NCBI GenBank assembly: GCA_900168235.1
Contig: FUZG01000002.1
Coordinates: forward strand, 124,001-188,000
DNA length: 64,000 nt
DNA from: Lachnospiraceae bacterium
Lineage (GTDB): Bacteria > Bacillota > Clostridia > Lachnospirales > Lachnospiraceae
Direction of reading: 5' to 3'
Under the pieces are notes generated by a model, which was not told the DNA's origin, did no database searches, and worked only from the letters and a program-made list of their open reading frames with translations. This document shows, piece after piece, positions 1 to 64,000 of this stretch. Positions within the stretch are counted from its first letter, which is position 1, and every line of letters starts with the position of its first letter. The position numbers and the translations under genes were made by a program.

Positions 1-660
1 GAGCGCATCAAACAGGGCATCATCAGGTACTGAAGGATCGCACTCAGGGTCCTCTGCCTCGGAAAAAGCCTGCATCAGTACGGAAAGGGCTGAGTCCATA
101 TCCACGCTGAAATATTCGGATGCGAGATTATGGTCGAGACCGTAGTAGATGATATAATCCCGTATCCAGCGCCGCAGATGATCCTTTAGGGTCACATCCA
201 GATGCCCGTATAAGCGGTCTATTTTTAGGAGTATTTCGAAGCCCTCCTGAGGTGTTACGCCGATGCCGTTAAGGATCTCGTAGATATAAACATAGAGGAA
301 CGAGAGCTGTGGAGACTGATCCGGAAAGCCATTCCGAAAACGGGTGCGGAACGAGAAATAGCCCCGAAGCTCGTTGTCTTTCATCGTTTTATATGTAGGA
401 AAATATCTGCGGAATACACCGGTGAACTCGTAATCATCCGTGTAATCAGCGGCGAACTGTCCCTGTTTATAGAAGTACCAGCTCTCCGGTTTAGGGAAAG
501 TGTGGACCTCACTTGCGATGGCTTTCATCCACTGCAGTTTGTCAGGCAGGGGTGTTTTTGGTGCGGCGGGGCGGTCCTTCCTGAGGGGAAGTGCTTCATC
601 ATGATAACCGTCCGTGAAGCGCACATCTATTGAATTGTCAGAGAAAAATCCATTACCCAT
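1..660 (-). CDS. TerB N-terminal domain protein, 3' end cut by window edge
   Basis: The reading frame is open from an ATG at 660 down to base 1, giving 220 residues and no stop, so the C-terminal part lies outside the window. Residues about 50-140 carry the pattern of the TerB_N domain: WYFYKQGQFAADY, then YFPTYKTMKDNELRGYFSFRTRFR, then LYVYIYEILNGIGV. Proteins with this domain usually continue into TerB/TerB_C modules and are linked, loosely, to tellurite-type stress and phage-defence neighbourhoods; their biochemical role is unknown. A stop codon in frame three codons upstream supports the ATG at 660. The ribosome site is poor. It is transcribed divergently from enolase. Family assignment fairly sure; function not. 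Confidence 0.75.
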   Translation of the reverse strand, partial: MGNGFFSDNSIDVRFTDGYHDEALPLRKDRPAAPKTPLPDKLQWMKAIASEVHTFPKPESWYFYKQGQFAADYTDDYEFTGVFRRYFPTYKTMKDNELRGYFSFRTRFRNGFPDQSPQLSFLYVYIYEILNGIGVTPQEGFEILLKIDRLYGHLDVTLKDHLRRWIRDYIIYYGLDHNLASEYFSVDMDSALSVLMQAFSEAEDPECDPSVPDDALFDAL

Positions 661-795
661 AGAACATTAATAACCTGTATAAACTGCTGAGTCATTTTTT
701 TCTTCATAAGTATATCATGGAAGACTGTATTTGAATATAAAAAATCGAACAGATATTCGCAGAAGACGTTTTCGAGGGCATCTCCATTGGTATAA

Positions 796-814
796 ATTGA
801 GAACAATTCTCAAT
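796..814. promoter_or_regulatory. Fur-box-like palindrome upstream of enolase
   Basis: ATTGAGAACAATTCTCAAT has 8-bp perfect inverted arms around CAA. Against the Bacillus Fur 7-1-7 box as I remember it (ATTGATAAT-N-ATTATCAAT), 15 of 18 defined positions match. It lies in the divergent region between the TerB_N gene and enolase, about 50-70 bp upstream of the predicted enolase start of transcription. Which gene it serves is not clear. Confidence 0.45.
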
Positions 815-848
815 ACCTCTAAAAGATACAATATAGCTCTCCGTGCTG

Positions 849-857
849 TGTTATGAT
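849..857 (+). promoter_or_regulatory. Extended -10 promoter of enolase
   Basis: TGTTATGAT is an extended -10 (TGn plus TATGAT) ending 55 bp before the enolase ATG. No good -35 is seen at 16-18 bp. A second -10-like TACAAT is at 827-832. Confidence 0.4.
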
Positions 858-867
858 GTGTTACTGA

Positions 868-2214
<1,347 letters not shown>

Positions 2215-2247
2215 GTCTAAGGATAAGTAAATACTGAATACTGACAG

Positions 2248-2290
2248 AGGCACTTCCGCAGGTTCAAAAGGACCGGGAAGTGCCTTGTTG
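2248..2290 (+). terminator. Terminator after eno
   Basis: AGGCACTTCC (2248-2257) pairs with GGAAGTGCCT (2276-2285), 10 bp, followed by a weak TGTTG tract. Confidence 0.6.
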
Positions 2291-2392
2291 CGTGGAGCAC
2301 GTATTAAGAAATAATTAAATATTTAATGAAAACGGCGGATAACAATTTTTGGTACACTAGAAATTAACAAAAATCCAGGGAGGATATTGAAA

Positions 2393-2869
2393 GTGTTTGA
2401 AGCAGATACAGTCTGGACATATGAAAAATACAGGAGAGCGGCATGGGAGGTGTGGCTTAAGATCAACAAGATTAAGCGTCTTGGCGTGATGCTGGTTCTA
2501 TTATTTATTGCCGGTTTAATTATTTTATTGTGCGGAGATGTACCTTTTGGAGTTGGTATAATGGTAGCTTCTGTCGCTATGCCTGTATCATTATATTTTA
2601 TATATGAATCCAATCTAAAAAAGGCGTATAAAAGTAATAAGCTCCTGCAGGGAGCAACCGTCCACTTCACCTTTTATGAGGATCATTTTGATATCCGGTC
2701 AGAGGACGGCACCGGTCATGTTAAGTACAGAGACCTTTTCAAGTTGTTTGAAACTGATAAGAGTTTCTATGCAATGACCAGCAACCGTATATTCTTCATG
2801 ATAGAAAAGGAAAAATGCAGTATTCCGCTGATCAATTTTATAAGAAATATTGAATGTCAGCCTTCATGA
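2393..2869 (+). CDS. YcxB-like membrane protein
   Basis: A small integral membrane protein of about 158 residues. Two hydrophobic spans lie at about 28-48 and 52-72 (RLGVMLVLLFIAGLIILLCG, then a second one), and the C-terminal cytoplasmic part (FTFYEDHFDIRSEDGTGHVKYRDLFKLFET...FYAMTSNRIFFMIEKEKCS) has the pattern of the YcxB-like domain, whose function is unknown. AGGGAGG at 2377-2383 is 9 bases before GTG 2393 but only 3 before TTG 2387, so GTG 2393 is preferred. The gene converges on the next one: the stop codons overlap in TCATGA. Confidence 0.75.
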   Translation: MFEADTVWTYEKYRRAAWEVWLKINKIKRLGVMLVLLFIAGLIILLCGDVPFGVGIMVASVAMPVSLYFIYESNLKKAYKSNKLLQGATVHFTFYEDHFDIRSEDGTGHVKYRDLFKLFETDKSFYAMTSNRIFFMIEKEKCSIPLINFIRNIECQPS

Positions 2870-3952
2870 GATGAGTCCGCGTCCTGCGGAGTAGAGATCT
2901 CCGGTAACAGCATCGTGAAGCCACTCTGCCATACTGACACCGTCTGAGCGCATGGTGATGAACAGCGGATTTCGGACAGCAGTGTGAACAGTACCTGATG
3001 AGAGCATCGGTATCGGGGAGCTGTCAGGGAGTATCGAATCCGGGAGTGGGAGCAATTTTTTGTCGTATATAAAAAACCTGAAGGACATGGTGATCTCTTC
3101 TAAACGATGGACAGTGTCGCACAGGTTGTCGTGATAGGTATTTAAGGTGCTTTCATTTGAAACATAGTCACCGCCGTTTACAGCGCTCTGATATGCACTT
3201 AAAACCTGATCACGGCTGCTTCCGGCAAAGAGATATCGGAAGGATTCACCATAATTTTCATAAACATTTCTATATAGGTCCAGGATCAGATTGTCACTCT
3301 TGATCCTGGATCTTATCATATCCGGCGCATGCCACACATTATCCGAGATTTCTGCCCAATGTGCATTTTTTAGTATAGAGCTGTCGGAAAAAAGCGTGAT
3401 ATCGCTGCAATCCGGATAGTATTTTTCACGAATGATCCCGGCAAATGCAGGAACAGCAAAACCGCCGGCAGAGTCTCCGGCTATCAGGATTTTTTCAGGT
3501 GAAGGGAAAAGCCTGCAGGCGGCATCCAACGATAAACAGGTATTCATAAAACCGTGGCAGTGAAGGACAGAATCCTCCCCTGCCTCATTTTTATAGGGAA
3601 AATCTCCGTTTCCTAAATGAAAATCTCCTGTGGAATATGAGATCACAACTATATTCCAGTCACAAAAAGGATTCAGTGGATTGCGTACAGCCGTGATGCC
3701 CTGCTGGATATTCATAAAGGTCGTGACTGAGCGGAGATTATTCCAGTAAAAAGTCGGATGGCCGGAAAGTGCTTTTAGCGCAGTTACAGGCCTCGCTGCG
3801 GTATATTCATCCCACACGACGCCTCCGCCCGCAAAGAAAAGGCATAAGTTATCACTGCTGCCGCGGCTCGCATAGATGTGAAATTTTCCGCCGTCACCGG
3901 AGATCCCGTTATTTACAGGGATCTTGTACCAGCGGTTAGTATCCATTTTCAC
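2864..3952 (-). CDS. Pectin acetylesterase-like alpha/beta hydrolase
   Basis: A 362-residue protein resembling the pectinacetylesterase (PAE/Notum) family. Seen in the sequence: SYSTGDFHLG (105-114), the counterpart of the family's YCTGD-HLG, nucleophile elbow GDSAGGF with Ser161, and a late histidine in AEWLHDAV. There is no signal peptide, so it should act inside the cell, unlike secreted pectin acetylesterases; the substrate is unknown. It is the last gene of a three-gene minus-strand operon. The GTG start overlaps the upstream stop as GTGA, and AAAGGAG sits 9 bases upstream, which supports GTG over ATG 3946. The pairing with an acyltransferase upstream hints at making and breaking one ester, which is inference. 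Confidence 0.75.
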   Translation of the reverse strand: MKMDTNRWYKIPVNNGISGDGGKFHIYASRGSSDNLCLFFAGGGVVWDEYTAARPVTALKALSGHPTFYWNNLRSVTTFMNIQQGITAVRNPLNPFCDWNIVVISYSTGDFHLGNGDFPYKNEAGEDSVLHCHGFMNTCLSLDAACRLFPSPEKILIAGDSAGGFAVPAFAGIIREKYYPDCSDITLFSDSSILKNAHWAEISDNVWHAPDMIRSRIKSDNLILDLYRNVYENYGESFRYLFAGSSRDQVLSAYQSAVNGGDYVSNESTLNTYHDNLCDTVHRLEEITMSFRFFIYDKKLLPLPDSILPDSSPIPMLSSGTVHTAVRNPLFITMRSDGVSMAEWLHDAVTGDLYSAGRGLIS

Positions 3953-4614
3953 AGATTAAATCTCCTTTCGAGAGCGGAGCGGAGATCCCTGAACCTGAAG
4001 ATCACAACTCCCGCATCAAGTATCAGATACAGCGCAATTACAGTAAATGCAGGCCATGTTATAGGAGTCCGCTCCAGACGGATCGGGATATACTGCAGGA
4101 CAGCAGCAAGCGAATCAAGCAGCAGGTATGCTATATATTCATCGGCATGGAGCCGTGTCACTCTGGCAATGGTAAATGTCACTATTCCAAGTATCAGGAG
4201 AGTAGACGGCGTTACCCATGCAACAGACCATCCGATCCATCCTGTCGCCCAGTCTATGATGAAATTCAGTATGAGAAGTATAAAACCCTCGATCGTGAGC
4301 ACTTTCAGGATATTGTTTCTGAGATAAAGTGCCAGGAGTATATCGAGCCAGAGAAATACGGCGCCTATACGCATGGTGCTGAGCCATGGGAAAGCTTCTC
4401 CGCTGATCCAGGTCAGCAGGTAGGTGAGTATGATAAAAGTGGCTATTATAAATGTTACGATCTTTATAAAAGTGATCCTTGAAAAGCGTCTGGGTATCAC
4501 AGGAAAAGGGGATGGTACGGCTTCATTTCCGTCATCGTTAAGATTCCCCTGGCATAGAGGACAGCAGGATTTATTTCCGGCTATCTTTATCTTGCATTTC
4601 GGACAGTACTGCAT
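3949..4614 (-). CDS. DUF6320-type zinc-ribbon membrane protein
   Basis: 221 residues. The N-terminus has CPKC (4-7) and CPLC (18-21), a short zinc ribbon, followed by a polar linker and about six hydrophobic helices from residue 47 to the C-terminus, which ends in a basic tail. I place it in the DUF6320 group, which in Lachnospiraceae typically sits beside alcohol-acetyltransferase-like genes. No enzymatic motif is visible. Its ATG shares one base with the upstream TAA (TAATG) and its stop overlaps the downstream GTG, so translation of all three genes is probably coupled. Confidence 0.7.
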   Translation of the reverse strand: MQYCPKCKIKIAGNKSCCPLCQGNLNDDGNEAVPSPFPVIPRRFSRITFIKIVTFIIATFIILTYLLTWISGEAFPWLSTMRIGAVFLWLDILLALYLRNNILKVLTIEGFILLILNFIIDWATGWIGWSVAWVTPSTLLILGIVTFTIARVTRLHADEYIAYLLLDSLAAVLQYIPIRLERTPITWPAFTVIALYLILDAGVVIFRFRDLRSALERRFNL

Positions 4615-5918
4615 TATTTATCATCCTCCTCACGGTCATAGTCGTTGCTTGCGAGAGTTACGGAGATACCCATTCCGGAGAGCCTGCGGACAAAGTTCAG
4701 CATGACGCCGTGGGTTTCGTAGGGTGAGACTTCGCCTATCATCATGTTGTCGCCAAAGGAGCTCACACAGATCTGCTCTGAGGGCGCAGACATAAAAGCC
4801 GTGAAATGGCTGATGTAGGGCGTAAATATCTCAGGCATGCGTATCTGACCGAGATTTGACATGGTGCAGGTAACTCCGCGGTTAGCAGTCCTGCTGAAAA
4901 ATGCTATACCTATATCTTTTAAGAAAAGCGGTATCATTTTTACGGCAAAATTATGCTCAAGTGCAGCGTATGAGTTCATGGTCTCACGTATTTTTTCTTC
5001 GGTGAGCTGTTTCTTAAAGGATTCCTGAACGGAGTCCAGTATCTCCTGAAAGTCACCGTGATAGTTTTCTGCAAGAAAAGAAATATTTATGACTCCGAAG
5101 AAATTTCTGGTGGTATCGGAGTGGAAATACTGTCTCAGATTTACGGGAACGGAGACAACTATGGGATTTTTCCGCTGGCGGAGAGACATGCAGTCGATGC
5201 AGGCTGCCATATAGAGCGCAACTGTCAGCACTCCGACAGTGGTGTGATATTCCCGGGCTTTTTTCAGAAATTCAGATGCAGACATGCGGATCTCGAGGAG
5301 ATGACCCTGCAGGTCTTCGTCAAGTTCACCCCGGACCTGCCATGCGCGGGCTGACTGCATTTCTTTTAACTGTGAGAGCCCGGTGCTCTTTTCGTAAAAG
5401 CTGTCAAAGGCGTCGCTTTCTTTTTCTTCAGTGGAAGATTCGTCGTCAGCGCCTATCTCCTGAGGCGGAAGACCATGTTTTAACTGCAAATATTCTGCAA
5501 CGAGCTTTCTAAGGAACAGAAATGCACCTGTTCCGTCTGCGAGAACATGGAAAACTTCCAGATTTATGCGGTTTCTAAAGTAAAGTACTCTGAATAGCAG
5601 ATTTTTTCTGCCCGGAAAATAAATGGGTGTCAGAGCCGGAAGGTTTTCTTCGGTAACTTTGGGAAGGATGTCAGATGCTTCCAGATAGTACCAGAACAGT
5701 CCGCGTTTTAATATGCATCCGAAAAGCGGAAATTCAGGCATGATATGGTTCAGGGCATCCTGAAGAACAGCTTCGTCAATGTCTTCATTGAGACAGCAGG
5801 TCAGACGGAATACACGGGTGTCCGTCCCGCGCGCCTGAGAAGGCACGATCTTTGCAGCATTATCAAGTTTATACCAACGATTATTGGGTTTTCTGTTTTG
5901 AGTAGTATTAGTATTCAT
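4614..5918 (-). CDS. Alcohol acetyltransferase/condensation-fold acyltransferase
   Basis: 434 residues with the chloramphenicol-acetyltransferase/condensation fold pattern: catalytic HxxxD as HVLADG (His124, Asp128) and a typical opening RWYKLDNAAKIVPSQ seen in AATase-like proteins of Clostridia. Such enzymes transfer an acyl group from CoA or carrier protein to an alcohol or amine; the substrates here are unknown. No ribosome site precedes ATG 5918. Instead a TATAAT ends 6 bases upstream of the ATG, so the mRNA is predicted to be leaderless. TTG 5954, in frame, lies in the -35 region and is rejected. It is the first gene of the operon with the DUF6320 protein and the esterase-like protein. 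Confidence 0.8.
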   Translation of the reverse strand: MNTNTTQNRKPNNRWYKLDNAAKIVPSQARGTDTRVFRLTCCLNEDIDEAVLQDALNHIMPEFPLFGCILKRGLFWYYLEASDILPKVTEENLPALTPIYFPGRKNLLFRVLYFRNRINLEVFHVLADGTGAFLFLRKLVAEYLQLKHGLPPQEIGADDESSTEEKESDAFDSFYEKSTGLSQLKEMQSARAWQVRGELDEDLQGHLLEIRMSASEFLKKAREYHTTVGVLTVALYMAACIDCMSLRQRKNPIVVSVPVNLRQYFHSDTTRNFFGVINISFLAENYHGDFQEILDSVQESFKKQLTEEKIRETMNSYAALEHNFAVKMIPLFLKDIGIAFFSRTANRGVTCTMSNLGQIRMPEIFTPYISHFTAFMSAPSEQICVSSFGDNMMIGEVSPYETHGVMLNFVRRLSGMGISVTLASNDYDREEDDK

Positions 5919-5924
5919 AATTCT

Positions 5925-5954
5925 ATTATATGATGTCAGGGTACCAAGGTACAA
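5925..5954 (-). promoter_or_regulatory. Promoter of the acyltransferase operon, leaderless type
   Basis: On the minus strand TTGTAC (5954-5949), 18 bp, TATAAT (5930-5925), then 6 bases and the ATG. The spacer and -35 contain an inverted repeat GTACC-AA-GGTAC (5941-5952 on the plus strand), a candidate operator. Confidence 0.55.
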
Positions 5955-5990
5955 ATACGACTGTGTACAAAATTTTTACCTTGTGTTCTT

Positions 5991-6012
5991 TGGAAAGTAC
6001 TATTATTTTCCA
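5991..6012. promoter_or_regulatory. Inverted repeat upstream of the FprA gene
   Basis: TGGAAA, 10 bases, TTTCCA. It lies 70-95 bp before the flavoprotein start, near a -10-like TATGAT at 6022-6027 with no clear -35. It could be an operator; weak evidence. Confidence 0.25.
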
Positions 6013-6084
6013 CCGATATGGTATGATTAAGAATAGGTATTTGGGCAATTAAAAAGGTTTTCATAAAATATGGGAGGTACACAA

Positions 6085-7281
6085 GTGGTTAATATCCGTG
6101 AAATTACAAAAGATACTACCTGGCTCGGCGGAAGTGACAGAAGGCTTGCGCTTTTTGAGAATCTTTTTCCGCTTCCCGATGGCGTATCATACAACAGCTA
6201 TCTCATTCGGGATGACAAAAACGTTCTTTTTGATACTTCTGACGCTTCGATCGCAGGTCAGTTTCTGGAAAATCTCGGCGGTGCGCTTGCCGGAGAAAAA
6301 CTGGACTATATCGTGATCCTTCATATGGAGCCGGATCACTGTGCGGAGATCGCGGATGTAGTGACACGTTATCCTGATGTGCAGCTGGTAGGCGGAGCAC
6401 AGACCTTTAAGTTCCTGGACCAGTTCTTCCCGGGACTTGGAAAGGATTCACGCCTTATCGTTAAGGAAGGTGATACTCTTTCTACAGGAAATCACACATT
6501 CCACTTTGTGACCGCACCGATGGTTCACTGGCCGGAAGTGCTGATGGCATACGATGACTATACAAAGACACTGTTTTCCGCAGATGCATTCGGAACATTC
6601 GGTGCTCTGGACGGCGGAATTTTTGCTGATGATCACGATTTTGAGAAAGAATATCTCGATGAAGCACGCCGTTACTATTCAAACATCGTTGGAAAGTACG
6701 GTCCTCAGGTGCAGGCTGTCCTTAAGAAAGCAGCAGGGCTTGATATCGCAATGATCGCACCACTCCATGGTCCTGTCTGGAGAAAGGACATTCCGTGGTT
6801 TATCGATAAATACCAGAAGTGGAGCACTTATACTCCTGAGGATGACGGCATCGTAGTGATCTACGGAAGCCTGTACGGACACACAGAGAGCGCGGCAGAA
6901 ACCGCAGCCGCATATCTCCGGGGAAAGAGCGGAAAGGATGTAAAGGTCTATGATGTGTCAAAGACTCATTCATCCTATCTTGTTTCTGAGATCTTCAGGG
7001 CATCAAAGATAGTTCTTTTCTGCCCTACATATAATAATGGCATTTATCTGCCGATGGCAGCGCTCCTTCATGATCTCAGCGCACTTAACGTGCAGAACCG
7101 TACTTTTGCTGTTGCTGAGAACGGAACATGGGCTCCGGCGGCAGGAAAGCTCATAAAGGAAGAGCTTGCAAAGCTTAAGAATGTAAAGGTGATCGAGAAT
7201 ATGCTCACTATCAAGAGTGCCCTTCACCCCACAGATCAGACAGCTCTCGAAGAATTTGTAGACGCAGTCATAAAAGAATAA
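6085..7281 (+). CDS. fprA: FprA-family A-type diiron flavoprotein
   Basis: A 398-residue soluble flavodiiron protein. Residues about 1-245 form the metallo-beta-lactamase-fold diiron domain with HMEPDHCAE (the HxExDH iron ligands) and further ligands in the segments MVHWPE and PLHGPVW. Residues about 250-398 form a flavodoxin domain with FMN-binding YGSLYGHTE. In anaerobes these enzymes reduce O2 to water or NO to N2O, with electrons from rubredoxin or F420. The GGGAGG at 6072-6077 lies inside a longer frame that begins at ATG 6070, so the real start is GTG 6085, 7 bases after it. No rubredoxin gene is adjacent. Its role is likely oxygen or nitrosative stress defence. Confidence 0.93.
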   Translation: MVNIREITKDTTWLGGSDRRLALFENLFPLPDGVSYNSYLIRDDKNVLFDTSDASIAGQFLENLGGALAGEKLDYIVILHMEPDHCAEIADVVTRYPDVQLVGGAQTFKFLDQFFPGLGKDSRLIVKEGDTLSTGNHTFHFVTAPMVHWPEVLMAYDDYTKTLFSADAFGTFGALDGGIFADDHDFEKEYLDEARRYYSNIVGKYGPQVQAVLKKAAGLDIAMIAPLHGPVWRKDIPWFIDKYQKWSTYTPEDDGIVVIYGSLYGHTESAAETAAAYLRGKSGKDVKVYDVSKTHSSYLVSEIFRASKIVLFCPTYNNGIYLPMAALLHDLSALNVQNRTFAVAENGTWAPAAGKLIKEELAKLKNVKVIENMLTIKSALHPTDQTALEEFVDAVIKE

Positions 7282-7289
7282 ATAGAAAA

Positions 7290-7314
7290 GGCCGGGAGGT
7301 TAATCCTCCTGACC
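7290..7314 (-). terminator. Terminator of the AAC(3)/GH25 unit
   Basis: On the minus strand AGGAGG-ATTAA-CCTCC forms the core of an imperfect stem (7290-7314), followed by CTTTTCTATTT. It overlaps the stop codon of the AAC(3)-like gene. Confidence 0.45.
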
Positions 7315-8082
7315 TGTGTAGGTGCATACCTTTCGGCTTCTGTTGTTTTTAACGTCATCTGCGATGATGTCGTAGGTCTTTCCGATCTCAACGACTTTCA
7401 TCGGGATATCGTTTACTTCAAACCGGCGGGATGCACCTACTTTTTTGAAATCCTCTTCAAAAGGATAAATGGTTACGAATATATCCTTATCAAGATCCCG
7501 GACGTTCATGGAATAGGTTCTCGTGGACTCATTTCCTTCTGCGTCGATATATCCTGCGGTGAAATCCTTGAGATAACGGTAGGTGATGCCGACCTGCTCT
7601 TCAACGTAGTGCACAAAAGTAAATGAGTGCTGACATTCTACGTCGATAAAGATATTTTTGGTGTTGTGCTCTTTACAATATGTAAAAGGTGAATCAGCGC
7701 CAAATGAGCTTTTATTGGTAAGGGAGCAGAGATAATCCTGATCCTTTCCCCATACGGCAAAGCTGTAGATAGGGTGCTGTGTACGTCTGAAATCAGGGCG
7801 TTTCAGAGCAACCTTTCCGATAACTCCGGTCTTGCACGGAGTCTTTTTTATATTAAAAGTCTTACCGCTGCAAAAATCCCAGTTAAATGTGGGAACAAGG
7901 ATGGTTCCCTCGGGACCGATGATATCGATGATGCTGTCGATCAGCACGTTCATATCGGTGGTATCGCCGTGCTCTGCGCATGAATAGAGCAGAGTCTTTA
8001 TATCAGAGGAGATCCATACGCTGTCTCCCTTCTGGAGACCGAAGTAGGATGCAATGTCTTTTAAGGGTACGTAATTACTCAT
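7300..8082 (-). CDS. AAC(3)-fold N-acetyltransferase family protein
   Basis: 260 residues of the aminoglycoside 3-N-acetyltransferase family. The N-terminal GDSVWISSDIKTLL, central GPEGTILVPTFNWDF and TQHPIYSFAVWGK, and SPFTYC...FVHYVEEQVGITYRYLK follow the family pattern. Chromosomal members in Firmicutes often act in biosynthesis of cell-surface or peptide products and do not give resistance; the acceptor here is unknown. GAAAGGA precedes ATG 8082. It follows the GH25 gene by 12 bases on the same strand, so both are probably cotranscribed and a wall or envelope role is plausible. I would not read it as a resistance gene. Confidence 0.8.
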   Translation of the reverse strand: MSNYVPLKDIASYFGLQKGDSVWISSDIKTLLYSCAEHGDTTDMNVLIDSIIDIIGPEGTILVPTFNWDFCSGKTFNIKKTPCKTGVIGKVALKRPDFRRTQHPIYSFAVWGKDQDYLCSLTNKSSFGADSPFTYCKEHNTKNIFIDVECQHSFTFVHYVEEQVGITYRYLKDFTAGYIDAEGNESTRTYSMNVRDLDKDIFVTIYPFEEDFKKVGASRRFEVNDIPMKVVEIGKTYDIIADDVKNNRSRKVCTYTGQED

Positions 8083-8094
8083 TTATGAATCCTT

Positions 8095-9192
8095 TCAATA
8101 AAAAGCTATATTCATATCGCACTTGCCCTCGATGCCGTCAACGGAGCCGTTTGAAGTGTACTGCCATATCCGCATCTCATAAGGAAAATACGGAGTTATG
8201 GAGTCGTCGGAAATATAGCCTGCAAACCATTTCTGGTAATCTTCGAGCTGTGTCATATCAAGCATCATGAGGAAGGTCTTGATATTTCCGTAAATAATGG
8301 GCGTGTAGCCTGCCTTCTTTATCCGTTCGCAGAAAGCGATAGTGTTCTTAGTGTACTGCTCGGTCGTGAGCCCTTTTGTACGGGGCTTGCTGTCTGTGTT
8401 TTCTACCTTTTCAAGGTCGTATGCGATGGGGCAGGTGATATTCAGTCCGTCAAGGGATTCCAGCAGAGCATCAGCCTCAGCGACTGCTTCTTCCTCATTA
8501 ACAGCCTGGCTGAAAAAGTAGGTTCCGATCTGGAGTCCGGCAGCGGATGCGCCTTCTGCATTAGTCCTAAAGGTTTCGTCCATTACGATGGAACCGGAGC
8601 TGTAACCGCGGACGCCTGCGCGGATATATGCAAATTTAACGCCGTCAGCAGCGACCTTTTCCCAATCGATGTTTCCATTGTATTTTGAGATATCGATTCC
8701 CTTTATTCCGGCGGACTCGCCGTTTTCACGGTATTCGATCTCTCCGCTTTCTGTTTTTACAAAACTTTCATCTGTCCTGCCGTGGAGCTTCAGGTCATAA
8801 TTAATGTCATAGAAATGAAAACTGCCTTCGTCTGTGAGTATCAGTTCATCAGGGAAAAAGTACTTGAGGATCTGAGTTGTAGACAGACCTGACTGCGCCA
8901 TTTCCTTGAGCTTTGCCTTGAAGAGAGCGCCGGTGCTGGTTTCCTTCAGGACCTTGTTTTCCTTCAAAAGCTGCTGGTTTTGGATCAAAAGGCGCGCAGA
9001 TTCATTATCGGTTTCGGCCAAGTCTGCCGAAAGTGTCGTGAGTTTTTTATTTTTATGGGCAAAAAGACCGTCTGCACTGTTTTTATGGATGACAAGCGTC
9101 AGTGAGATCGCGAGAAGAACGATGGACGTGATTGTCATGAGAATAGAATAAAGTGCAAGATTTCGGACGCGCCCGTATCTTCTGTTATTCAT
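8095..9192 (-). CDS. Membrane-anchored GH25 lysozyme-like muramidase
   Basis: 365 residues. A transmembrane anchor lies at about 13-36 after a basic N-terminus, then a helical region (about 45-110) with coiled-coil character, then a GH25 domain from about 163 to the end: GIDISKYNGNIDW (Asp167), FAYIRAG, PIAYDLE (Asp259, Glu261) and the final IWQYTSNGSVDGI. GH25 enzymes cut the MurNAc-GlcNAc bond of peptidoglycan with these acidic residues; this one should act outside while tethered to the membrane. No ribosome site is present: TATAAT ends 6 bases before the ATG, so the transcript is predicted leaderless. Transcribed with the AAC(3)-like gene. Confidence 0.9.
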   Translation of the reverse strand: MNNRRYGRVRNLALYSILMTITSIVLLAISLTLVIHKNSADGLFAHKNKKLTTLSADLAETDNESARLLIQNQQLLKENKVLKETSTGALFKAKLKEMAQSGLSTTQILKYFFPDELILTDEGSFHFYDINYDLKLHGRTDESFVKTESGEIEYRENGESAGIKGIDISKYNGNIDWEKVAADGVKFAYIRAGVRGYSSGSIVMDETFRTNAEGASAAGLQIGTYFFSQAVNEEEAVAEADALLESLDGLNITCPIAYDLEKVENTDSKPRTKGLTTEQYTKNTIAFCERIKKAGYTPIIYGNIKTFLMMLDMTQLEDYQKWFAGYISDDSITPYFPYEMRIWQYTSNGSVDGIEGKCDMNIAFY

Positions 9193-9198
9193 ATAAAG

Positions 9199-9227
9199 AT
9201 TATATCATGAGTAGATGTGAAGGTCAG
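9199..9227 (-). promoter_or_regulatory. Promoter of the GH25 gene, leaderless type
   Basis: CTGACC (9227-9222), 17 bp, TATAAT (9204-9199), then CTTTAT and the ATG. The predicted start of transcription coincides with the start codon. Confidence 0.6.
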
Positions 9228-9235
9228 CGTGTTTG

Positions 9236-9244
9236 TGTTATAAT
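9236..9244 (+). promoter_or_regulatory. Extended -10 promoter of the ACP-MaoC operon
   Basis: TGTTATAAT, a perfect extended -10, 43 bp before the TTG start of the carrier protein gene. It is divergent from the GH25 promoter. Confidence 0.55.
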
Positions 9245-9287
9245 GCTTGCGAATTATTAGGAATTGAGTTTTTGAAAGAGGTTAGTT

Positions 9288-9536
9288 TTGACAAGAGAAG
9301 AGATTTTTGAAAGGATCACAGTAATTTTTCGTGAGGAATTTGATGACGACACACTTGTGATCGTGGATGAGTCAAATGCGGAAGATATAGAGGACTGGGA
9401 TTCACTGGCGCACGTGGAACTGGTCATGACCATGGAGAAGGAATTTGACATGAAGTTCAATATCCGTGAAGTCGGTGCGTTAAAGAACGTAGGCGAAATG
9501 GTCGACCTTATTCAGAAGAAGCTGGAAGAAAAATGA
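9288..9536 (+). CDS. Acyl carrier protein (stand-alone)
   Basis: 82 residues, acidic, with the phosphopantetheine attachment motif EDWDSLAHVEL (Ser39) and ACP-type helices. It carries acyl groups as thioesters on a 4'-phosphopantetheine arm. The start is TTG, with AAAGAGG 6 bases upstream; no ATG fits. No fatty-acid synthesis genes surround it, so it is probably a dedicated carrier and not the housekeeping AcpP. Its last codon overlaps the MaoC gene (ATGA), so a joint function with the hydratase is likely. It closely resembles in style the carrier protein at 50143, which belongs to an FkbH cassette. Confidence 0.92.
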   Translation: MTREEIFERITVIFREEFDDDTLVIVDESNAEDIEDWDSLAHVELVMTMEKEFDMKFNIREVGALKNVGEMVDLIQKKLEEK

Positions 9537-9946
9537 ATCATTACAAATACGAAGAGATCGAAATAGGACATGAGGAATCATTCAGCGTTACTCTCACTGA
9601 AGAAATGATGGATTCTTTCCGAAAGATCACTGGGGACGTAAATCCGCTCCACGCAGATGATGAATTTGCAAAGGGAAAAGGCTATGACGGAAAGGCGGCT
9701 TTCGGCATGCTCACAGCGTCGTTTCTTTCAACCCTCGCAGGAGTCTATCTCCCCGGCGAGAACAGCCTGATACAGAATACCGAGGTTAAGTTCATGAAGC
9801 CGGTTTATCCCGGACAGACTCTCACCATCAGCGGAACTGTCAGCGAAAAAAATGATGCATATCACGCGATGAAGGTAAAGGTCGCTATCCGAAATGACAA
9901 AAATGAAAAGGTTCTGAGGGGGACCATGCAGATCGGTGTGATATAG
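9533..9946 (+). CDS. MaoC-like hydratase/dehydratase
   Basis: 137 residues, a single hot-dog domain of the MaoC family. FRKITGDVNPLHADDEFA contains the hydratase motif with the catalytic Asp and His (D-x-N-P-L-H), and FMKPVYPGQTL is a typical later segment. Such enzymes add water to (or remove it from) 2-enoyl thioesters, giving (R)-3-hydroxyacyl groups. Coupled translation with the ACP suggests an ACP-bound substrate, which is inference. A single domain would act as a homodimer. Confidence 0.9.
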   Translation: MNHYKYEEIEIGHEESFSVTLTEEMMDSFRKITGDVNPLHADDEFAKGKGYDGKAAFGMLTASFLSTLAGVYLPGENSLIQNTEVKFMKPVYPGQTLTISGTVSEKNDAYHAMKVKVAIRNDKNEKVLRGTMQIGVI

Positions 9947-9965
9947 ATAAAAAGGGGGATTATGT

Positions 9966-10709
9966 ATGGACGAAAAGATCAGAGAACTGCAGGAGATCAT
10001 TGATAACGGTAAGCGTATAGTATTTTTCGGCGGCGCCGGAGTTTCTACTGAGAGCGGTATACCGGATTTTCGATCGGTGGACGGTCTGTACCACCAGAAG
10101 TATGATTATCCGCCGGAACAGATACTTAGCCATACATTTTTCGTTAGGAAACCGGAGGAGTTTTATCGTTTCTACAATGATAAGATCCTTATGATTGGTT
10201 CATCCAGGAGACCTGAGCCAAATGCAGCGCATAAAAAGCTCGCAGAGCTTGAAAAAGCAGGCAAGCTCACTGCGGTTGTGACCCAGAATATCGACGGACT
10301 TCATCAGGCGGCAGGGAGCAGGACTGTATATGAGCTTCATGGTTCCACTCTCAGAAATTACTGCATGAAGTGTGGTAAAAGCTTTGATCTGGACTATATG
10401 CTGAACTACAAGGGAGCGGTTCCTGAGTGTGATGAGTGCGGCGGCATGATAAAGCCGGATGTAGTCCTTTATGAAGAAGGACTTGATTCATCCACTATCG
10501 AAAATTCCATCCGCGCTATTTCAGAAGCGGATGTTCTTATAATAGGAGGAACAAGTCTTGTGGTATATCCCGCAGCGGGACTTATAGATTATTTCCGCGG
10601 GGATAAGCTCGTTCTTATTAATAAGGGCGCGACTGCCAGGGACAGCGGTGCGGATCTGGTGATAACAGACAGCATCGGACAGGTTCTCGGAAGCATCGAG
10701 GTACATTGA
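9966..10709 (+). CDS. Sir2-family NAD-dependent protein deacylase
   Basis: 247 residues, a full sirtuin. NAD-binding GAGVSTESGIPDFRS, TQNIDGLH, the catalytic His in ELHGS, the zinc knuckle CMKCG...CDECG, and the late GTSLVVYPA are all present. It removes acetyl (or longer acyl) groups from lysines using NAD+. It starts 20 bases after the MaoC gene behind AAGGGGG, so it may be part of that operon. No acetyltransferase gene of the Gcn5 type is beside it. Bacterial class U or III cannot be separated by eye. Confidence 0.95.
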   Translation: MDEKIRELQEIIDNGKRIVFFGGAGVSTESGIPDFRSVDGLYHQKYDYPPEQILSHTFFVRKPEEFYRFYNDKILMIGSSRRPEPNAAHKKLAELEKAGKLTAVVTQNIDGLHQAAGSRTVYELHGSTLRNYCMKCGKSFDLDYMLNYKGAVPECDECGGMIKPDVVLYEEGLDSSTIENSIRAISEADVLIIGGTSLVVYPAAGLIDYFRGDKLVLINKGATARDSGADLVITDSIGQVLGSIEVH

Positions 10710-10712
10710 TAA

Positions 10713-10895
10713 ATGGATATTCAGACAGGCCAGAAGGTCAGAATGAAGAAAAAGCACCCCTGCGGTGCTGATATATGGGAAGTCCTCCGTACAGGAGCGG
10801 ACTTTCGCCTGAAATGCACGGGATGCGGCAGACAGATCATGATCCGTCGGGACGTAATGGAAAAAAATATTAAAGAAGTTCTTGAACAGGAATAA
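10713..10895 (+). CDS. DUF951 small protein
   Basis: 60 residues, four bases after the sirtuin stop. MDIQTGQKVRMKKKHPCGADIWEVLRTG, then LKCTGCGRQIMIRR: the DUF951 pattern with an HPCG box and a CxxC. The family is widespread in Firmicutes, often just upstream of rpsF, and its function is unknown; a nucleic-acid or metal-binding role is suggested by the basic and Cys residues. The rpsF promoter lies across its 3' end. Confidence 0.9.
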   Translation: MDIQTGQKVRMKKKHPCGADIWEVLRTGADFRLKCTGCGRQIMIRRDVMEKNIKEVLEQE

Positions 10896-10910
10896 GATCT
10901 GTGTTACAAT
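10882..10910 (+). promoter_or_regulatory. Sigma-A promoter of rpsF-ssb-rpsR
   Basis: TTGAAC (10882-10887), 17 bp, TACAAT (10905-10910). The promoter lies within and just after the DUF951 gene. Confidence 0.8.
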
Positions 10911-10937
10911 GCCGACTTGTGATATATCCTTGTTCAT

Positions 10938-10951
10938 GCTCATGCATGAGC
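10938..10951 (+). promoter_or_regulatory. Palindrome in the rpsF leader
   Basis: GCTCATGCATGAGC is a perfect 14-bp palindrome in the 5' leader of rpsF. S6-S18 feed back on their own mRNA in many bacteria through a leader structure; I could not confirm the known CCG-bulge motif, so the role is open. Confidence 0.35.
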
Positions 10952-10976
10952 CAGAAGACCAAAAGGAGGAAAAAGA

Positions 10977-11330
10977 ATGAACAAGTATGAGTTCACCGTT
11001 GTAATCAACGGCAAGCTTGAGGAAGACGCCAAGAACGAGGTGCTCGGTAAGGTTAAGGCACTGGTAGAGCGTTTTGGTGGCGAGATCAAGAACGTTGATG
11101 AGTGGGGCAAGAAGAGATTTGCCTATGAGATCCAGAAGATGAAGGAAGGTTACTATACTTTCATCAAGTTTGAGGCAGAGCCCACAGCACCGGCTGAAAT
11201 TGAGAATCGTATGCGTATAATGGACAATGTCGTACGTTATCTCATCGTGTCTGACGAGCTGGCAGATGTACAGCCTGCTAAGAAGGCAGAGGAAGCTCCT
11301 GCTGAAAAGGCAGAGGAGAGCGCAGAGTAA
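10977..11330 (+). CDS. rpsF: 30S ribosomal protein S6
   Basis: 117 residues. MNKYEFTVVINGKLEEDAKNEVL and VKALVERFGGEIKNVDEWGKKRFAYEIQKMKEGYYTF are typical S6 sequence. S6 binds S18 and 16S rRNA in the platform of the small subunit. The C-terminal 18 residues are an Ala/Glu/Lys tail, a common species-specific extension. AAAAGGAGG precedes the ATG by 7 bases. First gene of the conserved rpsF-ssb-rpsR operon, so it is translated with its partner S18. Confidence 0.98.
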   Translation: MNKYEFTVVINGKLEEDAKNEVLGKVKALVERFGGEIKNVDEWGKKRFAYEIQKMKEGYYTFIKFEAEPTAPAEIENRMRIMDNVVRYLIVSDELADVQPAKKAEEAPAEKAEESAE

Positions 11331-11383
11331 TTTAGAACTCTGGATAACAGGCATTCTGAAGGAAAGTGAGGCTATAATAACTA

Positions 11384-11851
11384 ATGAATAAAGTCATTTT
11401 AATGGGGCGCCTTACAAGAGATCCTGACATTCGCCACTCACAGGGCGAGAATGCAACCGTAATTGCAAGATATACACTTGCTGTCGATCGACGCGGTAGA
11501 CGAGATGGTGCAGAACAGACCGCTGATTTCATCAGCATGGTTTCTTTCGGCAGACAGGCTGAGTTTATTGAGAAATATGCTCATAAAGGTCTGAAGCTTG
11601 TTGTTACCGGTCGTATTCAGACAGGAAGCTATACTAACAAGGACGGTCAGAAGGTTTATACGACAGATGTAGTCGGAGAAGAGATTGAGTTTGCTGAGAG
11701 CAAGCGTGTTGCAGATGCTTACAACGCGGATGCTCAGAGCTATGGTGGACAGCAGTCCGGCGGATATTCCGCTCCTGCAGCACCTCAGCCGGCAGATGAT
11801 GGTTTCATGAATGTACCGGACGAGATTGACGACGAACTTCCGTTTAGCTGA
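11384..11851 (+). CDS. ssb: Single-stranded DNA-binding protein
   Basis: 155 residues. An OB fold covers about 1-105 (MNKVILMGRLTRDPDIRHSQGENATVIARYTLAVDRR, then FISMVSFGRQAEF), then a Gly/Gln/Pro-rich linker and the acidic tip DEIDDELPFS, which is the docking tail for replication and repair proteins. It coats single-stranded DNA as a tetramer. It sits between rpsF and rpsR as in most Firmicutes, so this is the housekeeping copy. Confidence 0.98.
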   Translation: MNKVILMGRLTRDPDIRHSQGENATVIARYTLAVDRRGRRDGAEQTADFISMVSFGRQAEFIEKYAHKGLKLVVTGRIQTGSYTNKDGQKVYTTDVVGEEIEFAESKRVADAYNADAQSYGGQQSGGYSAPAAPQPADDGFMNVPDEIDDELPFS

Positions 11852-11885
11852 TCGCCGGTCTGTCCGAGATTAGGAGATGAAAATT

Positions 11886-12140
11886 ATGCCATACAATAAG
11901 AGCAATGATGGTTCAAGAAGAAGAGGCGGCGTTCGCAGAAGAAGAAAGGTTTGCGTATTCTGCGGCAAGGACAATGTTATCGATTACAAGGATTCCGCAA
12001 AGCTTAAGAAGTACATTTCTGAGCGCGGTAAGATCCTTCCTAGACGTGTAACAGGAACATGCGCTAAGCACCAGAGAGCACTTACAGTTGCTATCAAGCG
12101 TGCAAGACATATCGCACTTCTTCCTTACGTAGTAGAGTAA
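11886..12140 (+). CDS. rpsR: 30S ribosomal protein S18
   Basis: 84 residues, beginning [30 protein letters not shown] and containing the S18 core [40 protein letters not shown] (11872-11876) overlaps an in-frame ATG at 11877, so that ATG cannot be used; the ATG at 11886, 9 bases after it, is the start. Two Cys pairs (CVFC, and one later Cys with His) suggest the zinc-binding C+ form of S18. Followed by a strong terminator. Confidence 0.97.
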
Positions 12141-12162
12141 GAATAAGAACTGTAATTAACGA

Positions 12163-12190
12163 CCCGTCGGCGAAAGCCGGCGGGTTTTTT
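12163..12190 (+). terminator. Terminator of the rpsF operon
   Basis: CCCGTCGGC-GAAA-GCCGGCGGG followed by six T: a 9-bp stem with a GAAA tetraloop. A second hairpin (GTCACGG 12193-12199 with CCGTGAC 12229-12235) follows without a T tract. The rest of the gap to 12380 shows no other feature. Confidence 0.92.
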
Positions 12191-12379
12191 GCGTCACGGG
12201 GATTGCGGTGCGATCTCTCCGTGACTCTTTGTTTTCGGAGCACTTAGCGAGGTATTTTCGAGCCTAGCGTAACTTGTTTTGTGAGCATAATTTTATTTAT
12301 GAATTGAATAAAGAAATGTTAGAATTGAGAAGAGAATGATTTTAGTTATTTATGTATATGGGAGCGTATTGTAAGTGGT

Positions 12380-14035
12380 ATGGTTAAATCACTTGTTGGG
12401 ATGAGGTTGAAACTGTTCTTTTCGATTCTGGCTGTTTTGTTTGTCAGCATATTGATCCTGTCAGCTGTGAATTTCAAAGTCTCATCCAAGGTTCTTAAGA
12501 ATCAGATCACAGAGGCTACATCAAAGTCACTGAAAAATGTAAGGGATAATTTTGCTGATCAATTCATAGGATTAAAAGAAGACCTTGATGGAATTTATGC
12601 CCAAAAGGATTTTATAGAGGCTCTTACACAGGGAGAGTCGCATACATCACTCCGTCAGGAGTACTCTTCTCTCGCAAGAAGTTTTGCGACAAAAAATATT
12701 CCTACAGATAAAAAGGTTGATGCATTTTACATATACACTTCAGATCATTATTGCATATCTCATTACAGGCGTGCTGATACTCCTACATACAGATATCCTA
12801 CGGATATATATAATTCTTCCGGTAACGGAGATGATTATAATGCCCAAAAGGTAAAGGAGTATGTAGAGTCAGAACGGTCTGATTTAATGCTTTCGAGCTA
12901 TTATAATCAATCACGACAAAAAAATGTCCTTCGCTTTGTGTATAAAATTTACGTTCAGAATAGGGGAAGACTGGTTGGCTATCTGGTATGTGATACGGAT
13001 GAGCGGATGCTGACAGAGCGAATAAATTCATATACATATTATGATGGTCAGGTTGTCGGTATACAGCCGATAGACGATAGAGTTGCAGTCCTTACGGGAA
13101 ATCCTGAAGATCAGCAGAAAAAGATAGTAGAAAGCATTTCAAATAAAATTCAGGAAAGTAAATTTACGGTAAATTCAAAAAGCGTACTTAAAGACTTGGA
13201 AACAGACGATGATGAGGTGTTTGTTACTGCGTTATCCAGATACGGGATTTTAATGTATTCTCTTTATCCTGAGGATATGCTGAGGGATACAAGAAGTGAA
13301 ATGGTAGTGACTATATTAAACATTACCGGATTCATACTTGTTTTTGCGGCATTGATAATATGGGCATATTCAAACCGGGTCAGCGGAGAGTTTGCAGAAA
13401 TACAGAGAAATGCGGAATATAAGGCGCTGCAGGCACAGATAAATCCTCATTTTCTGTATAATACGCTTGAAACAATGAGCTCTATAGCCAGAAGGAGAAA
13501 CTGTGCTGAAGTGAGTGAATTGTGTCTTGCTCTGTCGTCAATGTTCAGGTACAGCATAGGTGTTCGCGACAGTATTGTTCCGTTACAGAGGGAAGTTGAA
13601 CATATAAGAAATTACCTGTATGTGATGACTACCAGGATGCAGAACGATATTGAGATAGAGGTTGACATAAAATCATCTCATATGAGTCTGATGATGCCAA
13701 AACTTATACTTCAGCCTGTGGTTGAAAATGCGATGAAGCATGGACTTTCACAGATACGTGGAGAAAAGAAGCTTGCGATCAGAACAGTGGAGGAGGGTGA
13801 AAAGGTTCATATCATCGTTGAGGATAATGGAACCGGAATGGATTCTGATGAAATGAACAGATGGCTCAACAGCAAGGAGAAAGAGGAACAGAAAGATTCA
13901 ATAGGTCTCAGAAATATTCATAAAAGATTACAGCTTATATTTGGGGTACAGTACGGTCTTATGGTTGAAGACTGCATGGCGGGAAGCAGGGTACACATTG
14001 TGATACCTAAGTCTTTTAATAGTTGTGAGAAGTGA
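12380..14035 (+). CDS. YesM-type sensor histidine kinase
   Basis: 551 residues: membrane span at about 10-30, an extracellular sensor region to about 305, a second span at about 310-332, then the His_kinase domain with QINPHFLYNTLETMSS (phospho-accepting His) and a HATPase with VENAMKHGLSQIRG and DNGTGMD. No clear HAMP is visible. Kinases of this type sense extracellular sugar states and phosphorylate AraC-type regulators. It is the first gene of the local glycan locus, 14 bases before its response regulator. The ATG at 12380 is 14 bases from GGGAG, rather far; ATG 12401 is an alternative. Confidence 0.92.
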   Translation: MVKSLVGMRLKLFFSILAVLFVSILILSAVNFKVSSKVLKNQITEATSKSLKNVRDNFADQFIGLKEDLDGIYAQKDFIEALTQGESHTSLRQEYSSLARSFATKNIPTDKKVDAFYIYTSDHYCISHYRRADTPTYRYPTDIYNSSGNGDDYNAQKVKEYVESERSDLMLSSYYNQSRQKNVLRFVYKIYVQNRGRLVGYLVCDTDERMLTERINSYTYYDGQVVGIQPIDDRVAVLTGNPEDQQKKIVESISNKIQESKFTVNSKSVLKDLETDDDEVFVTALSRYGILMYSLYPEDMLRDTRSEMVVTILNITGFILVFAALIIWAYSNRVSGEFAEIQRNAEYKALQAQINPHFLYNTLETMSSIARRRNCAEVSELCLALSSMFRYSIGVRDSIVPLQREVEHIRNYLYVMTTRMQNDIEIEVDIKSSHMSLMMPKLILQPVVENAMKHGLSQIRGEKKLAIRTVEEGEKVHIIVEDNGTGMDSDEMNRWLNSKEKEEQKDSIGLRNIHKRLQLIFGVQYGLMVEDCMAGSRVHIVIPKSFNSCEK

Positions 14036-14048
14036 TCAGGGGTATTAT

Positions 14049-15722
14049 ATGTCATACATTATGGAAGCAGCTGATAAACAAACTGCAGATTGCGGAAAAA
14101 AAGAAATATACAGATTGTTGATCGCAGATGATGAATTTTGGGTACGTGATGAATTATCAGATATGCTTGAATGGGAGCGGTACGGGATATCTTTTTTGAC
14201 TCCGGCAGAAGACGGAGAGGATGCATGGGAGAAGGTTGAGAGTGAGAAGCCTGACATCTTGATAACGGATGTTAATATGCCTTTCATAAATGGAGTCGAG
14301 CTGGTCAGAAGAGTAAAGAAAAACTATCCGGATACTGTAGTTATCATGCTGAGCGGATACAATGATTTTGAATATGTGAAGGAAAGCCTGCTTGCAGGAG
14401 CCATGGACTATATCATGAAGCCGATTTCAAAGATGCAGATGATACAGGTCATGACAAAAGCACTTGAACGTATCAATGAACAGATTTCTATAAGGCGGGA
14501 TAAAGAAGTTGAGCACAGCCGTTTTTTGAAAGCAGCATCATCGTTGAATGACAGGGAATACAGCGCGCTTGTCACGAATGAGAAGATCCACAGGAATGAT
14601 GGGTTCCTCCGGCCTTCGACTTTTGCAGGTATGAAAATCCCTGAAGGGGGATTTGCTACTATCCTGGTTAAGATACATGGTCTGGCTTCTTTTGCAGAAA
14701 TGTTCAATTATGATATGAGTCTGCTTTCCTATACGATCAAGCAGAGGATTGAAGAGTGCAGTGAGCTAAATATACTGATGGTATATAACAATATATACAG
14801 TACCTCGGAATATGTGATCATAGTTAATGAGAAACGTGAAGTGCTGAAGGAAAAGGCATATTACCTACTGCTCTCGCTTAAGGAATTTACAGGAAAGATC
14901 ATTTCGATCGGACTGAGTGACATATCTTTCAGTGAATCGGACCTGTATACGTCATATAAAAGTGCAAAAAATTCATTGTTGATGAGAGAATTCTCGGACG
15001 GAAGCGTGGTAAATGCTTCCTGGGATGTGCTTAATGATCTTCCAAAAGAAGAGGAGATCTCTAATGAGATGAGAAGAGGTCTTGAGGAGGTTCTCAGGAA
15101 CAGACCGCAGGATCTTAAGGACTATCTCATGGACCAGATCGGATTAGGTCATATTAAGGAACAAAAGATCACGATTAAAAGAGTTCAGACAATCCTTCGA
15201 ATGGTGGCACTTACGCTCCTTGCTAACGTGAGAAGCGCTTCGGATACAGAGAATATAGGGCCTGAGGATATGGTAAATGCCCTTGTTCATGCTTCAGAAA
15301 ATATGGAATATGAAGAACTGATGTCTGAACTGGAGCTTATCATAGATAATTGCGTTGAGGGTGTTTCTGTTTCGGAAGAGCCTGTTGCAGGAAGCGGAAA
15401 GAAAACTGTTCAGGAAGTAGCGCAGTACATAGAGGATCATTTTTTTGAACCGCTTTCATTAAGCCTGTTGTCAGAAAAATACCATATGGAAAGCACATAT
15501 CTGTCCAGGCTGTTCAGGAGAGAGACAGGAATGACTATCATGAACAGTATTGCTTTTCGCAGGATAGAACGTGCGAAAGAACTGATGGGAGAAAAAAATT
15601 CATCCCTGACGGATATATCATTTCGCGTAGGATATGATGACTACAATTATTTCAACAGAGTATTCAGGAAATTTGAAGGATGCTCACCACGGGATTATAA
15701 AGACCGGCTGGGTGTTAAATAA
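14049..15722 (+). CDS. YesN-type response regulator with AraC DNA-binding domain
   Basis: 557 residues. The receiver domain (about 15-135) has the acidic pair in LLIADDEF, phospho-Asp in ILITDVNMPFING, and Lys in IMKPIS. A long middle region links to a C-terminal AraC-type double helix-turn-helix (about 455-555; LLSEKYHMESTYLSRLFRRETGM, then ISFRVGYDDYNYFNRVFRKFEG). It should activate the ABC/GH36 operon downstream. ATG 14049 is 6 bases after AGGGG; GTG 14025, inside the kinase gene, lacks this spacing. The kinase-regulator pair ends at a strong terminator. Confidence 0.95.
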   Translation: MSYIMEAADKQTADCGKKEIYRLLIADDEFWVRDELSDMLEWERYGISFLTPAEDGEDAWEKVESEKPDILITDVNMPFINGVELVRRVKKNYPDTVVIMLSGYNDFEYVKESLLAGAMDYIMKPISKMQMIQVMTKALERINEQISIRRDKEVEHSRFLKAASSLNDREYSALVTNEKIHRNDGFLRPSTFAGMKIPEGGFATILVKIHGLASFAEMFNYDMSLLSYTIKQRIEECSELNILMVYNNIYSTSEYVIIVNEKREVLKEKAYYLLLSLKEFTGKIISIGLSDISFSESDLYTSYKSAKNSLLMREFSDGSVVNASWDVLNDLPKEEEISNEMRRGLEEVLRNRPQDLKDYLMDQIGLGHIKEQKITIKRVQTILRMVALTLLANVRSASDTENIGPEDMVNALVHASENMEYEELMSELELIIDNCVEGVSVSEEPVAGSGKKTVQEVAQYIEDHFFEPLSLSLLSEKYHMESTYLSRLFRRETGMTIMNSIAFRRIERAKELMGEKNSSLTDISFRVGYDDYNYFNRVFRKFEGCSPRDYKDRLGVK

Positions 15723-15738
15723 TAAAGCAGGTTAAAAG

Positions 15739-15771
15739 GCAGGAAACTGAATTATCAGGATCCTGCTTTTT
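15739..15771 (+). terminator. Terminator of the kinase-regulator operon
   Basis: GCAGGA-aa-CTGA-ATTA-TCAG-ga-TCCTGC followed by TTTTT: nested stem of 6 and 4 bp. Confidence 0.85.
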
Positions 15772-15792
15772 AATATCGAAAAAAACTATCAC

Positions 15793-15873
15793 AATTTTGA
15801 ACTATGGTCAAAAAAGTGCAGGTGAATAAGTTCAAATTAAACATAATTTGGAATGTTTAATTACGGATACAAT
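15793..15873 (+). promoter_or_regulatory. Candidate AraC-regulated promoter of the sugar ABC operon
   Basis: An inverted pair AATTTTGAAC (15793-15802) and GTTCAAATT (15830-15838) precedes a -10-like TACAAT (15868-15873) that has no good -35. Weak -35 with upstream repeats fits activation by the response regulator encoded just before. Confidence 0.45.
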
Positions 15874-15935
15874 AATCCCATCAAGAAAAGATATCTGACG
15901 TGGTCAAGTCTGATATTTATGGAGGAGGGCAATAT

Positions 15936-17288
15936 ATGAAGAGAAAACTTGTAAGCATCATTCTGAGCGTGTCGATGGCAGCTGCGTTGCTTGGCGGATG
16001 CGGTTCAACATCAGCAGCAGGAACTTCGGCAGCGGGTGAAACACCTGCTTCGGAAGCAAAGGCTGAAGCAGAAGCAGGGGCAGATACGGGTTCAGAAGAT
16101 ACAGAAGACTGGCAGAACCAGGATATTACATTAAAGGTTCTTTGGGGACAGTCTACAACAGATGCAGGGGCAGAGGATATGATCGATGAAGCGCTTGCAG
16201 AAAAGTATCCAAATCTCCATGTTGAATGGGAATGTGTAGACTGGGGTGAAGGATTTGGTCCGAAGATGCAGCAGTATATGCAGTCCGGTCTTCCTGACGT
16301 TATGATCGGAAAGGGACAGGATGTAAAGACCTATGCATCACTTGGAGTACTGGATGACCTCTCATCACTGGATGCCGTGAATTATGTTCTTGATGATGCG
16401 ACAAAAGGCGTAACAGTTGATGGCAAGGTATATGGAATCGTTTATAACGCTCTGTATCAGGGAGTTTTTTACAATAAAAAGGTATTTAAGGATCTGGGAC
16501 TGGAAGTTCCAAAGACACAGGAAGAACTGCAGAATGTCATAAAGGTATGTAAAGAAAACAATATCACGCCTTTCGCATCTCATATGGTTGACAGCTGGAG
16601 TATCGGAAATGTCACAATGCAATTTGCAATCAACGATATATTTGCTAAAAATCCTGCCTGGGGTGATGACTTCAGAGCCGGCAAAGAAAAGTATACCGGT
16701 AATAAAGACTGGGAAACAGTTTATAACTACAACAAGCTTATCTATGACAATACTTTTGAAGATACTTTCTCACTTGAACAGACCGGGTGTGATGCAAAGC
16801 TTGTAAATGGTGAAGCAGCAATGAAAGTCTCCGGTGCATGGTCAATTCAGAACTTCCTTGATATTGATGAGAATTTTGATTTTGGAATTTTCCCGTTCCC
16901 GAATCAGACAGGTGATTCAAAGCTTATTTTTGAGCCTAATATCACACTGATGAAGAGCAAGGACACTGCATACAGCGAAGCAGCTGATGCATTTATTAAT
17001 TTCATGGCTGAGAATAAGGATCTTGCAGTAAGTATTTATGATTTTACAAGCACAGCATCTATGCTGAAGGATGTGTCTCCCACATTCAATAATCCCAGTC
17101 AGTCTGATATTGATAAATATGCTTCTGAAGGTCAGATCATCGATGCAAATTCAGGTAATACCCAGCTCGTATGGTCCGGTTTCCAGGATGAAAATGCAAA
17201 TGATATTGCAGAGTGGCTTCTTGGAAATGAAACACTTGATGAAGCACTGTCAGCAGCAGATGGACGTGTAGATGTGAGTGCTCCTTGA
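15936..17288 (+). CDS. Sugar ABC transporter substrate-binding lipoprotein
   Basis: 450 residues, family 1 extracellular solute-binding protein. Signal peptide with lipobox LLGGCGS (Cys at about 22), then a low-complexity Ala/Glu/Ser linker to about 60, then the binding domain: VLWGQSTTDAGAEDMIDEALAEKYPNLHVEWE and the middle GVFYNKKVFKDLGLEVPKTQEELQ are typical. It binds an oligosaccharide outside the membrane and passes it to the permeases downstream. GGAGGAGGG is 6 bases before ATG 15936; GTG 15900, further up, is rejected. A hairpin terminator after it should make it more abundant than the permeases. Confidence 0.95.
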   Translation: MKRKLVSIILSVSMAAALLGGCGSTSAAGTSAAGETPASEAKAEAEAGADTGSEDTEDWQNQDITLKVLWGQSTTDAGAEDMIDEALAEKYPNLHVEWECVDWGEGFGPKMQQYMQSGLPDVMIGKGQDVKTYASLGVLDDLSSLDAVNYVLDDATKGVTVDGKVYGIVYNALYQGVFYNKKVFKDLGLEVPKTQEELQNVIKVCKENNITPFASHMVDSWSIGNVTMQFAINDIFAKNPAWGDDFRAGKEKYTGNKDWETVYNYNKLIYDNTFEDTFSLEQTGCDAKLVNGEAAMKVSGAWSIQNFLDIDENFDFGIFPFPNQTGDSKLIFEPNITLMKSKDTAYSEAADAFINFMAENKDLAVSIYDFTSTASMLKDVSPTFNNPSQSDIDKYASEGQIIDANSGNTQLVWSGFQDENANDIAEWLLGNETLDEALSAADGRVDVSAP

Positions 17289-17334
17289 TCCTTTACACCA
17301 TTTAATCTTCCCAAATACAAAATGTTACCGAAAG

Positions 17335-17366
17335 CGGCAGTATTCAAAACGGGTACTGCCGTTTTT
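17335..17366 (+). terminator. Intra-operon terminator/attenuator
   Basis: CGGCAGTA (17335-17342) pairs with TACTGCCG (17354-17361) followed by TTTTT. Located between the binding protein and permease genes, it probably gives partial termination. Confidence 0.8.
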
Positions 17367-17377
17367 GAAAAGAGAGA

Positions 17378-18337
17378 ATGAATATGGATATTGCATTACA
17401 TAAAAAAAGAAAAAAAGAAGCTATTCCGGTAAGTGCCGGGGAGAGCGTTCATATGGAAAAAGGAAAGACGCGGAAAAAAGAATTTTATCAGTATCTTACA
17501 CTTGTGGCACCGGCATTTGTGATATTCACCATTGGTCTTATCATCCCCATCGTTCTCGCATTCCGTTATTCGCTTACGAGCTGGAATGGACTTACGAGAG
17601 AGAAGCCTTTTGTCGGGTTGGAAAATTATATAAAAATGTTGAAAGACCCGTATGTGAGATCAGCATGGTGGTTTACTATCAGGTTTACCTTCTGGAATGT
17701 TTTGATCCAGAATTTTTTTGCACTTCTTTTTGCAGTGATACTTGATTCCGGTGTCAGAGCAAAAAAATGGTACAGGACAATATTATTTATTCCATGCCTT
17801 ATAAGCCCTCTTGTGACAGGATTTATATGGCTTAGGATGTATTCAAATATTCTTCCGGCTGTTTTGGAGTTCATGGGTCTGTCGGGATCTGTGATCAAGC
17901 TTTTTGGAGACCAGAAAACAGTGCTTCCGGGACTGCTCATTGCAAATAACTGGCAGTGGATCGGCTACTGGATGCTCATATACCTTGCAGGACTGCAGTC
18001 TGTTCCGGCAGATCTTCATGAAGCAGCAAAGATTGATGGTGCTAACTGGGTACAGAGATTCAGGAATGTGACGATTCCAATGCTCGCACCTGCATTTACG
18101 ATCTGCATAGTTGGAATAACTACCGGTTCGTTAAAGGTATATGATCTCATGGTCTCATCTACGCAGGGCGGTCCTGGACGGGCGTCTACATCCATTATCT
18201 ATCTTATCTATGATTCAGCTATAAACGGACGTCAGTATGGTTATGGATCTGCATTATCAATTTCTCTGATCTTTGCACTTCTCATAGTGGCAGTGATACA
18301 GGTAACAGTTCTAAAGAAAAGAGAGGTTCAGGCATAA
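17378..18337 (+). CDS. Sugar ABC transporter permease (MalF/UgpA type)
   Basis: 319 residues with six membrane spans after a basic N-terminal tail of about 35 residues. The EAA loop that contacts the ATPase reads HEAAKIDGANWVQRFRNVTIPML (about 208-230). It forms the transmembrane channel with the next protein. ATG 17378 and ATG 17384 are both possible; GAGAGA is upstream. No ATPase gene follows in this operon. The stop codon overlaps the next gene's ATG. Confidence 0.95.
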   Translation: MNMDIALHKKRKKEAIPVSAGESVHMEKGKTRKKEFYQYLTLVAPAFVIFTIGLIIPIVLAFRYSLTSWNGLTREKPFVGLENYIKMLKDPYVRSAWWFTIRFTFWNVLIQNFFALLFAVILDSGVRAKKWYRTILFIPCLISPLVTGFIWLRMYSNILPAVLEFMGLSGSVIKLFGDQKTVLPGLLIANNWQWIGYWMLIYLAGLQSVPADLHEAAKIDGANWVQRFRNVTIPMLAPAFTICIVGITTGSLKVYDLMVSSTQGGPGRASTSIIYLIYDSAINGRQYGYGSALSISLIFALLIVAVIQVTVLKKREVQA

Positions 18338-19185
18338 TGGAAGCTTCAGAAAGAGATGAAAAGTTTACATGGAAAAGGGCAGTGATACAGGTGCTCATGA
18401 CAATAGTGGCTGCGGTCTTTCTTTTTCCGGTACTGATAATACTTAATTATTCATTCAAGACCAAAAAGGAACTCTACCTTAGTAACCCGCTGTCACTTCC
18501 GGTTTCGCTGCAGCTTGGCAATTACCAGAAAGCTTTTAAGAAGCTGGATATGTTAAGAACATATCCCAATACCATCATATATACATTTTTGTCTGTAGTG
18601 ATACTGGCGATGCTTTGCGGAGTGACTGCATGGGCGATAGCCAGATGTCATCATAAGATCTTCAAATTTTTGTATCTGTACTTTGTGATCGGTATTCTGC
18701 TGCCATATCAGGCATTGTTCCTCTCCATATTTATAGTTGGTAATAAGCTTGGAATGGTAAATACGCGTCCAGGAATCATTTTTATGTATGTTGCGACTGG
18801 GATTTCTTTTGGTATTTTCCTGATGAACAGTTTTATGTCAACTGTTCCGGTAGAGCTTGAGGAAGCAGCAAAGATTGACGGATGCAGTATTTATAAGATT
18901 TATTTCGTGGTTGTCATGCCGCTTTTAAAACCTGCGCTGGCAACACTGGTAATAATGCAGGCTTTCCAGATCTGGAATGATTTTTTGATGGCAAATCTTT
19001 ACCTGAGTGATAAGGGCTTAAAAACACTAACAGTTTCGATACAGTCACTTTTTTCGGCGCAGTCCAGTGACTATACAACAGCAATAGCTGCTATAGTTTT
19101 ATCTGTAGTGCCTATCGCTGCACTGTTTTTAAGTCTGCAAAAGTATTTTATTAAAGGTATGACTGTGGGAGCAGTTAAAGGCTGA
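18337..19185 (+). CDS. Sugar ABC transporter permease (MalG/UgpE type)
   Basis: 282 residues, six membrane spans, with the EAA loop EEAAKIDGCSIYKIYFVVVMPLL at about 174-196. Partner of the preceding permease; translation is coupled through a one-base overlap (TAATG). Together they probably import an alpha-galactoside-containing oligosaccharide, given the GH36 gene that follows, but the substrate is inferred only from context. Confidence 0.95.
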   Translation: MEASERDEKFTWKRAVIQVLMTIVAAVFLFPVLIILNYSFKTKKELYLSNPLSLPVSLQLGNYQKAFKKLDMLRTYPNTIIYTFLSVVILAMLCGVTAWAIARCHHKIFKFLYLYFVIGILLPYQALFLSIFIVGNKLGMVNTRPGIIFMYVATGISFGIFLMNSFMSTVPVELEEAAKIDGCSIYKIYFVVVMPLLKPALATLVIMQAFQIWNDFLMANLYLSDKGLKTLTVSIQSLFSAQSSDYTTAIAAIVLSVVPIAALFLSLQKYFIKGMTVGAVKG

Positions 19186-19209
19186 GTCATATAGAGGAGC
19201 GTATTTGAA

Positions 19210-21357
19210 ATGGGACTTGAATTGGTTGGAGAATATCGTCTTGGAGATATGCGGGCGCGCTATATAAAAGATGAACGTGGAATCGTTAGCCTGCAGCTGC
19301 TTCCGGGGAATAAGACTGTTTCTGCAGAGGATTCATTGGGGACGGGATCGATAAAGAAGAATATTCAGAATGAAAATCTGGTCCAGCTTCATATATCGGG
19401 AGATACCTACAATGAAGCGTATGCAGGCGGTATTTCCATGAGAAACGGTGAATCTGTGAGACGGATGCTGTTTGAAAAGCAGGAAAAGGAAGAAAAAGAC
19501 GGAAGTATCTGCATACACACTTTCTTAAGAGATGAAAGGGGATACAGGACCGAGCATATTCTTACTCATGTTAAAGATGCACCTTACGTTGTGATAAGGT
19601 GCGTATTTTGCAATGAAAGTCATGAAAAAGTATCACTTGAAATGTTTGAGAGTTTTTCGCTTGGGGGACTGACACCATATGAAGACAATGACAGTCCTGA
19701 GGCACTGGAGCTCATCAGAATACGCAGTGTATGGAGCAGTGAAGGAAAGGTGGACAGGAGGAGTGCTGAGGATCTGCTTTTGGAAACAGCATGGAGCCCT
19801 CACGCAGTCAGATGCGAAAGGTATGGTCAGGCAGGATCGCTTCCTGTTAATCACTGGTTTCCCTTTGGCGCTGTTTATGACAAGAAAAATAAGGTGTGGT
19901 GGGGCGCTGAGATAGCACATAATGCATCGTGGCAGATGGAGTTTTACAGAAAAGATGATGGACTGGGATTCAGCGGCGGACTTGCAGACCGGGAACTCGG
20001 ACATTGGATGAAGATCATCGCACCGGGTGAAAAGTTTGAAACTCCTGAGGCGGTCGTATCAACTGCATGTACGGATTCGCTGGATGATTTCACGGCGCGT
20101 CTCACCCGGTATGGACTGGACCGCTGGACTGAAGGTCTTATAGAAAATCCACAAGAAAACGAACTTCCGCTTATTTTTAATGAATACTGTACAACCTGGG
20201 GAAATCCTTCTCATGAGAATATCAATGAGATCCTAAAGGCGTTAAAGGGCAGGGGATTTTCATATTTTGTGATAGATTGCGGCTGGTATAAGCAGGAAGG
20301 AATCCCGTGGGACCGCGGAATGGGAGATTATGAGGTGTCGCCCATACTATTCCCGGACGGATTGCAGAAGACTGTGGACATGATACGTGAGGAGGGTTAT
20401 GTCCCGGGAATTTGGTTTGAAATAGAGAATGTGGCGGAAAAGGCAAAAGCATATCAGCAGACAGAGCACCTGTTAAAGAAAGACGGGAATGTGCTCACTA
20501 CGTATTTTAGAAGATTCTGGGATATGAGAGATTCTTGGGTACAGGATTATCTCCGGGAAAAGGTTATTGGCACGTTAAAGAAGTATGGATTTGGCTATAT
20601 GAAGATGGATTGTAATGAAACCATCGGAATAGGCTGTGACGGTGCGGAATCACTGGGAGAAGGTCTGAGGAGCGATATTGAAGCTGCTACTGATTTTATA
20701 AGAGAGATAAAGCATGAAGTGCCCGGTATCATTCTTGAAAACTGCGCTTCGGGCGGACATCGGCTGGAACCTTTGATGATGAGCCTCTGCAGTATGGCAT
20801 CTTTTTCCGACGCTCATGAATGTCCGGAGATACCTCTTATCGCAGCAGGGCTTCATAGAGTTATCCATCCCGTGCAGAGCCAGATATGGGCAGTGATAAG
20901 AAAGACAGATTCTGTGCAGAGGATAGCATATTCATTATCAGCGGCAATGCTCGGAAGACTTTGTCTGTCAGGAGATGTGACAGACCTGGAGAAAGAGCAA
21001 TGGGATATATTGCAGGAAGGTCTTGATTTCTATAAGAAAGCAGTACCTGCGATACGTGACGGAAGATCGCATATCTATGGGTCAGAGACAGGATCGATCC
21101 GGCATCCGAAGGGCTGGCAGGCGGTTGTGAGAGAAGCAGAAAATTGCATGCTGGCAGTCATTCATACTTTTGATGGAGAGCTTCCTGATAAAATTCAGAT
21201 CCCTATTTCAAAAAGGTCATATAAAAAGGTCAAGATCGAGATTTATCAGAGCGCAGAACATGACATCAGGTTTGAAGACGAGAGCCTGACAATAGAGAGT
21301 ATTGGTAAAAATTGGGAAGGTATGGCTATCCTGGTGCACTTGGAGGAGAGAAAATGA
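19210..21357 (+). CDS. GH36 glycosidase, alpha-galactosidase-like
   Basis: 715 residues, no signal peptide, so cytoplasmic. N-terminal beta-rich domain to about 310, then the TIM barrel: FVIDCGWYKQEG, GIWFEIENV, YMKMDCNE with nucleophile Asp467, ENCASGGHR, and SFSDAHE with acid/base Asp534, then a short beta C-terminal domain. GH36 enzymes are retaining alpha-galactosidases or alpha-N-acetylgalactosaminidases. The motif contexts differ from the classical KWDMNR and SDxxDA, so specificity is open. It should cleave sugars brought in by the ABC transporter encoded just upstream. Its stop overlaps the next gene's ATG (ATGA). Confidence 0.88.
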   Translation: MGLELVGEYRLGDMRARYIKDERGIVSLQLLPGNKTVSAEDSLGTGSIKKNIQNENLVQLHISGDTYNEAYAGGISMRNGESVRRMLFEKQEKEEKDGSICIHTFLRDERGYRTEHILTHVKDAPYVVIRCVFCNESHEKVSLEMFESFSLGGLTPYEDNDSPEALELIRIRSVWSSEGKVDRRSAEDLLLETAWSPHAVRCERYGQAGSLPVNHWFPFGAVYDKKNKVWWGAEIAHNASWQMEFYRKDDGLGFSGGLADRELGHWMKIIAPGEKFETPEAVVSTACTDSLDDFTARLTRYGLDRWTEGLIENPQENELPLIFNEYCTTWGNPSHENINEILKALKGRGFSYFVIDCGWYKQEGIPWDRGMGDYEVSPILFPDGLQKTVDMIREEGYVPGIWFEIENVAEKAKAYQQTEHLLKKDGNVLTTYFRRFWDMRDSWVQDYLREKVIGTLKKYGFGYMKMDCNETIGIGCDGAESLGEGLRSDIEAATDFIREIKHEVPGIILENCASGGHRLEPLMMSLCSMASFSDAHECPEIPLIAAGLHRVIHPVQSQIWAVIRKTDSVQRIAYSLSAAMLGRLCLSGDVTDLEKEQWDILQEGLDFYKKAVPAIRDGRSHIYGSETGSIRHPKGWQAVVREAENCMLAVIHTFDGELPDKIQIPISKRSYKKVKIEIYQSAEHDIRFEDESLTIESIGKNWEGMAILVHLEERK

Positions 21358-24300
21358 AAAGGAGAGGACTTTCAAGGAAAATCCTGACAGTATTTACGGC
21401 ATTGGCAATCACAGGACAGGCGGTTGGAACAGCAAATGTTTTTGCGGCTTCCGTATCTGAAAATGACCATGATGAAATGGGAGTACTTCAGGACATCGTT
21501 ATCGATAGTGATGAGAAAGAAGATACAGCGGATGATATAAAGCCGTATTATGAATTTGATTTTGAAAATGAATTGGTATCCGGAAATAAGGTATATAACA
21601 GAAAAAATCTGGATGGTGAAGAATGTGCGGAAATAGGCGGAAAAAATGCTGAGATCATTTTTGATAAGGAAAGAGGATCTGATGTGCTTTTTCTCCCCGG
21701 AGGAACAACATCCTCAGGATACCTTACACTTCCGGATGATATGTTTATGCAGGGACTTCAGGGCTTTACACTGAGTTTTTGGGTAAAAGCTGCGGCGGAC
21801 GGAAGCTCATCAACACATTATCAGCGTATATTTGAGTCTTCGCCTACAGAACTTGGAAAATATTATCAGGGGGTTACAGGAAGCTGGGCAGATCCGGAGT
21901 TTACCTTTGTTATCGGCGGAGGGGATGAAGCAGATACCAGGTATGACGCATGTATCAATACCTCTGATAAGACAAAAGGCCGTCTGGAATGGGGACGGGT
22001 TCTTGGCAGCGGAAAATGGGATTATGTGACAGTGAGTGTCACACCGGACAGTTACAATGTTTATATAAACGGAAACAGTATTTCTGTGGCAGATCTATCA
22101 GGCAATAAAGAAAAAGCTCTAAAGGGATTTTTTGAAGAAATCGGAAGCTTTAAGAACAGCTCTTTAGGACAGTCTGTATATACATCGGATGCTAATGCGC
22201 GGGCATATTTTGATGATTTCCGCTTCTATCGGACAGCGCTTACCGAGGAAGAAGCTAAAGCAATTTATACAGATGAATACAAGGGAGAGAAAGAAGAGGA
22301 AATAGACTACGGTGATAAGGTCGCTCTTGAATTTGATACGACAGATTCTAAAGGCGATATGTTTCATGGTTCAACAGGATTCCTTTATGGAATCAGTGAG
22401 GTAGGTGTTCCCTCTTATGATCTCGTAAGCGCGCTTAAACCCGGGATACTTATACAAAAAGCACCGGACGGGAAGCAGCATCCGTCGGGAGATGCTTACA
22501 GGCTTACAGATTATCTTAAGAATGCAGGCGTAAAAAATATTCAGATCTATCTCCAGGATTATTATCTTGAGTGGCCATATGAATACAGTGGAATAGATGA
22601 TTATCAGGCAAAGGTTGAAAAAATTGTAAAGAAGAATGTTGCAGGAAAATCGGATGAAGAAAAGGCAATGTCCAGTTATGTGCTTTTCAATGAGCCTGAT
22701 CAGATCTGGTACAGCAGCAACGGTTCTAAATTTACGAGTTTTTGCAAGGATTGGAAGACCATTTATGACACAGTGAAAGAGATTGATCCCGATGCAAAGA
22801 CTGCAGGACCGAATTTTGCATCCTTTAATGTATCTTCATACGAGAATTTCTTTAAGTACTGTGCTGAAAATAACTGCCTTCCGGAAATAATCACATGGCA
22901 TGATCTGGCAAAGGGTAAGCTCACGGGATTCTATAGTGAGCTTGCAAGCGTAAAGAGCATGGTCAGTGAATATTATAAAAACTCCGGTATTGAGCCAAAG
23001 ATTTTTGTTAATGAAACCGTGAACTTTGAAGATATTGGTGTTCCCGGAACTCTTGTAAACTGGCTTTCTATTTATGAAGAGAATGATACATATGCATCCC
23101 TTCCCTACTGGGGCCTGGCAAATTCGCTGAATGAGCTGGCAGCGGGAGAAAATGAGCCTAACAGCGCATGGTGGGTGTACCGCTGGTACGCTGAGATGCA
23201 GGGATACAAGACTTCGCTTAAGACATTCAACATTAATAATCCTTCTTCATCTAAGAAAGGCGACAGATTATATGGTCTGTGCAGTGTTGATGAGGATAAT
23301 GAGACAGTAATGGCGCTTTTTGGCGGGCATAAAGGCGAACAGAATATTACTCTTAAAAATATTGGAAAACTTGCTGCTTTCAATAAATCAGAGAAGGTAC
23401 ACGTTAAGATATACAGGAGCAGATATTCGGGGCAACAGGGATTTTCTATACCTGATGTTGTTGTGGATGAAGATTTTAACATCGGTGAAAACAGAGCACT
23501 GTCACTTGTGAGAGATGACTGTGATCTTATGGATGCATATTTTGCAGTGATCACACCGTCTGAAGGAAAAGGAGTTTCAGGAAAGATATCTGAATGGATG
23601 GAAACCTATGAAGCAGAGGACGCAGAGCTTTTGGGAAGTGCGGCTTCATATACAAGAACAGGCGGAAGTGATCTCGCGAGATCTAACAGAGCAGATGTAG
23701 GAGGAATTTATTCTGAACAGGATGGTGTGAAATTCACTGTAGATGTACCGTCTGATGGAAAGTACACAGCCAAAATCTATTATTCTGTTGCAGCTCCTTA
23801 TGTGGATGCAAAAACTCTTGAGATAGATCCAAAGGGTCAAAATCGTGCGATCGGAAAATTAGTTCAGCATAAACTTGTAGTTGATGATGATAGTTCTACT
23901 GAGCAGATACTCACATATGCTTCAACGGTTAAGAGTGGATATTATAACTATGCTGAGGCAGAGGTTTCGCTCACAGCAGGAACACATACGCTTACATTTA
24001 CGCATTATGGTGCCAGTCAAAAAAATGTAAGTGCTAGCATACGTGTTGCAGCATCGCTGGATAAACTTGATCTGGTCCATAACGATGCGGAAACAGCTGC
24101 TGAGGGCAGGGTGTCGTTTGAAGAAATGCCCGGGGAATCATATAAAACAGGTCATACTATGGAAGGCTACACCGGAAACGGATATGTGACAGGAAATGGC
24201 AGTATAGAAGTTGTAGCAGCGGTACCGGAAGATGGTCTTTACGATGTGGATCTGAAATATGCAGTATCAGGGAATGCATCGGTATCTCTTTCAAAGAAGG

Positions 24301-26420
24301 TGCTGGATTACGGTAAGGATGCATCTGCAAAAGCGGAGCTTGGTGTAAAGGAGATCCTATTAGCAGATAAGACGTTATCATCATCTGATGAAAACTTTGT
24401 ATCAACAAGCTTAGGAAAAGTATCGCTGAAAGCAGGCATAAATACTCTGGTAATCAATAGTGATAAGGCAATTTGTCTTGATGAAATGGTATTGAGAAAG
24501 GATGAAGCTGCAACGGAAGGAGCGTCTGTTACTTTTGAGGCAGAAAATGGAACGGTAAATGGAAATGTAAAGGTTATAACAAATGATCATGCATCAGGCT
24601 CACGTCTTGTAGATGGAATTGGCGGAGGAGATGTCAATAGTACACTTACAATGGAAGTTGATGCACCGACAGACGGAATGTATACGTTTTCCATGTTCTA
24701 CACAAATGATGAGCCCGCACCTGTTATGAAGACAAAATCCGGAGCGGCATATGTTCATCCTTATAATACAGATCTTGTAGAGAGATATGCGCAGATCAGT
24801 GTAAATGGAAAGGAACCGGAAACGGTTTACTTCAGGAACACTTTCTCTTGGGATGTGATTCGCAACCAGATCCTTGATGTGGAGCTTAAGGCTGGAAAGA
24901 ATAAGATCGTATTTTCTAATGACAATTCTTATAAGTTTAGTGAATTGCAGGATGATTATGCACCGCGCTTTGATAAATTTGTAATTACGCCGGTAAGCGT
25001 TGATTCTGATTATGTACCGGAGATTGATAAGACAGCTCTTTATAAAGCGATTCAGAAAGCTGCATCTTACTATGCGGATAATTATACAAAAAGCTCATAT
25101 GAAAAGCTTAATGGAGTGAGACAGGCAGCAGAGAAACTGTATTCGTCTGAAAATCCCGATAAGGAAGAGATCAGTGAAGTGATCGATGAGCTGAACAGTG
25201 CAGAGCTGGGGCTTGTGAGCCTGGTTTCTATACGGAATACGCTGGCAAATCTTAAAAACTACGATGAAGCTGAATTTACAGCTTCCAGCTGGAAAAAACT
25301 CCTGAAATCGAAGAAGGCTGCAGAGAGTATGATCTCAAAGAATGATGCAGGACGTGAAGAGGTCGATTCAGCAGAGCAGGCTGTCAAGGATGCGGTAAGT
25401 GCCCTTAAAGAGAAATATCCGCTGATCAATAATTCAGAAGGTACTGTTACTTCTGATGCAAATAAGGAAAGTCATCCTGAGTATGCATGGAACGGTGATT
25501 CATCAACATATCCGGATCTTGTGGATGACAATGGAGGATGGAACTCTGCCGCAGCATGGACACAGATTGCATTTGAGGAGGAGAAACAGATCAGCAGGAT
25601 TTCTTTTGCGAACAGAAGCGGATTTTTAGATCGTCTGGTGGGAGGCGTATTCTACGGGTCAAATGATGGAAAGAACTATGATGAACTTTATACTATAAAG
25701 TCTGCTGCGGAAGGTTATAACACAATTCTTTTCGAGGAGCCGGTGAGCTATAGATATATAAGATACAATTCGCCGGCAAACTGTTATCTGAATATTGCAG
25801 ATATCCGTCTGTATGGAATGGCAGTTGAGGATAAAGAAGATGATAACAATGATGATCCGGCAGTAGATCCGGGGAATGACCCCGTAGTAGATCCCGGCGA
25901 GGGGAAGAAGGAGGATCCTGCTGAAGAAGGAAAAGAGAATGTATTTATCCCTGCGACACCGGAAAACGATGTAATCACTGACAGCATGAGTGATGCGCTG
26001 CTGGTTGCAGGTAAAACATATAAGATCAATCTGAGCTTTTCTTTGAAAAAGTATGTGCTGGATAAAAATGAGAAGAAAATAATAAGCGTTTCAAGAAAAG
26101 GTAAAGTTAAAGTTAAGAAGTCAGGAATCGTGACACTGGAAGCCATTGGAAAGAATGGTGAATCCAAGACATTCACGATTTATGCAGAAAAGCCTAAGGC
26201 AGTAAAGAAATCGGCATCTGTAGGAGATTCATTTAATGTATCGGAGCTTGTGAGCGGCGTGAATTATTCGAAGCCTGTTTCGGTAAAATCAGGAAATCCC
26301 AAGATTGCATCTGTTGATGCTAATGGAAAGGTTACAATTCTTAAAAAAGGAACTGTGAAGATATCGATCTCATACGGAAGCAAGAAAACAACTATAAACA
26401 GCAGGATAAAAATAAAGTAA
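21354..26420 (+). CDS. Secreted 1688-residue multidomain clan-A glycosidase-like protein
   Basis: Signal peptide (about 1-34, ending VFAAS), LamG/concanavalin-like domain (about 60-310, closing with FDDFRFYRTALTEEEAKAIY), TIM-barrel glycosidase domain (about 325-770) with acid/base candidate Glu447 in LFNEPD and nucleophile candidate Glu554 in FVNETV, then CBM35/CBM6-like modules (YEAEDAELLG..., about 770-1225), two FIVAR-like helical repeats (about 1225-1355), an F5/8C (CBM32-like) domain (about 1360-1480), an Asp/Pro-rich linker and two Ig-like BIG2-type modules to the end. No LPXTG anchor. The barrel recalls GH39 but I cannot name the family. It probably opens a galactose-bearing glycan outside the cell. 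GGAGGAGAGA precedes ATG 21354; a longer frame from 21312 lacks a signal peptide start. Confidence 0.85.
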   Translation: MKRRGLSRKILTVFTALAITGQAVGTANVFAASVSENDHDEMGVLQDIVIDSDEKEDTADDIKPYYEFDFENELVSGNKVYNRKNLDGEECAEIGGKNAEIIFDKERGSDVLFLPGGTTSSGYLTLPDDMFMQGLQGFTLSFWVKAAADGSSSTHYQRIFESSPTELGKYYQGVTGSWADPEFTFVIGGGDEADTRYDACINTSDKTKGRLEWGRVLGSGKWDYVTVSVTPDSYNVYINGNSISVADLSGNKEKALKGFFEEIGSFKNSSLGQSVYTSDANARAYFDDFRFYRTALTEEEAKAIYTDEYKGEKEEEIDYGDKVALEFDTTDSKGDMFHGSTGFLYGISEVGVPSYDLVSALKPGILIQKAPDGKQHPSGDAYRLTDYLKNAGVKNIQIYLQDYYLEWPYEYSGIDDYQAKVEKIVKKNVAGKSDEEKAMSSYVLFNEPDQIWYSSNGSKFTSFCKDWKTIYDTVKEIDPDAKTAGPNFASFNVSSYENFFKYCAENNCLPEIITWHDLAKGKLTGFYSELASVKSMVSEYYKNSGIEPKIFVNETVNFEDIGVPGTLVNWLSIYEENDTYASLPYWGLANSLNELAAGENEPNSAWWVYRWYAEMQGYKTSLKTFNINNPSSSKKGDRLYGLCSVDEDNETVMALFGGHKGEQNITLKNIGKLAAFNKSEKVHVKIYRSRYSGQQGFSIPDVVVDEDFNIGENRALSLVRDDCDLMDAYFAVITPSEGKGVSGKISEWMETYEAEDAELLGSAASYTRTGGSDLARSNRADVGGIYSEQDGVKFTVDVPSDGKYTAKIYYSVAAPYVDAKTLEIDPKGQNRAIGKLVQHKLVVDDDSSTEQILTYASTVKSGYYNYAEAEVSLTAGTHTLTFTHYGASQKNVSASIRVAASLDKLDLVHNDAETAAEGRVSFEEMPGESYKTGHTMEGYTGNGYVTGNGSIEVVAAVPEDGLYDVDLKYAVSGNASVSLSKKVLDYGKDASAKAELGVKEILLADKTLSSSDENFVSTSLGKVSLKAGINTLVINSDKAICLDEMVLRKDEAATEGASVTFEAENGTVNGNVKVITNDHASGSRLVDGIGGGDVNSTLTMEVDAPTDGMYTFSMFYTNDEPAPVMKTKSGAAYVHPYNTDLVERYAQISVNGKEPETVYFRNTFSWDVIRNQILDVELKAGKNKIVFSNDNSYKFSELQDDYAPRFDKFVITPVSVDSDYVPEIDKTALYKAIQKAASYYADNYTKSSYEKLNGVRQAAEKLYSSENPDKEEISEVIDELNSAELGLVSLVSIRNTLANLKNYDEAEFTASSWKKLLKSKKAAESMISKNDAGREEVDSAEQAVKDAVSALKEKYPLINNSEGTVTSDANKESHPEYAWNGDSSTYPDLVDDNGGWNSAAAWTQIAFEEEKQISRISFANRSGFLDRLVGGVFYGSNDGKNYDELYTIKSAAEGYNTILFEEPVSYRYIRYNSPANCYLNIADIRLYGMAVEDKEDDNNDDPAVDPGNDPVVDPGEGKKEDPAEEGKENVFIPATPENDVITDSMSDALLVAGKTYKINLSFSLKKYVLDKNEKKIISVSRKGKVKVKKSGIVTLEAIGKNGESKTFTIYAEKPKAVKKSASVGDSFNVSELVSGVNYSKPVSVKSGNPKIASVDANGKVTILKKGTVKISISYGSKKTTINSRIKIK

Positions 26421-26442
26421 GACTACCGGATATATTAATGGT

Positions 26443-26478
26443 AAAAAATCCGAGCGGGGCACACCGCTCGGATTTTTT
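26443..26478. terminator. Bidirectional terminator
   Basis: Six A, TCCGAGCGG, loop GGCACA, CCGCTCGGA, six T. It ends the large secreted protein gene on the plus strand and the gene at 26520-27134 on the minus strand. Confidence 0.95.
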
Positions 26479-26519
26479 CTTTGAAATTATGGTCTGTTCG
26501 GAATATAACAGGGTTTTTG

Positions 26520-27134
26520 TCATTCCGTTGAAGCGGAGTTCTTCCACTCGTTGAATTTCTGCTCAACAGCTTCGTAGGTTCGCTTGCTGATATCCGGGAG
26601 TTCTCTGCCCCAGCTCTTTGTAGCTTCTTCGAAACCTTTCTTAAATGCATCCAGAAGTTCGTCTGCCTTGGACGGATCATTACCTGAAAGTGCCTTAGCA
26701 AAATCAAGTATACGGTCGGAAGTCTGCTTTACTCCCCAGTATCCGTCCTCGGAGATATCCTCCTGAGCCTGCCTCTTTGTTTCTTCATCTACTTCAAAAT
26801 CGCCCGATGCGAGGAAACGCCACATTGCATCGTCATCGTTTGCGAGGGAATAGGATTTTCCCTGGCCTGATATAAGCTTTTCTACGATGGAACGAAGCTG
26901 CTCGGTACGCTTCTCTGCATCAGCTTGAAGTTGGGCGATGATGGAGTTTTTGCTGGTTGTCTTTGTGCCGGAGGAAACTGCTGAATCAACGCTTCCTTCA
27001 TAAACGGCACCGGATTCCTCCGCAAGAGATGATGCGGTCTTGGAAGAGTTTGTCTTTTTAGAAGTATCTGTGTTCTTATTATAGACTGCAGAAACCTCAG
27101 TCGTTACGCCTACTGAACTAATCTGATCAATCAT
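26520..27134 (-). CDS. Conserved Lachnospiraceae protein under a sigma-28-type promoter
   Basis: 204 residues, no membrane span or signal. The N-terminal 80 residues are Ser/Thr/Lys-rich and look disordered; the rest is helical (SIIAQLQADAEKRTEQLRSIVEKLISGQ, then EDISEDGYWGVKQTSDRILDFAKALSG, then AFKKGFEEATKSWGRELPDIS). I recall homologues in motile Clostridia carrying the automatic name hydrogenase-4 component G, which nothing in the sequence supports. The start is ATG 27134, 10 bases after AAGGAGGG; a longer frame from 27224 has no ribosome site. The TAAA-N15-ACCGATAT promoter upstream points to the flagellar regulon. Function unknown. Confidence 0.75.
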   Translation of the reverse strand: MIDQISSVGVTTEVSAVYNKNTDTSKKTNSSKTASSLAEESGAVYEGSVDSAVSSGTKTTSKNSIIAQLQADAEKRTEQLRSIVEKLISGQGKSYSLANDDDAMWRFLASGDFEVDEETKRQAQEDISEDGYWGVKQTSDRILDFAKALSGNDPSKADELLDAFKKGFEEATKSWGRELPDISKRTYEAVEQKFNEWKNSASTE

Positions 27135-27239
27135 AAAAACATCCCTCCTTGGTTTAGTGCAGTCATTCGACTGTATGGATAAAGTACATCCTAACCCGTG
27201 AAAAGCTTCTATTGGGTGTGACAATCCTTGTCTTCTTCT

Positions 27240-27266
27240 ATATCGGTATATTTTAAAAAAAATTTA
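27240..27266 (-). promoter_or_regulatory. Sigma-28 (SigD/FliA)-type promoter
   Basis: On the minus strand TAAA (27266-27263), exactly 15 bases, ACCGATAT (27247-27240). The consensus for SigD/FliA is TAAA-N15-GCCGATAA/T. It drives the gene starting at 27134, with a leader of about 100 bases. Confidence 0.75.
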
Positions 27267-27334
27267 GGGATTCTCAGCAATATTTGAAGTGAATTTTTAG
27301 AACATTTTTTGTTTATGTTTGAGTAGAATCGGTG

Positions 27335-27372
27335 GAAAAAAGCCTGCGGACGGTCAAAAACCGTTCGCAGGC
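27335..27372 (-). terminator. Terminator of the pyrC-plsC-phosphohexomutase strand
   Basis: GCCTGCGaACGG pairs with CCGTCCGCAGGC on the minus strand (12 bp with one G-T pair), followed by six T. Confidence 0.92.
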
Positions 27373-27399
27373 AAATTAGTTTTAAATGATATTTATATG

Positions 27400-28908
27400 T
27401 TAGTGAATATAATTCTCAAGGGGTGAAAGATCGATAGAATCAGTCTTTTTAAGGATCTCAAGAAGACCTGCTGCCATGATCTTGTTTCCGCCCTCGGAAT
27501 CGCTCTCAAGGTTCAGTGGCATGATGGGCTCGTGAAGAGACTTACGGAGAAGGAACCAGCCGTTTCCGTGAGCTTCGTCGCAGTTTACACGAACACCTTC
27601 GTAGTTCTCTGCCTCAGCCTGCCATCCTTCGTGGTTCTTGATCTCTTCTGTGAGGAGGTTCAGAACCTGATCACCGGACTCCTGGATGTTGGAAGCTGTT
27701 ACAGGGAAACGGATCTCATCGCTCTCTGCGGGCTCCTTGAGGTCAGCGATCATCTCTTCGAGACGGTTTCCGCGTCCGAGCTCGATAAGGAGCTTAACCA
27801 TCAGGTATGCGCCGTCATCAAGGAAGAAGTTCTCCTTCCATGCGCCGTGTCCGCTTGTCTCGATAGCGAGCTGGCTGTCCTTGCCCTCGTTATTCAGACG
27901 GATGGACTCGTCGATAACATTCTTGTATCCGCGCTTGAATCTGTGGTGAACACCGCCGTGTGAACGGATGAATGTCGCAAGACCTGTGGATGTTACAGAG
28001 TCAGTAACGATAGTTGTGCCCGGATGCTCGCGGAGTGCGATATGGGACAGAACAGCGATAAGAGCATTCCTTGTAAGCTCGCGTCCGTCCGGAAGTACAG
28101 CGCCTGCACGGTCTACGTCAGTATCAAAGATGATTCCGAGATCAGCCTTGGATGTAAGAGTTGCCTTACGGATAGAAGCAGCTGCCTCTTTATTTTCGGG
28201 ATTCGGGATGTGGTTCGGGAACTTTCCGTCCGGATCAAGGAACTGGCTTCCTGTAGTATCAGCACCGAGCTCTTTCAGAACTCTGCTCTCGAAGAAACCG
28301 CCGTTTCCGTTTCCTGCATCAACAATGATGTGGAGACCCTTAAGCGGATGCTCGTAGTCCTCAGCATTTACGCCTGCGCGGATCTTGTCGCAGAGATACT
28401 TTGTGTAAACGGACATGAAATCAGTCTTTTCAGCACTGCTGTCAAAAGAACCGTCAAAGTTGAAATCAGTTGCGATCTCAGTGATCTTTCTGATGTCGTC
28501 GTGCTCAAGTCCGCCCTTCGGTGTGAAGAACTTCATACCGTTTCTGTGGTAAGGAAGATGACTTGCAGTGATCATGATGCTTCCGTCGAAGTGATAAGGG
28601 TCGAGAACAGTTGACATGAACATTGCAGGAGTGCTGGCAAGTCCCAGGTCATGAGCCTCTGCGCCCTGAGTATTAAGACCTTCGATGGTGTTTTTCAGAA
28701 GAGCTTCTCCTGTCAGACGTGAGTCGCGTCCAACGGCGATCTTTACAGAATCCTTGCCGGAAGTTCTTTTAAGCCATACAACAAAGGCTGCTGCGAGGTG
28801 GCGAACGGCATCATCGGTAAGATTTACCGGATCGTTCCACTCATTTTCCATGGCAATTCCACGGATGTCGCTTCCGTTCTGAAGCTTCTTGTAATCAGTT
28901 GTGCTCAC
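27400..28908 (-). CDS. manB: Phosphoglucomutase/phosphomannomutase
   Basis: 502 residues of the alpha-D-phosphohexomutase superfamily. The phosphoserine loop is MITASHLPYHRNGMKFF (Ser in TASHLP), the metal-binding loop DTDVDRAG, the sugar-binding loop ETSGHGAWKEN, and a C-terminal phosphate-binding segment. It interconverts hexose 1- and 6-phosphates and so feeds nucleotide-sugar synthesis; mannose or glucose preference cannot be read from the sequence, so the symbol is tentative. GTG start with AGGAGG 10 bases before. It follows plsC by 27 bases on the same strand. Confidence 0.9.
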   Translation of the reverse strand: MSTTDYKKLQNGSDIRGIAMENEWNDPVNLTDDAVRHLAAAFVVWLKRTSGKDSVKIAVGRDSRLTGEALLKNTIEGLNTQGAEAHDLGLASTPAMFMSTVLDPYHFDGSIMITASHLPYHRNGMKFFTPKGGLEHDDIRKITEIATDFNFDGSFDSSAEKTDFMSVYTKYLCDKIRAGVNAEDYEHPLKGLHIIVDAGNGNGGFFESRVLKELGADTTGSQFLDPDGKFPNHIPNPENKEAAASIRKATLTSKADLGIIFDTDVDRAGAVLPDGRELTRNALIAVLSHIALREHPGTTIVTDSVTSTGLATFIRSHGGVHHRFKRGYKNVIDESIRLNNEGKDSQLAIETSGHGAWKENFFLDDGAYLMVKLLIELGRGNRLEEMIADLKEPAESDEIRFPVTASNIQESGDQVLNLLTEEIKNHEGWQAEAENYEGVRVNCDEAHGNGWFLLRKSLHEPIMPLNLESDSEGGNKIMAAGLLEILKKTDSIDLSPLENYIH

Positions 28909-28935
28909 TTTTTCAATCCTCCTGGTAGATGATTT

Positions 28936-29673
28936 TTATAGTATTTCCTTGTGTTCCTGAAGCTTTTCAAGGATAGTACTTTCGAGGCGTGCTCTGAGTC
29001 CTTTCTTCTCTTCCTTAGAAAGGGATGGTGTGTCGATAGGATCACAGTACTCGAGGATCACATGTGCGGACTTGATAGCCGGCAGATGTGCTTCAAAAAC
29101 AGCCTGGCTGTTGGTGATGGCGAATGGAACAATGGGGCACTTTGCCTTATCGGCGATCTTTAAGCTGCCTTCATGGAAAGGAAGGAGTGTGCCTTCTTCT
29201 CCGGTATTTCTGGTGCCTTCCGGGAAGATACAGATAGAAATGCCGTCTTTAACCTTCTGGATGCATGAAAGGATGGTCTGAAGACCCTGTTTCAGATCCT
29301 TACGGTCAAGGAACGCGCAGTGGATATTTGACATCTGGATATTGAGAAGCGGAACTTTTTTGAGCTCGATCTTTGCAACAAAACCCATAGGACGGACTAC
29401 ACGGCTGTAGGTTGCAACGATATCAAAGAATCCGCGATGGTTTCCGACAAAAAGAACAGCTCTGTCTTTCGGGATCTTTTCTTCGCCGATAACTGTGAGC
29501 TTTGTGCCTGCGAGAAACAGTATGACTCTGAATGCCCAGCGTACTGTGAGCATATTTATGCGATCCTGAAGTTCAGGATTTTTCTTTCCGATGATCCATG
29601 TGACAAGGGATACGGGAAGCATGATGATGAGAAACAGAACAACAAATATAATACAGAGCAAAGTGCGGAGCAT
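28936..29673 (-). CDS. plsC: 1-acyl-sn-glycerol-3-phosphate acyltransferase
   Basis: 245 residues. An N-terminal hydrophobic span (about 3-24) is followed by the acyltransferase block: NHRGFFDIV (the NHx4D motif), GFVAKIELKKVPLL, and FPEGTRN. It acylates lysophosphatidic acid to phosphatidic acid at the membrane. GAAAGGA lies 8 bases before the ATG. It is transcribed between pyrC and the phosphohexomutase gene, probably as one operon, though the three have no shared pathway. Confidence 0.93.
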   Translation of the reverse strand: MLRTLLCIIFVVLFLIIMLPVSLVTWIIGKKNPELQDRINMLTVRWAFRVILFLAGTKLTVIGEEKIPKDRAVLFVGNHRGFFDIVATYSRVVRPMGFVAKIELKKVPLLNIQMSNIHCAFLDRKDLKQGLQTILSCIQKVKDGISICIFPEGTRNTGEEGTLLPFHEGSLKIADKAKCPIVPFAITNSQAVFEAHLPAIKSAHVILEYCDPIDTPSLSKEEKKGLRARLESTILEKLQEHKEIL

Positions 29674-29730
29674 CTGTAAATCCTTTCTAGCTAATGCGCG
29701 TACTTTTGCGCGTGCGTTGGTTAGTGGTGC

Positions 29731-31008
29731 TTACGGTCTTTTAACGATGTGACCTCCGGCGATCGTGTATTCGATGGAGCCCGGGAGAGTCTTTCCGAGA
29801 TACGGAGAATTAGAAGACCGGCTTTCAAAATGGTTATAGGTTGTGCTTCGTTCGGTGCTGAAAAGCACGATATCGGCAGGTGAGCCGACTTTTATCTTTC
29901 CTGCATCCAGATGGTACAGCTCAGCAGGAGAGGTACTCATCCTTCGGATCAGGTCCATGAGGGACAGATGACCCGGAAGTACCAGATTTTCAAGTCCAAG
30001 AGAGAACGCAGTCTCAAGACCGATGATACCGCTTGGAGCCTCTGTGAGAGGCTTTTCCTTTTCGGGAGCGGTATGAGGCGCATGGTCTGTTGCGATGAGG
30101 TCTATAGTGCCGTCTTTTAAGCCTTGGATTATTGCCTGACGGTCATCCTCAGTCCTGAGAGGCGGGTTGATCTTTGCAAGTGTACCGTACTCACGGACTG
30201 CTTCCTCAGTCATTGAGAAATGATTAGGTGTAGCTTCTGCATGAATGAGACCGCGGGGGTCATTTTTCTTTGCTTTGCGGATAAGCTCTACAGTTTCGGC
30301 TGCGCTGATATGCTGGATATCAATGGCACATCCTGTTTCGAGAGCAAGTTTTATATCACGCTCGACCATAACCGTCTCAGCCTTGCGGTCGGCACCCTTT
30401 ATTCCGAGAGACTCAGCTACGGCACCTGCGTTGTAGCCTGCAACGCCTATGTAGGCGGGATCTTCTTCGTGGAAAGAAAGCACGGTGTTGAGCTCTGCCG
30501 CTTTTTCCATGGCGCGTTTTACAAGGGCTTCATCCATGATGGGAGTGCCGTCATCCGTAAATGCAGGAGCTCCGGCATCCATGAGAGCCTTCATATCAAC
30601 AAGTTCTTTACCTGCGCGGCCTACTGTCACGGCAGCATCCTGAAGGATGTGGATCTTTTCCTTAGATGCCTTCTCATAAACATAGGAAAGCGTCTCGGGA
30701 GAATCTACGGCAGGGGAGGTATTTGCCATACAGACGATGGTGGTATATCCTCCGGCGGCGGCAGCCTGTGCGCCTGTGTGAATGTCCTCTTTTTCTGTAA
30801 ATCCCGGATCTCGGAAATGTGTGTGTACATCTACAAAACCGGGAGCTGCATAGAGACCCGAAGCATCAATGATCGTGGCATCAGGGAACTGCTCGGGTTG
30901 GATACGTTTACTGATCTCGGCGACTTTGCCGTCTGAGATACGGATATCGGCGATCCGGTCAGTGCCTGTGTCCGGTGACAGAAGATGAGCATTTCTGATG
31001 ATGATCAT
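29731..31008 (-). CDS. pyrC: Dihydroorotase
   Basis: 425 residues, class I dihydroorotase. Zinc ligands and signatures seen: DVHTHFRDPG, DIQHISAAET, EATPNHFSM, and IATDHAPHTAPEKE. It closes carbamoyl-aspartate to dihydroorotate in de novo pyrimidine synthesis. It is divergent from the murF-pyrK-pyrD operon, so the third and fourth pyrimidine steps are encoded back to back around a 99-bp promoter region. GAAAGGAGAT precedes the ATG. Confidence 0.96.
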   Translation of the reverse strand: MIIIRNAHLLSPDTGTDRIADIRISDGKVAEISKRIQPEQFPDATIIDASGLYAAPGFVDVHTHFRDPGFTEKEDIHTGAQAAAAGGYTTIVCMANTSPAVDSPETLSYVYEKASKEKIHILQDAAVTVGRAGKELVDMKALMDAGAPAFTDDGTPIMDEALVKRAMEKAAELNTVLSFHEEDPAYIGVAGYNAGAVAESLGIKGADRKAETVMVERDIKLALETGCAIDIQHISAAETVELIRKAKKNDPRGLIHAEATPNHFSMTEEAVREYGTLAKINPPLRTEDDRQAIIQGLKDGTIDLIATDHAPHTAPEKEKPLTEAPSGIIGLETAFSLGLENLVLPGHLSLMDLIRRMSTSPAELYHLDAGKIKVGSPADIVLFSTERSTTYNHFESRSSNSPYLGKTLPGSIEYTIAGGHIVKRP

Positions 31009-31040
31009 TGTAGTAATCTCCTTTCATTGCAAACAGAGAT

Positions 31041-31046
31041 ATTATA
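31041..31046 (-). promoter_or_regulatory. -10 element of pyrC
   Basis: TATAAT on the minus strand, 33 bp from the ATG, with a weak -35. A TATAAT in plus orientation overlaps close by (GCATATAATCG), perhaps for murF-pyrK. Confidence 0.4.
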
Positions 31047-31107
31047 GCATATAATCGATAAGATTTAGGTAAGATAGATCAACAAGTAAAAGGATGCGGG
31101 TAAAATT

Positions 31108-33288
31108 ATGAAAAATATGACGCTTGCAAACATTGCAAAAGCCGCAAATGGACAGCTGATCGGCGGAGAAGGCAGGGAAAACCTGGAGATCACCGGAGCA
31201 GAGCTTGACAGCCGGAAGATAAAGGAAGGAAATCTTTTCTTTGCAACGCCGGGTGAAAGAGTGGACGGGCATAAGTTCATAGCGGATGTTTTTGAAAAAG
31301 GTGCGTATGCCGCGGTATGCGAAAAGCTTCCGGAAAATCCGGCGGGACCGTGCATACTCGTAGAGTCTTCTTTTCAGGCACTCGAGGATATCGCTGCTTT
31401 TTACAGGCGTCAGATCGACTGCAGAGTTGTTGCCATAACAGGAAGCGTGGGAAAGACCAGCACAAAGGAAGTTGTGGCATCTGTTCTGTCAGAAAAATAT
31501 AACGTATTAAAGACCGAGGGAAACCTTAATAACAACATCGGTCTTCCGCTCATGGTGCTTCGTATCCGTGATGAGCATGAAGCGGCAGTTCTTGAGATGG
31601 GCATCAGCCATTTTGATGAAATGGAGAGGATGAGCAGGACAGCCCTTCCCGATATCGCAGTCATCACAAATATCGGAACAAGCCATATAGAAAACCTCGG
31701 CACACAGGAAGGCATCTATAAGGAAAAGAGTCATATTTTTGACTACCTTCCTGAAAATGGTCATGCTGTTGTGTGGGGTGATGATCCGATACTTAAAAAA
31801 GTAGAAAACGCCGGCGGAAAGAAGCCTCTTACTTACGGAAGAGATGGATCATGTACAGTTTTCTGCAAGAATGAAGTGTCTAAGGGACTTCTCGGCAGTG
31901 ACTTCTGCGTGACATCCTCTGATGGAAGGTTTGCTGAGGACTTTGACACTCACATGCCTCTTCCGGGACCACATATGGTAAATAATGCGCTCTGTGCATC
32001 ACTCATCGGTTACTTATTCGGTCTTTCAGAAAGGGAGATTGCAGCAGGAATCCGTAAAGTTAAGCCTATGAACGGCAGATCAAATCTCATAAAGACATCA
32101 TGGGGACTTCTGATCGACGACTGCTATAACGCAAATCCCGCATCAATGGAGTCTGCGATCGATATGCTGTCTCTTGCTGATGGACGAAAAATTGCCATTC
32201 TCGGAGATATGTTTGAGCTCGGAGAAAATGCCCCCGCTATGCACCGCGAGGTCGGTGAATATACGAAAAAAGCAGATCCCGCGCTGGTGGTATGTGTCGG
32301 AGAGCTTTCTGAAAATATGGCTGAAGGCGCTGCGAGCGTACTTGGTAAAGATAAGGTTCAGTATTACAAAACTCTGGACAGTTTCCTTGAAAACATCGAC
32401 GGGCTGCTTCAGGAGGGTGATACCTGCCTCGTAAAAGCATCCCACGGAATGAACTTTGCAAAGATAGTGGAAAAGATCGGAAAAAAGGTGGAAAGCATGA
32501 TTCGTGAAGAAGCTGAGGTTCTGAGTGTAGAAAAGCTTGCAGACGGCGTATGGCGTATGGACTTAAAGACCGGACTTGCATCCCTTGCGAAGCCGGGACA
32601 GTTTGTGATGGTGGGTTCCCACTCTGAGAGCCACCTCCTCATGAGACCTATCAGTATCTCTGAGATCGATAAAAAGGAAGGCATCCTGAGACTGGTATGG
32701 AGAACCGTAGGATACGGCACAAATGAGATGGCTGCAGCGAAAGCTGGAGATCATTTCACTCTCTTAGGACCTCTCGGAAACGGATTCCCGGTGCAGGAAG
32801 CTGACAATAAAAAGCACATCCTGCTGATAGGCGGAGGTATCGGTGCGCCGCCGCTCCTTGGAATGATGAAAGCCCTCGCTGAGAAACATTCCGCTGACGA
32901 GATTACGGCTGTACTCGGATACAGAGGTGAATCAGCGGGGCTTTTCCTTGCAGATGATTTCAAAAAGTACGGAAATGTAGTGATCTCAAGCGATGACGGA
33001 AGCGTAGGAACTCACGGAACAGTCATCGATGCCATAAAGGAAAATGCACTTGATGCTGACATCATTTACTCATGCGGACCTATGCCGATGCTTTCCGCAG
33101 TGAAGAAATTTGCAGCAGAAAAGGGCATCACAGCCTGGATATCTCTCGAAGAGAGAATGGCATGCGGAGTCGGAGCCTGCCTTGGATGCGTGGTAAAGAC
33201 AAAGCATGTGGATCATCATTCGCACGTTAATAATGCAAGAATTTGTACAGAGGGACCTGTTTTTGACGCAGAGGAGGTAGAGATTTGA
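31108..33288 (+). CDS. murF-pyrK: MurF-PyrK fusion: UDP-MurNAc-tripeptide ligase joined to dihydroorotate dehydrogenase electron-transfer subunit
   Basis: 726 residues in one uninterrupted frame. Residues 1-463 are a full MurF: ATP loop TGSVGKTSTKE, EMGISHFDEM, TNIGTSHIENLG, DDCYNANPASMESAI. Residues 464-726 are a full PyrK: FAD motif RPISIS, NAD-binding GGGIGAPPLL, CGPMPML, and the [2Fe-2S] cysteines in MACGVGACLGC plus ARICTEGP. MurF adds D-Ala-D-Ala to the wall precursor; PyrK passes electrons from class IB PyrD to NAD+. The junction GKKVES-MIREEAEV keeps an ATG at 32497 preceded by AAGGTGG, so PyrK could also be made separately. The pyrD TTG start overlaps the stop. A base-level error removing a stop cannot be excluded. 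Confidence 0.9.
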   Translation: MKNMTLANIAKAANGQLIGGEGRENLEITGAELDSRKIKEGNLFFATPGERVDGHKFIADVFEKGAYAAVCEKLPENPAGPCILVESSFQALEDIAAFYRRQIDCRVVAITGSVGKTSTKEVVASVLSEKYNVLKTEGNLNNNIGLPLMVLRIRDEHEAAVLEMGISHFDEMERMSRTALPDIAVITNIGTSHIENLGTQEGIYKEKSHIFDYLPENGHAVVWGDDPILKKVENAGGKKPLTYGRDGSCTVFCKNEVSKGLLGSDFCVTSSDGRFAEDFDTHMPLPGPHMVNNALCASLIGYLFGLSEREIAAGIRKVKPMNGRSNLIKTSWGLLIDDCYNANPASMESAIDMLSLADGRKIAILGDMFELGENAPAMHREVGEYTKKADPALVVCVGELSENMAEGAASVLGKDKVQYYKTLDSFLENIDGLLQEGDTCLVKASHGMNFAKIVEKIGKKVESMIREEAEVLSVEKLADGVWRMDLKTGLASLAKPGQFVMVGSHSESHLLMRPISISEIDKKEGILRLVWRTVGYGTNEMAAAKAGDHFTLLGPLGNGFPVQEADNKKHILLIGGGIGAPPLLGMMKALAEKHSADEITAVLGYRGESAGLFLADDFKKYGNVVISSDDGSVGTHGTVIDAIKENALDADIIYSCGPMPMLSAVKKFAAEKGITAWISLEERMACGVGACLGCVVKTKHVDHHSHVNNARICTEGPVFDAEEVEI

Positions 33289-34193
33289 ATACAGAAGTAA
33301 AGATCGCGGGAGTTACTTTTAAGAATCCTGTTATGGATGCGTCAGGAACCTTTGGAAGCGGAATAGAGTACTCTGTTTTTACTGATCTGAACAGGCTGGG
33401 TGCAGTTGTGACCAAGGGTGTTGCGGATCATCCCTGGCCCGGTAATCCTACTCCGAGAGTTGCAGAGACTCCTTCAGGAATGATGAATGCTATCGGACTC
33501 CAGAATCCCGGCATCGATGTTTTCATCGAGAGAGATCTGAAGTTCCTTGAGGACTACGATACAAATGTCATCGTAAATGTGTGCGGTCATTCCGAAGAGG
33601 AATATCTGAACGTAGTTGAGCGTCTTGCAGATGAGAAGCGCGTTGACATGCTGGAGATCAATGTTTCCTGTCCGAACGTAAAAGAGGGCGGTATCGCATT
33701 CGGCACACGTCCCGAAGCGCTCCTCAGCATCACAGAAAAGATCAAAAAGATCGCAAAACAGCCTGTCATCATGAAGCTTTCTCCCAATGTCACAAGCATT
33801 GCGGACATGGCGAAGGCTGCTGAGGCAGGCGGAGCTGATGCGATCTCACTTATAAATACCCTCACAGCCATGAAGATCGATATTTATAAGAGAAAATTCG
33901 CTCTTGCAAATAAGACAGGCGGTCTTTCAGGCCCTGCGATCAGACCTGTAGCAGTGAGAATGGTATATGAAGCGTCCCACGCAGTAAAGATCCCGGTGAT
34001 CGGAATGGGCGGAATCGCAACAGGGGAAGATGCGATCGAGTTCATGATGGCGGGCGCAAGTGCGGTCGCAGTAGGTATGTACAATTTTCACGACCCGACA
34101 GCAATGATACGTGTTATTGACGAAATTGAAAAATTTATGCAAAAAACAGGTGTCGAAGATATCAATGATCTGGTCGGATGTGTCGATGTATAA
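33285..34193 (+). CDS. pyrD: Dihydroorotate dehydrogenase, class IB catalytic subunit
   Basis: 302 residues. FKNPVMDASGTFGSG, IGLQNPGIDVF, NVSCPNVKEGG with the class I catalytic Cys, and the phosphate-binding GMGGIATGEDAIEFMMAGA are present. It oxidises dihydroorotate to orotate with FMN and hands electrons to PyrK. TTG start, overlapping the pyrK stop as TTGA, with GAGGAGG 7 bases upstream; coupled translation fits the PyrD2-PyrK2 complex. Confidence 0.96.
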   Translation: MNTEVKIAGVTFKNPVMDASGTFGSGIEYSVFTDLNRLGAVVTKGVADHPWPGNPTPRVAETPSGMMNAIGLQNPGIDVFIERDLKFLEDYDTNVIVNVCGHSEEEYLNVVERLADEKRVDMLEINVSCPNVKEGGIAFGTRPEALLSITEKIKKIAKQPVIMKLSPNVTSIADMAKAAEAGGADAISLINTLTAMKIDIYKRKFALANKTGGLSGPAIRPVAVRMVYEASHAVKIPVIGMGGIATGEDAIEFMMAGASAVAVGMYNFHDPTAMIRVIDEIEKFMQKTGVEDINDLVGCVDV

Positions 34194-34325
34194 GTTGTGA
34201 GAAGTTTCAGCAAAATTGTGTGTATATAAAAAAGAACAGCACTAATTGAACATACAATTTATAATGATGGTACTGACGGGTATTTTTGGGGTTGTATCTG
34301 AGCGATACGGAAATGTGAGGGGAAT

Positions 34326-35117
34326 ATGAAGTTAAAGCTTGGAGACTTTCTTGCAAAGGAGGATTCCGGATTCGTCACCGGTGATTACGCGAAAGCAACA
34401 GGACTGGCTGTAGCATATCTTGATGCTGCAGGTAATATTTATGGTGAGGTTTCGGGTATTCCGAGAGAAATCAGCTCATATCTGCCGTCTCATAAGGGTG
34501 TGAATGAGGCAGATGTTGATGATTCGGAAGTTCCTGTAAAGTTCGATTTTTTGGACATGGGACTTACATGTTACCGTGAGAACGTTTTTGTAAGGGGTGA
34601 AAAGGTTATTACGGTAGTCTGCGGTCTTGCCAGGACAGATGATACAGACGGAAAGGTACGCGATGCGGCAGCAAAGCTCAGGGTATCTGCTGATGACTAT
34701 GAGGCTGCTGTAAAGAGACTTCCGATCGTTAAGGACGAAACTGTTCGTATTGCCACAGATTTCCTTGCAAAGATGACACATCATGTCATGAACGGTATTT
34801 ATTTCGGCCGTATCAATGACAGTGTGGTTAATGTGGTTAAACCTGAGGTTGAGCAGTCAGCCGATGCGGTTGCCGATATTGCAGGACGTGCGAAAAAGCT
34901 TGAATCCATCGCTTCACGTCAGAATATCCTGACGCTGAATGCTTCTATCGAGGCAGCCAGAGCCGGTGCTGTAGGTGCGGGCTTTGCAGTCGTTGCGCAT
35001 CAGATGGGAGAAATGTCGAAGGATTCGGCAGTAATCTACGGAGATATCGAAAAAGACGCATACAGTCTCCGTGATTCCATGAAGAAAATACGCGATGTCC
35101 TTGAGAATATGGATTGA
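34326..35117 (+). CDS. Soluble PocR-like sensor with truncated chemoreceptor signalling domain
   Basis: 263 residues and no membrane span. The N-terminal part (about 5-155) resembles the PocR ligand-binding domain, ending in the helical run AKLRVSADDYEAAVKRLPIVKDETVRIATDFLAKM. The C-terminal part (about 185-262) has the chemoreceptor motif NILTLNASIEAARAGAVGAGFAVVAHQMGEMSKDSA but stops soon after, so the usual long antiparallel signalling hairpin is short. It might signal to CheA/CheW or to something else; no che gene is in the window. GAGGGG precedes ATG 34326. The upstream gap of 132 bp shows TATAAT at 34260-34265 without a fitting -35. Confidence 0.75.
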   Translation: MKLKLGDFLAKEDSGFVTGDYAKATGLAVAYLDAAGNIYGEVSGIPREISSYLPSHKGVNEADVDDSEVPVKFDFLDMGLTCYRENVFVRGEKVITVVCGLARTDDTDGKVRDAAAKLRVSADDYEAAVKRLPIVKDETVRIATDFLAKMTHHVMNGIYFGRINDSVVNVVKPEVEQSADAVADIAGRAKKLESIASRQNILTLNASIEAARAGAVGAGFAVVAHQMGEMSKDSAVIYGDIEKDAYSLRDSMKKIRDVLENMD

Positions 35118-35141
35118 CCACAGAAAAATAGGATGATGAAT

Positions 35142-35186
35142 AAAGGATCATTGATTCGGTAAATCCTGAATCGATGATCCTTTTTT
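35142..35186. terminator. Bidirectional terminator
   Basis: AGGATCAT-t-GATTC pairs with GAATC-g-ATGATCCT, with A tract before and six T after. Ends the gene at 34326 (plus) and the deaminase gene (minus). Confidence 0.88.
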
Positions 35187-35196
35187 GGATAGGCTG

Positions 35197-35739
35197 TTAA
35201 TAGTTTTTGGGCTTTGACAGAAATTCGTTCACGCGTTCCATCTCTTTTTGGTGCTTTTCCTCTACCGCCTTTCGCTCAGCCTCCAGAGCATCCTCGTATT
35301 TCAGATATTCGATACCGGATTCCTGGAGCAGTTCGAGCCCGAGACCTGTGGGGTATTCGCCCTTAAAGATGACTTTTTTGATCCCTGCCTGAATGATATG
35401 GATACAGCAGAAAACACAGGGCTGTGTTGTTACATATAGAGTTGCACCGGCACAGCTGGTACCGCGCCGCGCACACTGGTCGATGGCGTTTGCCTCCGCA
35501 TGACCTGCTCTGCAGAGCTCGAGTCCCTGACCGGATGCAAAGCCGCGCTTGCGGCGTTCGCAGTAGCCGATATCGGTACAATGGATGGCTCCGGCGGGAG
35601 CGCCGTTGTAGCCTGTGGCGATTATCTGTTTGTCACGAATGATCACGGCGCCTACCTGCCTTGAGAGACAGGTGCTTCGGATCTTGCTGTCTTCAGCGAT
35701 ATCCATCGCCCATTCGGTAAAAAGCTTACGTTCAGCCAT
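35197..35739 (-). CDS. dCMP deaminase family protein (ComEB-like)
   Basis: 180 residues of the zinc-dependent cytidine/deoxycytidylate deaminase family. RQVGAVIIRDKQIIATGYNGAPAG, then HAEANAI (zinc His and catalytic Glu) and TTQPCVFCC (zinc Cys pair) are clear. It most likely deaminates dCMP to dUMP for dTMP synthesis; ComEB homologues have this sequence type. AGGAGG is 5 bases before ATG 35739, so the longer frame starting at 35781 is rejected. A TATAAT at 35766-35761 may be its -10. Confidence 0.92.
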   Translation of the reverse strand: MAERKLFTEWAMDIAEDSKIRSTCLSRQVGAVIIRDKQIIATGYNGAPAGAIHCTDIGYCERRKRGFASGQGLELCRAGHAEANAIDQCARRGTSCAGATLYVTTQPCVFCCIHIIQAGIKKVIFKGEYPTGLGLELLQESGIEYLKYEDALEAERKAVEEKHQKEMERVNEFLSKPKNY

Positions 35740-35825
35740 AGGATCCTCCTGTGAGATTTTATTATAGTATTGTATGTTCATGAGAAATCAAAGTCAAATA
35801 GGACAGGTGTCCGCCGTTGCCGGTC

Positions 35826-35854
35826 TTGATAAAGTACTTCTTTGAAGGTAGAAT
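35826..35854 (+). promoter_or_regulatory. Promoter of the ChbG/YdjC gene, leaderless type
   Basis: TTGATA (35826-35831), 17 bp, TAGAAT (35849-35854), 7 bases, ATG at 35862. The predicted transcription start is at the start codon. Confidence 0.6.
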
Positions 35855-35861
35855 GTGTACT

Positions 35862-36635
35862 ATGATTAGAACAGTTTTAAATGGCGATGATTTCGGGATC
35901 AGTGAAGAAGTAAACCATGCGATAGCGGAGTGCTTTGAGAAACGGCTGCTTACAAGCACAACGCTTATGGTAAATATGCCCTATGCGGATCAGGCAGTGG
36001 AGATCGCCCGCGAAGAGGGGTTTGCAGAGGCAGTGGGCCTGCATCTGAACCTCACGAGCGGATATCCGCTGACCCGGGATATACGGAAGTGCAGACGTTT
36101 CTGCCGAAAAAACGGGTCATTTAACGCATATTTTCAGCAGCACACGTCCTCCAGGCTTTTTCTCACAAAGAAAGAGCGGAGAGCGGCAGCTAAGGAAATA
36201 GAGGCACAGATGAGGAAGTACTTTTCCTATGGTCTTCCGGAGCGTCATCTTGACTCGCATCATCATGTCCACACGGACCGTGCCATAATGCTTGAGCTTA
36301 TGCCTCTTATGCATAAATATGATTTTCGTTCCGTGAGGCTCAGCCGGAATCTTTTCAAAAAGATGAATCCCTTAAAGAAGCTTTACAAGCATATTTTTAA
36401 CAGTAAGCTTCAAAAAAGCGGACTCATCACGACGGAATTTTTCGGGTCATACAGAGATCTTGCAGCTATGAATGGAGAAATACGCGATAACGCTATGGTG
36501 GAGGTCATGCTGCATCCGATGTATAACGAAGATGGGGTTTTGTGTGACACAAAAACACCGATGTCAGAAGTCGGTGCGCTCCTCGATTCGCTGAAAGCGG
36601 AAAGAGAGCCCTATTCGGTGGTTAAGGAACGTTGA
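35862..36635 (+). CDS. ChbG/YdjC-family carbohydrate deacetylase
   Basis: 257 residues. VLNGDDFGISEEVNHAI holds the metal-binding Asp pair, GLHLNLTSG and ERHLDSHHHVHT the histidine ligands, and VEVMLHP the late motif. The family removes acetyl groups from chito-oligosaccharides or related N-acetylated sugars; the substrate here is unknown. ATG 35853, in frame, lies inside the predicted -10 element, so ATG 35862 is chosen although it has no close ribosome site. No chitobiose genes are adjacent. Confidence 0.88.
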   Translation: MIRTVLNGDDFGISEEVNHAIAECFEKRLLTSTTLMVNMPYADQAVEIAREEGFAEAVGLHLNLTSGYPLTRDIRKCRRFCRKNGSFNAYFQQHTSSRLFLTKKERRAAAKEIEAQMRKYFSYGLPERHLDSHHHVHTDRAIMLELMPLMHKYDFRSVRLSRNLFKKMNPLKKLYKHIFNSKLQKSGLITTEFFGSYRDLAAMNGEIRDNAMVEVMLHPMYNEDGVLCDTKTPMSEVGALLDSLKAEREPYSVVKER

Positions 36636-36673
36636 ACGGAACATGGTTGGGGAAGTAATTTCAGGAGTGAAGG

Positions 36674-38710
36674 ATGAAAACAATTAAAACGGAGGGCAGC
36701 CTTCGTAAATATCTGGTTTGGCCCTGGATATTTGCCATTATTCTGGCGGTTCCGGCAGCGGGGTGCTGGATATTATCCATTTTTGCGGGAATAACAGCGT
36801 CGTCACTCTGGCTGTTTTATATGGTTTTGGCACTGGTGATCTGGTTTAGGAGCAAGAGGACTCTGAGGCGGGATCTTATTGATTTTGCGACCAGATTTAG
36901 TCAGGTACAGAAAGGCCTTCTGAAGGGGCTTGCGATCCCTTATGCGCTTTTGGACGAAGACGGCAGATTTATATGGAGTAATGCCGGATTTGCAGCGATC
37001 ATCCATAAGGATCGTTTTTATTCCAGATCGATCACAGCATTTTTCCCTGAGATATCAAAGGACAATCTTCCGAAGGATGATAAGGTCCAGACGATGGAGC
37101 TGTCCTATGAGAACCGTGATTACAGGGTGGATCTGAGAAGGATCAGGATGGATGAAGATAATGACGGAGTCATCGGAAGCGGAGATTTCTCCGGATCCCT
37201 CATTGCAGTATTCTTTTTTGATATAACAGATGTACGCATGTACATGCGCTTAAACCATGAGCAGTCCCTCGTATCAGGTATGATCTATCTGGATAATTAC
37301 GAGGAAGCCCTTGAAAGCGTAGAGGACGTAAGGCGTTCACTGCTGACAGCCCTTATCGACAGAAAGATAAATAAGTATTTCCATGCCCTCGATGCGATCG
37401 TTAAAAAGGTCGAAAAGGATAAGTATTTCGTAGTGATGAAGCGGATATCCTTTGAACAGATGAGGGAAGCCCGTTTCGACATTCTTGAAGAAGTAAAGAC
37501 TGTTAATATCGGTAATCAGATGGCAGTAACCCTGTCTATCGGCTTTGGTCTGGACACAGACAGCTTTATGATGGACAACGAGTATGCACGAAATGCCATC
37601 GATCTGGCGCTCGGACGAGGCGGTGATCAGGCGGTAGTAAAGTCTCCTGAAAAGATCACGTACTACGGCGGAAAGAGCCAGCAGGTTGAGAAGAGTACAC
37701 GAGTTAAGGCGCGTGTAAAGGCTCACGCATTGAGAGAGATAATCGAGTCCAAGGATCAAATTTTTGTCATGGGACACAAGGTCACAGACATTGATTCCTT
37801 TGGAGCTTCGGTCGGAATATACAGGGCTGCGGATGTTCTTCATAAGAGCTGTCACATCGTTATAAATGATGTAACCGCATCCATCCGTCCTTTCATGGAA
37901 GCATTTATAAATGATAAGGACTACAGCCCGGAAATGTTTGTTACCAGCAGTGAGGCACTTCAGTTATGTGATGAAAATTCGGTGGTCGTAGTTGTTGATA
38001 CCAATAAGCCGGATATCACAGAATGTCCCGAACTTCTGGACATTTCAAAGACCATTGTGGTGCTCGACCATCACAGGATAAGTGCCACAAGGATAAATAA
38101 TGCCACACTGTCATATATCGAGTCCTATGCATCCAGTGCCTGTGAAATGGTATCTGAAATACTCCAGTATATCGCAGACGGCATAAAGATCCGCAATGCA
38201 GAGGCAGACAGTCTTTATGCGGGAATCATGATCGATACTAATAACTTTATGACAAAGACAGGTGTCAGAACCTTTGAAGCGGCAGCATTTTTACGCCGGA
38301 ACGGTGCGGATACCACCAGAGTCAGGAAGTTATTCAGAAATGAATTTGCTGATTATAAGGCACGGGCTGAGGCTGTAAAGAATGCAGAGCTCTACAAGGG
38401 CAAGTATGCTATATCTGTCTGCCCGAATGATGTGGAGAGCCCCACAGTCACAGGTGCTCAGGCGGCAAATGAGCTGCTTAATATCAACCTTGTTAAAGCG
38501 TCATTTATCCTTACGGAATATCAGGATAAAATATTTATCAGCGCCCGTTCCATTGATGAAGTTAATGTTCAGATCATCATGGAAAAGCTTGGCGGCGGCG
38601 GTCACATGAACATCGCCGGAGCACAGATCGTTGGAAAAACGGTGGAAGAAGTGCGTGAGATCCTGAAAAAAACGCTGGATGAAATGGAGACAGAGGGGGA
38701 ACTGTCATGA
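36674..38710 (+). CDS. gdpP: c-di-AMP phosphodiesterase GdpP
   Basis: 678 residues: two membrane spans in 1-60, a PAS-like domain (about 75-175), a degenerate GGDEF domain (about 180-330), then DHH (GHKVTDIDSFGASVGIYRAA, DTNKPD, LDHHRIS) and DHHA1 with GGGGHMNIAGAQ. It hydrolyses the second messenger c-di-AMP and so affects potassium, wall and acid homeostasis. AGGAG is 7 bases before ATG 36674. It heads the conserved gdpP-rplI-dnaB cluster. Confidence 0.95.
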   Translation: MKTIKTEGSLRKYLVWPWIFAIILAVPAAGCWILSIFAGITASSLWLFYMVLALVIWFRSKRTLRRDLIDFATRFSQVQKGLLKGLAIPYALLDEDGRFIWSNAGFAAIIHKDRFYSRSITAFFPEISKDNLPKDDKVQTMELSYENRDYRVDLRRIRMDEDNDGVIGSGDFSGSLIAVFFFDITDVRMYMRLNHEQSLVSGMIYLDNYEEALESVEDVRRSLLTALIDRKINKYFHALDAIVKKVEKDKYFVVMKRISFEQMREARFDILEEVKTVNIGNQMAVTLSIGFGLDTDSFMMDNEYARNAIDLALGRGGDQAVVKSPEKITYYGGKSQQVEKSTRVKARVKAHALREIIESKDQIFVMGHKVTDIDSFGASVGIYRAADVLHKSCHIVINDVTASIRPFMEAFINDKDYSPEMFVTSSEALQLCDENSVVVVVDTNKPDITECPELLDISKTIVVLDHHRISATRINNATLSYIESYASSACEMVSEILQYIADGIKIRNAEADSLYAGIMIDTNNFMTKTGVRTFEAAAFLRRNGADTTRVRKLFRNEFADYKARAEAVKNAELYKGKYAISVCPNDVESPTVTGAQAANELLNINLVKASFILTEYQDKIFISARSIDEVNVQIIMEKLGGGGHMNIAGAQIVGKTVEEVREILKKTLDEMETEGELS

Positions 38711-38771
38711 TTTCTGATCATCAGTTTTATAACATGTAATATTTCCCAAATCTGGAAGGAGTTTATTTTTC

Positions 38772-39218
38772 ATGAAAGTTATTTTATTAAAAGACGTAAA
38801 AGCCCAGGGAAAAGCCGGAGATATCATCGAGGCAAGTGAAGGATATGCAAGAAATTTCCTTCTTTCAAAGGGACTTGCGGTTGAGGCTAATGCCAAGAAC
38901 CTTAACGATATCAAGCTTAAAAAGCAGAATGATGAGAAGGTTGCAGCTCAGGAACTTGCAGATGCAAAGGTATTTGCAGAGCAGCTTTCAAAGACTGATG
39001 TTACTGTAAAGATCAAGGCAGGAGCTGACGGAAGAACTTTCGGTTCAGTATCCTCCAAGGAGATCGCAGAGGCTCTTAAAAAGCAGAAGGGCATCGAAGT
39101 TGATAAGAAAAAGTTTGTCATCAAGGATCCTATCAAGAGCCTTGGCGCATACATGATCCCTGTAAGACTTCATCCTGAAGTTACCGCAGAGTTCAAGCTT
39201 CACGTTGATGCAGAATAA
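38772..39218 (+). CDS. rplI: 50S ribosomal protein L9
   Basis: 148 residues. [39 protein letters not shown] is the N-terminal RNA-binding domain, followed by the long helix and a C-terminal domain ([18 protein letters not shown]). L9 sits at the base of the L1 stalk and affects frame maintenance. AAGGAG precedes the ATG. Located between gdpP and dnaB as in most Firmicutes. Confidence 0.98.
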
Positions 39219-39245
39219 GTGCCTGTTGTTTAGAAAGGTACCATT

Positions 39246-40607
39246 ATGGACAGTGAAACACTGATAAAGAGAGTTCCGCCCCACTCTGTGGAGGCGGAAC
39301 AGTCTGTCATAGGAGCAATGTTCCTTGGAAAAGAAGCTATAATCGCTGCGTCCGAGATGCTTATCCCGGATGATTTTTATGCGAGGCAGTACGGCATACT
39401 TTTCAAGGCGATTACAGAGCTTTTCAACTCGGGAAAACCGGTGGATTCGGTTACGATCCTTGATAAGCTGAGCGAGATGCAGGCTCCGCCGGAAATTCGG
39501 AACACAAACTTCATAGCGGGACTCATTAACTCGGTTCCCACAAGTGCAAATATCCGCTCATATGCAAAGATCGTCCACGACAATGCTGTTAAGCGCAGGC
39601 TTATCAGGGTCAATGAAGAGATAGCCCAGACCTGTTATGAGGGTTCTCTATCCACAGAGGACATCCTTGCGGATACCGAGAAAAAGATATTCGACATCGT
39701 GCAGACTCAGGGCAGCGGTGAAACAACGGAGAGTATCGAGCAGATAGTACTGACGGTTCTCCATACTATCCAGGCTGCGGCAAAGAGCGGTGACACGGTT
39801 ACAGGTGTAGAGACAGGATTTAAGGATCTCGATATGAAGACTGCGGGTATGCAGCCTTCGGACCTTATCCTTATCGCAGCCCGTCCTTCCATGGGAAAGA
39901 CTGCGTTTGCCCTGAATATCGCAGAGTATGCGGCTTTCAGAAATAACAAGAAAGTCATGATATTCTCTCTTGAGATGTCAAAGGAGCAGCTGGTAAACCG
40001 TCTTATCGCCATGGAGTCATATGTAGATGCATCACGTTTGAGGATTGGTGATCTGCAGGACTCTGAGTGGGATAAAGTTATGGAAGGCGCAGGTATCATC
40101 GGAAAATCGGGACTTGCCATCGATGATACTCCGGCCATCTCCATTGCAGAGCTTCGTTCAAAGTGCAGAAAGCAGCAGCTGGAGCACGGTCTTGATATGG
40201 TACTTATCGATTACCTTCAGCTCATGACAGGAAGCGGCGGAGGCAAGGATGTGAGCCGTCAGCAGGAAATATCTGATATTTCCCGAGCTCTTAAGGCACT
40301 GGCACGAGAGTTAAGGGTTCCTGTTATCGCTCTTTCACAGCTTTCTCGAGCAGTTGAGCAGAGACCGGATCACAGACCGATGCTTTCCGACCTTCGAGAG
40401 TCCGGAGCTATCGAGCAGGATGCCGACGTTGTAATGTTTATCTATCGTGATGACTACTATCATCCTGATACAGACGAGAAAAATATTGCAGAAGTCATCA
40501 TTGCTAAACAGCGAAACGGTTCTATCGGACCTATCAAGCTGGCATGGCTCCCGCAGTACACTAAATTTGCAAATCCTGAACTTCCCCTTTCGTCGGGAGG
40601 CCAGTAA
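39246..40607 (+). CDS. dnaB: Replicative DNA helicase DnaB
   Basis: 453 residues: N-terminal DnaB domain (PPHSVEAEQSVIGAMFL...), linker helix, and RecA-like helicase core with Walker A ARPSMGKTAFALNIA, Walker B VLIDYLQLM and SQLSRAVEQRPDHRPMLSDLRESGAIEQDAD. The hexamer unwinds DNA at the replication fork. No intein is present. AGAAAGG precedes the ATG. The cluster ends in a strong terminator. Confidence 0.98.
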   Translation: MDSETLIKRVPPHSVEAEQSVIGAMFLGKEAIIAASEMLIPDDFYARQYGILFKAITELFNSGKPVDSVTILDKLSEMQAPPEIRNTNFIAGLINSVPTSANIRSYAKIVHDNAVKRRLIRVNEEIAQTCYEGSLSTEDILADTEKKIFDIVQTQGSGETTESIEQIVLTVLHTIQAAAKSGDTVTGVETGFKDLDMKTAGMQPSDLILIAARPSMGKTAFALNIAEYAAFRNNKKVMIFSLEMSKEQLVNRLIAMESYVDASRLRIGDLQDSEWDKVMEGAGIIGKSGLAIDDTPAISIAELRSKCRKQQLEHGLDMVLIDYLQLMTGSGGGKDVSRQQEISDISRALKALARELRVPVIALSQLSRAVEQRPDHRPMLSDLRESGAIEQDADVVMFIYRDDYYHPDTDEKNIAEVIIAKQRNGSIGPIKLAWLPQYTKFANPELPLSSGGQ

Positions 40608-40615
40608 ATACGATA

Positions 40616-40656
40616 AAAAGCTCCGCGGTCAATGGCAGGCGACCGCGGAGCTTTTG
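40616..40656. terminator. Bidirectional terminator of dnaB and the xylulokinase gene
   Basis: AAAAGCTCCGCGGTC (40616-40630) pairs perfectly with GACCGCGGAGCTTTT (40641-40655), 15 bp, loop of 10. Confidence 0.95.
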
Positions 40657-40685
40657 TATGTTCATCAATTTCAGGTTAGGTATGT

Positions 40686-42164
40686 TTATTTTACAAGTTC
40701 TTTATAAAGAGCCTTTACGGAAGGATAGATCTGCTTAAACTTCTGGTAACGCTCTTCGTAACGTGCTGTGATCTCGGGATCCGGCTCGATAGTCTCTGTG
40801 ACTTTTACGATCTTTGCAGCAGCTTCCTCTACAGATGCGTATTCACCGCATCCTACAGCAGCGAGCATAGCGCCGCCCATTGAAGGACCCTGCTCATTTT
40901 CGGGAACGTCAACCTTGATACCGAGTACGTTTGCCATCATCTTCTTCGGAAGGAGACCATGGGAACCGCCGCCAACGATCTTTGTGCGGTCAATCTTTAT
41001 GCCAAGGGACTTTGCAACCTCGAAGGAATCGCGGATAGCAAATGTAACGCCTTCCATGACAGCCTGTACCATGTCTGTACGGGTAGTATCCATGGACATT
41101 CCAACGAACAGACCGCGTGCCTCAGGATCATTATGAGGTGAACGCTCACCCATGAGGTAAGGCAGGAAGAATACGTTGTTGCGGCCGAGCATTTCGTCAG
41201 TGATATCGCCCTCAAGACCTGCGTAATCGTCGCTCTTAAGGATGTGCTCATAGAACCATGATTTACATGATGCTGCGGAAAGCATGCATCCCATCAGGTG
41301 ATAGTGACCATCGGAATGAGCAAATGCGTGGAGTGCATTGAAGCGGTCAACAGCGAAGTTATTGCTGGAGATAAAGATAGTTCCGCTTGTTCCGAGGGAA
41401 ATGTTGCACATTCCGTCGCCTACAGTTCCTGTACCTACGGCTGCAGCAGCATTGTCGCCTGCGCCTGCGATAACCTTTACATCAGCGGAGAGACCGAGAG
41501 CTGAAGCAACATCAGGCTTCAGAGTTCCTACAACTTCATAGCTCTCAAAGATCTTTGCGAGCTGGTCTTCTGTGATTCCGCAAACCTCACACATTTCCTT
41601 TGACCAGCACTTATTCTTAACATCAAAAAGGAGCATACCGGATGCATCAGAAACATCTGTGCAGTGAACGCCGGAAAGACGATATGCGATATAGTCCTTT
41701 GGAAGCATTATCTTCTTGATGCGTGCAAAATTTTCAGGTTCGTTATTTTTTACCCAGAGGATCTTCGGTGCGGTAAAGCCTGCAAATGCGATATTTGCGC
41801 AGTACTGGGAAAGCTTATCCTTACCAACCACCTCGTTCAGATAATCAGTTTCCTTTGAGGTACGTCCGTCATTCCAGAGCAGTGCAGGGCGGATGACATC
41901 ATCGTTTTCATCAAGGATGACAAGTCCGTGCATCTGACCGCCGAATGAGATACCGGCTACCTTTGAAGCATCATGACCTTCCACAAGCTTCGGGATACCT
42001 TTCATGACTGCATCAAACCAGTCGGTCGGATTCTGTTCTGACCAGCCGGGATGAGGGAAAAAGATCGGATATTTTTCTGAAACGATGTTCAGGATTGTTC
42101 CGTCTGCATCCATAAGAAGCAGTTTTACAGCGCTTGTACCAAGATCCACACCAATATAATACAT
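40686..42164 (-). CDS. xylB: Xylulokinase
   Basis: 492 residues, FGGY kinase. MYYIGVDLGTSAVKLLLMD, ISFGGQMHGLVILDE, RPALLWNDGR, GAGDNAAAAVGTG, NISLGTSGTIFIS and GGGSHGLLPKKMMANVLG match the xylulokinase pattern closely; the QMHG box is typical of XylB. It phosphorylates D-xylulose for the pentose phosphate route. It stands alone on the minus strand with its own promoter and a near-palindromic operator over the predicted start of transcription. No xylose isomerase (XylA) gene is in the window; the isomerase candidate is at 57243. Confidence 0.95.
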   Translation of the reverse strand: MYYIGVDLGTSAVKLLLMDADGTILNIVSEKYPIFFPHPGWSEQNPTDWFDAVMKGIPKLVEGHDASKVAGISFGGQMHGLVILDENDDVIRPALLWNDGRTSKETDYLNEVVGKDKLSQYCANIAFAGFTAPKILWVKNNEPENFARIKKIMLPKDYIAYRLSGVHCTDVSDASGMLLFDVKNKCWSKEMCEVCGITEDQLAKIFESYEVVGTLKPDVASALGLSADVKVIAGAGDNAAAAVGTGTVGDGMCNISLGTSGTIFISSNNFAVDRFNALHAFAHSDGHYHLMGCMLSAASCKSWFYEHILKSDDYAGLEGDITDEMLGRNNVFFLPYLMGERSPHNDPEARGLFVGMSMDTTRTDMVQAVMEGVTFAIRDSFEVAKSLGIKIDRTKIVGGGSHGLLPKKMMANVLGIKVDVPENEQGPSMGGAMLAAVGCGEYASVEEAAAKIVKVTETIEPDPEITARYEERYQKFKQIYPSVKALYKELVK

Positions 42165-42217
42165 ATACCTTCCATAACCTTTCCGGCTGCCCCATATTCA
42201 GCCTTAAAATTAAATCC

Positions 42218-42229
42218 GTGCACGTGCAC
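42218..42229. promoter_or_regulatory. Operator GTGCACGTGCAC at the xylB start of transcription
   Basis: A perfect 12-bp palindrome flanked by AAAATTAAA and TTTAATTTT, placed 6 bp downstream of the xylB -10. A near copy is found at 56470-56481. Typical placement for a repressor site. Confidence 0.7.
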
Positions 42230-42235
42230 AGTTTA

Positions 42236-42264
42236 ATTTTAACCTTCTATCCTTCGGGTGTCAA
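42236..42264 (-). promoter_or_regulatory. Sigma-A promoter of xylB
   Basis: On the minus strand TTGACA (42264-42259), 17 bp, TAAAAT (42241-42236). Start of transcription is predicted near 42229. Confidence 0.85.
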
Positions 42265-42284
42265 TCAAAGGTTGGTTGTATTTA

Positions 42285-42313
42285 TTGCTACATAAACGGA
42301 AATCTTCTATAAT
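42285..42313 (+). promoter_or_regulatory. Sigma-A promoter of the DUF624 gene
   Basis: TTGCTA (42285-42290), 17 bp, TATAAT (42308-42313). Confidence 0.7.
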
Positions 42314-42353
42314 CATTCGAAGCGGCATTATTTAGCACAAAAGGTGGTTTTAT

Positions 42354-42983
42354 ATGGGCGGATTATTTAATTACGATGGACCTGTTGTAAGTTTTCTGAA
42401 CAGACTGGCGGATCTTGTGATCCTGAATCTGATATTTATCCTCTGCTGTATCCCGGTATTCACTATCGGAGCATCTCTTACAGCTCTTTCTACAATGACG
42501 ATGAAAATGGTAAAAAAGGAAGAAGGCTACATCGCCAGAGGCTTTTTTACAGCATTTAAGCGTAATTTCAGACAGGCGACCGTTATATGGATGATACTCC
42601 TGATACTCGGCAGCATATTCTGCGCGGATTTCTGGGTATTGAGAGCGGCTGTTTCAGCCACACCGGTGCTTCCTGTGATCCACGGAGTACTGATCCTGCT
42701 TTTCGTATTATTTCTTATGGAATTTCTGTATGTGTTCCCTGTTCTTGCGAAGTTTGACAATACGATAAAGAACACTATGAAGAATGCGATACTTATGAGT
42801 ATCCGTCATCTTCCGTGGACACTGGTGCTTGTTGTCATCGCAGCAGCTGCGGTGGTAGTGAGCTACATTTTCCTGGCATATGCGATCCCTGTTCTCTGTC
42901 TTTTGGGATTTTCGGTGATATCACTTATTAGCGCATATGTTTTTACTGAGATATTTAAGGTATATGTGCCGGCAGAAGAATAA
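42354..42983 (+). CDS. DUF624 (YesL-like) membrane protein
   Basis: 209 residues with about five membrane spans. MGGLFNYDGPVVSFLNRLADLVILNLIFILCCIPVFTIGAS is the typical DUF624 opening. YesL-type proteins accompany sugar ABC transporters and YesM/YesN sensors in Firmicutes; their function is unknown. AAAGGTGG is 6 bases before the ATG. It is divergent from xylB and shares its regulatory region, though the operator lies on the xylB side. Confidence 0.88.
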   Translation: MGGLFNYDGPVVSFLNRLADLVILNLIFILCCIPVFTIGASLTALSTMTMKMVKKEEGYIARGFFTAFKRNFRQATVIWMILLILGSIFCADFWVLRAAVSATPVLPVIHGVLILLFVLFLMEFLYVFPVLAKFDNTIKNTMKNAILMSIRHLPWTLVLVVIAAAAVVVSYIFLAYAIPVLCLLGFSVISLISAYVFTEIFKVYVPAEE

Positions 42984-43005
42984 ATTTATTCAAACTTACA
43001 CATAA

Positions 43006-43162
43006 TGATGTCACGAATTGCTTCGCCGCTGGGCGGCTCTCGCAATTCTAAAACACTCGCAATCCGCGTAACAACGCTACTTGCTCGTGTTTTGCGGGAC
43101 CCAAAGTACAAAGCCTTTTTGTGCAAGCACAAACGGCTCTGTACTTTTTGTCCCTGACATCA
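43006..43162. repeat. Intergenic cloverleaf of nested inverted repeats
   Basis: In the 455-bp gap 42984-43438. A closing stem TGATGTCA (43006-43013) with TGACATCA (43155-43162) encloses three hairpins joined by 1-2 bases. Hairpin I, 43015-43048: GAATTGC/GCAATTC with inner GCCGC/GCGGC. Hairpin II, 43050-43093: AAAACAC/GTGTTTT, GCAA/TTGC, GCGT/ACGC. Hairpin III, 43096-43154: GGGA/TCCC, AAAGTACA/TGTACTTT, AGCC/GGCT, TTTGTGC/GCACAAA. It could be a structured RNA or a small nonautonomous palindromic element. No open reading frame is seen. Confidence 0.75.
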
Positions 43163-43172
43163 CAAAATCTTG

Positions 43173-43221
43173 CCATTCATGGGTGCGGAATGATAAAAGT
43201 GCCCGTGAATGGTAATTTTTT
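43173..43221 (+). terminator. Terminator after the cloverleaf
   Basis: A 12-bp stem with two wobble pairs: CCATTCATGGGT (43173-43184) with GCCCGTGAATGG (43201-43212), then TAATTTTTT. It could end transcription from the DUF624 gene through the cloverleaf. Confidence 0.75.
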
Positions 43222-43383
43222 ATGTTCAACTTGTTGAGGCACAGATGCTGATTTGGGGAAAATTATAAATAATAACAAGGAATCAATCATGTGTTTAGGC
43301 AACTCTGAATTACCATAGTGAATCTGCATAGTCTTTTTATGAAAAGTTTGTATAAGGCAGTCATTACGGACTTTCAAAGCCTC

Positions 43384-43392
43384 TGTTATAAT
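43384..43392 (+). promoter_or_regulatory. Extended -10 promoter of the msmX-like gene
   Basis: TGTTATAAT, 46 bp before the ATG; weak -35 TTACGG at 17 bp. Confidence 0.55.
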
Positions 43393-43438
43393 TTGTACTG
43401 TTGAAAATACAAATTGCTGTAAGCAAGGGAGAAGAATT

Positions 43439-44554
43439 ATGGCAAGTTTATCACTTAAGCATGTATGCAAAGTATATCCTAATGGATTCGAGGCGGTTAA
43501 GGACTTCAATCTGGAAATAGCAGATAAGGAGTTTATCATCTTCGTAGGACCTTCCGGATGCGGTAAGTCTACAACACTTCGTATGGTTGCAGGACTTGAG
43601 GAGATCTCCTCAGGTGAGCTGAAGATCGGCGATAAGGTAGTTAATGATATAGAGCCGAAGGACAGAGATATTGCGATGGTTTTCCAGAACTACGCTCTGT
43701 ATCCTCACATGACAGTTTATGATAACATGGCATTTGGTCTGAAGCTCCGCAAGGTGCCGAAGGATCAGATCGACAAGATGGTACATGAAGCAGCTAAGAT
43801 CCTTGATCTTGAGAAGCTTCTTGATCGTAAGCCGAAGGCTCTGTCCGGTGGTCAGAGACAGCGAGTAGCTATGGGTCGTGCTATCGTTCGTAATCCTAAG
43901 GTATTCCTTATGGATGAGCCTCTTTCAAACCTGGATGCAAAGCTTCGTGTTCAGATGAGAATCGAGATCGCAAAGCTTCACCAGAAGCTCGGAACAACAA
44001 TCATCTACGTTACACATGACCAGACAGAGGCTATGACTCTTGGTGATCGTATCGTAGTTATGAAGGATGGTGTTGTTCAGCAGGTAGATACACCTCAGAA
44101 CCTTTACGAGAAGCCTCAGAACCTGTTCGTAGCAGGATTCATGGGATCTCCGCAGATGAACTTCATCGATGCTACAGTTAAGAAGAACGGCGATGCTGTT
44201 TCTCTCGTATTCGATAACCACTCCATCCCGCTTCCTCCTGCAAAGGCTAAGAAGCTCATCGAGGGCGGTTATGATGGAAAGACTGTAACATTCGGTATCC
44301 GTCCTGAGGACGTTTATGATTCTCAGATGGCAGTTTCTACACTCCCTGAAGAAGCTTCCTTCGATGCAACTATCAAGGTATACGAGCTTCTCGGTGCAGA
44401 AGTATTCCTGTACTTCGATCTTGGAGATACATCCATGACAGCTCGTGTAGATCCTCGTACAACAGCTCGTCCCGGCGATACAGTTAAGTTTGTTATCAAT
44501 ACTGAGAAGATCCACGTATTCGACAAGGAAACTCAGAAGGTGATCACAAACTAA
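43439..44554 (+). CDS. msmX: MsmX/UgpC-type sugar ABC transporter ATPase
   Basis: 371 residues. ABC domain with Walker A GPSGCGKST, Q-loop FQNYALYPHMTVYDN, signature LSGGQRQRVAMGRA, Walker B VFLMDEPLSNLD and His-switch VTHDQTEAM, then a MalK-type regulatory beta domain (FGIRPEDVY). It energises CUT1 sugar importers. In Firmicutes one such ATPase often serves many transporters. It is monocistronic here, with its own promoter and terminator, and the ABC operon at 16-19 kb lacks an ATPase, so service in trans is likely. Codon use looks highly optimised, as expected for an abundant protein. Confidence 0.95.
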   Translation: MASLSLKHVCKVYPNGFEAVKDFNLEIADKEFIIFVGPSGCGKSTTLRMVAGLEEISSGELKIGDKVVNDIEPKDRDIAMVFQNYALYPHMTVYDNMAFGLKLRKVPKDQIDKMVHEAAKILDLEKLLDRKPKALSGGQRQRVAMGRAIVRNPKVFLMDEPLSNLDAKLRVQMRIEIAKLHQKLGTTIIYVTHDQTEAMTLGDRIVVMKDGVVQQVDTPQNLYEKPQNLFVAGFMGSPQMNFIDATVKKNGDAVSLVFDNHSIPLPPAKAKKLIEGGYDGKTVTFGIRPEDVYDSQMAVSTLPEEASFDATIKVYELLGAEVFLYFDLGDTSMTARVDPRTTARPGDTVKFVINTEKIHVFDKETQKVITN

Positions 44555-44588
44555 TATAAGAAGAACACGTTCCTATACGAAATAACAG

Positions 44589-44620
44589 GCAGCAACGGTG
44601 GAAAAGCCGTTGCTGCTTTT
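44589..44620 (+). terminator. Terminator of the msmX-like gene
   Basis: GCAGCAACGG (44589-44598) with CCGTTGCTGC (44607-44616), then TTTTGTG. Confidence 0.93.
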
Positions 44621-44685
44621 GTGTTTGTTAATAAACTGAAAATATAGGTTTTGAATAATATTCAGAAACACGCATTTACTGCGGG

Positions 44686-44697
44686 TTTCGTACGAAA
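44686..44697. promoter_or_regulatory. Perfect 12-bp palindrome TTTCGTACGAAA
   Basis: Lies in the 391-bp gap 44555-44945, about 110 bp before the -10 of the PucR-type regulator gene. Possible operator. Confidence 0.35.
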
Positions 44698-44706
44698 GTT
44701 TTTCAC

Positions 44707-44788
44707 TGTATGGAAATGGGCAATTTTTAAATGCGAAGCATTGCCCATTTCATGGCTTTTGAAATATTTAGATTTCAAAAGTCATACA
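44707..44788. repeat. Three-way-junction palindromic element
   Basis: Closing stem TGTATG (44707-44712) with CATACA (44783-44788). Inside are hairpin GAAATGGGCAAT/ATTGCCCATTTC (44713-44724 with 44740-44751, 12 bp perfect) and hairpin CTTTTGAAAT/ATTTCAAAAG (44756-44765 with 44772-44781, 10 bp perfect, loop ATTTAG). Confidence 0.65.
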
Positions 44789-44803
44789 AAAAGAAAGATA
44801 TTG

Positions 44804-44812
44804 TGTTATAAT
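44804..44812 (+). promoter_or_regulatory. Extended -10 promoter of the PucR/CdaR-type gene
   Basis: TGTTATAAT; start of transcription near 44819, leaving a leader of about 127 bases. No convincing -35. Confidence 0.6.
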
Positions 44813-44826
44813 ATCTAACTATGTAA

Positions 44827-44912
44827 ATCGGCAGGCTGTGCCGATAATGCTGATAGGACGTTATGGATCGCGCTTTTACGGGGCTTTAGTCCCGGGAACG
44901 CAGTCCTAAATC
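44827..44912 (+). promoter_or_regulatory. Structured 5' leader RNA of unknown class
   Basis: Helix A: ATCGGCA (44827-44833) with TGCCGAT (44839-44845). Helix B: TAGGAC (44854-44859) with GTCCTA (44903-44908), enclosing GCG/CGC (44870-44872 with 44899-44901) and CGGG/CCCG (44879-44882 with 44891-44894). It lies between promoter and ribosome site (GGAGG, about 44932). I do not recognise a known riboswitch class. Confidence 0.5.
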
Positions 44913-44945
44913 ATATAAGAAGTAAAACCGGAGGAAAGAACGCAG

Positions 44946-46034
44946 ATGATCGCAAATCAGATTATTCAGTCCTGCATCAATGAGCTGAAAAACATATCGA
45001 GAGTTGACTTTGCTGTGCTGGATCTTGACGGAACAGTGCTCGCATCAACTACAGATGCTATTCAGCCGAAGCCATTAAGTATCCGTTCCTTTATTGATAG
45101 CCAGGCAGATTCGCAGGTTATCGGAAATGAGCATCTTTTCAGAGTTACAGACGATGAGGTTACAACATATGTTGTGATCGCGTCCGGTGATACTGATACA
45201 GCATATCTCATGGGAAGAACAGCTGTAAGCGAACTGTCCCATCTTGATATCGCATACAGAGAGAAGTTTGACAGAAATAACTTCTTCCAGAGCCTTCTTA
45301 TGGACAACATGCTCCTTGTTGATATCTACAACAGAGCAAAGAAGCTCCATATCGATATCGAAAAGCGCAGGGTAGTTTATATCATCGAGCAGAGAAATGA
45401 GCATCCTGATAACAATGCCATTGATATCGTGCGCGGACTTTTCTCAGGTGCCAGCGGAGATTTCGTAACTGCTGTTAATGAGAGAGAAGTTATCCTTATA
45501 AAGAGCCTTGAGTCATCCGACGGCGAAGAAGAGATGATCAAGATCGGTGCAATGCTCGTAGACATGATGAACACTGAGGCAATGACCAGTGTACGCGTTG
45601 CATTCGGTAATCCGGTAGGCGAGATCCGTGAGCTTTCAAAGTCATACAAGGAAGCACGTATGGCTATGGATGTAGGCAAGATCTTCTATGCAGAGCGAAA
45701 CGTAATGGCTTATTCTGCACTTGGTATCGGCCGTCTTATTTATCAGCTTCCTGAGAATCTCTGCACTATCTTCCTTCACGAGATCTTCGGCGAGAATATC
45801 CCGGATCACATGGATGAAGAGACTCTCATGACTATCGATAAGTTCTTTGAGAACAATCTTAACGTCTCTGAGACATCAAGACAGCTTTTTGTACATAGAA
45901 ATACACTTGTTTACAGGATCGAGAAGCTTGAAAAGACAACAGGGCTTGATATCAGAAAGTTTGATGAGGCTCTGACACTGAAGATCGCGCTGATGGTAAT
46001 CAGTTATCTTCGTTATCTGCATCAGGAGCAGTAA
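44946..46034 (+). CDS. PucR/CdaR-family transcriptional regulator
   Basis: 362 residues. An N-terminal sensor-like region (VDFAVLDLDGTVLAS...), a central GGDEF-like fold region (SVRVAFGNPVGEIRELSKSYKEARMAMDVGKI), and the C-terminal PucR-type helix-turn-helix (LTMTIDKFFENNLNVSETSRQLFVHRNTLVYRIEKLEKTTGLDIR pattern, about 295-345). CdaR-type proteins respond to sugar acids or purines; the ligand here is unknown. Start at ATG 44946 after CGGAGGAAAG. It has its own promoter and a folded leader. The radical SAM gene follows directly after its stop. Confidence 0.88.
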   Translation: MIANQIIQSCINELKNISRVDFAVLDLDGTVLASTTDAIQPKPLSIRSFIDSQADSQVIGNEHLFRVTDDEVTTYVVIASGDTDTAYLMGRTAVSELSHLDIAYREKFDRNNFFQSLLMDNMLLVDIYNRAKKLHIDIEKRRVVYIIEQRNEHPDNNAIDIVRGLFSGASGDFVTAVNEREVILIKSLESSDGEEEMIKIGAMLVDMMNTEAMTSVRVAFGNPVGEIRELSKSYKEARMAMDVGKIFYAERNVMAYSALGIGRLIYQLPENLCTIFLHEIFGENIPDHMDEETLMTIDKFFENNLNVSETSRQLFVHRNTLVYRIEKLEKTTGLDIRKFDEALTLKIALMVISYLRYLHQEQ

Positions 46035-46736
46035 GTGATAATTCACGGTTTTAATAAAACAACTTTACTTGATTACCCGGGGAAACTGGCATGTTCCGTT
46101 TTCACGGGTAATTGTAATTTTCGTTGTGTTTTCTGTCAGAACGCATCTCTTGTCCTGGAACCGGAAAATGAACCGGTGATATCGGACAGAGAAGTGCTGG
46201 ATATTATTGAAAAGCGGAAAAATATCCTTCAGGGAGTCTGCATATCAGGCGGAGAACCGACGCTGGATCCGGGACTTAGGGACTTTATTATAAAAGTCAG
46301 AGAGATCGGACTTCCTGTAAAGCTCGATACAAACGGTTATATGCCTGACGTATTGGAAGGTTTACTGCGTGACGGGCTTCTGGATATGGTGGCGATGGAC
46401 ATAAAAAGTGACCTTGAGGGCTACGCAGAGATCGCGGGACTCGATCACTTTGACAGAGAACGTGTACAAAAATCTGTAGATATCATCATCAATTCAGGTG
46501 TAGAATATGAATTTCGGACAACTGTTGTAAAGGAATATTTTACGGAAAAAACAGCGGTCGGGATCGGGGAATGGTTAAATGGCGCAAAAGCACTTTACCT
46601 TCAGGCTTTCAGGGATTCCGATGACGTGATGGTGCAGGGACTTCATGGATATGACAGTGAAGACCTTTTGCGGTTCAGAGATATTTTAAGAAGATATATA
46701 GAAAAGGTGGAAATTCGTGGAACGGACGCAGGATGA
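46035..46736 (+). CDS. Anaerobic ribonucleotide reductase activase-like radical SAM protein
   Basis: 233 residues. The radical SAM cluster motif is CNFRCVFC (CxxxCxxC) after GKLACSVFTGN, with GGEPTL for SAM binding and LDTNGY. It resembles NrdG-type (YjjW/NrdG, TIGR02495 group) activases that make a glycyl radical in anaerobic ribonucleotide reductase. No nrdD gene is nearby, so the target enzyme is inferred. GTG start directly after the previous stop, AGGAG 6 bases upstream. Confidence 0.88.
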   Translation: MIIHGFNKTTLLDYPGKLACSVFTGNCNFRCVFCQNASLVLEPENEPVISDREVLDIIEKRKNILQGVCISGGEPTLDPGLRDFIIKVREIGLPVKLDTNGYMPDVLEGLLRDGLLDMVAMDIKSDLEGYAEIAGLDHFDRERVQKSVDIIINSGVEYEFRTTVVKEYFTEKTAVGIGEWLNGAKALYLQAFRDSDDVMVQGLHGYDSEDLLRFRDILRRYIEKVEIRGTDAG

Positions 46737-47214
46737 AAAGTATATGAAGGAAGCCCTTAAACAGGCAGCAAAGGCCCGAAAGCTCGGGGAAGTTCCCATA
46801 GGATGCGTCATCGTTTATGAAGACCGTATCATCGGACGGGGTTATAACCGCAGAAATACGGATAAGAGTACCCTTGCCCATGCTGAGATATCAGCGATAA
46901 AGAAGGCTGCAAAGGTGATAGGCGACTGGAGGCTTGAGGACTGCACGCTTTATGTGACTCTTGAGCCCTGTCCCATGTGCGGCGGCGCGATCGTCCAGTC
47001 AAGGATGAAGCGGTGCGTTATTGGAACAATGTCTCCGAAGTCAGGATGCGCCGGATCTATACTCAATCTCTTACAGGAACCCAGATTTAATCATCAGGTC
47101 GAGATCGAAGAAGGTGTCCTTCAGGAAGAATGTCAGGAAATGCTCCAGGCATTTTTTAAGGATCTGAGAATTAAGCTCAAAGAAGAAAAGAAGATGCGTG
47201 ATCAGCAGGAATGA
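46717..47214 (+). CDS. tadA: tRNA adenosine(34) deaminase
   Basis: 165 residues. HAEISAI (zinc His, catalytic Glu) and EPCPMCGGAI (zinc Cys pair) are in the TadA context (GEVPIGCVIVYEDRIIGRGYNRRNTDKSTLAHAE). It edits A34 to inosine in tRNA-Arg(ACG). GTG start with AAGGTGG 6 bases upstream, overlapping the radical SAM gene by 20 bases. The C-terminal 15 residues are a basic/acidic tail. Confidence 0.95.
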   Translation: MERTQDEKYMKEALKQAAKARKLGEVPIGCVIVYEDRIIGRGYNRRNTDKSTLAHAEISAIKKAAKVIGDWRLEDCTLYVTLEPCPMCGGAIVQSRMKRCVIGTMSPKSGCAGSILNLLQEPRFNHQVEIEEGVLQEECQEMLQAFFKDLRIKLKEEKKMRDQQE

Positions 47215-47248
47215 GGCAATAATAAGGATTTCTTAAGGAAACTCTAAA

Positions 47249-47277
47249 TTGTTCCTTATCGGTATTCGTGCTAAAAT
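47249..47277 (+). promoter_or_regulatory. Promoter of the FkbH/MBOAT cassette
   Basis: TTGTTC (47249-47254), 17 bp, TAAAAT (47272-47277). The ATG at 47289 is only about 5 bases from the expected start of transcription. Confidence 0.65.
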
Positions 47278-47288
47278 GTTACAACGTT

Positions 47289-48374
47289 ATGAGTAATAAT
47301 AGTGATAGGTTAAAAAAATCTGAGAAGGACGCCGGAATAAAGGCAGTAAAGCTTTGGGTCGTTTATTCTGCCGTGATTTTTATAGGCGCTCTTTTCTTTA
47401 TGTATCTCGCGTCGATGGGAGCAACTGCTTTCACGGAAATCTGCGATACGCACTACTATAATGCGTATAAAAAAGATAACCGCGGGTATATTGCGCCCTG
47501 GTACACAAACGGTCTTCATATCGTAGATGAAGGCTTTATCAATTCAATGGACAGACTGGAACATGATACGGATATTCCGGGTCATGTTTTTGTTATAGGT
47601 TCATCTCTTTCTGCGATGGAATATGATCCGGTAAAACAGCATCTAAGAAATAACTACGGGATGTATATGTTTGCAAGCGGTTCAGGTTCCTGGCGGACAA
47701 ACATTATTCTGGATAATCTAATCAGGAGTAAATGGGCGTATACTGATAAGGATATCGTGAAACTTGAAGTTTCTTATTCTACATTCAGAAATGCGGATGA
47801 CGAGACTATTGCAGAGTCATCCATCGAAAAGTGGGGAAAGTACCATGTAACAGATGACTTTCAGATAGAGGAGAATACACCTCTCCTTCAGCCGCTTTAT
47901 GATCTGAACGTAAATATGATCAAGATCCAGAATATGTGGGAGATCATTTCTACTTATTTTTCACCAACATATCGCAATGCCAAGATCGGACCGGCTAATT
48001 ACAGAAATAATTATTTTAATCACGAGGGCACTGCCGAACATATATCAGTGACTGACGACAAGATAGAGAGCATCACATCACAGATAAAGGATCTGAAGTC
48101 AAGGACAAATGTGGTGATCGAACTCTCACCTATAGCACCGGGACTTCGGGATACTGAAAATGTCAGTGAGTACATGAAGTATGTAGATGAAGAACTGAAG
48201 CCGTGGCTTAAGGAAAACAAGGTTCCGTGCCTTGATTACCGCGAGCTTTTCCCGGAAAAAGAATTTATTGACGGCGCACATTTGTCCTATAAGGCATCTC
48301 TCAGATATACGAGAAGGATGAATCAGGATTTAAATAACATGATCCGTAAGATATGGACTAAGAGAAAAAAGTAA
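47289..48374 (+). CDS. Membrane-anchored SGNH/DltD-like protein
   Basis: 361 residues. One membrane span at about 20-45, the rest extracellular. SGNH-type residues: VIGSSLSAMEYDP (Ser105/Ser106) and IDGAHLSYKAS (Asp328, His331, the DxxH pair). DltD, which completes D-alanylation of teichoic acid outside the membrane, has this architecture. A GTG at 47268, seven codons earlier, lies before the -10 element and is rejected; no ribosome site precedes ATG 47289, so the mRNA is nearly leaderless. First gene of a cassette with FkbH-like, carrier protein, MBOAT and micropeptide genes. It probably transfers the acyl group to a surface polymer; the acceptor is unknown. Confidence 0.75.
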   Translation: MSNNSDRLKKSEKDAGIKAVKLWVVYSAVIFIGALFFMYLASMGATAFTEICDTHYYNAYKKDNRGYIAPWYTNGLHIVDEGFINSMDRLEHDTDIPGHVFVIGSSLSAMEYDPVKQHLRNNYGMYMFASGSGSWRTNIILDNLIRSKWAYTDKDIVKLEVSYSTFRNADDETIAESSIEKWGKYHVTDDFQIEENTPLLQPLYDLNVNMIKIQNMWEIISTYFSPTYRNAKIGPANYRNNYFNHEGTAEHISVTDDKIESITSQIKDLKSRTNVVIELSPIAPGLRDTENVSEYMKYVDEELKPWLKENKVPCLDYRELFPEKEFIDGAHLSYKASLRYTRRMNQDLNNMIRKIWTKRKK

Positions 48375-48388
48375 GGAAGGCATTTATT

Positions 48389-50158
48389 TTGGAAAATCTT
48401 CGACAGGAATCAATATCCAGACTTCTAAGAGCTGCAAATCGTCTTCAGAAGGATCCGGCTCAGTATTCAACCGCTCCGGCGAAGGCTCCGAAAGTCAGGA
48501 TCGCTGTGCTTGGATCTCATTCCATCCAGCACTTTGTAAAAGTATTTAATCTGTTTTTGGACCGCGCAGGTATAAAGGCGGAGATATATGAAGGCGAATA
48601 CGGCGGTATCAACATGGACGTGCTTGATGAAAACTCTCCGCTGTACCAGTTTAAGCCTGAGTTCGTGCTGATATTCATGCGCTATAACGATATCCAGCTC
48701 CGTTCGGAAAAGGATCTGGAAACAGAAAAAGCATATCTTAAGAGCATATGGTCACATCTGGACAAGATCCCCGGCGTGACGATCCTTAATACAAATTTTG
48801 CGGTTCCGATGGAGAGACCTTTCGGAACACTGGAAGCGGATTACGGATATTCCACACTGACTCTTTTCAGAGAGCTGAACCTTTCTATGACAAAAGATCA
48901 TCCGAAGAATGTCCGCATTATCGATATGGAGTATCTCTCTGCGCTTTACGGCAAGGAGAACTGGTTTGATGAGGGTAACTATTACCTTACAAAGCAGGGC
49001 TTCGGTTTAGATTACCTTGGACCTGTTGCAGACGAAGTGACAAAGATGATACTTCCGTCTGTGGGTGTTGTCCGCAAGTGTCTGGTACTCGACCTTGATA
49101 ATACGCTCTGGGGCGGTGTCGTAGGCGATGACGGTCCCATGGGAATAGAGGTAGATCCTCACAATCCTCTCGGAGAGGCATACCGTGCATTTCAGTCATA
49201 CGTGCTGTCGCTAAAACAGCGCGGAGTCATCCTTGCGGTTAATTCCAAGAATGATCTGGATGTTGCAAAGGAGCCCTTTGAGAAAAATCCTGACATGGTG
49301 CTGAAGCTCTCAGATATTGCATGCTTTGTAGCAAACTGGCAGGATAAAGCAAGTAACATGGCTTACATAGCAAAGAAGCTGAATATCGGAATGGATTCAC
49401 TGGTGTTCTTTGACGATAATCCGGCAGAGCGCGAGATCATCCGTAAATTCTGTCCGGAAGTATGCGTGATAGACGTACCGAATGAGGCTGAGAACTATGT
49501 GAGAGCCCTTAACGAGGCATCACCTTTTGAGTGGGCTCAGATCACAAAGGAAGATATGGCGCGTTCGGATTCCTATGTGGAAAATGCGAAGCGTGAAGAA
49601 ATGGAAGCGTCCTTTGTAGACTATACAGAGTACCTGAAAGCTCTTGAAATGAAGGGTGTCACAGGACTTGTGGGCGAGGATGAGGTTGAGCGTTTTTCGC
49701 AGCTTACAAATAAGTCCAATCAGTTTAACCTGAGAACCCAGCGTTATGCGGACAGCCAGATCCGTGAGATGCTTGAAGATGACAAGAAGAGATGCATTTA
49801 CGTGTCTTTGACCGATAAGTTCACTCAGTACGGAATAATCTCATGCATCATTCTTTCTGCTCCGAATGAAGATAACGGATGCGAAGCGGATGAGTGCTTT
49901 GTAGAAAACTGGTGCATGTCATGCCGTGTACTCAAGAGATCCGTCGAACTCTATGCTTTCCGCGCGGTAATTGAAGAAGCGCGCAAGATGGGAGCAAAGC
50001 GTCTCGTTGGCGAATATATCAGAAGCAAAAAGAACAGCATGGTAGAAAATCTCCTGCCTTCTTTTGGATTCACTGTGGTGGAGAAAACAGAAGACAGAGT
50101 CAGATATACATATGATCTTGCAAAAGATCCGGAAGGAGAAGTATGGATACAAAGTTAA
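48389..50158 (+). CDS. FkbH-like protein (HAD-IIIC family, glyceryl-carrier loading type)
   Basis: 589 residues. An N-terminal SGNH-like region (about 35-230), the HAD core with DLDNTLWGGVVGDDG (Asp235, Asp237) and FFDDNPAERE, and a C-terminal GNAT-like part (about 430-580) with NKSNQFNLRTQRY. Characterised FkbH homologues take the glyceryl group of 1,3-bisphosphoglycerate, dephosphorylate it and load it on an acyl carrier protein for polyketide pathways. Here there is no polyketide synthase; the next gene is a carrier protein overlapping by 16 bases. TTG start with AAGGAAGG upstream. The loading substrate is inferred from the family. Confidence 0.88.
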   Translation: MENLRQESISRLLRAANRLQKDPAQYSTAPAKAPKVRIAVLGSHSIQHFVKVFNLFLDRAGIKAEIYEGEYGGINMDVLDENSPLYQFKPEFVLIFMRYNDIQLRSEKDLETEKAYLKSIWSHLDKIPGVTILNTNFAVPMERPFGTLEADYGYSTLTLFRELNLSMTKDHPKNVRIIDMEYLSALYGKENWFDEGNYYLTKQGFGLDYLGPVADEVTKMILPSVGVVRKCLVLDLDNTLWGGVVGDDGPMGIEVDPHNPLGEAYRAFQSYVLSLKQRGVILAVNSKNDLDVAKEPFEKNPDMVLKLSDIACFVANWQDKASNMAYIAKKLNIGMDSLVFFDDNPAEREIIRKFCPEVCVIDVPNEAENYVRALNEASPFEWAQITKEDMARSDSYVENAKREEMEASFVDYTEYLKALEMKGVTGLVGEDEVERFSQLTNKSNQFNLRTQRYADSQIREMLEDDKKRCIYVSLTDKFTQYGIISCIILSAPNEDNGCEADECFVENWCMSCRVLKRSVELYAFRAVIEEARKMGAKRLVGEYIRSKKNSMVENLLPSFGFTVVEKTEDRVRYTYDLAKDPEGEVWIQS

Positions 50159-50382
50159 AGTTAGAGCAGGTTTTTCGTGAGGTTTTTGATGATGAGGAGA
50201 TCGAGATCACTGATGATATGACAGCAGATGATATCGATGCATGGGATTCTTTGACTCACGTTCAGCTTGTTGTAGCAGTTGAAGAAGCTTTTAACTGCAA
50301 GTTCTCTACAGTAGAAGTAATGAAGCTTAAAAACGTTGGCGAGTTTATCAAATTAATTGATAGAAAGACGGGAAATGCTTAA
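50143..50382 (+). CDS. Acyl carrier protein of the FkbH cassette
   Basis: 79 residues, acidic, with the phosphopantetheine site IDAWDSLTHVQL (Ser36). It overlaps both neighbours: its start lies within the FkbH-like gene and its end within the MBOAT gene. This tight coupling says it shuttles the group loaded by the FkbH-like enzyme to the membrane acyltransferase, the role DltC plays in teichoic acid D-alanylation. Confidence 0.92.
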   Translation: MDTKLKLEQVFREVFDDEEIEITDDMTADDIDAWDSLTHVQLVVAVEEAFNCKFSTVEVMKLKNVGEFIKLIDRKTGNA

Positions 50383-51607
50383 TTTTTCAATAAGCGGACT
50401 GTTTTTTGCAGTATTAATGTTCATAACGCCGATCCTTATGAGAGTAGGGAAAAGATTTCGCCGTGAGATCTTTCTGCTGTTAAATACAGCAGTTTTCCTG
50501 CTCTGCCTGAGATCGGTCCCTGCACTGGTGATCGGAGTTTTATGGATCCTGGTGCCTTATTTTATGGCACCGGTGCTTACAAAGGCTGCAGATGAAAGCG
50601 CGGGAAAGTTACAGCACATTTTGCGTAATTTCTTCTATGTGCTGATGATCCTGTTTTTTGCCTATCTCATGCATTATGAGTGGGTGCCGTTCTTTAAGAT
50701 CCTGCCCTACAGCAATGCGGTGAAGCTCCTTGGTCTGTCATACTTCCTTTTCAGGGAGATAGACTTCACCATGCAGTACGGATATCTCAAGGAATCAGGT
50801 GTCAGGATCACACTGCCGGATTATCTGAATTATGTTTTGAATTTTTATACTGTAATGGCAGGTCCGATCCTTCGATACGAAGAATATGTGACTGATTTTT
50901 ATGATGAATCAAAAGAAGAGCTTACAGGGGACATGATCCTTCATGACCTGCACAGGATACTTTTCGGATATCTGAAGGTCTATGTGGTGTCCGCGGTATT
51001 TTCAACATGGGCAGGCTACTGGTTTGAAAGAGTCTCAACAGGTGCGGGCTTTTTCAGCATCACAGCGGAATTTCTGCTGTTTGCATTCTTTAATTCATTC
51101 TTTATCTATTTTAATTTTTCAGGTTATTGTGATGTGGTCACAGGCGGTGCGCATCTTAGCGGAATGACCTTGAGAGAGAACTTTAACCAGCCGTATCTCG
51201 CGGTGTCTCTCGTGGAATTTTGGAACCGTCATCACATTACGCTTTCTGAGTGGATAAGGGATTATATCTATAGTCCGGTGATAAAGGTGCTGATAAGCGG
51301 TTCCTTCAGAAAGAAGCTTTTTGAGGGACAGTGCATAGCGCTCTTCATCACATTCCTTGTGGCAGGTATCTGGCACGGAACGAATTTTAACTACGTGGTT
51401 TACGGATTACTGCAGGGACTCGGAATCGTTATCTCGACCCTCCGCACGAACCACATGAAGAAAAAGCTCGGCAAGAAGGGCTTCAAGGAGTTCCAGAGCA
51501 AAAAGCTCGTACGGATCGCGGAAAATGCAGCAACCTGGGCGTATATCTCAGTTTCATTCAGCTTTGTAGGATATGATGTTTGCGGTCTTATCCTTCAAAA
51601 GCTGTAA
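50375..51607 (+). CDS. DltB-like MBOAT membrane O-acyltransferase
   Basis: 410 residues, 10 or more membrane spans. The MBOAT signature is present: FWNRHHITLSEWIRDYIYSPV (His286, His287) and the catalytic histidine in IWHGTNFNYVVYGLLQG (His334). DltB and alginate AlgI have the same motifs. It should pass an acyl group from the carrier protein across the membrane. ATG 50375 is chosen; it overlaps the carrier gene by 8 bases. A TTG at 50357 is possible but lacks a ribosome site. Confidence 0.93.
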   Translation: MLNFSISGLFFAVLMFITPILMRVGKRFRREIFLLLNTAVFLLCLRSVPALVIGVLWILVPYFMAPVLTKAADESAGKLQHILRNFFYVLMILFFAYLMHYEWVPFFKILPYSNAVKLLGLSYFLFREIDFTMQYGYLKESGVRITLPDYLNYVLNFYTVMAGPILRYEEYVTDFYDESKEELTGDMILHDLHRILFGYLKVYVVSAVFSTWAGYWFERVSTGAGFFSITAEFLLFAFFNSFFIYFNFSGYCDVVTGGAHLSGMTLRENFNQPYLAVSLVEFWNRHHITLSEWIRDYIYSPVIKVLISGSFRKKLFEGQCIALFITFLVAGIWHGTNFNYVVYGLLQGLGIVISTLRTNHMKKKLGKKGFKEFQSKKLVRIAENAATWAYISVSFSFVGYDVCGLILQKL

Positions 51608-51626
51608 TAATCAGAGGACATGATGT

Positions 51627-51752
51627 ATGATTAAACTGTTTGATCGACTGCCTGTGTGGGCACGGCTCATCTGGCTTTCATTGGAACTGGCGATAGTTTT
51701 ATTTGCTATATTTATGGGTACAAAGACCACAATTCTCTATCAGGGATTTTGA
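51627..51752 (+). CDS. DltX-like 41-residue single-span micropeptide
   Basis: A small frame 19 bases after the MBOAT stop, with AGAGGA 8 bases before its ATG. The product starts MIKLFDRLPVWARLIW, has one hydrophobic helix (about 14-31) and ends TKTTILYQGF. DltX of the Dlt system is a similar-sized single-span peptide whose C-terminal aromatic motif with a conserved Tyr is needed for, and has been reported to carry, the acyl group between DltB and DltD. The Tyr38 in LYQGF would be the equivalent. Size, topology, position and terminal motif agree; there is no alignment beyond that. Confidence 0.7.
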   Translation: MIKLFDRLPVWARLIWLSLELAIVLFAIFMGTKTTILYQGF

Positions 51753-51831
51753 TGGGATACATTGTTTGCAACAAAAATCCATGACATAGCAACAATAGTT
51801 TATTGAGTGAGTGGGAAAGGACGAATATAAT

Positions 51832-52758
51832 ATGGAACAGCAGAAACCAGCACTGGTCATTATGGCAGCGGGAATGGGATCACGCTACGGCGGTCTGAAA
51901 CAGATCGACCCGGTAGATAACGAAGGCAACAAAATTATAGATTTTTCTATTTATGATGCATGGAAGTCCGGTTTTGGAAAGGTGATCTTCGTAATAAAGG
52001 AAGAGAATCTGAAGGATTTTCAGGAGGCAGTAGGCGACCGTGTTGCAGAGCATATCCCGGTTGAGTACGCGTTTCAGAAGCTTGATGCGCTCTCGGGCGG
52101 ATTTTCCGTACCGGAAGGCAGAGTTAAGCCCTGGGGAACAGCACAGGCTGTACTTGCGGCGGCAGATCTCCTAAATGAGCCCTTCGCTGTTATCAATGCA
52201 GACGATTTCTATGGAAGAGAAGCGTTCCGGAAGATGCATGACTTCCTGGTTAATGCAAAGGATGATGAAAAATACCGCTATGCTATGGTCGGATTCATTC
52301 TGAAGAACACTCTTACTGAGAATGGATACGTATCCCGCGGTATCTGCAGTCTTACAGCTGACGGATTCCTCGATACAGTAACAGAGAGAACGCACATCGA
52401 AAAGGATGGTGACGCTGCGAAGTATACAGAGGATGACGGAGCTTCATGGACAGCTCTCACAGGAAACGAGCCTGTTTCCATGAATTTCTGGGGATTTGGC
52501 GTATCAGTACTGCCTGAGCTTAAGAAAGCCTTTGAAGCATTTCTTAAGGATCTTCCGAATAACAGCAATCCGCTCAAGGCAGAGTGCTATCTTCCGGGAG
52601 TTATCGACAGCCTTATACGTGAGGGAAAAGCTACAGCAGAGGTTCTTCATTCAGCCGACCGTTGGTTTGGCGTTACATATAAAGAGGATAAGCCTGTTGT
52701 GACAGCATCCATTCAGAAATTAAAGGATGCAGGAGTTTATCCGGAAAAATTGTGGTAA
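51832..52758 (+). CDS. Sugar nucleotidyltransferase-like protein
   Basis: 308 residues of the nucleotidyltransferase superfamily. [18 protein letters not shown] is the nucleotide-binding loop, [12 protein letters not shown] and NADDFYG the substrate and metal motifs. It probably activates a sugar phosphate or similar compound; the substrate cannot be read. GGAAAGGA is 8 bases before ATG 51832; an in-frame upstream start at 51811 lacks one. It lies 79 bases after the micropeptide gene and before galE, so it may belong to surface glycan synthesis. Confidence 0.85.
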
Positions 52759-52801
52759 ACTTGGTGTGACGCGTATTGCGCCGCACAGAGGAGGAAAAAA
52801 T

Positions 52802-53818
52802 ATGTCTATATTATTGACTGGCGGAGCAGGTTACATTGGTTCCCACACACTGGTAGAGCTGTTAAACGGCGGCTATGATGCTATCGTAATGGATAACTTC
52901 TCTAATTCTTCACCGAAAGCTATCGAGAGAGTAGAGGAGCTTACCGGTAAAAAGGTAAAGTGGTACGACGCTGACATCTCAAACCGTGACGATCTCGAAA
53001 AGATCTTTTCAGAAAATGATATTCAGGAAGTTATCAACTTTGCATCCCTCAAGGCTGTAGGCGAGTCTGTTGAGAAGCCTTGGGAGTACTACAATAACAA
53101 CATCGGCGGAACACTGACTCTTCTCGATGTCATGAGAAAGCACGGAGCAAAGAACTTCGTATTTTCTTCATCCGCTACTGTATACGGTGATCCGGCTATC
53201 ATCCCCATCACGGAGGAGTGCCCGAAGGGAACATGCACAAATCCTTACGGATGGACAAAGTGGATGCTGGAGCAGATCCTTCTCGATATGCAGAAGGCAG
53301 ATCCCGAGTGGAACATGGTAATCCTTCGTTACTTTAACCCTATCGGAGCACATCAGTCAGGACGTATCGGTGAGAACCCGAACGGTATCCCGAATAACCT
53401 GATGCCGTATATCACTCAGGTAGCAGTAGGAAAGCGCCCTGAGCTCGGAGTATTCGGAAATGACTACGATACACCGGATGGTACAGGTGTGAGAGATTAT
53501 CTCCACGTAGTAGACCTTGCAAAGGCTCATGTAAAGGCTATCGACAAGCTCAGAACTAAGCCCGGTGCATTTATCTGCAACCTTGGAACAGGTCATGGCT
53601 ACTCTGTACTTGACATTGTTAAGGCTTTTGAGAAGGTTAATGACATCAAGATCCCGTACTCCATCAAACCGCGCCGTGCAGGCGATATCGCTACATGCTA
53701 CTGCAGTCCTGAAAAGGCTGAAAAGGAGCTTGGATGGAAGGCTGAGCTTGACATCGAAGACATGTGCCGTGATGCCTGGAACTTCCAGAAGAACAACCCG
53801 AATGGTTACGAAGATTGA
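52802..53818 (+). CDS. galE: UDP-glucose 4-epimerase
   Basis: 338 residues, short-chain dehydrogenase fold. NAD-binding [22 protein letters not shown] and [10 protein letters not shown] (Tyr-x3-Lys) are present. It interconverts UDP-glucose and UDP-galactose. GGAGGAAAAAAT precedes ATG 52802; the frame extends upstream to 52727 without a ribosome site. It probably serves both galactose use and surface glycan synthesis. No terminator of note follows. Confidence 0.97.
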
Positions 53819-53893
53819 TAAAAAGCGCGTAATTACGTAAAAGTTGCGCACAATTTAATTTATTTTTCATTTTACTTTTGACAAAGTGGATTT

Positions 53894-53927
53894 TATAATG
53901 GACGTGTACGCACAGGTGTACACGTCC
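53894..53927 (+). promoter_or_regulatory. ftsH promoter region with 28-bp palindrome over the start of transcription
   Basis: TATAAT (53894-53899) is followed directly by GGACGTGTAC (53900-53909), 8 bases, GTACACGTCC (53918-53927). A TTGACA at 53878-53883 is only 10 bp from the -10 and does not fit. The palindrome begins right behind the -10, as expected for a repressor site. Confidence 0.55.
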
Positions 53928-53994
53928 TTTCTATATAGGAAGAGACATAAAAGGGGTAAAAGTTATATAAGGAAGAAGAGGAATTTATCCGTCT

Positions 53995-56214
53995 ATGAAT
54001 GATAACAACAATTCAGAAAACAATGGTCAGGGACCAAACAACAAGAAAAACAGACAGACGCTGATGGCGATGATCCTGGCAACTCTGGTGACATTATTTT
54101 GCATGACCCTTATGTCAAATCTTGTCACAAAGAACACCACGCAGGAGATCAGTTACACAAGATTTCTCAGCATGGTATCTGCCAATGCCATTGAAAGCGT
54201 AAAGATGGAGGCTGACAGGATCGAGATCCATCCTAAGGAAAAGAACTCGACCTTTGGTCTTGAGACAACTTACTACACCGGATATGTGAATGATCCGGAA
54301 CTTCCGAGGATACTGGAAGAAGCAGATGTGGAGTTCAAAGGTTACGTGCCTGACAGATCCGGTGCTATGATCTCAAACTTCATCATCTATGTACTTCCCA
54401 TCGCTCTGGTATGCGGTCTCACATGGTATCTCATGCGTCGTATCGGAAGCGGCGGCGGAATGATGGGTGTCGGCAAGACAAATGCCAAGATCTATGTTCA
54501 GAAGGAAACAGGCGTAACATTTAAGGATGTTGCAGGTCAGGAAGAGGCAAAGGAATCCCTGCAGGAAGTGGTTGATTTCCTGCATAATCCGGGTAAATAC
54601 GTAAAGATCGGTGCGAGATTGCCGAAGGGAGCTCTCCTTGTGGGACCTCCCGGAACAGGTAAGACACTTCTCGCAAAGGCTGTTGCAGGTGAAGCACACG
54701 TTCCGTTCTTCTCACTTGCAGGTTCTGACTTTGTAGAAATGTTCGTCGGTGTAGGTGCATCACGAGTTCGTGATCTTTTCAGAGAGGCTGAGAAAAACGC
54801 TCCCTGCATCATCTTTATCGATGAGATCGATGCTATCGGTAAGAGCCGTGATTCCCGTTACGGCGGAAACGATGAGCGTGAGCAGACACTGAACCAGCTC
54901 CTGTCCGAGATGGACGGATTTGATACTTCAAAGGGTATCCTTATCCTCGGAGCTACAAACAGACCGGAAACACTGGATAAAGCGCTCTTAAGACCGGGAC
55001 GTTTTGACCGCCGTGTCATCGTTGACAAGCCGGATCTCAAGGGACGTATCGATACACTTAAGGTTCATGCAAAGGGTGTAAAGCTGGATGAAACAGTAGA
55101 CTTTGAAGAAGTTGCCCTTGCAACAAGCGGAGCCGTAGGCTCTGACCTTGCGAACATGGTGAATGAAGCTGCCATCAATGCAGTTAAGTCCGGACGTGAA
55201 TTTGTTTCACAGAAGGACCTCATGAATGCTGTAGAGATCGTGCTCGTAGGTAAGGAAAAGAAGGACCGTATCCTTTCAAAGGAAGAGCGCCGTATCGTTT
55301 CCTATCACGAGATCGGACATGCCCTTACTTCTGCGCTCCAGAAAAACAGTGAGCCTGTACAGAAGATCACTATCGTGCCCCGTACAATGGGTGCTCTGGG
55401 TTATGTAATGCAGGTTCCTGAGGAAGAGAAGTATCTTAACAGTGAAGCAGAGCTCAGAACAATGCTCGTCACAACTCTTGCAGGTCGTGCCGCAGAAGAG
55501 ATCGTATTTGATTCTGTTACAACAGGAGCTTCAAACGATATCGAAAAGGCTACAAATATCGCCCGTGCTATGGTAACTCAGTATGGTATGAGCAAGAAGT
55601 TCGGCCTCATGGGACTTGCATCCGTTGAGGACAGGTATCTGGAAGGCAGAACAGTGCTCAACTGCTCAGATGCAACAAGTGCGGATATCGATACTGAGGT
55701 AATGAATATCCTGAAGGAGTCCTATGAAAAGGCAAAGAGCCTGCTCTTAGAGAACAGGACGCTTCTCGATAAGCTTGCAGAGCATCTTATCCGTGAAGAA
55801 ACCATCACAGGTAAGGAGTTCATGAAGATTTACAGACAGGAAAAGGGAATCCCTGAACCTGTTGAGGAAGAGAAGAAAGCAGAAAGTGCTCCGGTAAGCC
55901 TGACTAAGGATGCTGACGAGAAATCAGAAGAAAAGACTGAGGAAAAGGTTTCCGAGAAATCCGCTTCAGTTGCTGAGCAGTATCGTCAGCAGGCTGAGCG
56001 AGGAGCAAAACAGCCGGGGCAGCAGATCGACTTGATGATCGATGACAGCCTGATCCCTGCTGCAAACTCAAACGAGGCAGTGAATACAACTCCGAGTGAA
56101 GAAACAGTATCTCCCGCAGAGGAAAGTGCTCCTGCGGAAGAAACAGCAGTACCGGAGGCAAAGTCAGAGGAAGAGTGCAGCTCAGAGTCTGATGAAGAGC
56201 ACGAGTCACTGTAA
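53995..56214 (+). CDS. ftsH: ATP-dependent zinc metalloprotease FtsH
   Basis: 739 residues: two membrane spans (about 22-44 and 123-143) around a small external domain, AAA module with Walker A GPPGTGKT (217-224), Walker B FIDEID, SRH region [10 protein letters not shown], and protease with HEIGH (438-442). The C-terminal 120 residues are a Glu/Ser/Pro-rich tail of low complexity, longer than in most homologues. FtsH removes misfolded membrane proteins and regulators. Monocistronic, with a palindrome at its promoter and a strong terminator. Confidence 0.97.
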
Positions 56215-56251
56215 TTTAATTAATAACTAAGTTAATATAAAGTGCTTACAA

Positions 56252-56297
56252 AGCCGTGGATGTGATCCCTTAGGGACAGCGTCCACGGCTATTTTTA
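56252..56297 (+). terminator. Terminator of ftsH
   Basis: AGCCGTGGA (56252-56260) with TCCACGGCT (56282-56290), then ATTTTTA. Confidence 0.9.
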
Positions 56298-56337
56298 CTT
56301 CATAGGAAATTGCGCTGCAATCCCCTATGAAGTAAAA
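56293..56337. repeat. 14-bp perfect hairpin behind the ftsH terminator
   Basis: In the 334-bp gap 56215-56548. TTTTACTTCATAGG (56293-56306) with CCTATGAAGTAAAA (56324-56337), inner ATTGC/GCAAT with loop GCT. It overlaps the T tract of the terminator. Same style as the elements around the msmX-like gene. Confidence 0.6.
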
Positions 56338-56429
56338 CGCTCCGTGAGGATGCGACTTGTGCGCATATCAATAGTAACGGTTTTGCATTATTTAATACAA
56401 CTTTAATAATAAAATCTGCACAAAAGCGA

Positions 56430-56458
56430 TTGACACATATATTTTTGTGATATACAAT
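56430..56458 (+). promoter_or_regulatory. Sigma-A promoter of the DUF4867-isomerase operon
   Basis: TTGACA (56430-56435), 17 bp, TACAAT (56453-56458), a near-consensus promoter. Confidence 0.9.
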
Positions 56459-56467
56459 TTCACTATG

Positions 56468-56502
56468 CCGTGCACGAGCACACAACAAAGTGTCCGTGCA
56501 CA
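56468..56502. promoter_or_regulatory. Operator region matching the xylB operator
   Basis: CCGTGCACGAGCACA (56468-56482) matches CCGTGCACGTGCACA at xylB with one difference. A second half-site CCGTGCACA is at 56494-56502. Both lie just downstream of the -10, over the predicted start of transcription. Confidence 0.7.
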
Positions 56503-56548
56503 GCGATGAAGGTTTTTCGATTTGTATCTTTCTGAATGGGAGGCGGCT

Positions 56549-57175
56549 ATGGAAATTAAGAAAGTGACAGATGCTTCTTTTCTGAAATATGGAAGGATCG
56601 TCACAGATCTTCCGGAGGACGAGATCAGTGAGCTGATCCGTGCGATGGAGAATACACCGGAGCCGGATGACGTGGTTTACGAACCGTCAGTTCCGGAACT
56701 CGAGGCTCTGCCGGCTTACAAGAGTCTCAGCGAGATCTATTACGGTGAGATGCCGATAGAGATCGGTTACTGCAATGGTCACAATCAGCTGCTCAACGCA
56801 GTTGAATATCACAGGGACAGCGAGATCAACATTGCATCAAGAGATATGATCCTGATCCTTGGACTCCGTGCAGATATCGATCCTGAGACATTTAAGTATG
56901 ACACCGCAAAGATGGAAGCATTCTTCGTACCTGCGGGGATGGCAGTTGAAGTATTTGCCACGACTCTTCACTATGCACCATGCGGAGTAGACGGAAGCGG
57001 TTTCAGAACAGTTATCGTTCTCCCGAAATACACAAATTACCCGCTTGAAAAGAAACACGATGCAGGCGGAGAGGACAAGCTCATCACAGCAAGAAATAAA
57101 TGGCTCATCGCTCACAAGGATGGCGGACAGGGCGACGTATTCATCGGTCTTGAGGGCGAAAATCTTCGAGTTTGA
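56549..57175 (+). CDS. DUF4867 family protein
   Basis: 208 residues, soluble. The sequence (ENTPEPDDVVYEPSVPELEALPAYKSLSEIYYGEMPIEIGYCNGHN..., then FVPAGMAVEVFATTLHYAPCGV) has the DUF4867 pattern, probably a cupin-like beta fold with His residues in YHRDSEINIA and LHYAPC. The family commonly sits beside sugar isomerase genes in Lachnospiraceae and may be a sugar-processing isomerase or mutarotase, which is a guess. GGGAGG is 5 bases before ATG 56549; a TTG at 56522 is rejected. Cotranscribed with the isomerase gene. Confidence 0.85.
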   Translation: MEIKKVTDASFLKYGRIVTDLPEDEISELIRAMENTPEPDDVVYEPSVPELEALPAYKSLSEIYYGEMPIEIGYCNGHNQLLNAVEYHRDSEINIASRDMILILGLRADIDPETFKYDTAKMEAFFVPAGMAVEVFATTLHYAPCGVDGSGFRTVIVLPKYTNYPLEKKHDAGGEDKLITARNKWLIAHKDGGQGDVFIGLEGENLRV

Positions 57176-57242
57176 TAAAAAGTAAAGTAACGCAGACAGG
57201 CTAATTAAAGTAAAATGCGGAAACGCGGAATAGGAGAAAAAG

Positions 57243-58727
57243 ATGTTTACAAATGTACCTAAGGCAAAAGTTGGTATCGTAGCAGTTTCACGTGACTGCT
57301 TCCCGGAGGATCTGGCAGTTAACCGTCGTAAGGCTCTGGTTGAGGCTTATACAAAGAAGTATGATGCAGATGATATCTATGAGTGTCCTATCTGTATCGT
57401 TGAGAGCGAGATCCATATGATGCAGGCTCTTGAGGATATCAAGAAGGCTGGATGTAATTCACTCGTTGTTTACCTCGGCAACTTTGGTCCTGAAATCTCT
57501 GAGACAATGCTCGCAAAGTATTTCGATGGCCCGAAGATGTTCTGTGCAGCAGCAGAGGAGTCCCAGGCTGACCTTATGGATGGCCGCGGAGATGCTTACT
57601 GCGGTATGCTGAACGCTTCCTACAACCTTGCACTTCGCAACATCAAGGCTTATATCCCTGAGTATCCGGTAGGAACAGCAGCTGAGTGCGCTGACATGAT
57701 CCATGACTTCCTTCCGATCGCAAGAGTAAAGCTTGGTCTCGACAACCTGAAGATCATTTCCTTCGGTCCTCGTCCCAGCAACTTCCTTGCATGTAATGCA
57801 CCGATCAAGCAGCTCTACAACCTTGACATTGAGATCGAGGAAGAATCCGAGCTTGACCTCTTCGAGTCATACCAGAAGCATGCTGATGACAAGAGAATCC
57901 CTGAAGTTGTAGCAGATATGGCAAAGGAGCTCGGCAAGGAGAATCCGATGATGCCGAAGCTCGCTCAGTATGAGCTTACACTCCTTGACTGGGTTGAGGA
58001 GCACAGAGGTTGCAAGAAGTATGTAGCACTCACAACAAAGTGCTGGCCTGCATTCCAGGATATGTTCAACTTTGTTCCTTGTTATGTAAACTCAAGACTT
58101 GCAGGACGTGGAATCCCGGTTTCCTGTGAGGTTGATATCTACGGAACACTTTCCGAGTACATCGGAACATGCATCAGCGGAGAAGAGGTTACACTTCTCG
58201 ACATCAACAACACTGTACCGGATGATATGTATGAGCAGTCCATCAAAGGCAAGTTCGACTATGACTGGAAGCACACAGACACATTCATGGGCTTCCACTG
58301 CGGAAATACATGCTCCAGAAAGCTCTGCAATCCGCACCTTTCATACCAGAGAATCATGGCTCGTACTCACCCGCAGGATTGGTGTGATGGTACTATCGAA
58401 GGTGATATCCAGCCGGGCAAGATCACATTCTACAGACTTCAGTCTACAGCTGATGCAAAGATCCGTGCATACGTTGCAGAAGGTGAAGTTCTTCCGGTTG
58501 CAACACAGTCCTTCGGTTCCATCGGTGTATTCGCTATTCCGGAGATGGGACGCTTCTATCGCCACGTGCTGATTGAGAAGAACTACCCGCACCACGGTGC
58601 AGTAATGTTCGGTCACTACGGAAAGGCTGCTTACGAAGTATTCAAGTATCTCGGAGTACCGCTTGATGATATCGGATTCAATCGCCCTTCAGGAGATCGT
58701 TATCCGAGCGAGAATCCCTTTGCATAA
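57243..58727 (+). CDS. FucI/AraA-fold sugar ketol-isomerase
   Basis: 494 residues of the L-fucose/L-arabinose isomerase superfamily: VGIVAVSRDCFPEDLAVNRR, the middle ISFGPRPSNFLACNAPIKQL, CEVDIYGTLSEYIG with metal-binding acidic residues, MGFHCGNTCSRKL, and MFGHYGKAAYEVFKYLGV near the end. Family members interconvert aldoses and ketoses with Mn2+. The pairing with xylulokinase through a shared operator suggests a pentose substrate, but L-fucose or others are not excluded. Codon use is strongly biased, as for a highly expressed gene. A terminator follows. Confidence 0.85.
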   Translation: MFTNVPKAKVGIVAVSRDCFPEDLAVNRRKALVEAYTKKYDADDIYECPICIVESEIHMMQALEDIKKAGCNSLVVYLGNFGPEISETMLAKYFDGPKMFCAAAEESQADLMDGRGDAYCGMLNASYNLALRNIKAYIPEYPVGTAAECADMIHDFLPIARVKLGLDNLKIISFGPRPSNFLACNAPIKQLYNLDIEIEEESELDLFESYQKHADDKRIPEVVADMAKELGKENPMMPKLAQYELTLLDWVEEHRGCKKYVALTTKCWPAFQDMFNFVPCYVNSRLAGRGIPVSCEVDIYGTLSEYIGTCISGEEVTLLDINNTVPDDMYEQSIKGKFDYDWKHTDTFMGFHCGNTCSRKLCNPHLSYQRIMARTHPQDWCDGTIEGDIQPGKITFYRLQSTADAKIRAYVAEGEVLPVATQSFGSIGVFAIPEMGRFYRHVLIEKNYPHHGAVMFGHYGKAAYEVFKYLGVPLDDIGFNRPSGDRYPSENPFA

Positions 58728-58751
58728 GGCATAAAACTAAACTAAAATGAG

Positions 58752-58781
58752 CAGGCGGGCTATTTTTGCCCGCCTGTTTTT
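58752..58781 (+). terminator. Terminator of the isomerase operon
   Basis: CAGGCGGGC (58752-58760), loop TATTTTT, GCCCGCCTG (58768-58776), TTTTT. Confidence 0.95.
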
Positions 58782-58835
58782 AAGTCAGTCGGGTTTCATG
58801 TATTGACTGAGTCTTTACTGGAGGTGGAGGATAGT

Positions 58836-59858
58836 ATGGCAGTTACTATCAAGAGAATCGCAGAACTCACGGGAGTATCAAGGGGGACAGTTGACAGAGT
58901 TCTGAATGACAGGGGAAATGTTAATTCTGAAACAGCAGAGCGTATCCGCAAGGTCGCAAAGGAACTTGGATATTCTCCGAACAGAGCCGGAAGGGCACTT
59001 GCTGCTAAGAAAAAGAAATACCGGATAGGGATAATACTATGTTCCGAGGGAATAGAATTCTTTGATGAGGTACTGCACGGCATATCAGGAATGGAGCAGG
59101 AAGCGGCAGACTATGGCGTGAGCCTGGTTGTCAGGACCATGCGCGGATATAATGTCGGCAGGCAGCTTGATCTTATACATGAGGTTGGAGCAGAAACAAA
59201 CCTGATAATCCTAAATGCGATAAATGACCCGAAGATCGCAGAGGCGATCGATGAATTAAATGGTAAAGGAATCGCAGTTATCACTATAAATACAGACATC
59301 GAGGGAACGAAGAGGCTTTGCTACGTGGGTTCCGATTATCTGAGGAACGGGGCTACGGCAGCGGGCGTGCTGGGACTTATCACAGGCGGAAAAGGAAATG
59401 TGGCTATAGCCGGAGGATCTGAAGCAATCCTTGGACATCTTGACCGTGTGGAAGGATTCAGACAGGAGCTTCAGGAGCATTTTCCCGAAGAAAAGATCAG
59501 TACAATTTTTTATACAGAAGATGATGACGAAACTGCGCGTCGTGAGATGGACAGAGTCCTTAAGGAATGTCCCGATATCACGGCTGTATATATATCTGCC
59601 GCAGGTCAGGCAGGCGTGTGCCGTGCAATAAGCGAAAACGGCAGAAATGATATCTGTGTTGTAAGCTGTGACAGAACACCGTCTGTTGAGAAGCTCGTAA
59701 AAGAGGACAGGATACGTGCGACCATCTGTCAGCAGCCATATACTCAGGGGAAGAAAGCGGTGGAACTCGCACTGCAATATCTTATAAATGGGATAGTACC
59801 GGATAAGGACAGGTATATAATGAAAAATGAGATCCGTATCCGGGAGAATATAGAATGA
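58836..59858 (+). CDS. LacI-family transcriptional regulator
   Basis: 340 residues. N-terminal helix-turn-helix and hinge: MAVTIKRIAELTGVSRGTVDRVLNDRGNVNSETAERIRKVAKELGYSPNRAGRALAAKKK. The rest is a periplasmic-binding-protein fold sugar sensor (RIGIILCSEGIEFFDEVLHGI...). GGAGGTGGAGG precedes ATG 58836; the frame from 58803 is longer without reason. It is a candidate for the factor that binds the GTGCACGwGCAC operators at xylB and the isomerase operon. Its stop overlaps the next ATG (ATGA), tying it to the sensor system. Confidence 0.92.
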   Translation: MAVTIKRIAELTGVSRGTVDRVLNDRGNVNSETAERIRKVAKELGYSPNRAGRALAAKKKKYRIGIILCSEGIEFFDEVLHGISGMEQEAADYGVSLVVRTMRGYNVGRQLDLIHEVGAETNLIILNAINDPKIAEAIDELNGKGIAVITINTDIEGTKRLCYVGSDYLRNGATAAGVLGLITGGKGNVAIAGGSEAILGHLDRVEGFRQELQEHFPEEKISTIFYTEDDDETARREMDRVLKECPDITAVYISAAGQAGVCRAISENGRNDICVVSCDRTPSVEKLVKEDRIRATICQQPYTQGKKAVELALQYLINGIVPDKDRYIMKNEIRIRENIE

Positions 59859-60883
59859 AATCACATAAAAAGACCACCTGGATCCTCGGTGGTATCATCG
59901 TCATATTTCTGGTGATAACCATCGGGGGTCTGATCTACTTCAAATATCAGGCTTCGGAAGTTCTGAGCATCACGGAAAATCAGAATGAATATGTCCATCA
60001 CTATGCTTTTATCTGCAATGATCCGTCGGATAGTTTTTATCAGGCGGTTTACAATGCTGCAGAAAAAGAGGGAAAACTCCGCGGAAACTATGTGGAGTTT
60101 ATGGGCAAAAATCTGAACGTGTCATACAGCCGTTCTGAACTTTTGAAGATAGCTATAGAAGCCGGAGTTGACGGCATAATACTGGAAGCGAACGAGTCGA
60201 GCGACATGACTAATCTCATAAACAGGGCGGTAAATTCCGGCATCCCTGTTGTGACTGTTGGTGCTGACAATACCGCAAGTGCAAGACAGTCCTATGTGGG
60301 ACTCGGCTACTATGACCTCGGTGCGGCATACGGACGTGAGATACTGAAATATGTAAAAAGTGAAAAACAGCGTGTGATGGTCCTTATGGAGTCGAATGCA
60401 GAAAACTCCAGTCAGAATATTTTATACAGCGGTATCCAGGACACTCTTGAGAAGTCGGGAAAAGCAAGGAATTTTACCATGGAGACCATGCTGGTAAACG
60501 ACTCAGTGCCTTTTCAGGCAGAAGAATCCATAGGCGGTCTCATCATGGATGATAAGGTAAGGCCGGATATGCTGGTATGCCTTACAGAGCTCGATACGAC
60601 CTGCGCTTATCAGGCGCTCATAGACTACAACAAAGTCGGCAAGACAAAAATCTTCGGATTTTTTGCAAATGATTCCATTCTCTCTGCGGTAGAAAGAGGC
60701 GTGCTGGTATCTACCGTGGCCGTTGATACAGACCAGATGGGAAGATTTACGGTAAATATGCTTGATGAATATCTGGAGGACGGCTTTGCAAATGCGTATC
60801 TGCCTGCGGATGTGGAATTTATCAATTCTGAAAATATAGAAGAATATCTTGCGGCAAGAGAAAGAGAGGCCGTAGATGAGTGA
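59855..60883 (+). CDS. XylFII-like membrane-anchored sugar-binding sensor
   Basis: 342 residues. An uncleaved N-terminal membrane span (about 8-30) without lipobox anchors a type-1 periplasmic-binding fold (YAFICNDPSDSFYQAVYNAAEKEG, ILEANESSDMTNLINRAVNSGIPVVTVGAD). In Clostridium beijerinckii the anchored D-xylose-binding protein XylFII activates the kinase LytS, which signals to YesN to switch on xylFGH. Gene order here is the same, so I infer a sugar-sensing, not transporting, role; ligand probably D-xylose or another pentose. Overlaps the LacI and kinase genes. Confidence 0.85.
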   Translation: MKSHKKTTWILGGIIVIFLVITIGGLIYFKYQASEVLSITENQNEYVHHYAFICNDPSDSFYQAVYNAAEKEGKLRGNYVEFMGKNLNVSYSRSELLKIAIEAGVDGIILEANESSDMTNLINRAVNSGIPVVTVGADNTASARQSYVGLGYYDLGAAYGREILKYVKSEKQRVMVLMESNAENSSQNILYSGIQDTLEKSGKARNFTMETMLVNDSVPFQAEESIGGLIMDDKVRPDMLVCLTELDTTCAYQALIDYNKVGKTKIFGFFANDSILSAVERGVLVSTVAVDTDQMGRFTVNMLDEYLEDGFANAYLPADVEFINSENIEEYLAAREREAVDE

Positions 60884-62189
60884 CGAAAGGAGAAGACTGT
60901 GGGACAGGTTATCCGTTCAGACTAAGCTGATCCTGGTGTTTATTCTGACGGGTGTGATCATTTTCGTAGTAAACCTGTACCTTTATATAAATATTGACTC
61001 GGTTATCACGAGAATCAACCGGATTTACGATTCAAACGTAGCGGTAAACGCTTTTTCAGACAATCTGGATAATCTCCAGACGTCGCTGAAGGTTTATCTC
61101 GATACCAGATCGACTGATGCCATGGAAGAGTACTACAGGCATGAGATTGCTTTTCAGGATCTGTTGGGAAGACTCGAAGAATCCGACATGCCGGGAGACA
61201 CAGGCATCATCATTGAAAATATAGGAAATCTTTCAAGAAATTATCTGGGAGTTTCGGAAATCGCCGTTAATGCAAGGCGCGGAAATATCGTTGAGAAGTA
61301 CAAAATTTCGTACCAGCAGGCGGTATCGCTTTATGGCTACATAAATACGTATCTGTACAGCCTGAATGATGAACTTTTTCAGCATAATACGCGAAGCTAC
61401 AGCGGACTTGTGCGTTCTTTCAGGACGCTGGAGACGATATCCATGGTGATGCTCATCGTGGTGCTCATGATCGACGTATTTCTGCTTGCACTTCTAAGTA
61501 AAAATATCCTGGACCCTGTGCAGGAGAGAGAGCTCATGATGGAAACCCATCTGAAGGATGCAGAGCTGAAATATCTTCAGGCACAGATAAATCCGCACTT
61601 CCTTTTCAATACCCTTAATGCCGGAGCACAGCTTGCCATGATGGAGGATGCAGAGCGGACTGAGGAGTATCTGCAGAATGTTGCTTCATTTTTCCGCTAC
61701 AGGATCAGAAAGGGTGCGGAGACCAGCTACTTAAAGGATGAGATCGCACTGGTTGATAACTATATCTATATCCTGAATGTAAGATTTGCGGGTGAAATCC
61801 ATTTTTATAAAGATATAGACGAAAAGGCAGTAGATATCGAGATGCCCGGAATGATACTCCAGCCGGTGGTTGAAAATGCAGTAAACCACGGCATCAGAGG
61901 ACTTGAGAGAGAAGGCCATATCTGCCTCGCGGTAACGGACATGGACAGTTATGTACAGATTTCTGTATCGGATAACGGTATCGGAATGACTGAGGAGCAG
62001 ATACAGGGTATACTTGAGGGCAGGGATGTCATGAAGGATCAGGAACAAAATTCCAACGGTGTAGGAGTCAGAAACGTTATTTCTAGACTCGAACTATACT
62101 ACGGATCAGATGGACTTTTCGACATCAGAAGCGACGGAAAAGACAGCGGAACAGAGATAATCATAAATCTGCCCCGAAAGACGGAATGA
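60876..62189 (+). CDS. LytS/YesM-type sensor histidine kinase
   Basis: 437 residues: span at about 16-38, an extracellular helical region to about 185, span at about 190-212, then QAQINPHFLFNTLNAGAQL with phospho-accepting His and the HATPase (VVENAVNHGIRGLE, DNGIGMTEEQ, GVGVRNV). The extracellular helices would contact the anchored binding protein encoded just before. The start ATG overlaps that gene by 8 bases. Partner of the response regulator downstream. Confidence 0.92.
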   Translation: MSDERRRLWDRLSVQTKLILVFILTGVIIFVVNLYLYINIDSVITRINRIYDSNVAVNAFSDNLDNLQTSLKVYLDTRSTDAMEEYYRHEIAFQDLLGRLEESDMPGDTGIIIENIGNLSRNYLGVSEIAVNARRGNIVEKYKISYQQAVSLYGYINTYLYSLNDELFQHNTRSYSGLVRSFRTLETISMVMLIVVLMIDVFLLALLSKNILDPVQERELMMETHLKDAELKYLQAQINPHFLFNTLNAGAQLAMMEDAERTEEYLQNVASFFRYRIRKGAETSYLKDEIALVDNYIYILNVRFAGEIHFYKDIDEKAVDIEMPGMILQPVVENAVNHGIRGLEREGHICLAVTDMDSYVQISVSDNGIGMTEEQIQGILEGRDVMKDQEQNSNGVGVRNVISRLELYYGSDGLFDIRSDGKDSGTEIIINLPRKTE

Positions 62190-62201
62190 GGAGAGAACTG
62201 C

Positions 62202-63800
62202 ATGTATAAGATCCTTCTTGCAGACGATGAGGGAATAGTTATCGATTCCCTGAAAATGATAATACAGAAAAATTACGGAGCCCAGTGCGATATCGAGTCG
62301 GCAAAGACCGGAAGGTCTGTGGTTGAAATGGCGGAGATGTTCCGGCCGGATATCATTTTTATGGACATACAGATGCCCGGTATAAATGGTATCGAGGCGA
62401 TGAAGGAGATCCGAAAGACTAATCCCAAGGTAGTGTTCATAGTTGTCAGTGCCTACGACAAATTTGACTATGCCCGTGAAGCGTTGAACCTCGGCGCGCT
62501 GGACTATATAAATAAGCCTTTTGACAGGCGGACGATACTGGATGTGCTGTCCCGCGCCATGGCAGGGCTTGATCAGGAAAAGAGGATCAGGAGTAAGAGC
62601 CTTGAGATAAGGGAAAAAATGGAGACAGTCCAGCCTCTTATCGAAAACGGATTTGTCTATTCCATTCTTTTTCAGGACAATTTTGCAGAGGAAACAGAAA
62701 ATTACAAAAATCTGCTGGATATAAAAGTGAACTACGGTTTCATGGAAGTCGTGGAGTTTGGTTCCGAGGAAGAGGGAAAGAAGCTCACAAATGCAGTGGG
62801 AACAGGCATCAGACTTCAGAAACAGTATATAAATATCCGTGAGACCATAAGGGAATTTCAGGACTGTATAACGGGCAGCATGATGGGAAACAAGATAATG
62901 CTGTTTGTTCCCGCGGACGTGCCGAAGTCGGACTACAATGACCGTACGGACCGTATCGAAAAATGCCGTGCCATGATAGACCGGCTTCAGGAGCGGTTTG
63001 AAGCGGAAGTACGTGTGGGAGTCGGCAGGATAAAGCCTATCGCAAAAATGGCGGACTCCTACCGTGAAGCGCTGGAAGCCCTGAATGTGGCGCCTTCAAG
63101 GGTGGCACATGCGGAAGATCTGCCTGTGGGATGTTCCTATGATTCGGATTATCCGATCGAGGTTGAAAACGCCCTTTTTGATGCAGTCGGAAACGGCAAC
63201 AGGGATCTGGCGGCGGAGAAGGCTGAGCAGTTTTTTGGCTGGATGGAGGAAAGCTATCCTGACCACCTCATGGACGTTCGATTGAAGTCACTGGAATTTG
63301 TGCTGCTAGCGGAAAAGAAAGCCTATGAATCCGGCGGACAGACCTACCACTTTACCAGCAGGACGGATTATCTGCCTACGGTGATGGGATTTGGGGATTT
63401 TTCAGACCTAAGACACTGGTTCGTGGTGCATATGTCCCAGGCAGCCATGGATGTAGCCACAAAGAAAGATGAGACCTCAGACGATCTGATATCAAGGGTA
63501 CGGAGCAGGATCGATCTGGAGTATTCGGGAGAGCTTTCCCTCGACCTTATCTCGCGGGATGAAAATGTGAGTTCGTATTATCTTTCAAGGCTTTTCAAGG
63601 AGGAAATGGGCGAAAACTTCATGGAGTATCTAACGGGAGTCCGCATCAATAAAGCAAAGGAGCTTATGAACAATACGGACAGACCCATGAAGGAAATATG
63701 CGTATCTGTCGGCTACAGTGATCCGAATTATTTCTCGAGGATATTCAAGAAAACAACGGGAATGACGCCGACGGAGTATAGGGAGGACAGGTTGAGATGA
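62202..63800 (+). CDS. YesN-type response regulator with AraC DNA-binding domain
   Basis: 532 residues. Receiver domain 1-125 (ILLADDEG; phospho-Asp in IIFMDIQMPGING; Lys in INKPFD), a long middle region, and a C-terminal AraC-type double helix-turn-helix (about 430-530; LISRDENVSSYYLSRLFKEEMGE, then ICVSVGYSDPNYFSRIFKKTTGM). It probably activates the sugar-binding protein gene that follows, although their ATGA overlap means the first target promoter is upstream or outside the window. GGAGAGA precedes the ATG. Confidence 0.94.
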   Translation: MYKILLADDEGIVIDSLKMIIQKNYGAQCDIESAKTGRSVVEMAEMFRPDIIFMDIQMPGINGIEAMKEIRKTNPKVVFIVVSAYDKFDYAREALNLGALDYINKPFDRRTILDVLSRAMAGLDQEKRIRSKSLEIREKMETVQPLIENGFVYSILFQDNFAEETENYKNLLDIKVNYGFMEVVEFGSEEEGKKLTNAVGTGIRLQKQYINIRETIREFQDCITGSMMGNKIMLFVPADVPKSDYNDRTDRIEKCRAMIDRLQERFEAEVRVGVGRIKPIAKMADSYREALEALNVAPSRVAHAEDLPVGCSYDSDYPIEVENALFDAVGNGNRDLAAEKAEQFFGWMEESYPDHLMDVRLKSLEFVLLAEKKAYESGGQTYHFTSRTDYLPTVMGFGDFSDLRHWFVVHMSQAAMDVATKKDETSDDLISRVRSRIDLEYSGELSLDLISRDENVSSYYLSRLFKEEMGENFMEYLTGVRINKAKELMNNTDRPMKEICVSVGYSDPNYFSRIFKKTTGMTPTEYREDRLR

Positions 63801-64000
63801 AAAAATCGGGGGGATTGATATTGGTCACAGCAGTCCTAATGGCGCTCGTGATGAGTGTCAGCGGATGTGCTGTAAAAAGCCAGACCGGTGTCGACCATAC
63901 GGAGGAGGCAAGCGCATCGGAGCGTATCCAGATAGGAGTGACTTTCGATTCGTTTATAAATGAACGCTGGCTTCGGGACAGGGACGTTTTTGTGTCCAGA
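63797..64000 (+). CDS. Sugar-binding lipoprotein, 5' part only
   Basis: 68 residues before the window ends. A basic start, hydrophobic stretch and lipobox VSGC (Cys24) mark a lipoprotein signal. The mature part opens with an acidic linker and RIQIGVTFDSFINERWLRDRDVF, the start of a type-1 sugar-binding fold like XylF or RbsB. Its ATG overlaps the regulator's stop (ATGA). By position it is the binding protein of a xylose-type ABC importer whose ATPase and permease genes would follow outside the window. Confidence 0.8.
   Translation, partial: MKKSGGLILVTAVLMALVMSVSGCAVKSQTGVDHTEEASASERIQIGVTFDSFINERWLRDRDVFVSR

Follow-up and report, generated by a model that had tools for sequence, protein, structure and literature searches.

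An FkbH-containing, Dlt-like gene cassette in a Lachnospiraceae bacterium that probably decorates the cell surface with glycerate

Results

Organization of the five-gene cassette

The window, the whole 64,000-nucleotide stretch of Lachnospiraceae DNA analysed here, contains five packed genes that encode an anchored SGNH-type protein, FkbH, an acyl carrier protein (ACP), a DltB-like MBOAT and a 41-residue DltX-like peptide (Table 1). The start of the ACP gene overlaps the end of the FkbH gene by 16 nt, the start of the MBOAT gene overlaps the end of the ACP gene by 8 nt, and the DltX-like ORF lies 19 nt downstream of the MBOAT stop. In comparison with L001, the first four genes have dN/dS values of 0.03–0.08, and the peptide compared with L004 has 0.08; these values are rough, with dS of 1.1–2.8, and for the peptide against L001 and L003 dS was not computable. 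Because dN/dS is low, indicating purifying selection, the five ORFs are not chance ORFs. A chance neighbourhood is likewise ruled out by the gene overlaps, the purifying selection and an order conserved across genera. The observation of the cassette is confirmed, and the five-gene composition given in the original prediction is borne out.

Table 1. Features of the cassette at positions 47249–51752 of the window
Feature	Position	Strand	Start codon	Evidence
Probable promoter (TTGTTC, 17 nt, TAAAAT; TGC before TAAAAT)	47249..47277	+		Hexamers and spacing identical in L001, L002, L003
SGNH/DltD-like anchored protein, candidate acyltransferase	47289..48374	+	ATG (in-frame GTG at 47268)	Conserved motifs, low-confidence model
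FkbH	48389..50158	+	TTG	TIGR01686, PF21211, PDB 3slr
Acyl carrier protein	50143..50382	+		PF00550 over cut-off, Ser36
DltB-like MBOAT, 410 residues	50375..51607	+	ATG	PF03062, TIGR04091, DltB structures
DltX-like 41-residue membrane peptide	51627..51752	+		Alignment of seven, hydropathy

The five genes had been placed behind one promoter. The candidate site is conserved in L001–L003, but a consensus promoter scan gave no excess (14 sites against 14.2 expected) and did not pick up this site, and a single promoter is therefore plausible only.

FkbH is the sole acyl-activating gene of the cassette

FkbH scores 276.5 bits against TIGR01686 (cut-off 146.65), which places it in the family, and also matches PF21211 (E = 3.3e-14) and PDB entry 3slr (E = 3.3e-63). 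It consists of an FkbH_N domain (residues 37–221) and a HAD-IIIC/FkbH region (residues 228–562), and carries the motifs DLDNTLW and MSCRV; its structure model has a pLDDT of 73.9 and a pTM of 0.47. The HAD DxDxT motif and the conserved SCR cysteine are present in all 16 FkbHs compared, the window protein included, and the cysteine may serve as an acyl carrier. The core motifs of the window protein are common to the FkbHs of PKS clusters and of a Methylosinus plasmid operon (KAS III, HAD-IIIC phosphatase, ACP, E2, monooxygenase and hydrolase), which we take to be a tetronate glycerate operon. FkbHs of the tetronate and PKS type are proposed, in the excerpted text of PMC7489565, to load glyceryl on ACP from 1,3-bisphosphoglycerate (1,3-BPG).

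The ACP scores 31 bits against PP-binding (PF00550; cut-off 20.8) and 18.3 bits against the DltC model NF003464 (cut-off 68). Its phosphopantetheine serine, Ser36 in the motif DSL, is invariant in 10 of 10 aligned ACPs including that of the window. No dehydrogenase, methyltransferase or adenylation enzyme was recognised in the cassette and no AMP-binding gene around it, consistent with the prediction that FkbH is the only acyl-activating gene there.

The same relay could carry another cargo, namely a three-carbon unit altered before transfer, or D-lactyl or another acid as the group finally transferred. A metabolic-modelling paper, as excerpted, gives D-lactate-ACP as the product of an FkbH domain (PMC7901079), and some other loci have extra enzymes close to FkbH-ACP: L020 has MaoC-like and SDR-like genes and L007 has a MaoC-like gene, all recognised by eye, while L013 encodes a methyltransferase and a protein of the glyoxalase family. 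However, we recognised no MaoC-like, SDR-like, methyltransferase or glyoxalase-type enzyme within the window cassette or next to it, and none with its orthologues L014 and L019, and we regard another cargo as unlikely.

The MBOAT and the DltX-like peptide resemble the Dlt export machinery

The MBOAT matches PF03062 (70.3 bits) and the DltB model TIGR04091 (164.5 bits, far under the equivalog cut-off of 375). It also matches solved DltB (structures 6bug and 8jem) at E = 4.6e-29 and aligns with DltB through the histidine region. The protein does not have the C-terminal fused shuttle carried by other MBOATs. Instead, the shuttle motif is found in the separate peptide, so that the window cassette contains an MBOAT together with a C-terminal shuttle motif, a combination that occurs in split or fused form. 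The peptide has a single hydrophobic segment (hydropathy 2.2) and ends in ILYQGF, in which Tyr38 is the candidate acyl-shuttle residue. Tyr38 and the terminal Phe are invariant in 7 of 7 aligned DltX-like peptides, including that of the window, with the motif [IV]LYQ[GS]F. These peptides are DltX-like with one deviation, in that the motif opens with I or V and not with the F of FXYXXF.

The shuttle motif sits at the C-terminus in 31 of 36 MBOATs and in none of the 773 other ORFs. Among the five MBOATs that are free of a fused motif, it is the two DltB-sized ones (L014 and L019) that have a separate peptide. The acyl shuttle is reportedly the subject of a 2023 paper in Nature Microbiology.

The anchored protein is a candidate SGNH acyltransferase

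The SGNH/DltD-like protein has a single N-terminal hydrophobic segment (19-residue hydropathy 2.2) and a candidate triad of Ser106 (in GSSL), Asp328 and His331. GSS104-106, D328 and H331 are invariant in 6 of 6 aligned sequences including that of the window. A Pfam search gave no family over cut-off and no DltD match (GDSL_2 at E = 0.09), and a sequence search of solved structures returned no credible relative. The structure model is of low confidence (mean pLDDT 47.9). Compared with SGNH hydrolases, this model gives a best Z of 9.8, with PatB at 7.1 and DltD at 6.8 over 193 residues. In a Foldseek search with the model, DltD entries occupy ranks 2–7 and 10 behind a designed scaffold at rank 1, with none of the matches attaining E 0.001 and with DltD TM-scores of about 0.3 by query length. 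Motifs and the low-confidence model thus make this protein a candidate SGNH enzyme.

Pfam analysis of 30 proteins (5 of the window type and 25 MBOAT neighbours, mostly chosen by length and position, several of them plainly not SGNH) found ALGX in four, GDSL_2 in three, DHHW in three, DUF6056 in two and other families in single members. Because these results are mixed, an SGNH partner is established for some of the fused loci only. Pfam gave nothing for the candidate partners of L088 and L089. In hhalign profile comparisons, the SGNH-like proteins of L086 and L013 matched the SGNH family of the window at probabilities of 0.3 and 2.9, nothing useful.

Together, the carrier protein, the MBOAT aligned with DltB, the DltX-type peptide and the anchored candidate SGNH protein support the Dlt-like relay logic. 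A relay through a shuttle Tyr is described for Dlt and PatAB in the excerpt of PMC12148441.

The gene order is conserved across genera

The search of genomes bears out a five-gene order conserved across genera: DltD-FkbH-ACP-MBOAT-DltX recurs in L001–L004 and in two further genera (L014 and L019). In the L005 genome FkbH lies elsewhere, and DltD-ACP-MBOAT-DltX is kept together. Split-type MBOATs of more than 50% identity occur in 3 of 299 genomes, with a linked cassette in each; in four more of the 299, an MBOAT passes E 1e-33 at 29–36% identity. FkbHs of the same clade also occur without a split MBOAT, specifically in G079 (no ACP or MBOAT near), G250 (ACP, no MBOAT) and G254 (ACP, contig end), and the MAGs of L006 and L007 offer a distant MBOAT as their best match (E = 7e-31 and 6e-30). 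Random loss of genes from homologous loci had been named as an argument against the cassette, and these close FkbH homologues from G079, G250, G254 and the two MAGs bear on that point in part.

FkbH, ACP and MBOAT are repeatedly linked in Lachnospiraceae

We surveyed 54 Lachnospiraceae FkbH loci having at least 5 kb on both sides (17 of the 71 loci fetched were dropped for less than 5 kb on one side; three loci of the own genome lie outside the 71). An ACP lies within 3 kb on the same strand in 48/54 loci. An MBOAT lies within 5 kb in 27/54, on the same strand in 26 of these, and 27/54 have none. In 49 loci, 24 MBOATs are within 1.5 kb, compared with 6 at 1.5–7.5 kb. A rough binomial estimate, in which a 3 Mb genome is assumed to have 12 MBOATs (the scan scored no more than six candidate stretches in a genome) and the loci are not independent, gives 2.5 of the 54 loci expected with an MBOAT within 5 kb, against the 27 observed. 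The presence of an MBOAT alone is no signal, with one found in 277 of 299 genomes.

When the MBOAT label is mapped on a tree of the FkbHs, 12 changes are required, compared with a shuffled mean of 24.3; the association is clustered, but often gained or lost. The tree was built by a quick method with SH-aLRT only and carries long-branch warnings for L084, L050 and L081; eight rows were omitted (L009 and L010 as duplicates, L002 and L003 as near-copies, and L083, L042, L036 and L026). In a phylum sample of 299 genomes, FkbH occurs in 10: the own genome, G207 from the family survey and eight others. No MBOAT was detected near the nine FkbH loci of those eight other Bacillota genomes, with short flanks in L093 and L100. 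An FkbH-ACP-MBOAT set is also present on an alphaproteobacterial plasmid.

The original prediction knew of no described system of this composition in Lachnospiraceae. A claim of uniqueness does not stand, as FkbH-ACP-MBOAT sets are common there, most of them with a fused-shuttle MBOAT, and the window cassette is one form of this wider set.

In another reading, the MBOAT would take an acyl-CoA donor like PatA, and FkbH and ACP would belong to an unrelated pathway that shares the operon. The excerpt of PMC12148441 states that non-Dlt MBOAT/SGNH pathways work without a carrier protein, evidently using acyl-CoA, and FkbH-ACP pairs without an MBOAT are common. Such an arrangement is nevertheless very improbable given the gene overlaps, the adjacency in many genera, the survival of DltD-ACP-MBOAT-DltX as one block in the L005 genome, and the confinement of MBOATs within 5 kb to the longer FkbHs (27/41, compared with 0/13 FkbHs of fewer than 565 residues).

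The same genome contains further cassettes

Two more FkbH-ACP-MBOAT loci are present in the genome, with the shuttle motif fused to the MBOAT C-terminus. L086, also in this genome, is a cassette of adenylation domain, ACP and MBOAT, in which the loader matches AMP-binding (PF00501) and adjoins a PLP decarboxylase-fold enzyme. Its MBOAT ends in MIYAKF and its neighbour is SGNH-like by eye. Replacement of DltA by FkbH therefore holds in the window cassette only and not genome-wide, since an adenylation cassette exists in L086. No DltA over the TIGR01734 cut-off was found in the nine genomes tested.

Discussion

We consider it likely that the cassette acylates the cell envelope in the manner of Dlt, with FkbH as the enzyme that supplies the acyl group. 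Specifically, we infer that FkbH would use the acyl phosphate 1,3-bisphosphoglycerate as its source of D-glyceryl, with both phosphates removed, and would pass the group, probably via the conserved Cys of MSCRV, to the phosphopantetheine arm on ACP Ser36. The DltB-like MBOAT would carry the glyceryl through the membrane and place it on Tyr38 of the DltX-like peptide. The anchored SGNH-type protein would then receive it on Ser106 and esterify a polymer of the outer envelope, which may be (lipo)teichoic acid or a polysaccharide of the surface. The genes present and their order, their conservation, the catalytic motifs and the repeated FkbH-ACP-MBOAT linkage are observed; the individual transfers, D-glyceryl as the cargo and a polymer as the acceptor are predicted.

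Polymers are not the only substrates of MBOATs, which also acylate lipids and proteins. The relay could export glyceryl to a small molecule, a glycolipid or a surface protein instead of a wall polymer, and the genes around the cassette in the window are housekeeping and therefore name no polymer. In addition, an excerpt of PMC13122637 describes a cyanobacterial NRPS cluster with an FkbH domain and a putative MBOAT, proposed to acylate a sugar of the product. Such an acceptor seems improbable to us: the excerpt of PMC12148441 describes an SGNH partner with an acyl-Tyr shuttle for envelope polymer acylation, no PKS or NRPS gene was recognised near the cassette in the window, and the genome encodes three LtaS-like proteins and one CDP-glycerol glycerophosphotransferase-family protein that might synthesise such a polymer. 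Glycerate decoration of the cell surface by the window cassette is probable.

More broadly, we lean slightly towards the view that FkbH and its carrier protein are a general donor module, with which MBOAT/SGNH machines would export glycerate as D-glyceryl envelope esters. Charging by 1,3-bisphosphoglycerate would proceed without ATP-dependent activation, and surface modification would follow glycolytic flux. Loaders (FkbH or adenylation domain) and shuttles (split or fused) would then be interchangeable, and many MBOATs with a fused shuttle would draw on a carrier protein, not on acyl-CoA. If right, this argues against the generalization, found in the excerpt of PMC12148441, that Dlt alone uses a carrier protein, because the surveyed loci often have a dedicated ACP next to a fused-shuttle MBOAT. 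It would also give MBOAT/SGNH envelope acylation a third type of donor besides D-alanyl-ACP and acyl-CoA, tie surface modification directly to a glycolytic intermediate, and predict glycerate esters on the surfaces of gut and rumen bacteria.

Literature searches, mostly outside subscription papers, found, in the excerpts of the matches, only an unrelated role for FkbH with MBOAT and ACP and only a subject unrelated to the envelope for FkbH with exopolysaccharide; HAD-IIIC with MBOAT gave no match. Among the matches listed for FkbH with polysaccharide or glyceryl, for gellan and for glyceroyl, nothing was on point.

Like the Dlt system (DltABCDX), with which Gram-positive bacteria attach D-alanine to the cell wall, the cassette combines a carrier protein and a DltB-type MBOAT of about 400 residues with a membrane microprotein that is encoded separately and has a C-terminal acyl-shuttle Tyr; its anchored protein is a candidate for the SGNH component. 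It differs in having FkbH instead of the DltA adenylation ligase, in its order (DltD-FkbH-ACP-MBOAT-DltX, compared with dltXABCD), in proteins that fall under the DltB and DltC model cut-offs, and in its predicted cargo, glyceryl instead of D-alanyl. PatA/PatB-type acetylation pairs an MBOAT with an SGNH protein, as predicted for the cassette, and the FxYxxF fused to the PatA C-terminus has its counterpart in the sister FkbH loci; the FkbH loci have a dedicated ACP, whereas PatA/PatB-type systems are said to use acyl-CoA without a carrier protein (PMC12148441, excerpt). The L086 cassette shares the ACP and the MBOAT, with a neighbour that looks SGNH-like, and differs in its AMP-binding loader beside the decarboxylase-fold enzyme. 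Tetronate glycerate-utilization and methoxymalonyl-ACP operons share FkbH with a stand-alone ACP, the core motifs and the proposed 1,3-BPG donor (PMC7489565, excerpt). There, glyceryl passes to FabH-like enzymes or dehydrogenases for polyketides, whereas in the window cassette it is predicted to pass to the MBOAT and out of the cell.

Architecture of the cassette

The five closely packed genes of the original prediction (47249-51752) are confirmed; they run head to tail on the plus strand with two overlaps. Recognised from their translations, the flanking genes are presumably housekeeping: tadA-like upstream, and nucleotidyltransferase, galE and ftsH downstream. The genome, placed in the Lachnospiraceae by way of its relatives, amounts to 3.79 Mb in 28 contigs.

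Genes of the cassette, in window positions
Feature	Position	Strand	Basis
Anchored SGNH-type protein (putative)	47289-48374	+	ORF reading
FkbH, TTG start	48389-50158	+	ORF and profile match
Acyl carrier protein (ACP)	50143-50382	+	ORF and DSL serine
DltB-like MBOAT	50375-51607	+	ORF and DltB structure match
41-residue DltX-like peptide	51627-51752	+	ORF, hydrophobic segment, C-terminal motif

Identity of the proteins

The FkbH scores 276.5 bits against the curated family model, far above the cut-off of 146.65, contains an FkbH_N domain, and is similar to PDB 3slr, whose entry lists the protein as uncharacterised. Like the 15 other FkbHs compared, it carries a HAD DxDxT motif and an SCR cysteine; some of these belong to PKS clusters, and another is encoded in an operon on a Methylosinus plasmid. 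This operon, annotated with KAS III, HAD-IIIC phosphatase, ACP, E2, monooxygenase, alpha/beta hydrolase and PKS, we take to be a tetronate glycerate operon. The DSL serine of the ACP is present in 10/10 sequences. The MBOAT aligns with DltB structure 6bug (E 4.6e-29) through WHG, and falls below the DltB equivalog cut-off of the curated model. The 41-residue peptide has a single hydrophobic segment and ends in [IV]LYQ[GS]F in 7/7 sequences, close to FXYXXF, the acyl-shuttle motif given in PMC12148441.

The first cassette protein has no family match above a cut-off. Because its GSS, D and H residues are invariant in aligned relatives and a low-confidence structure model matches SGNH hydrolases and DltD, it is probably of the SGNH type.

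Conservation of the cassette

The order DltD-FkbH-ACP-MBOAT-DltX is kept in four related loci (L001-L004) between the same neighbours as in the window, and in two further genera (L014 and L019), where the same nucleotidyltransferase follows DltX. The genes tested are under purifying selection, with dS high throughout and only the L004 value usable for the peptide. In a further relative (L005), FkbH stands alone at the tadA place and DltD-ACP-MBOAT-DltX lies on another contig of the same genome.

By the original prediction's own terms, homologous loci lacking one of the genes at random would refute it, and this is partly touched. Proteins >50% identical to the window's MBOAT were found in 3 of the 299 family genomes, and the linked cassette accompanies all three. 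Against this, three genomes (G079, G250 and G254) carry same-clade FkbHs without that MBOAT; the clade has 11 rows and SH-aLRT 100 in a quick tree. Four more family genomes have an MBOAT past E 1e-33, 29-36% identical to that of the window. In the L006 and L007 MAGs, of unstated completeness, the best MBOAT is only distantly related.

Linkage of FkbH with ACP and MBOAT

FkbH is found above cut-off in 63/299 family genomes. All 71 loci above the cut-off outside the window's own genome were fetched, and the survey took in the 54 flanked by 5 kb or more on either side. Of these, 48 have a same-strand ACP no more than 3 kb away, and 27 have an MBOAT within 5 kb (26 on the same strand). Such MBOATs accompany 27 of the 41 FkbHs of at least 565 residues versus none of the 13 shorter ones. 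Over 49 loci, 24 MBOATs lie within 1.5 kb of FkbH versus 6 at 1.5-7.5 kb. The MBOAT label changes 12 times on the FkbH tree versus 24.3 in shuffles; thus, the link has been gained or lost several times.

Nine short FkbHs (536-553 residues; L018, L025, L038, L039, L045, L049, L057, L058 and L077), with their own ACP and no MBOAT nearby, form one supported branch. By eye, a MaoC-like gene, sometimes with an SDR-like gene, accompanies FkbH-ACP with or without an MBOAT (L020:7293-12196, L007:11508-12208, L008:6666-10991 and L097:8166-12392).

The window's own genome has three FkbHs. The other two (L012 and L013) are accompanied by an ACP and by an MBOAT whose C-terminus reads FIYFQF and FIYAGF, respectively, so the shuttle is fused to the MBOAT. 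One adjoining protein at each looks SGNH-like by eye.

The FkbH-ACP-MBOAT pattern reaches outside Firmicutes. On a Rhodobacteraceae plasmid (L089), annotated ACP, HAD-IIIC phosphatase and MBOAT (ending FIYFNF) lie in a row, and S. meliloti pSymB (L088) carries an MBOAT ending FLYQGF, a 409-residue ORF, and FkbH in two frames. These frames overlap (L088:6167-8229, strain 1021); among the matches listed, several other S. meliloti records match FkbH in one piece and two more in two. No MBOAT was found near FkbH in 9 loci from 8 other Bacillota genomes.

The C-terminal shuttle motif

The motif ends 31 of 36 MBOATs versus 0 of 773 other ORFs of at least 150 residues. Among the five exceptions, those of L014 and L019 are DltB-sized with a separate peptide, and that of L032 ends PAYIVF, with Tyr in place. 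The remaining two lie near FkbH (L033:5712-7439 and L037:42-1412); L033 has a second MBOAT, ending FIYQGF. At L063:6724-8251 the MBOAT reads as two ORFs (415 and 80 residues).

Proposed mechanism and cargo

The glyceryl unit handled by the FkbH family is of the D configuration. FkbH enzymes are proposed to pass glyceryl from 1,3-bisphosphoglycerate to an ACP (PMC7489565). The Dlt relay, as outlined in PMC12148441, runs from carrier protein to MBOAT, shuttle Tyr, SGNH Ser and polymer. The cassette is probably best explained by FkbH glyceryl loading joined to this relay. Specifically, FkbH would load D-glyceryl from 1,3-bisphosphoglycerate onto the ACP, and the MBOAT would pass it to the shuttle Tyr of the DltX-like peptide, from where Ser of the putative SGNH protein would transfer it to an envelope polymer. 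No tailoring enzyme was recognised in the cassette; therefore, glyceryl should be handed on unmodified.

Sister loci with methyltransferase (L013) or MaoC/SDR-like (L020) genes may transfer altered units. In L013 (L013:2065-8449, contig C5), a methyltransferase and a glyoxalase-family protein are encoded between ACP and FkbH; L089 also has a VOC-family gene. These genes may mean modified glyceryl cargo.

As for candidate acceptor polymers, the genome encodes three LtaS-like sulfatase-family proteins (~600-640 residues) and one CDP-glycerol glycerophosphotransferase-family protein above its cut-off. One of the three (L101:3862-5673, contig C5) precedes the L013 cassette by ~5.4 kb, with sugar genes around by eye.

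Relation to known systems

MBOAT/SGNH pathways other than Dlt are said in PMC12148441 to lack a carrier protein. The surveyed loci do not fit that statement: fused-shuttle MBOATs stand by FkbH-ACP. L086, in the window's own genome, also departs from it: here an AMP-binding enzyme, a second loader type in that genome, joins an ACP and a fused-shuttle MBOAT in a Dlt-like cassette. This locus (L086:4795-10335, contig C11) encodes the AMP-binding enzyme, a 76-residue ACP and an MBOAT ending MIYAKF; further genes encode an SGNH-like-looking protein and a PLP decarboxylase-fold enzyme.

Among the matches listed, with few subscription journals covered, no report tied FkbH to envelope acylation. Because tests for DltA and DltB were both negative, the window cassette is not counted as a Dlt system. 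It is probably a variant of MBOAT-SGNH acylation, hitherto undescribed in the literature searched and Dlt-like in its predicted working.
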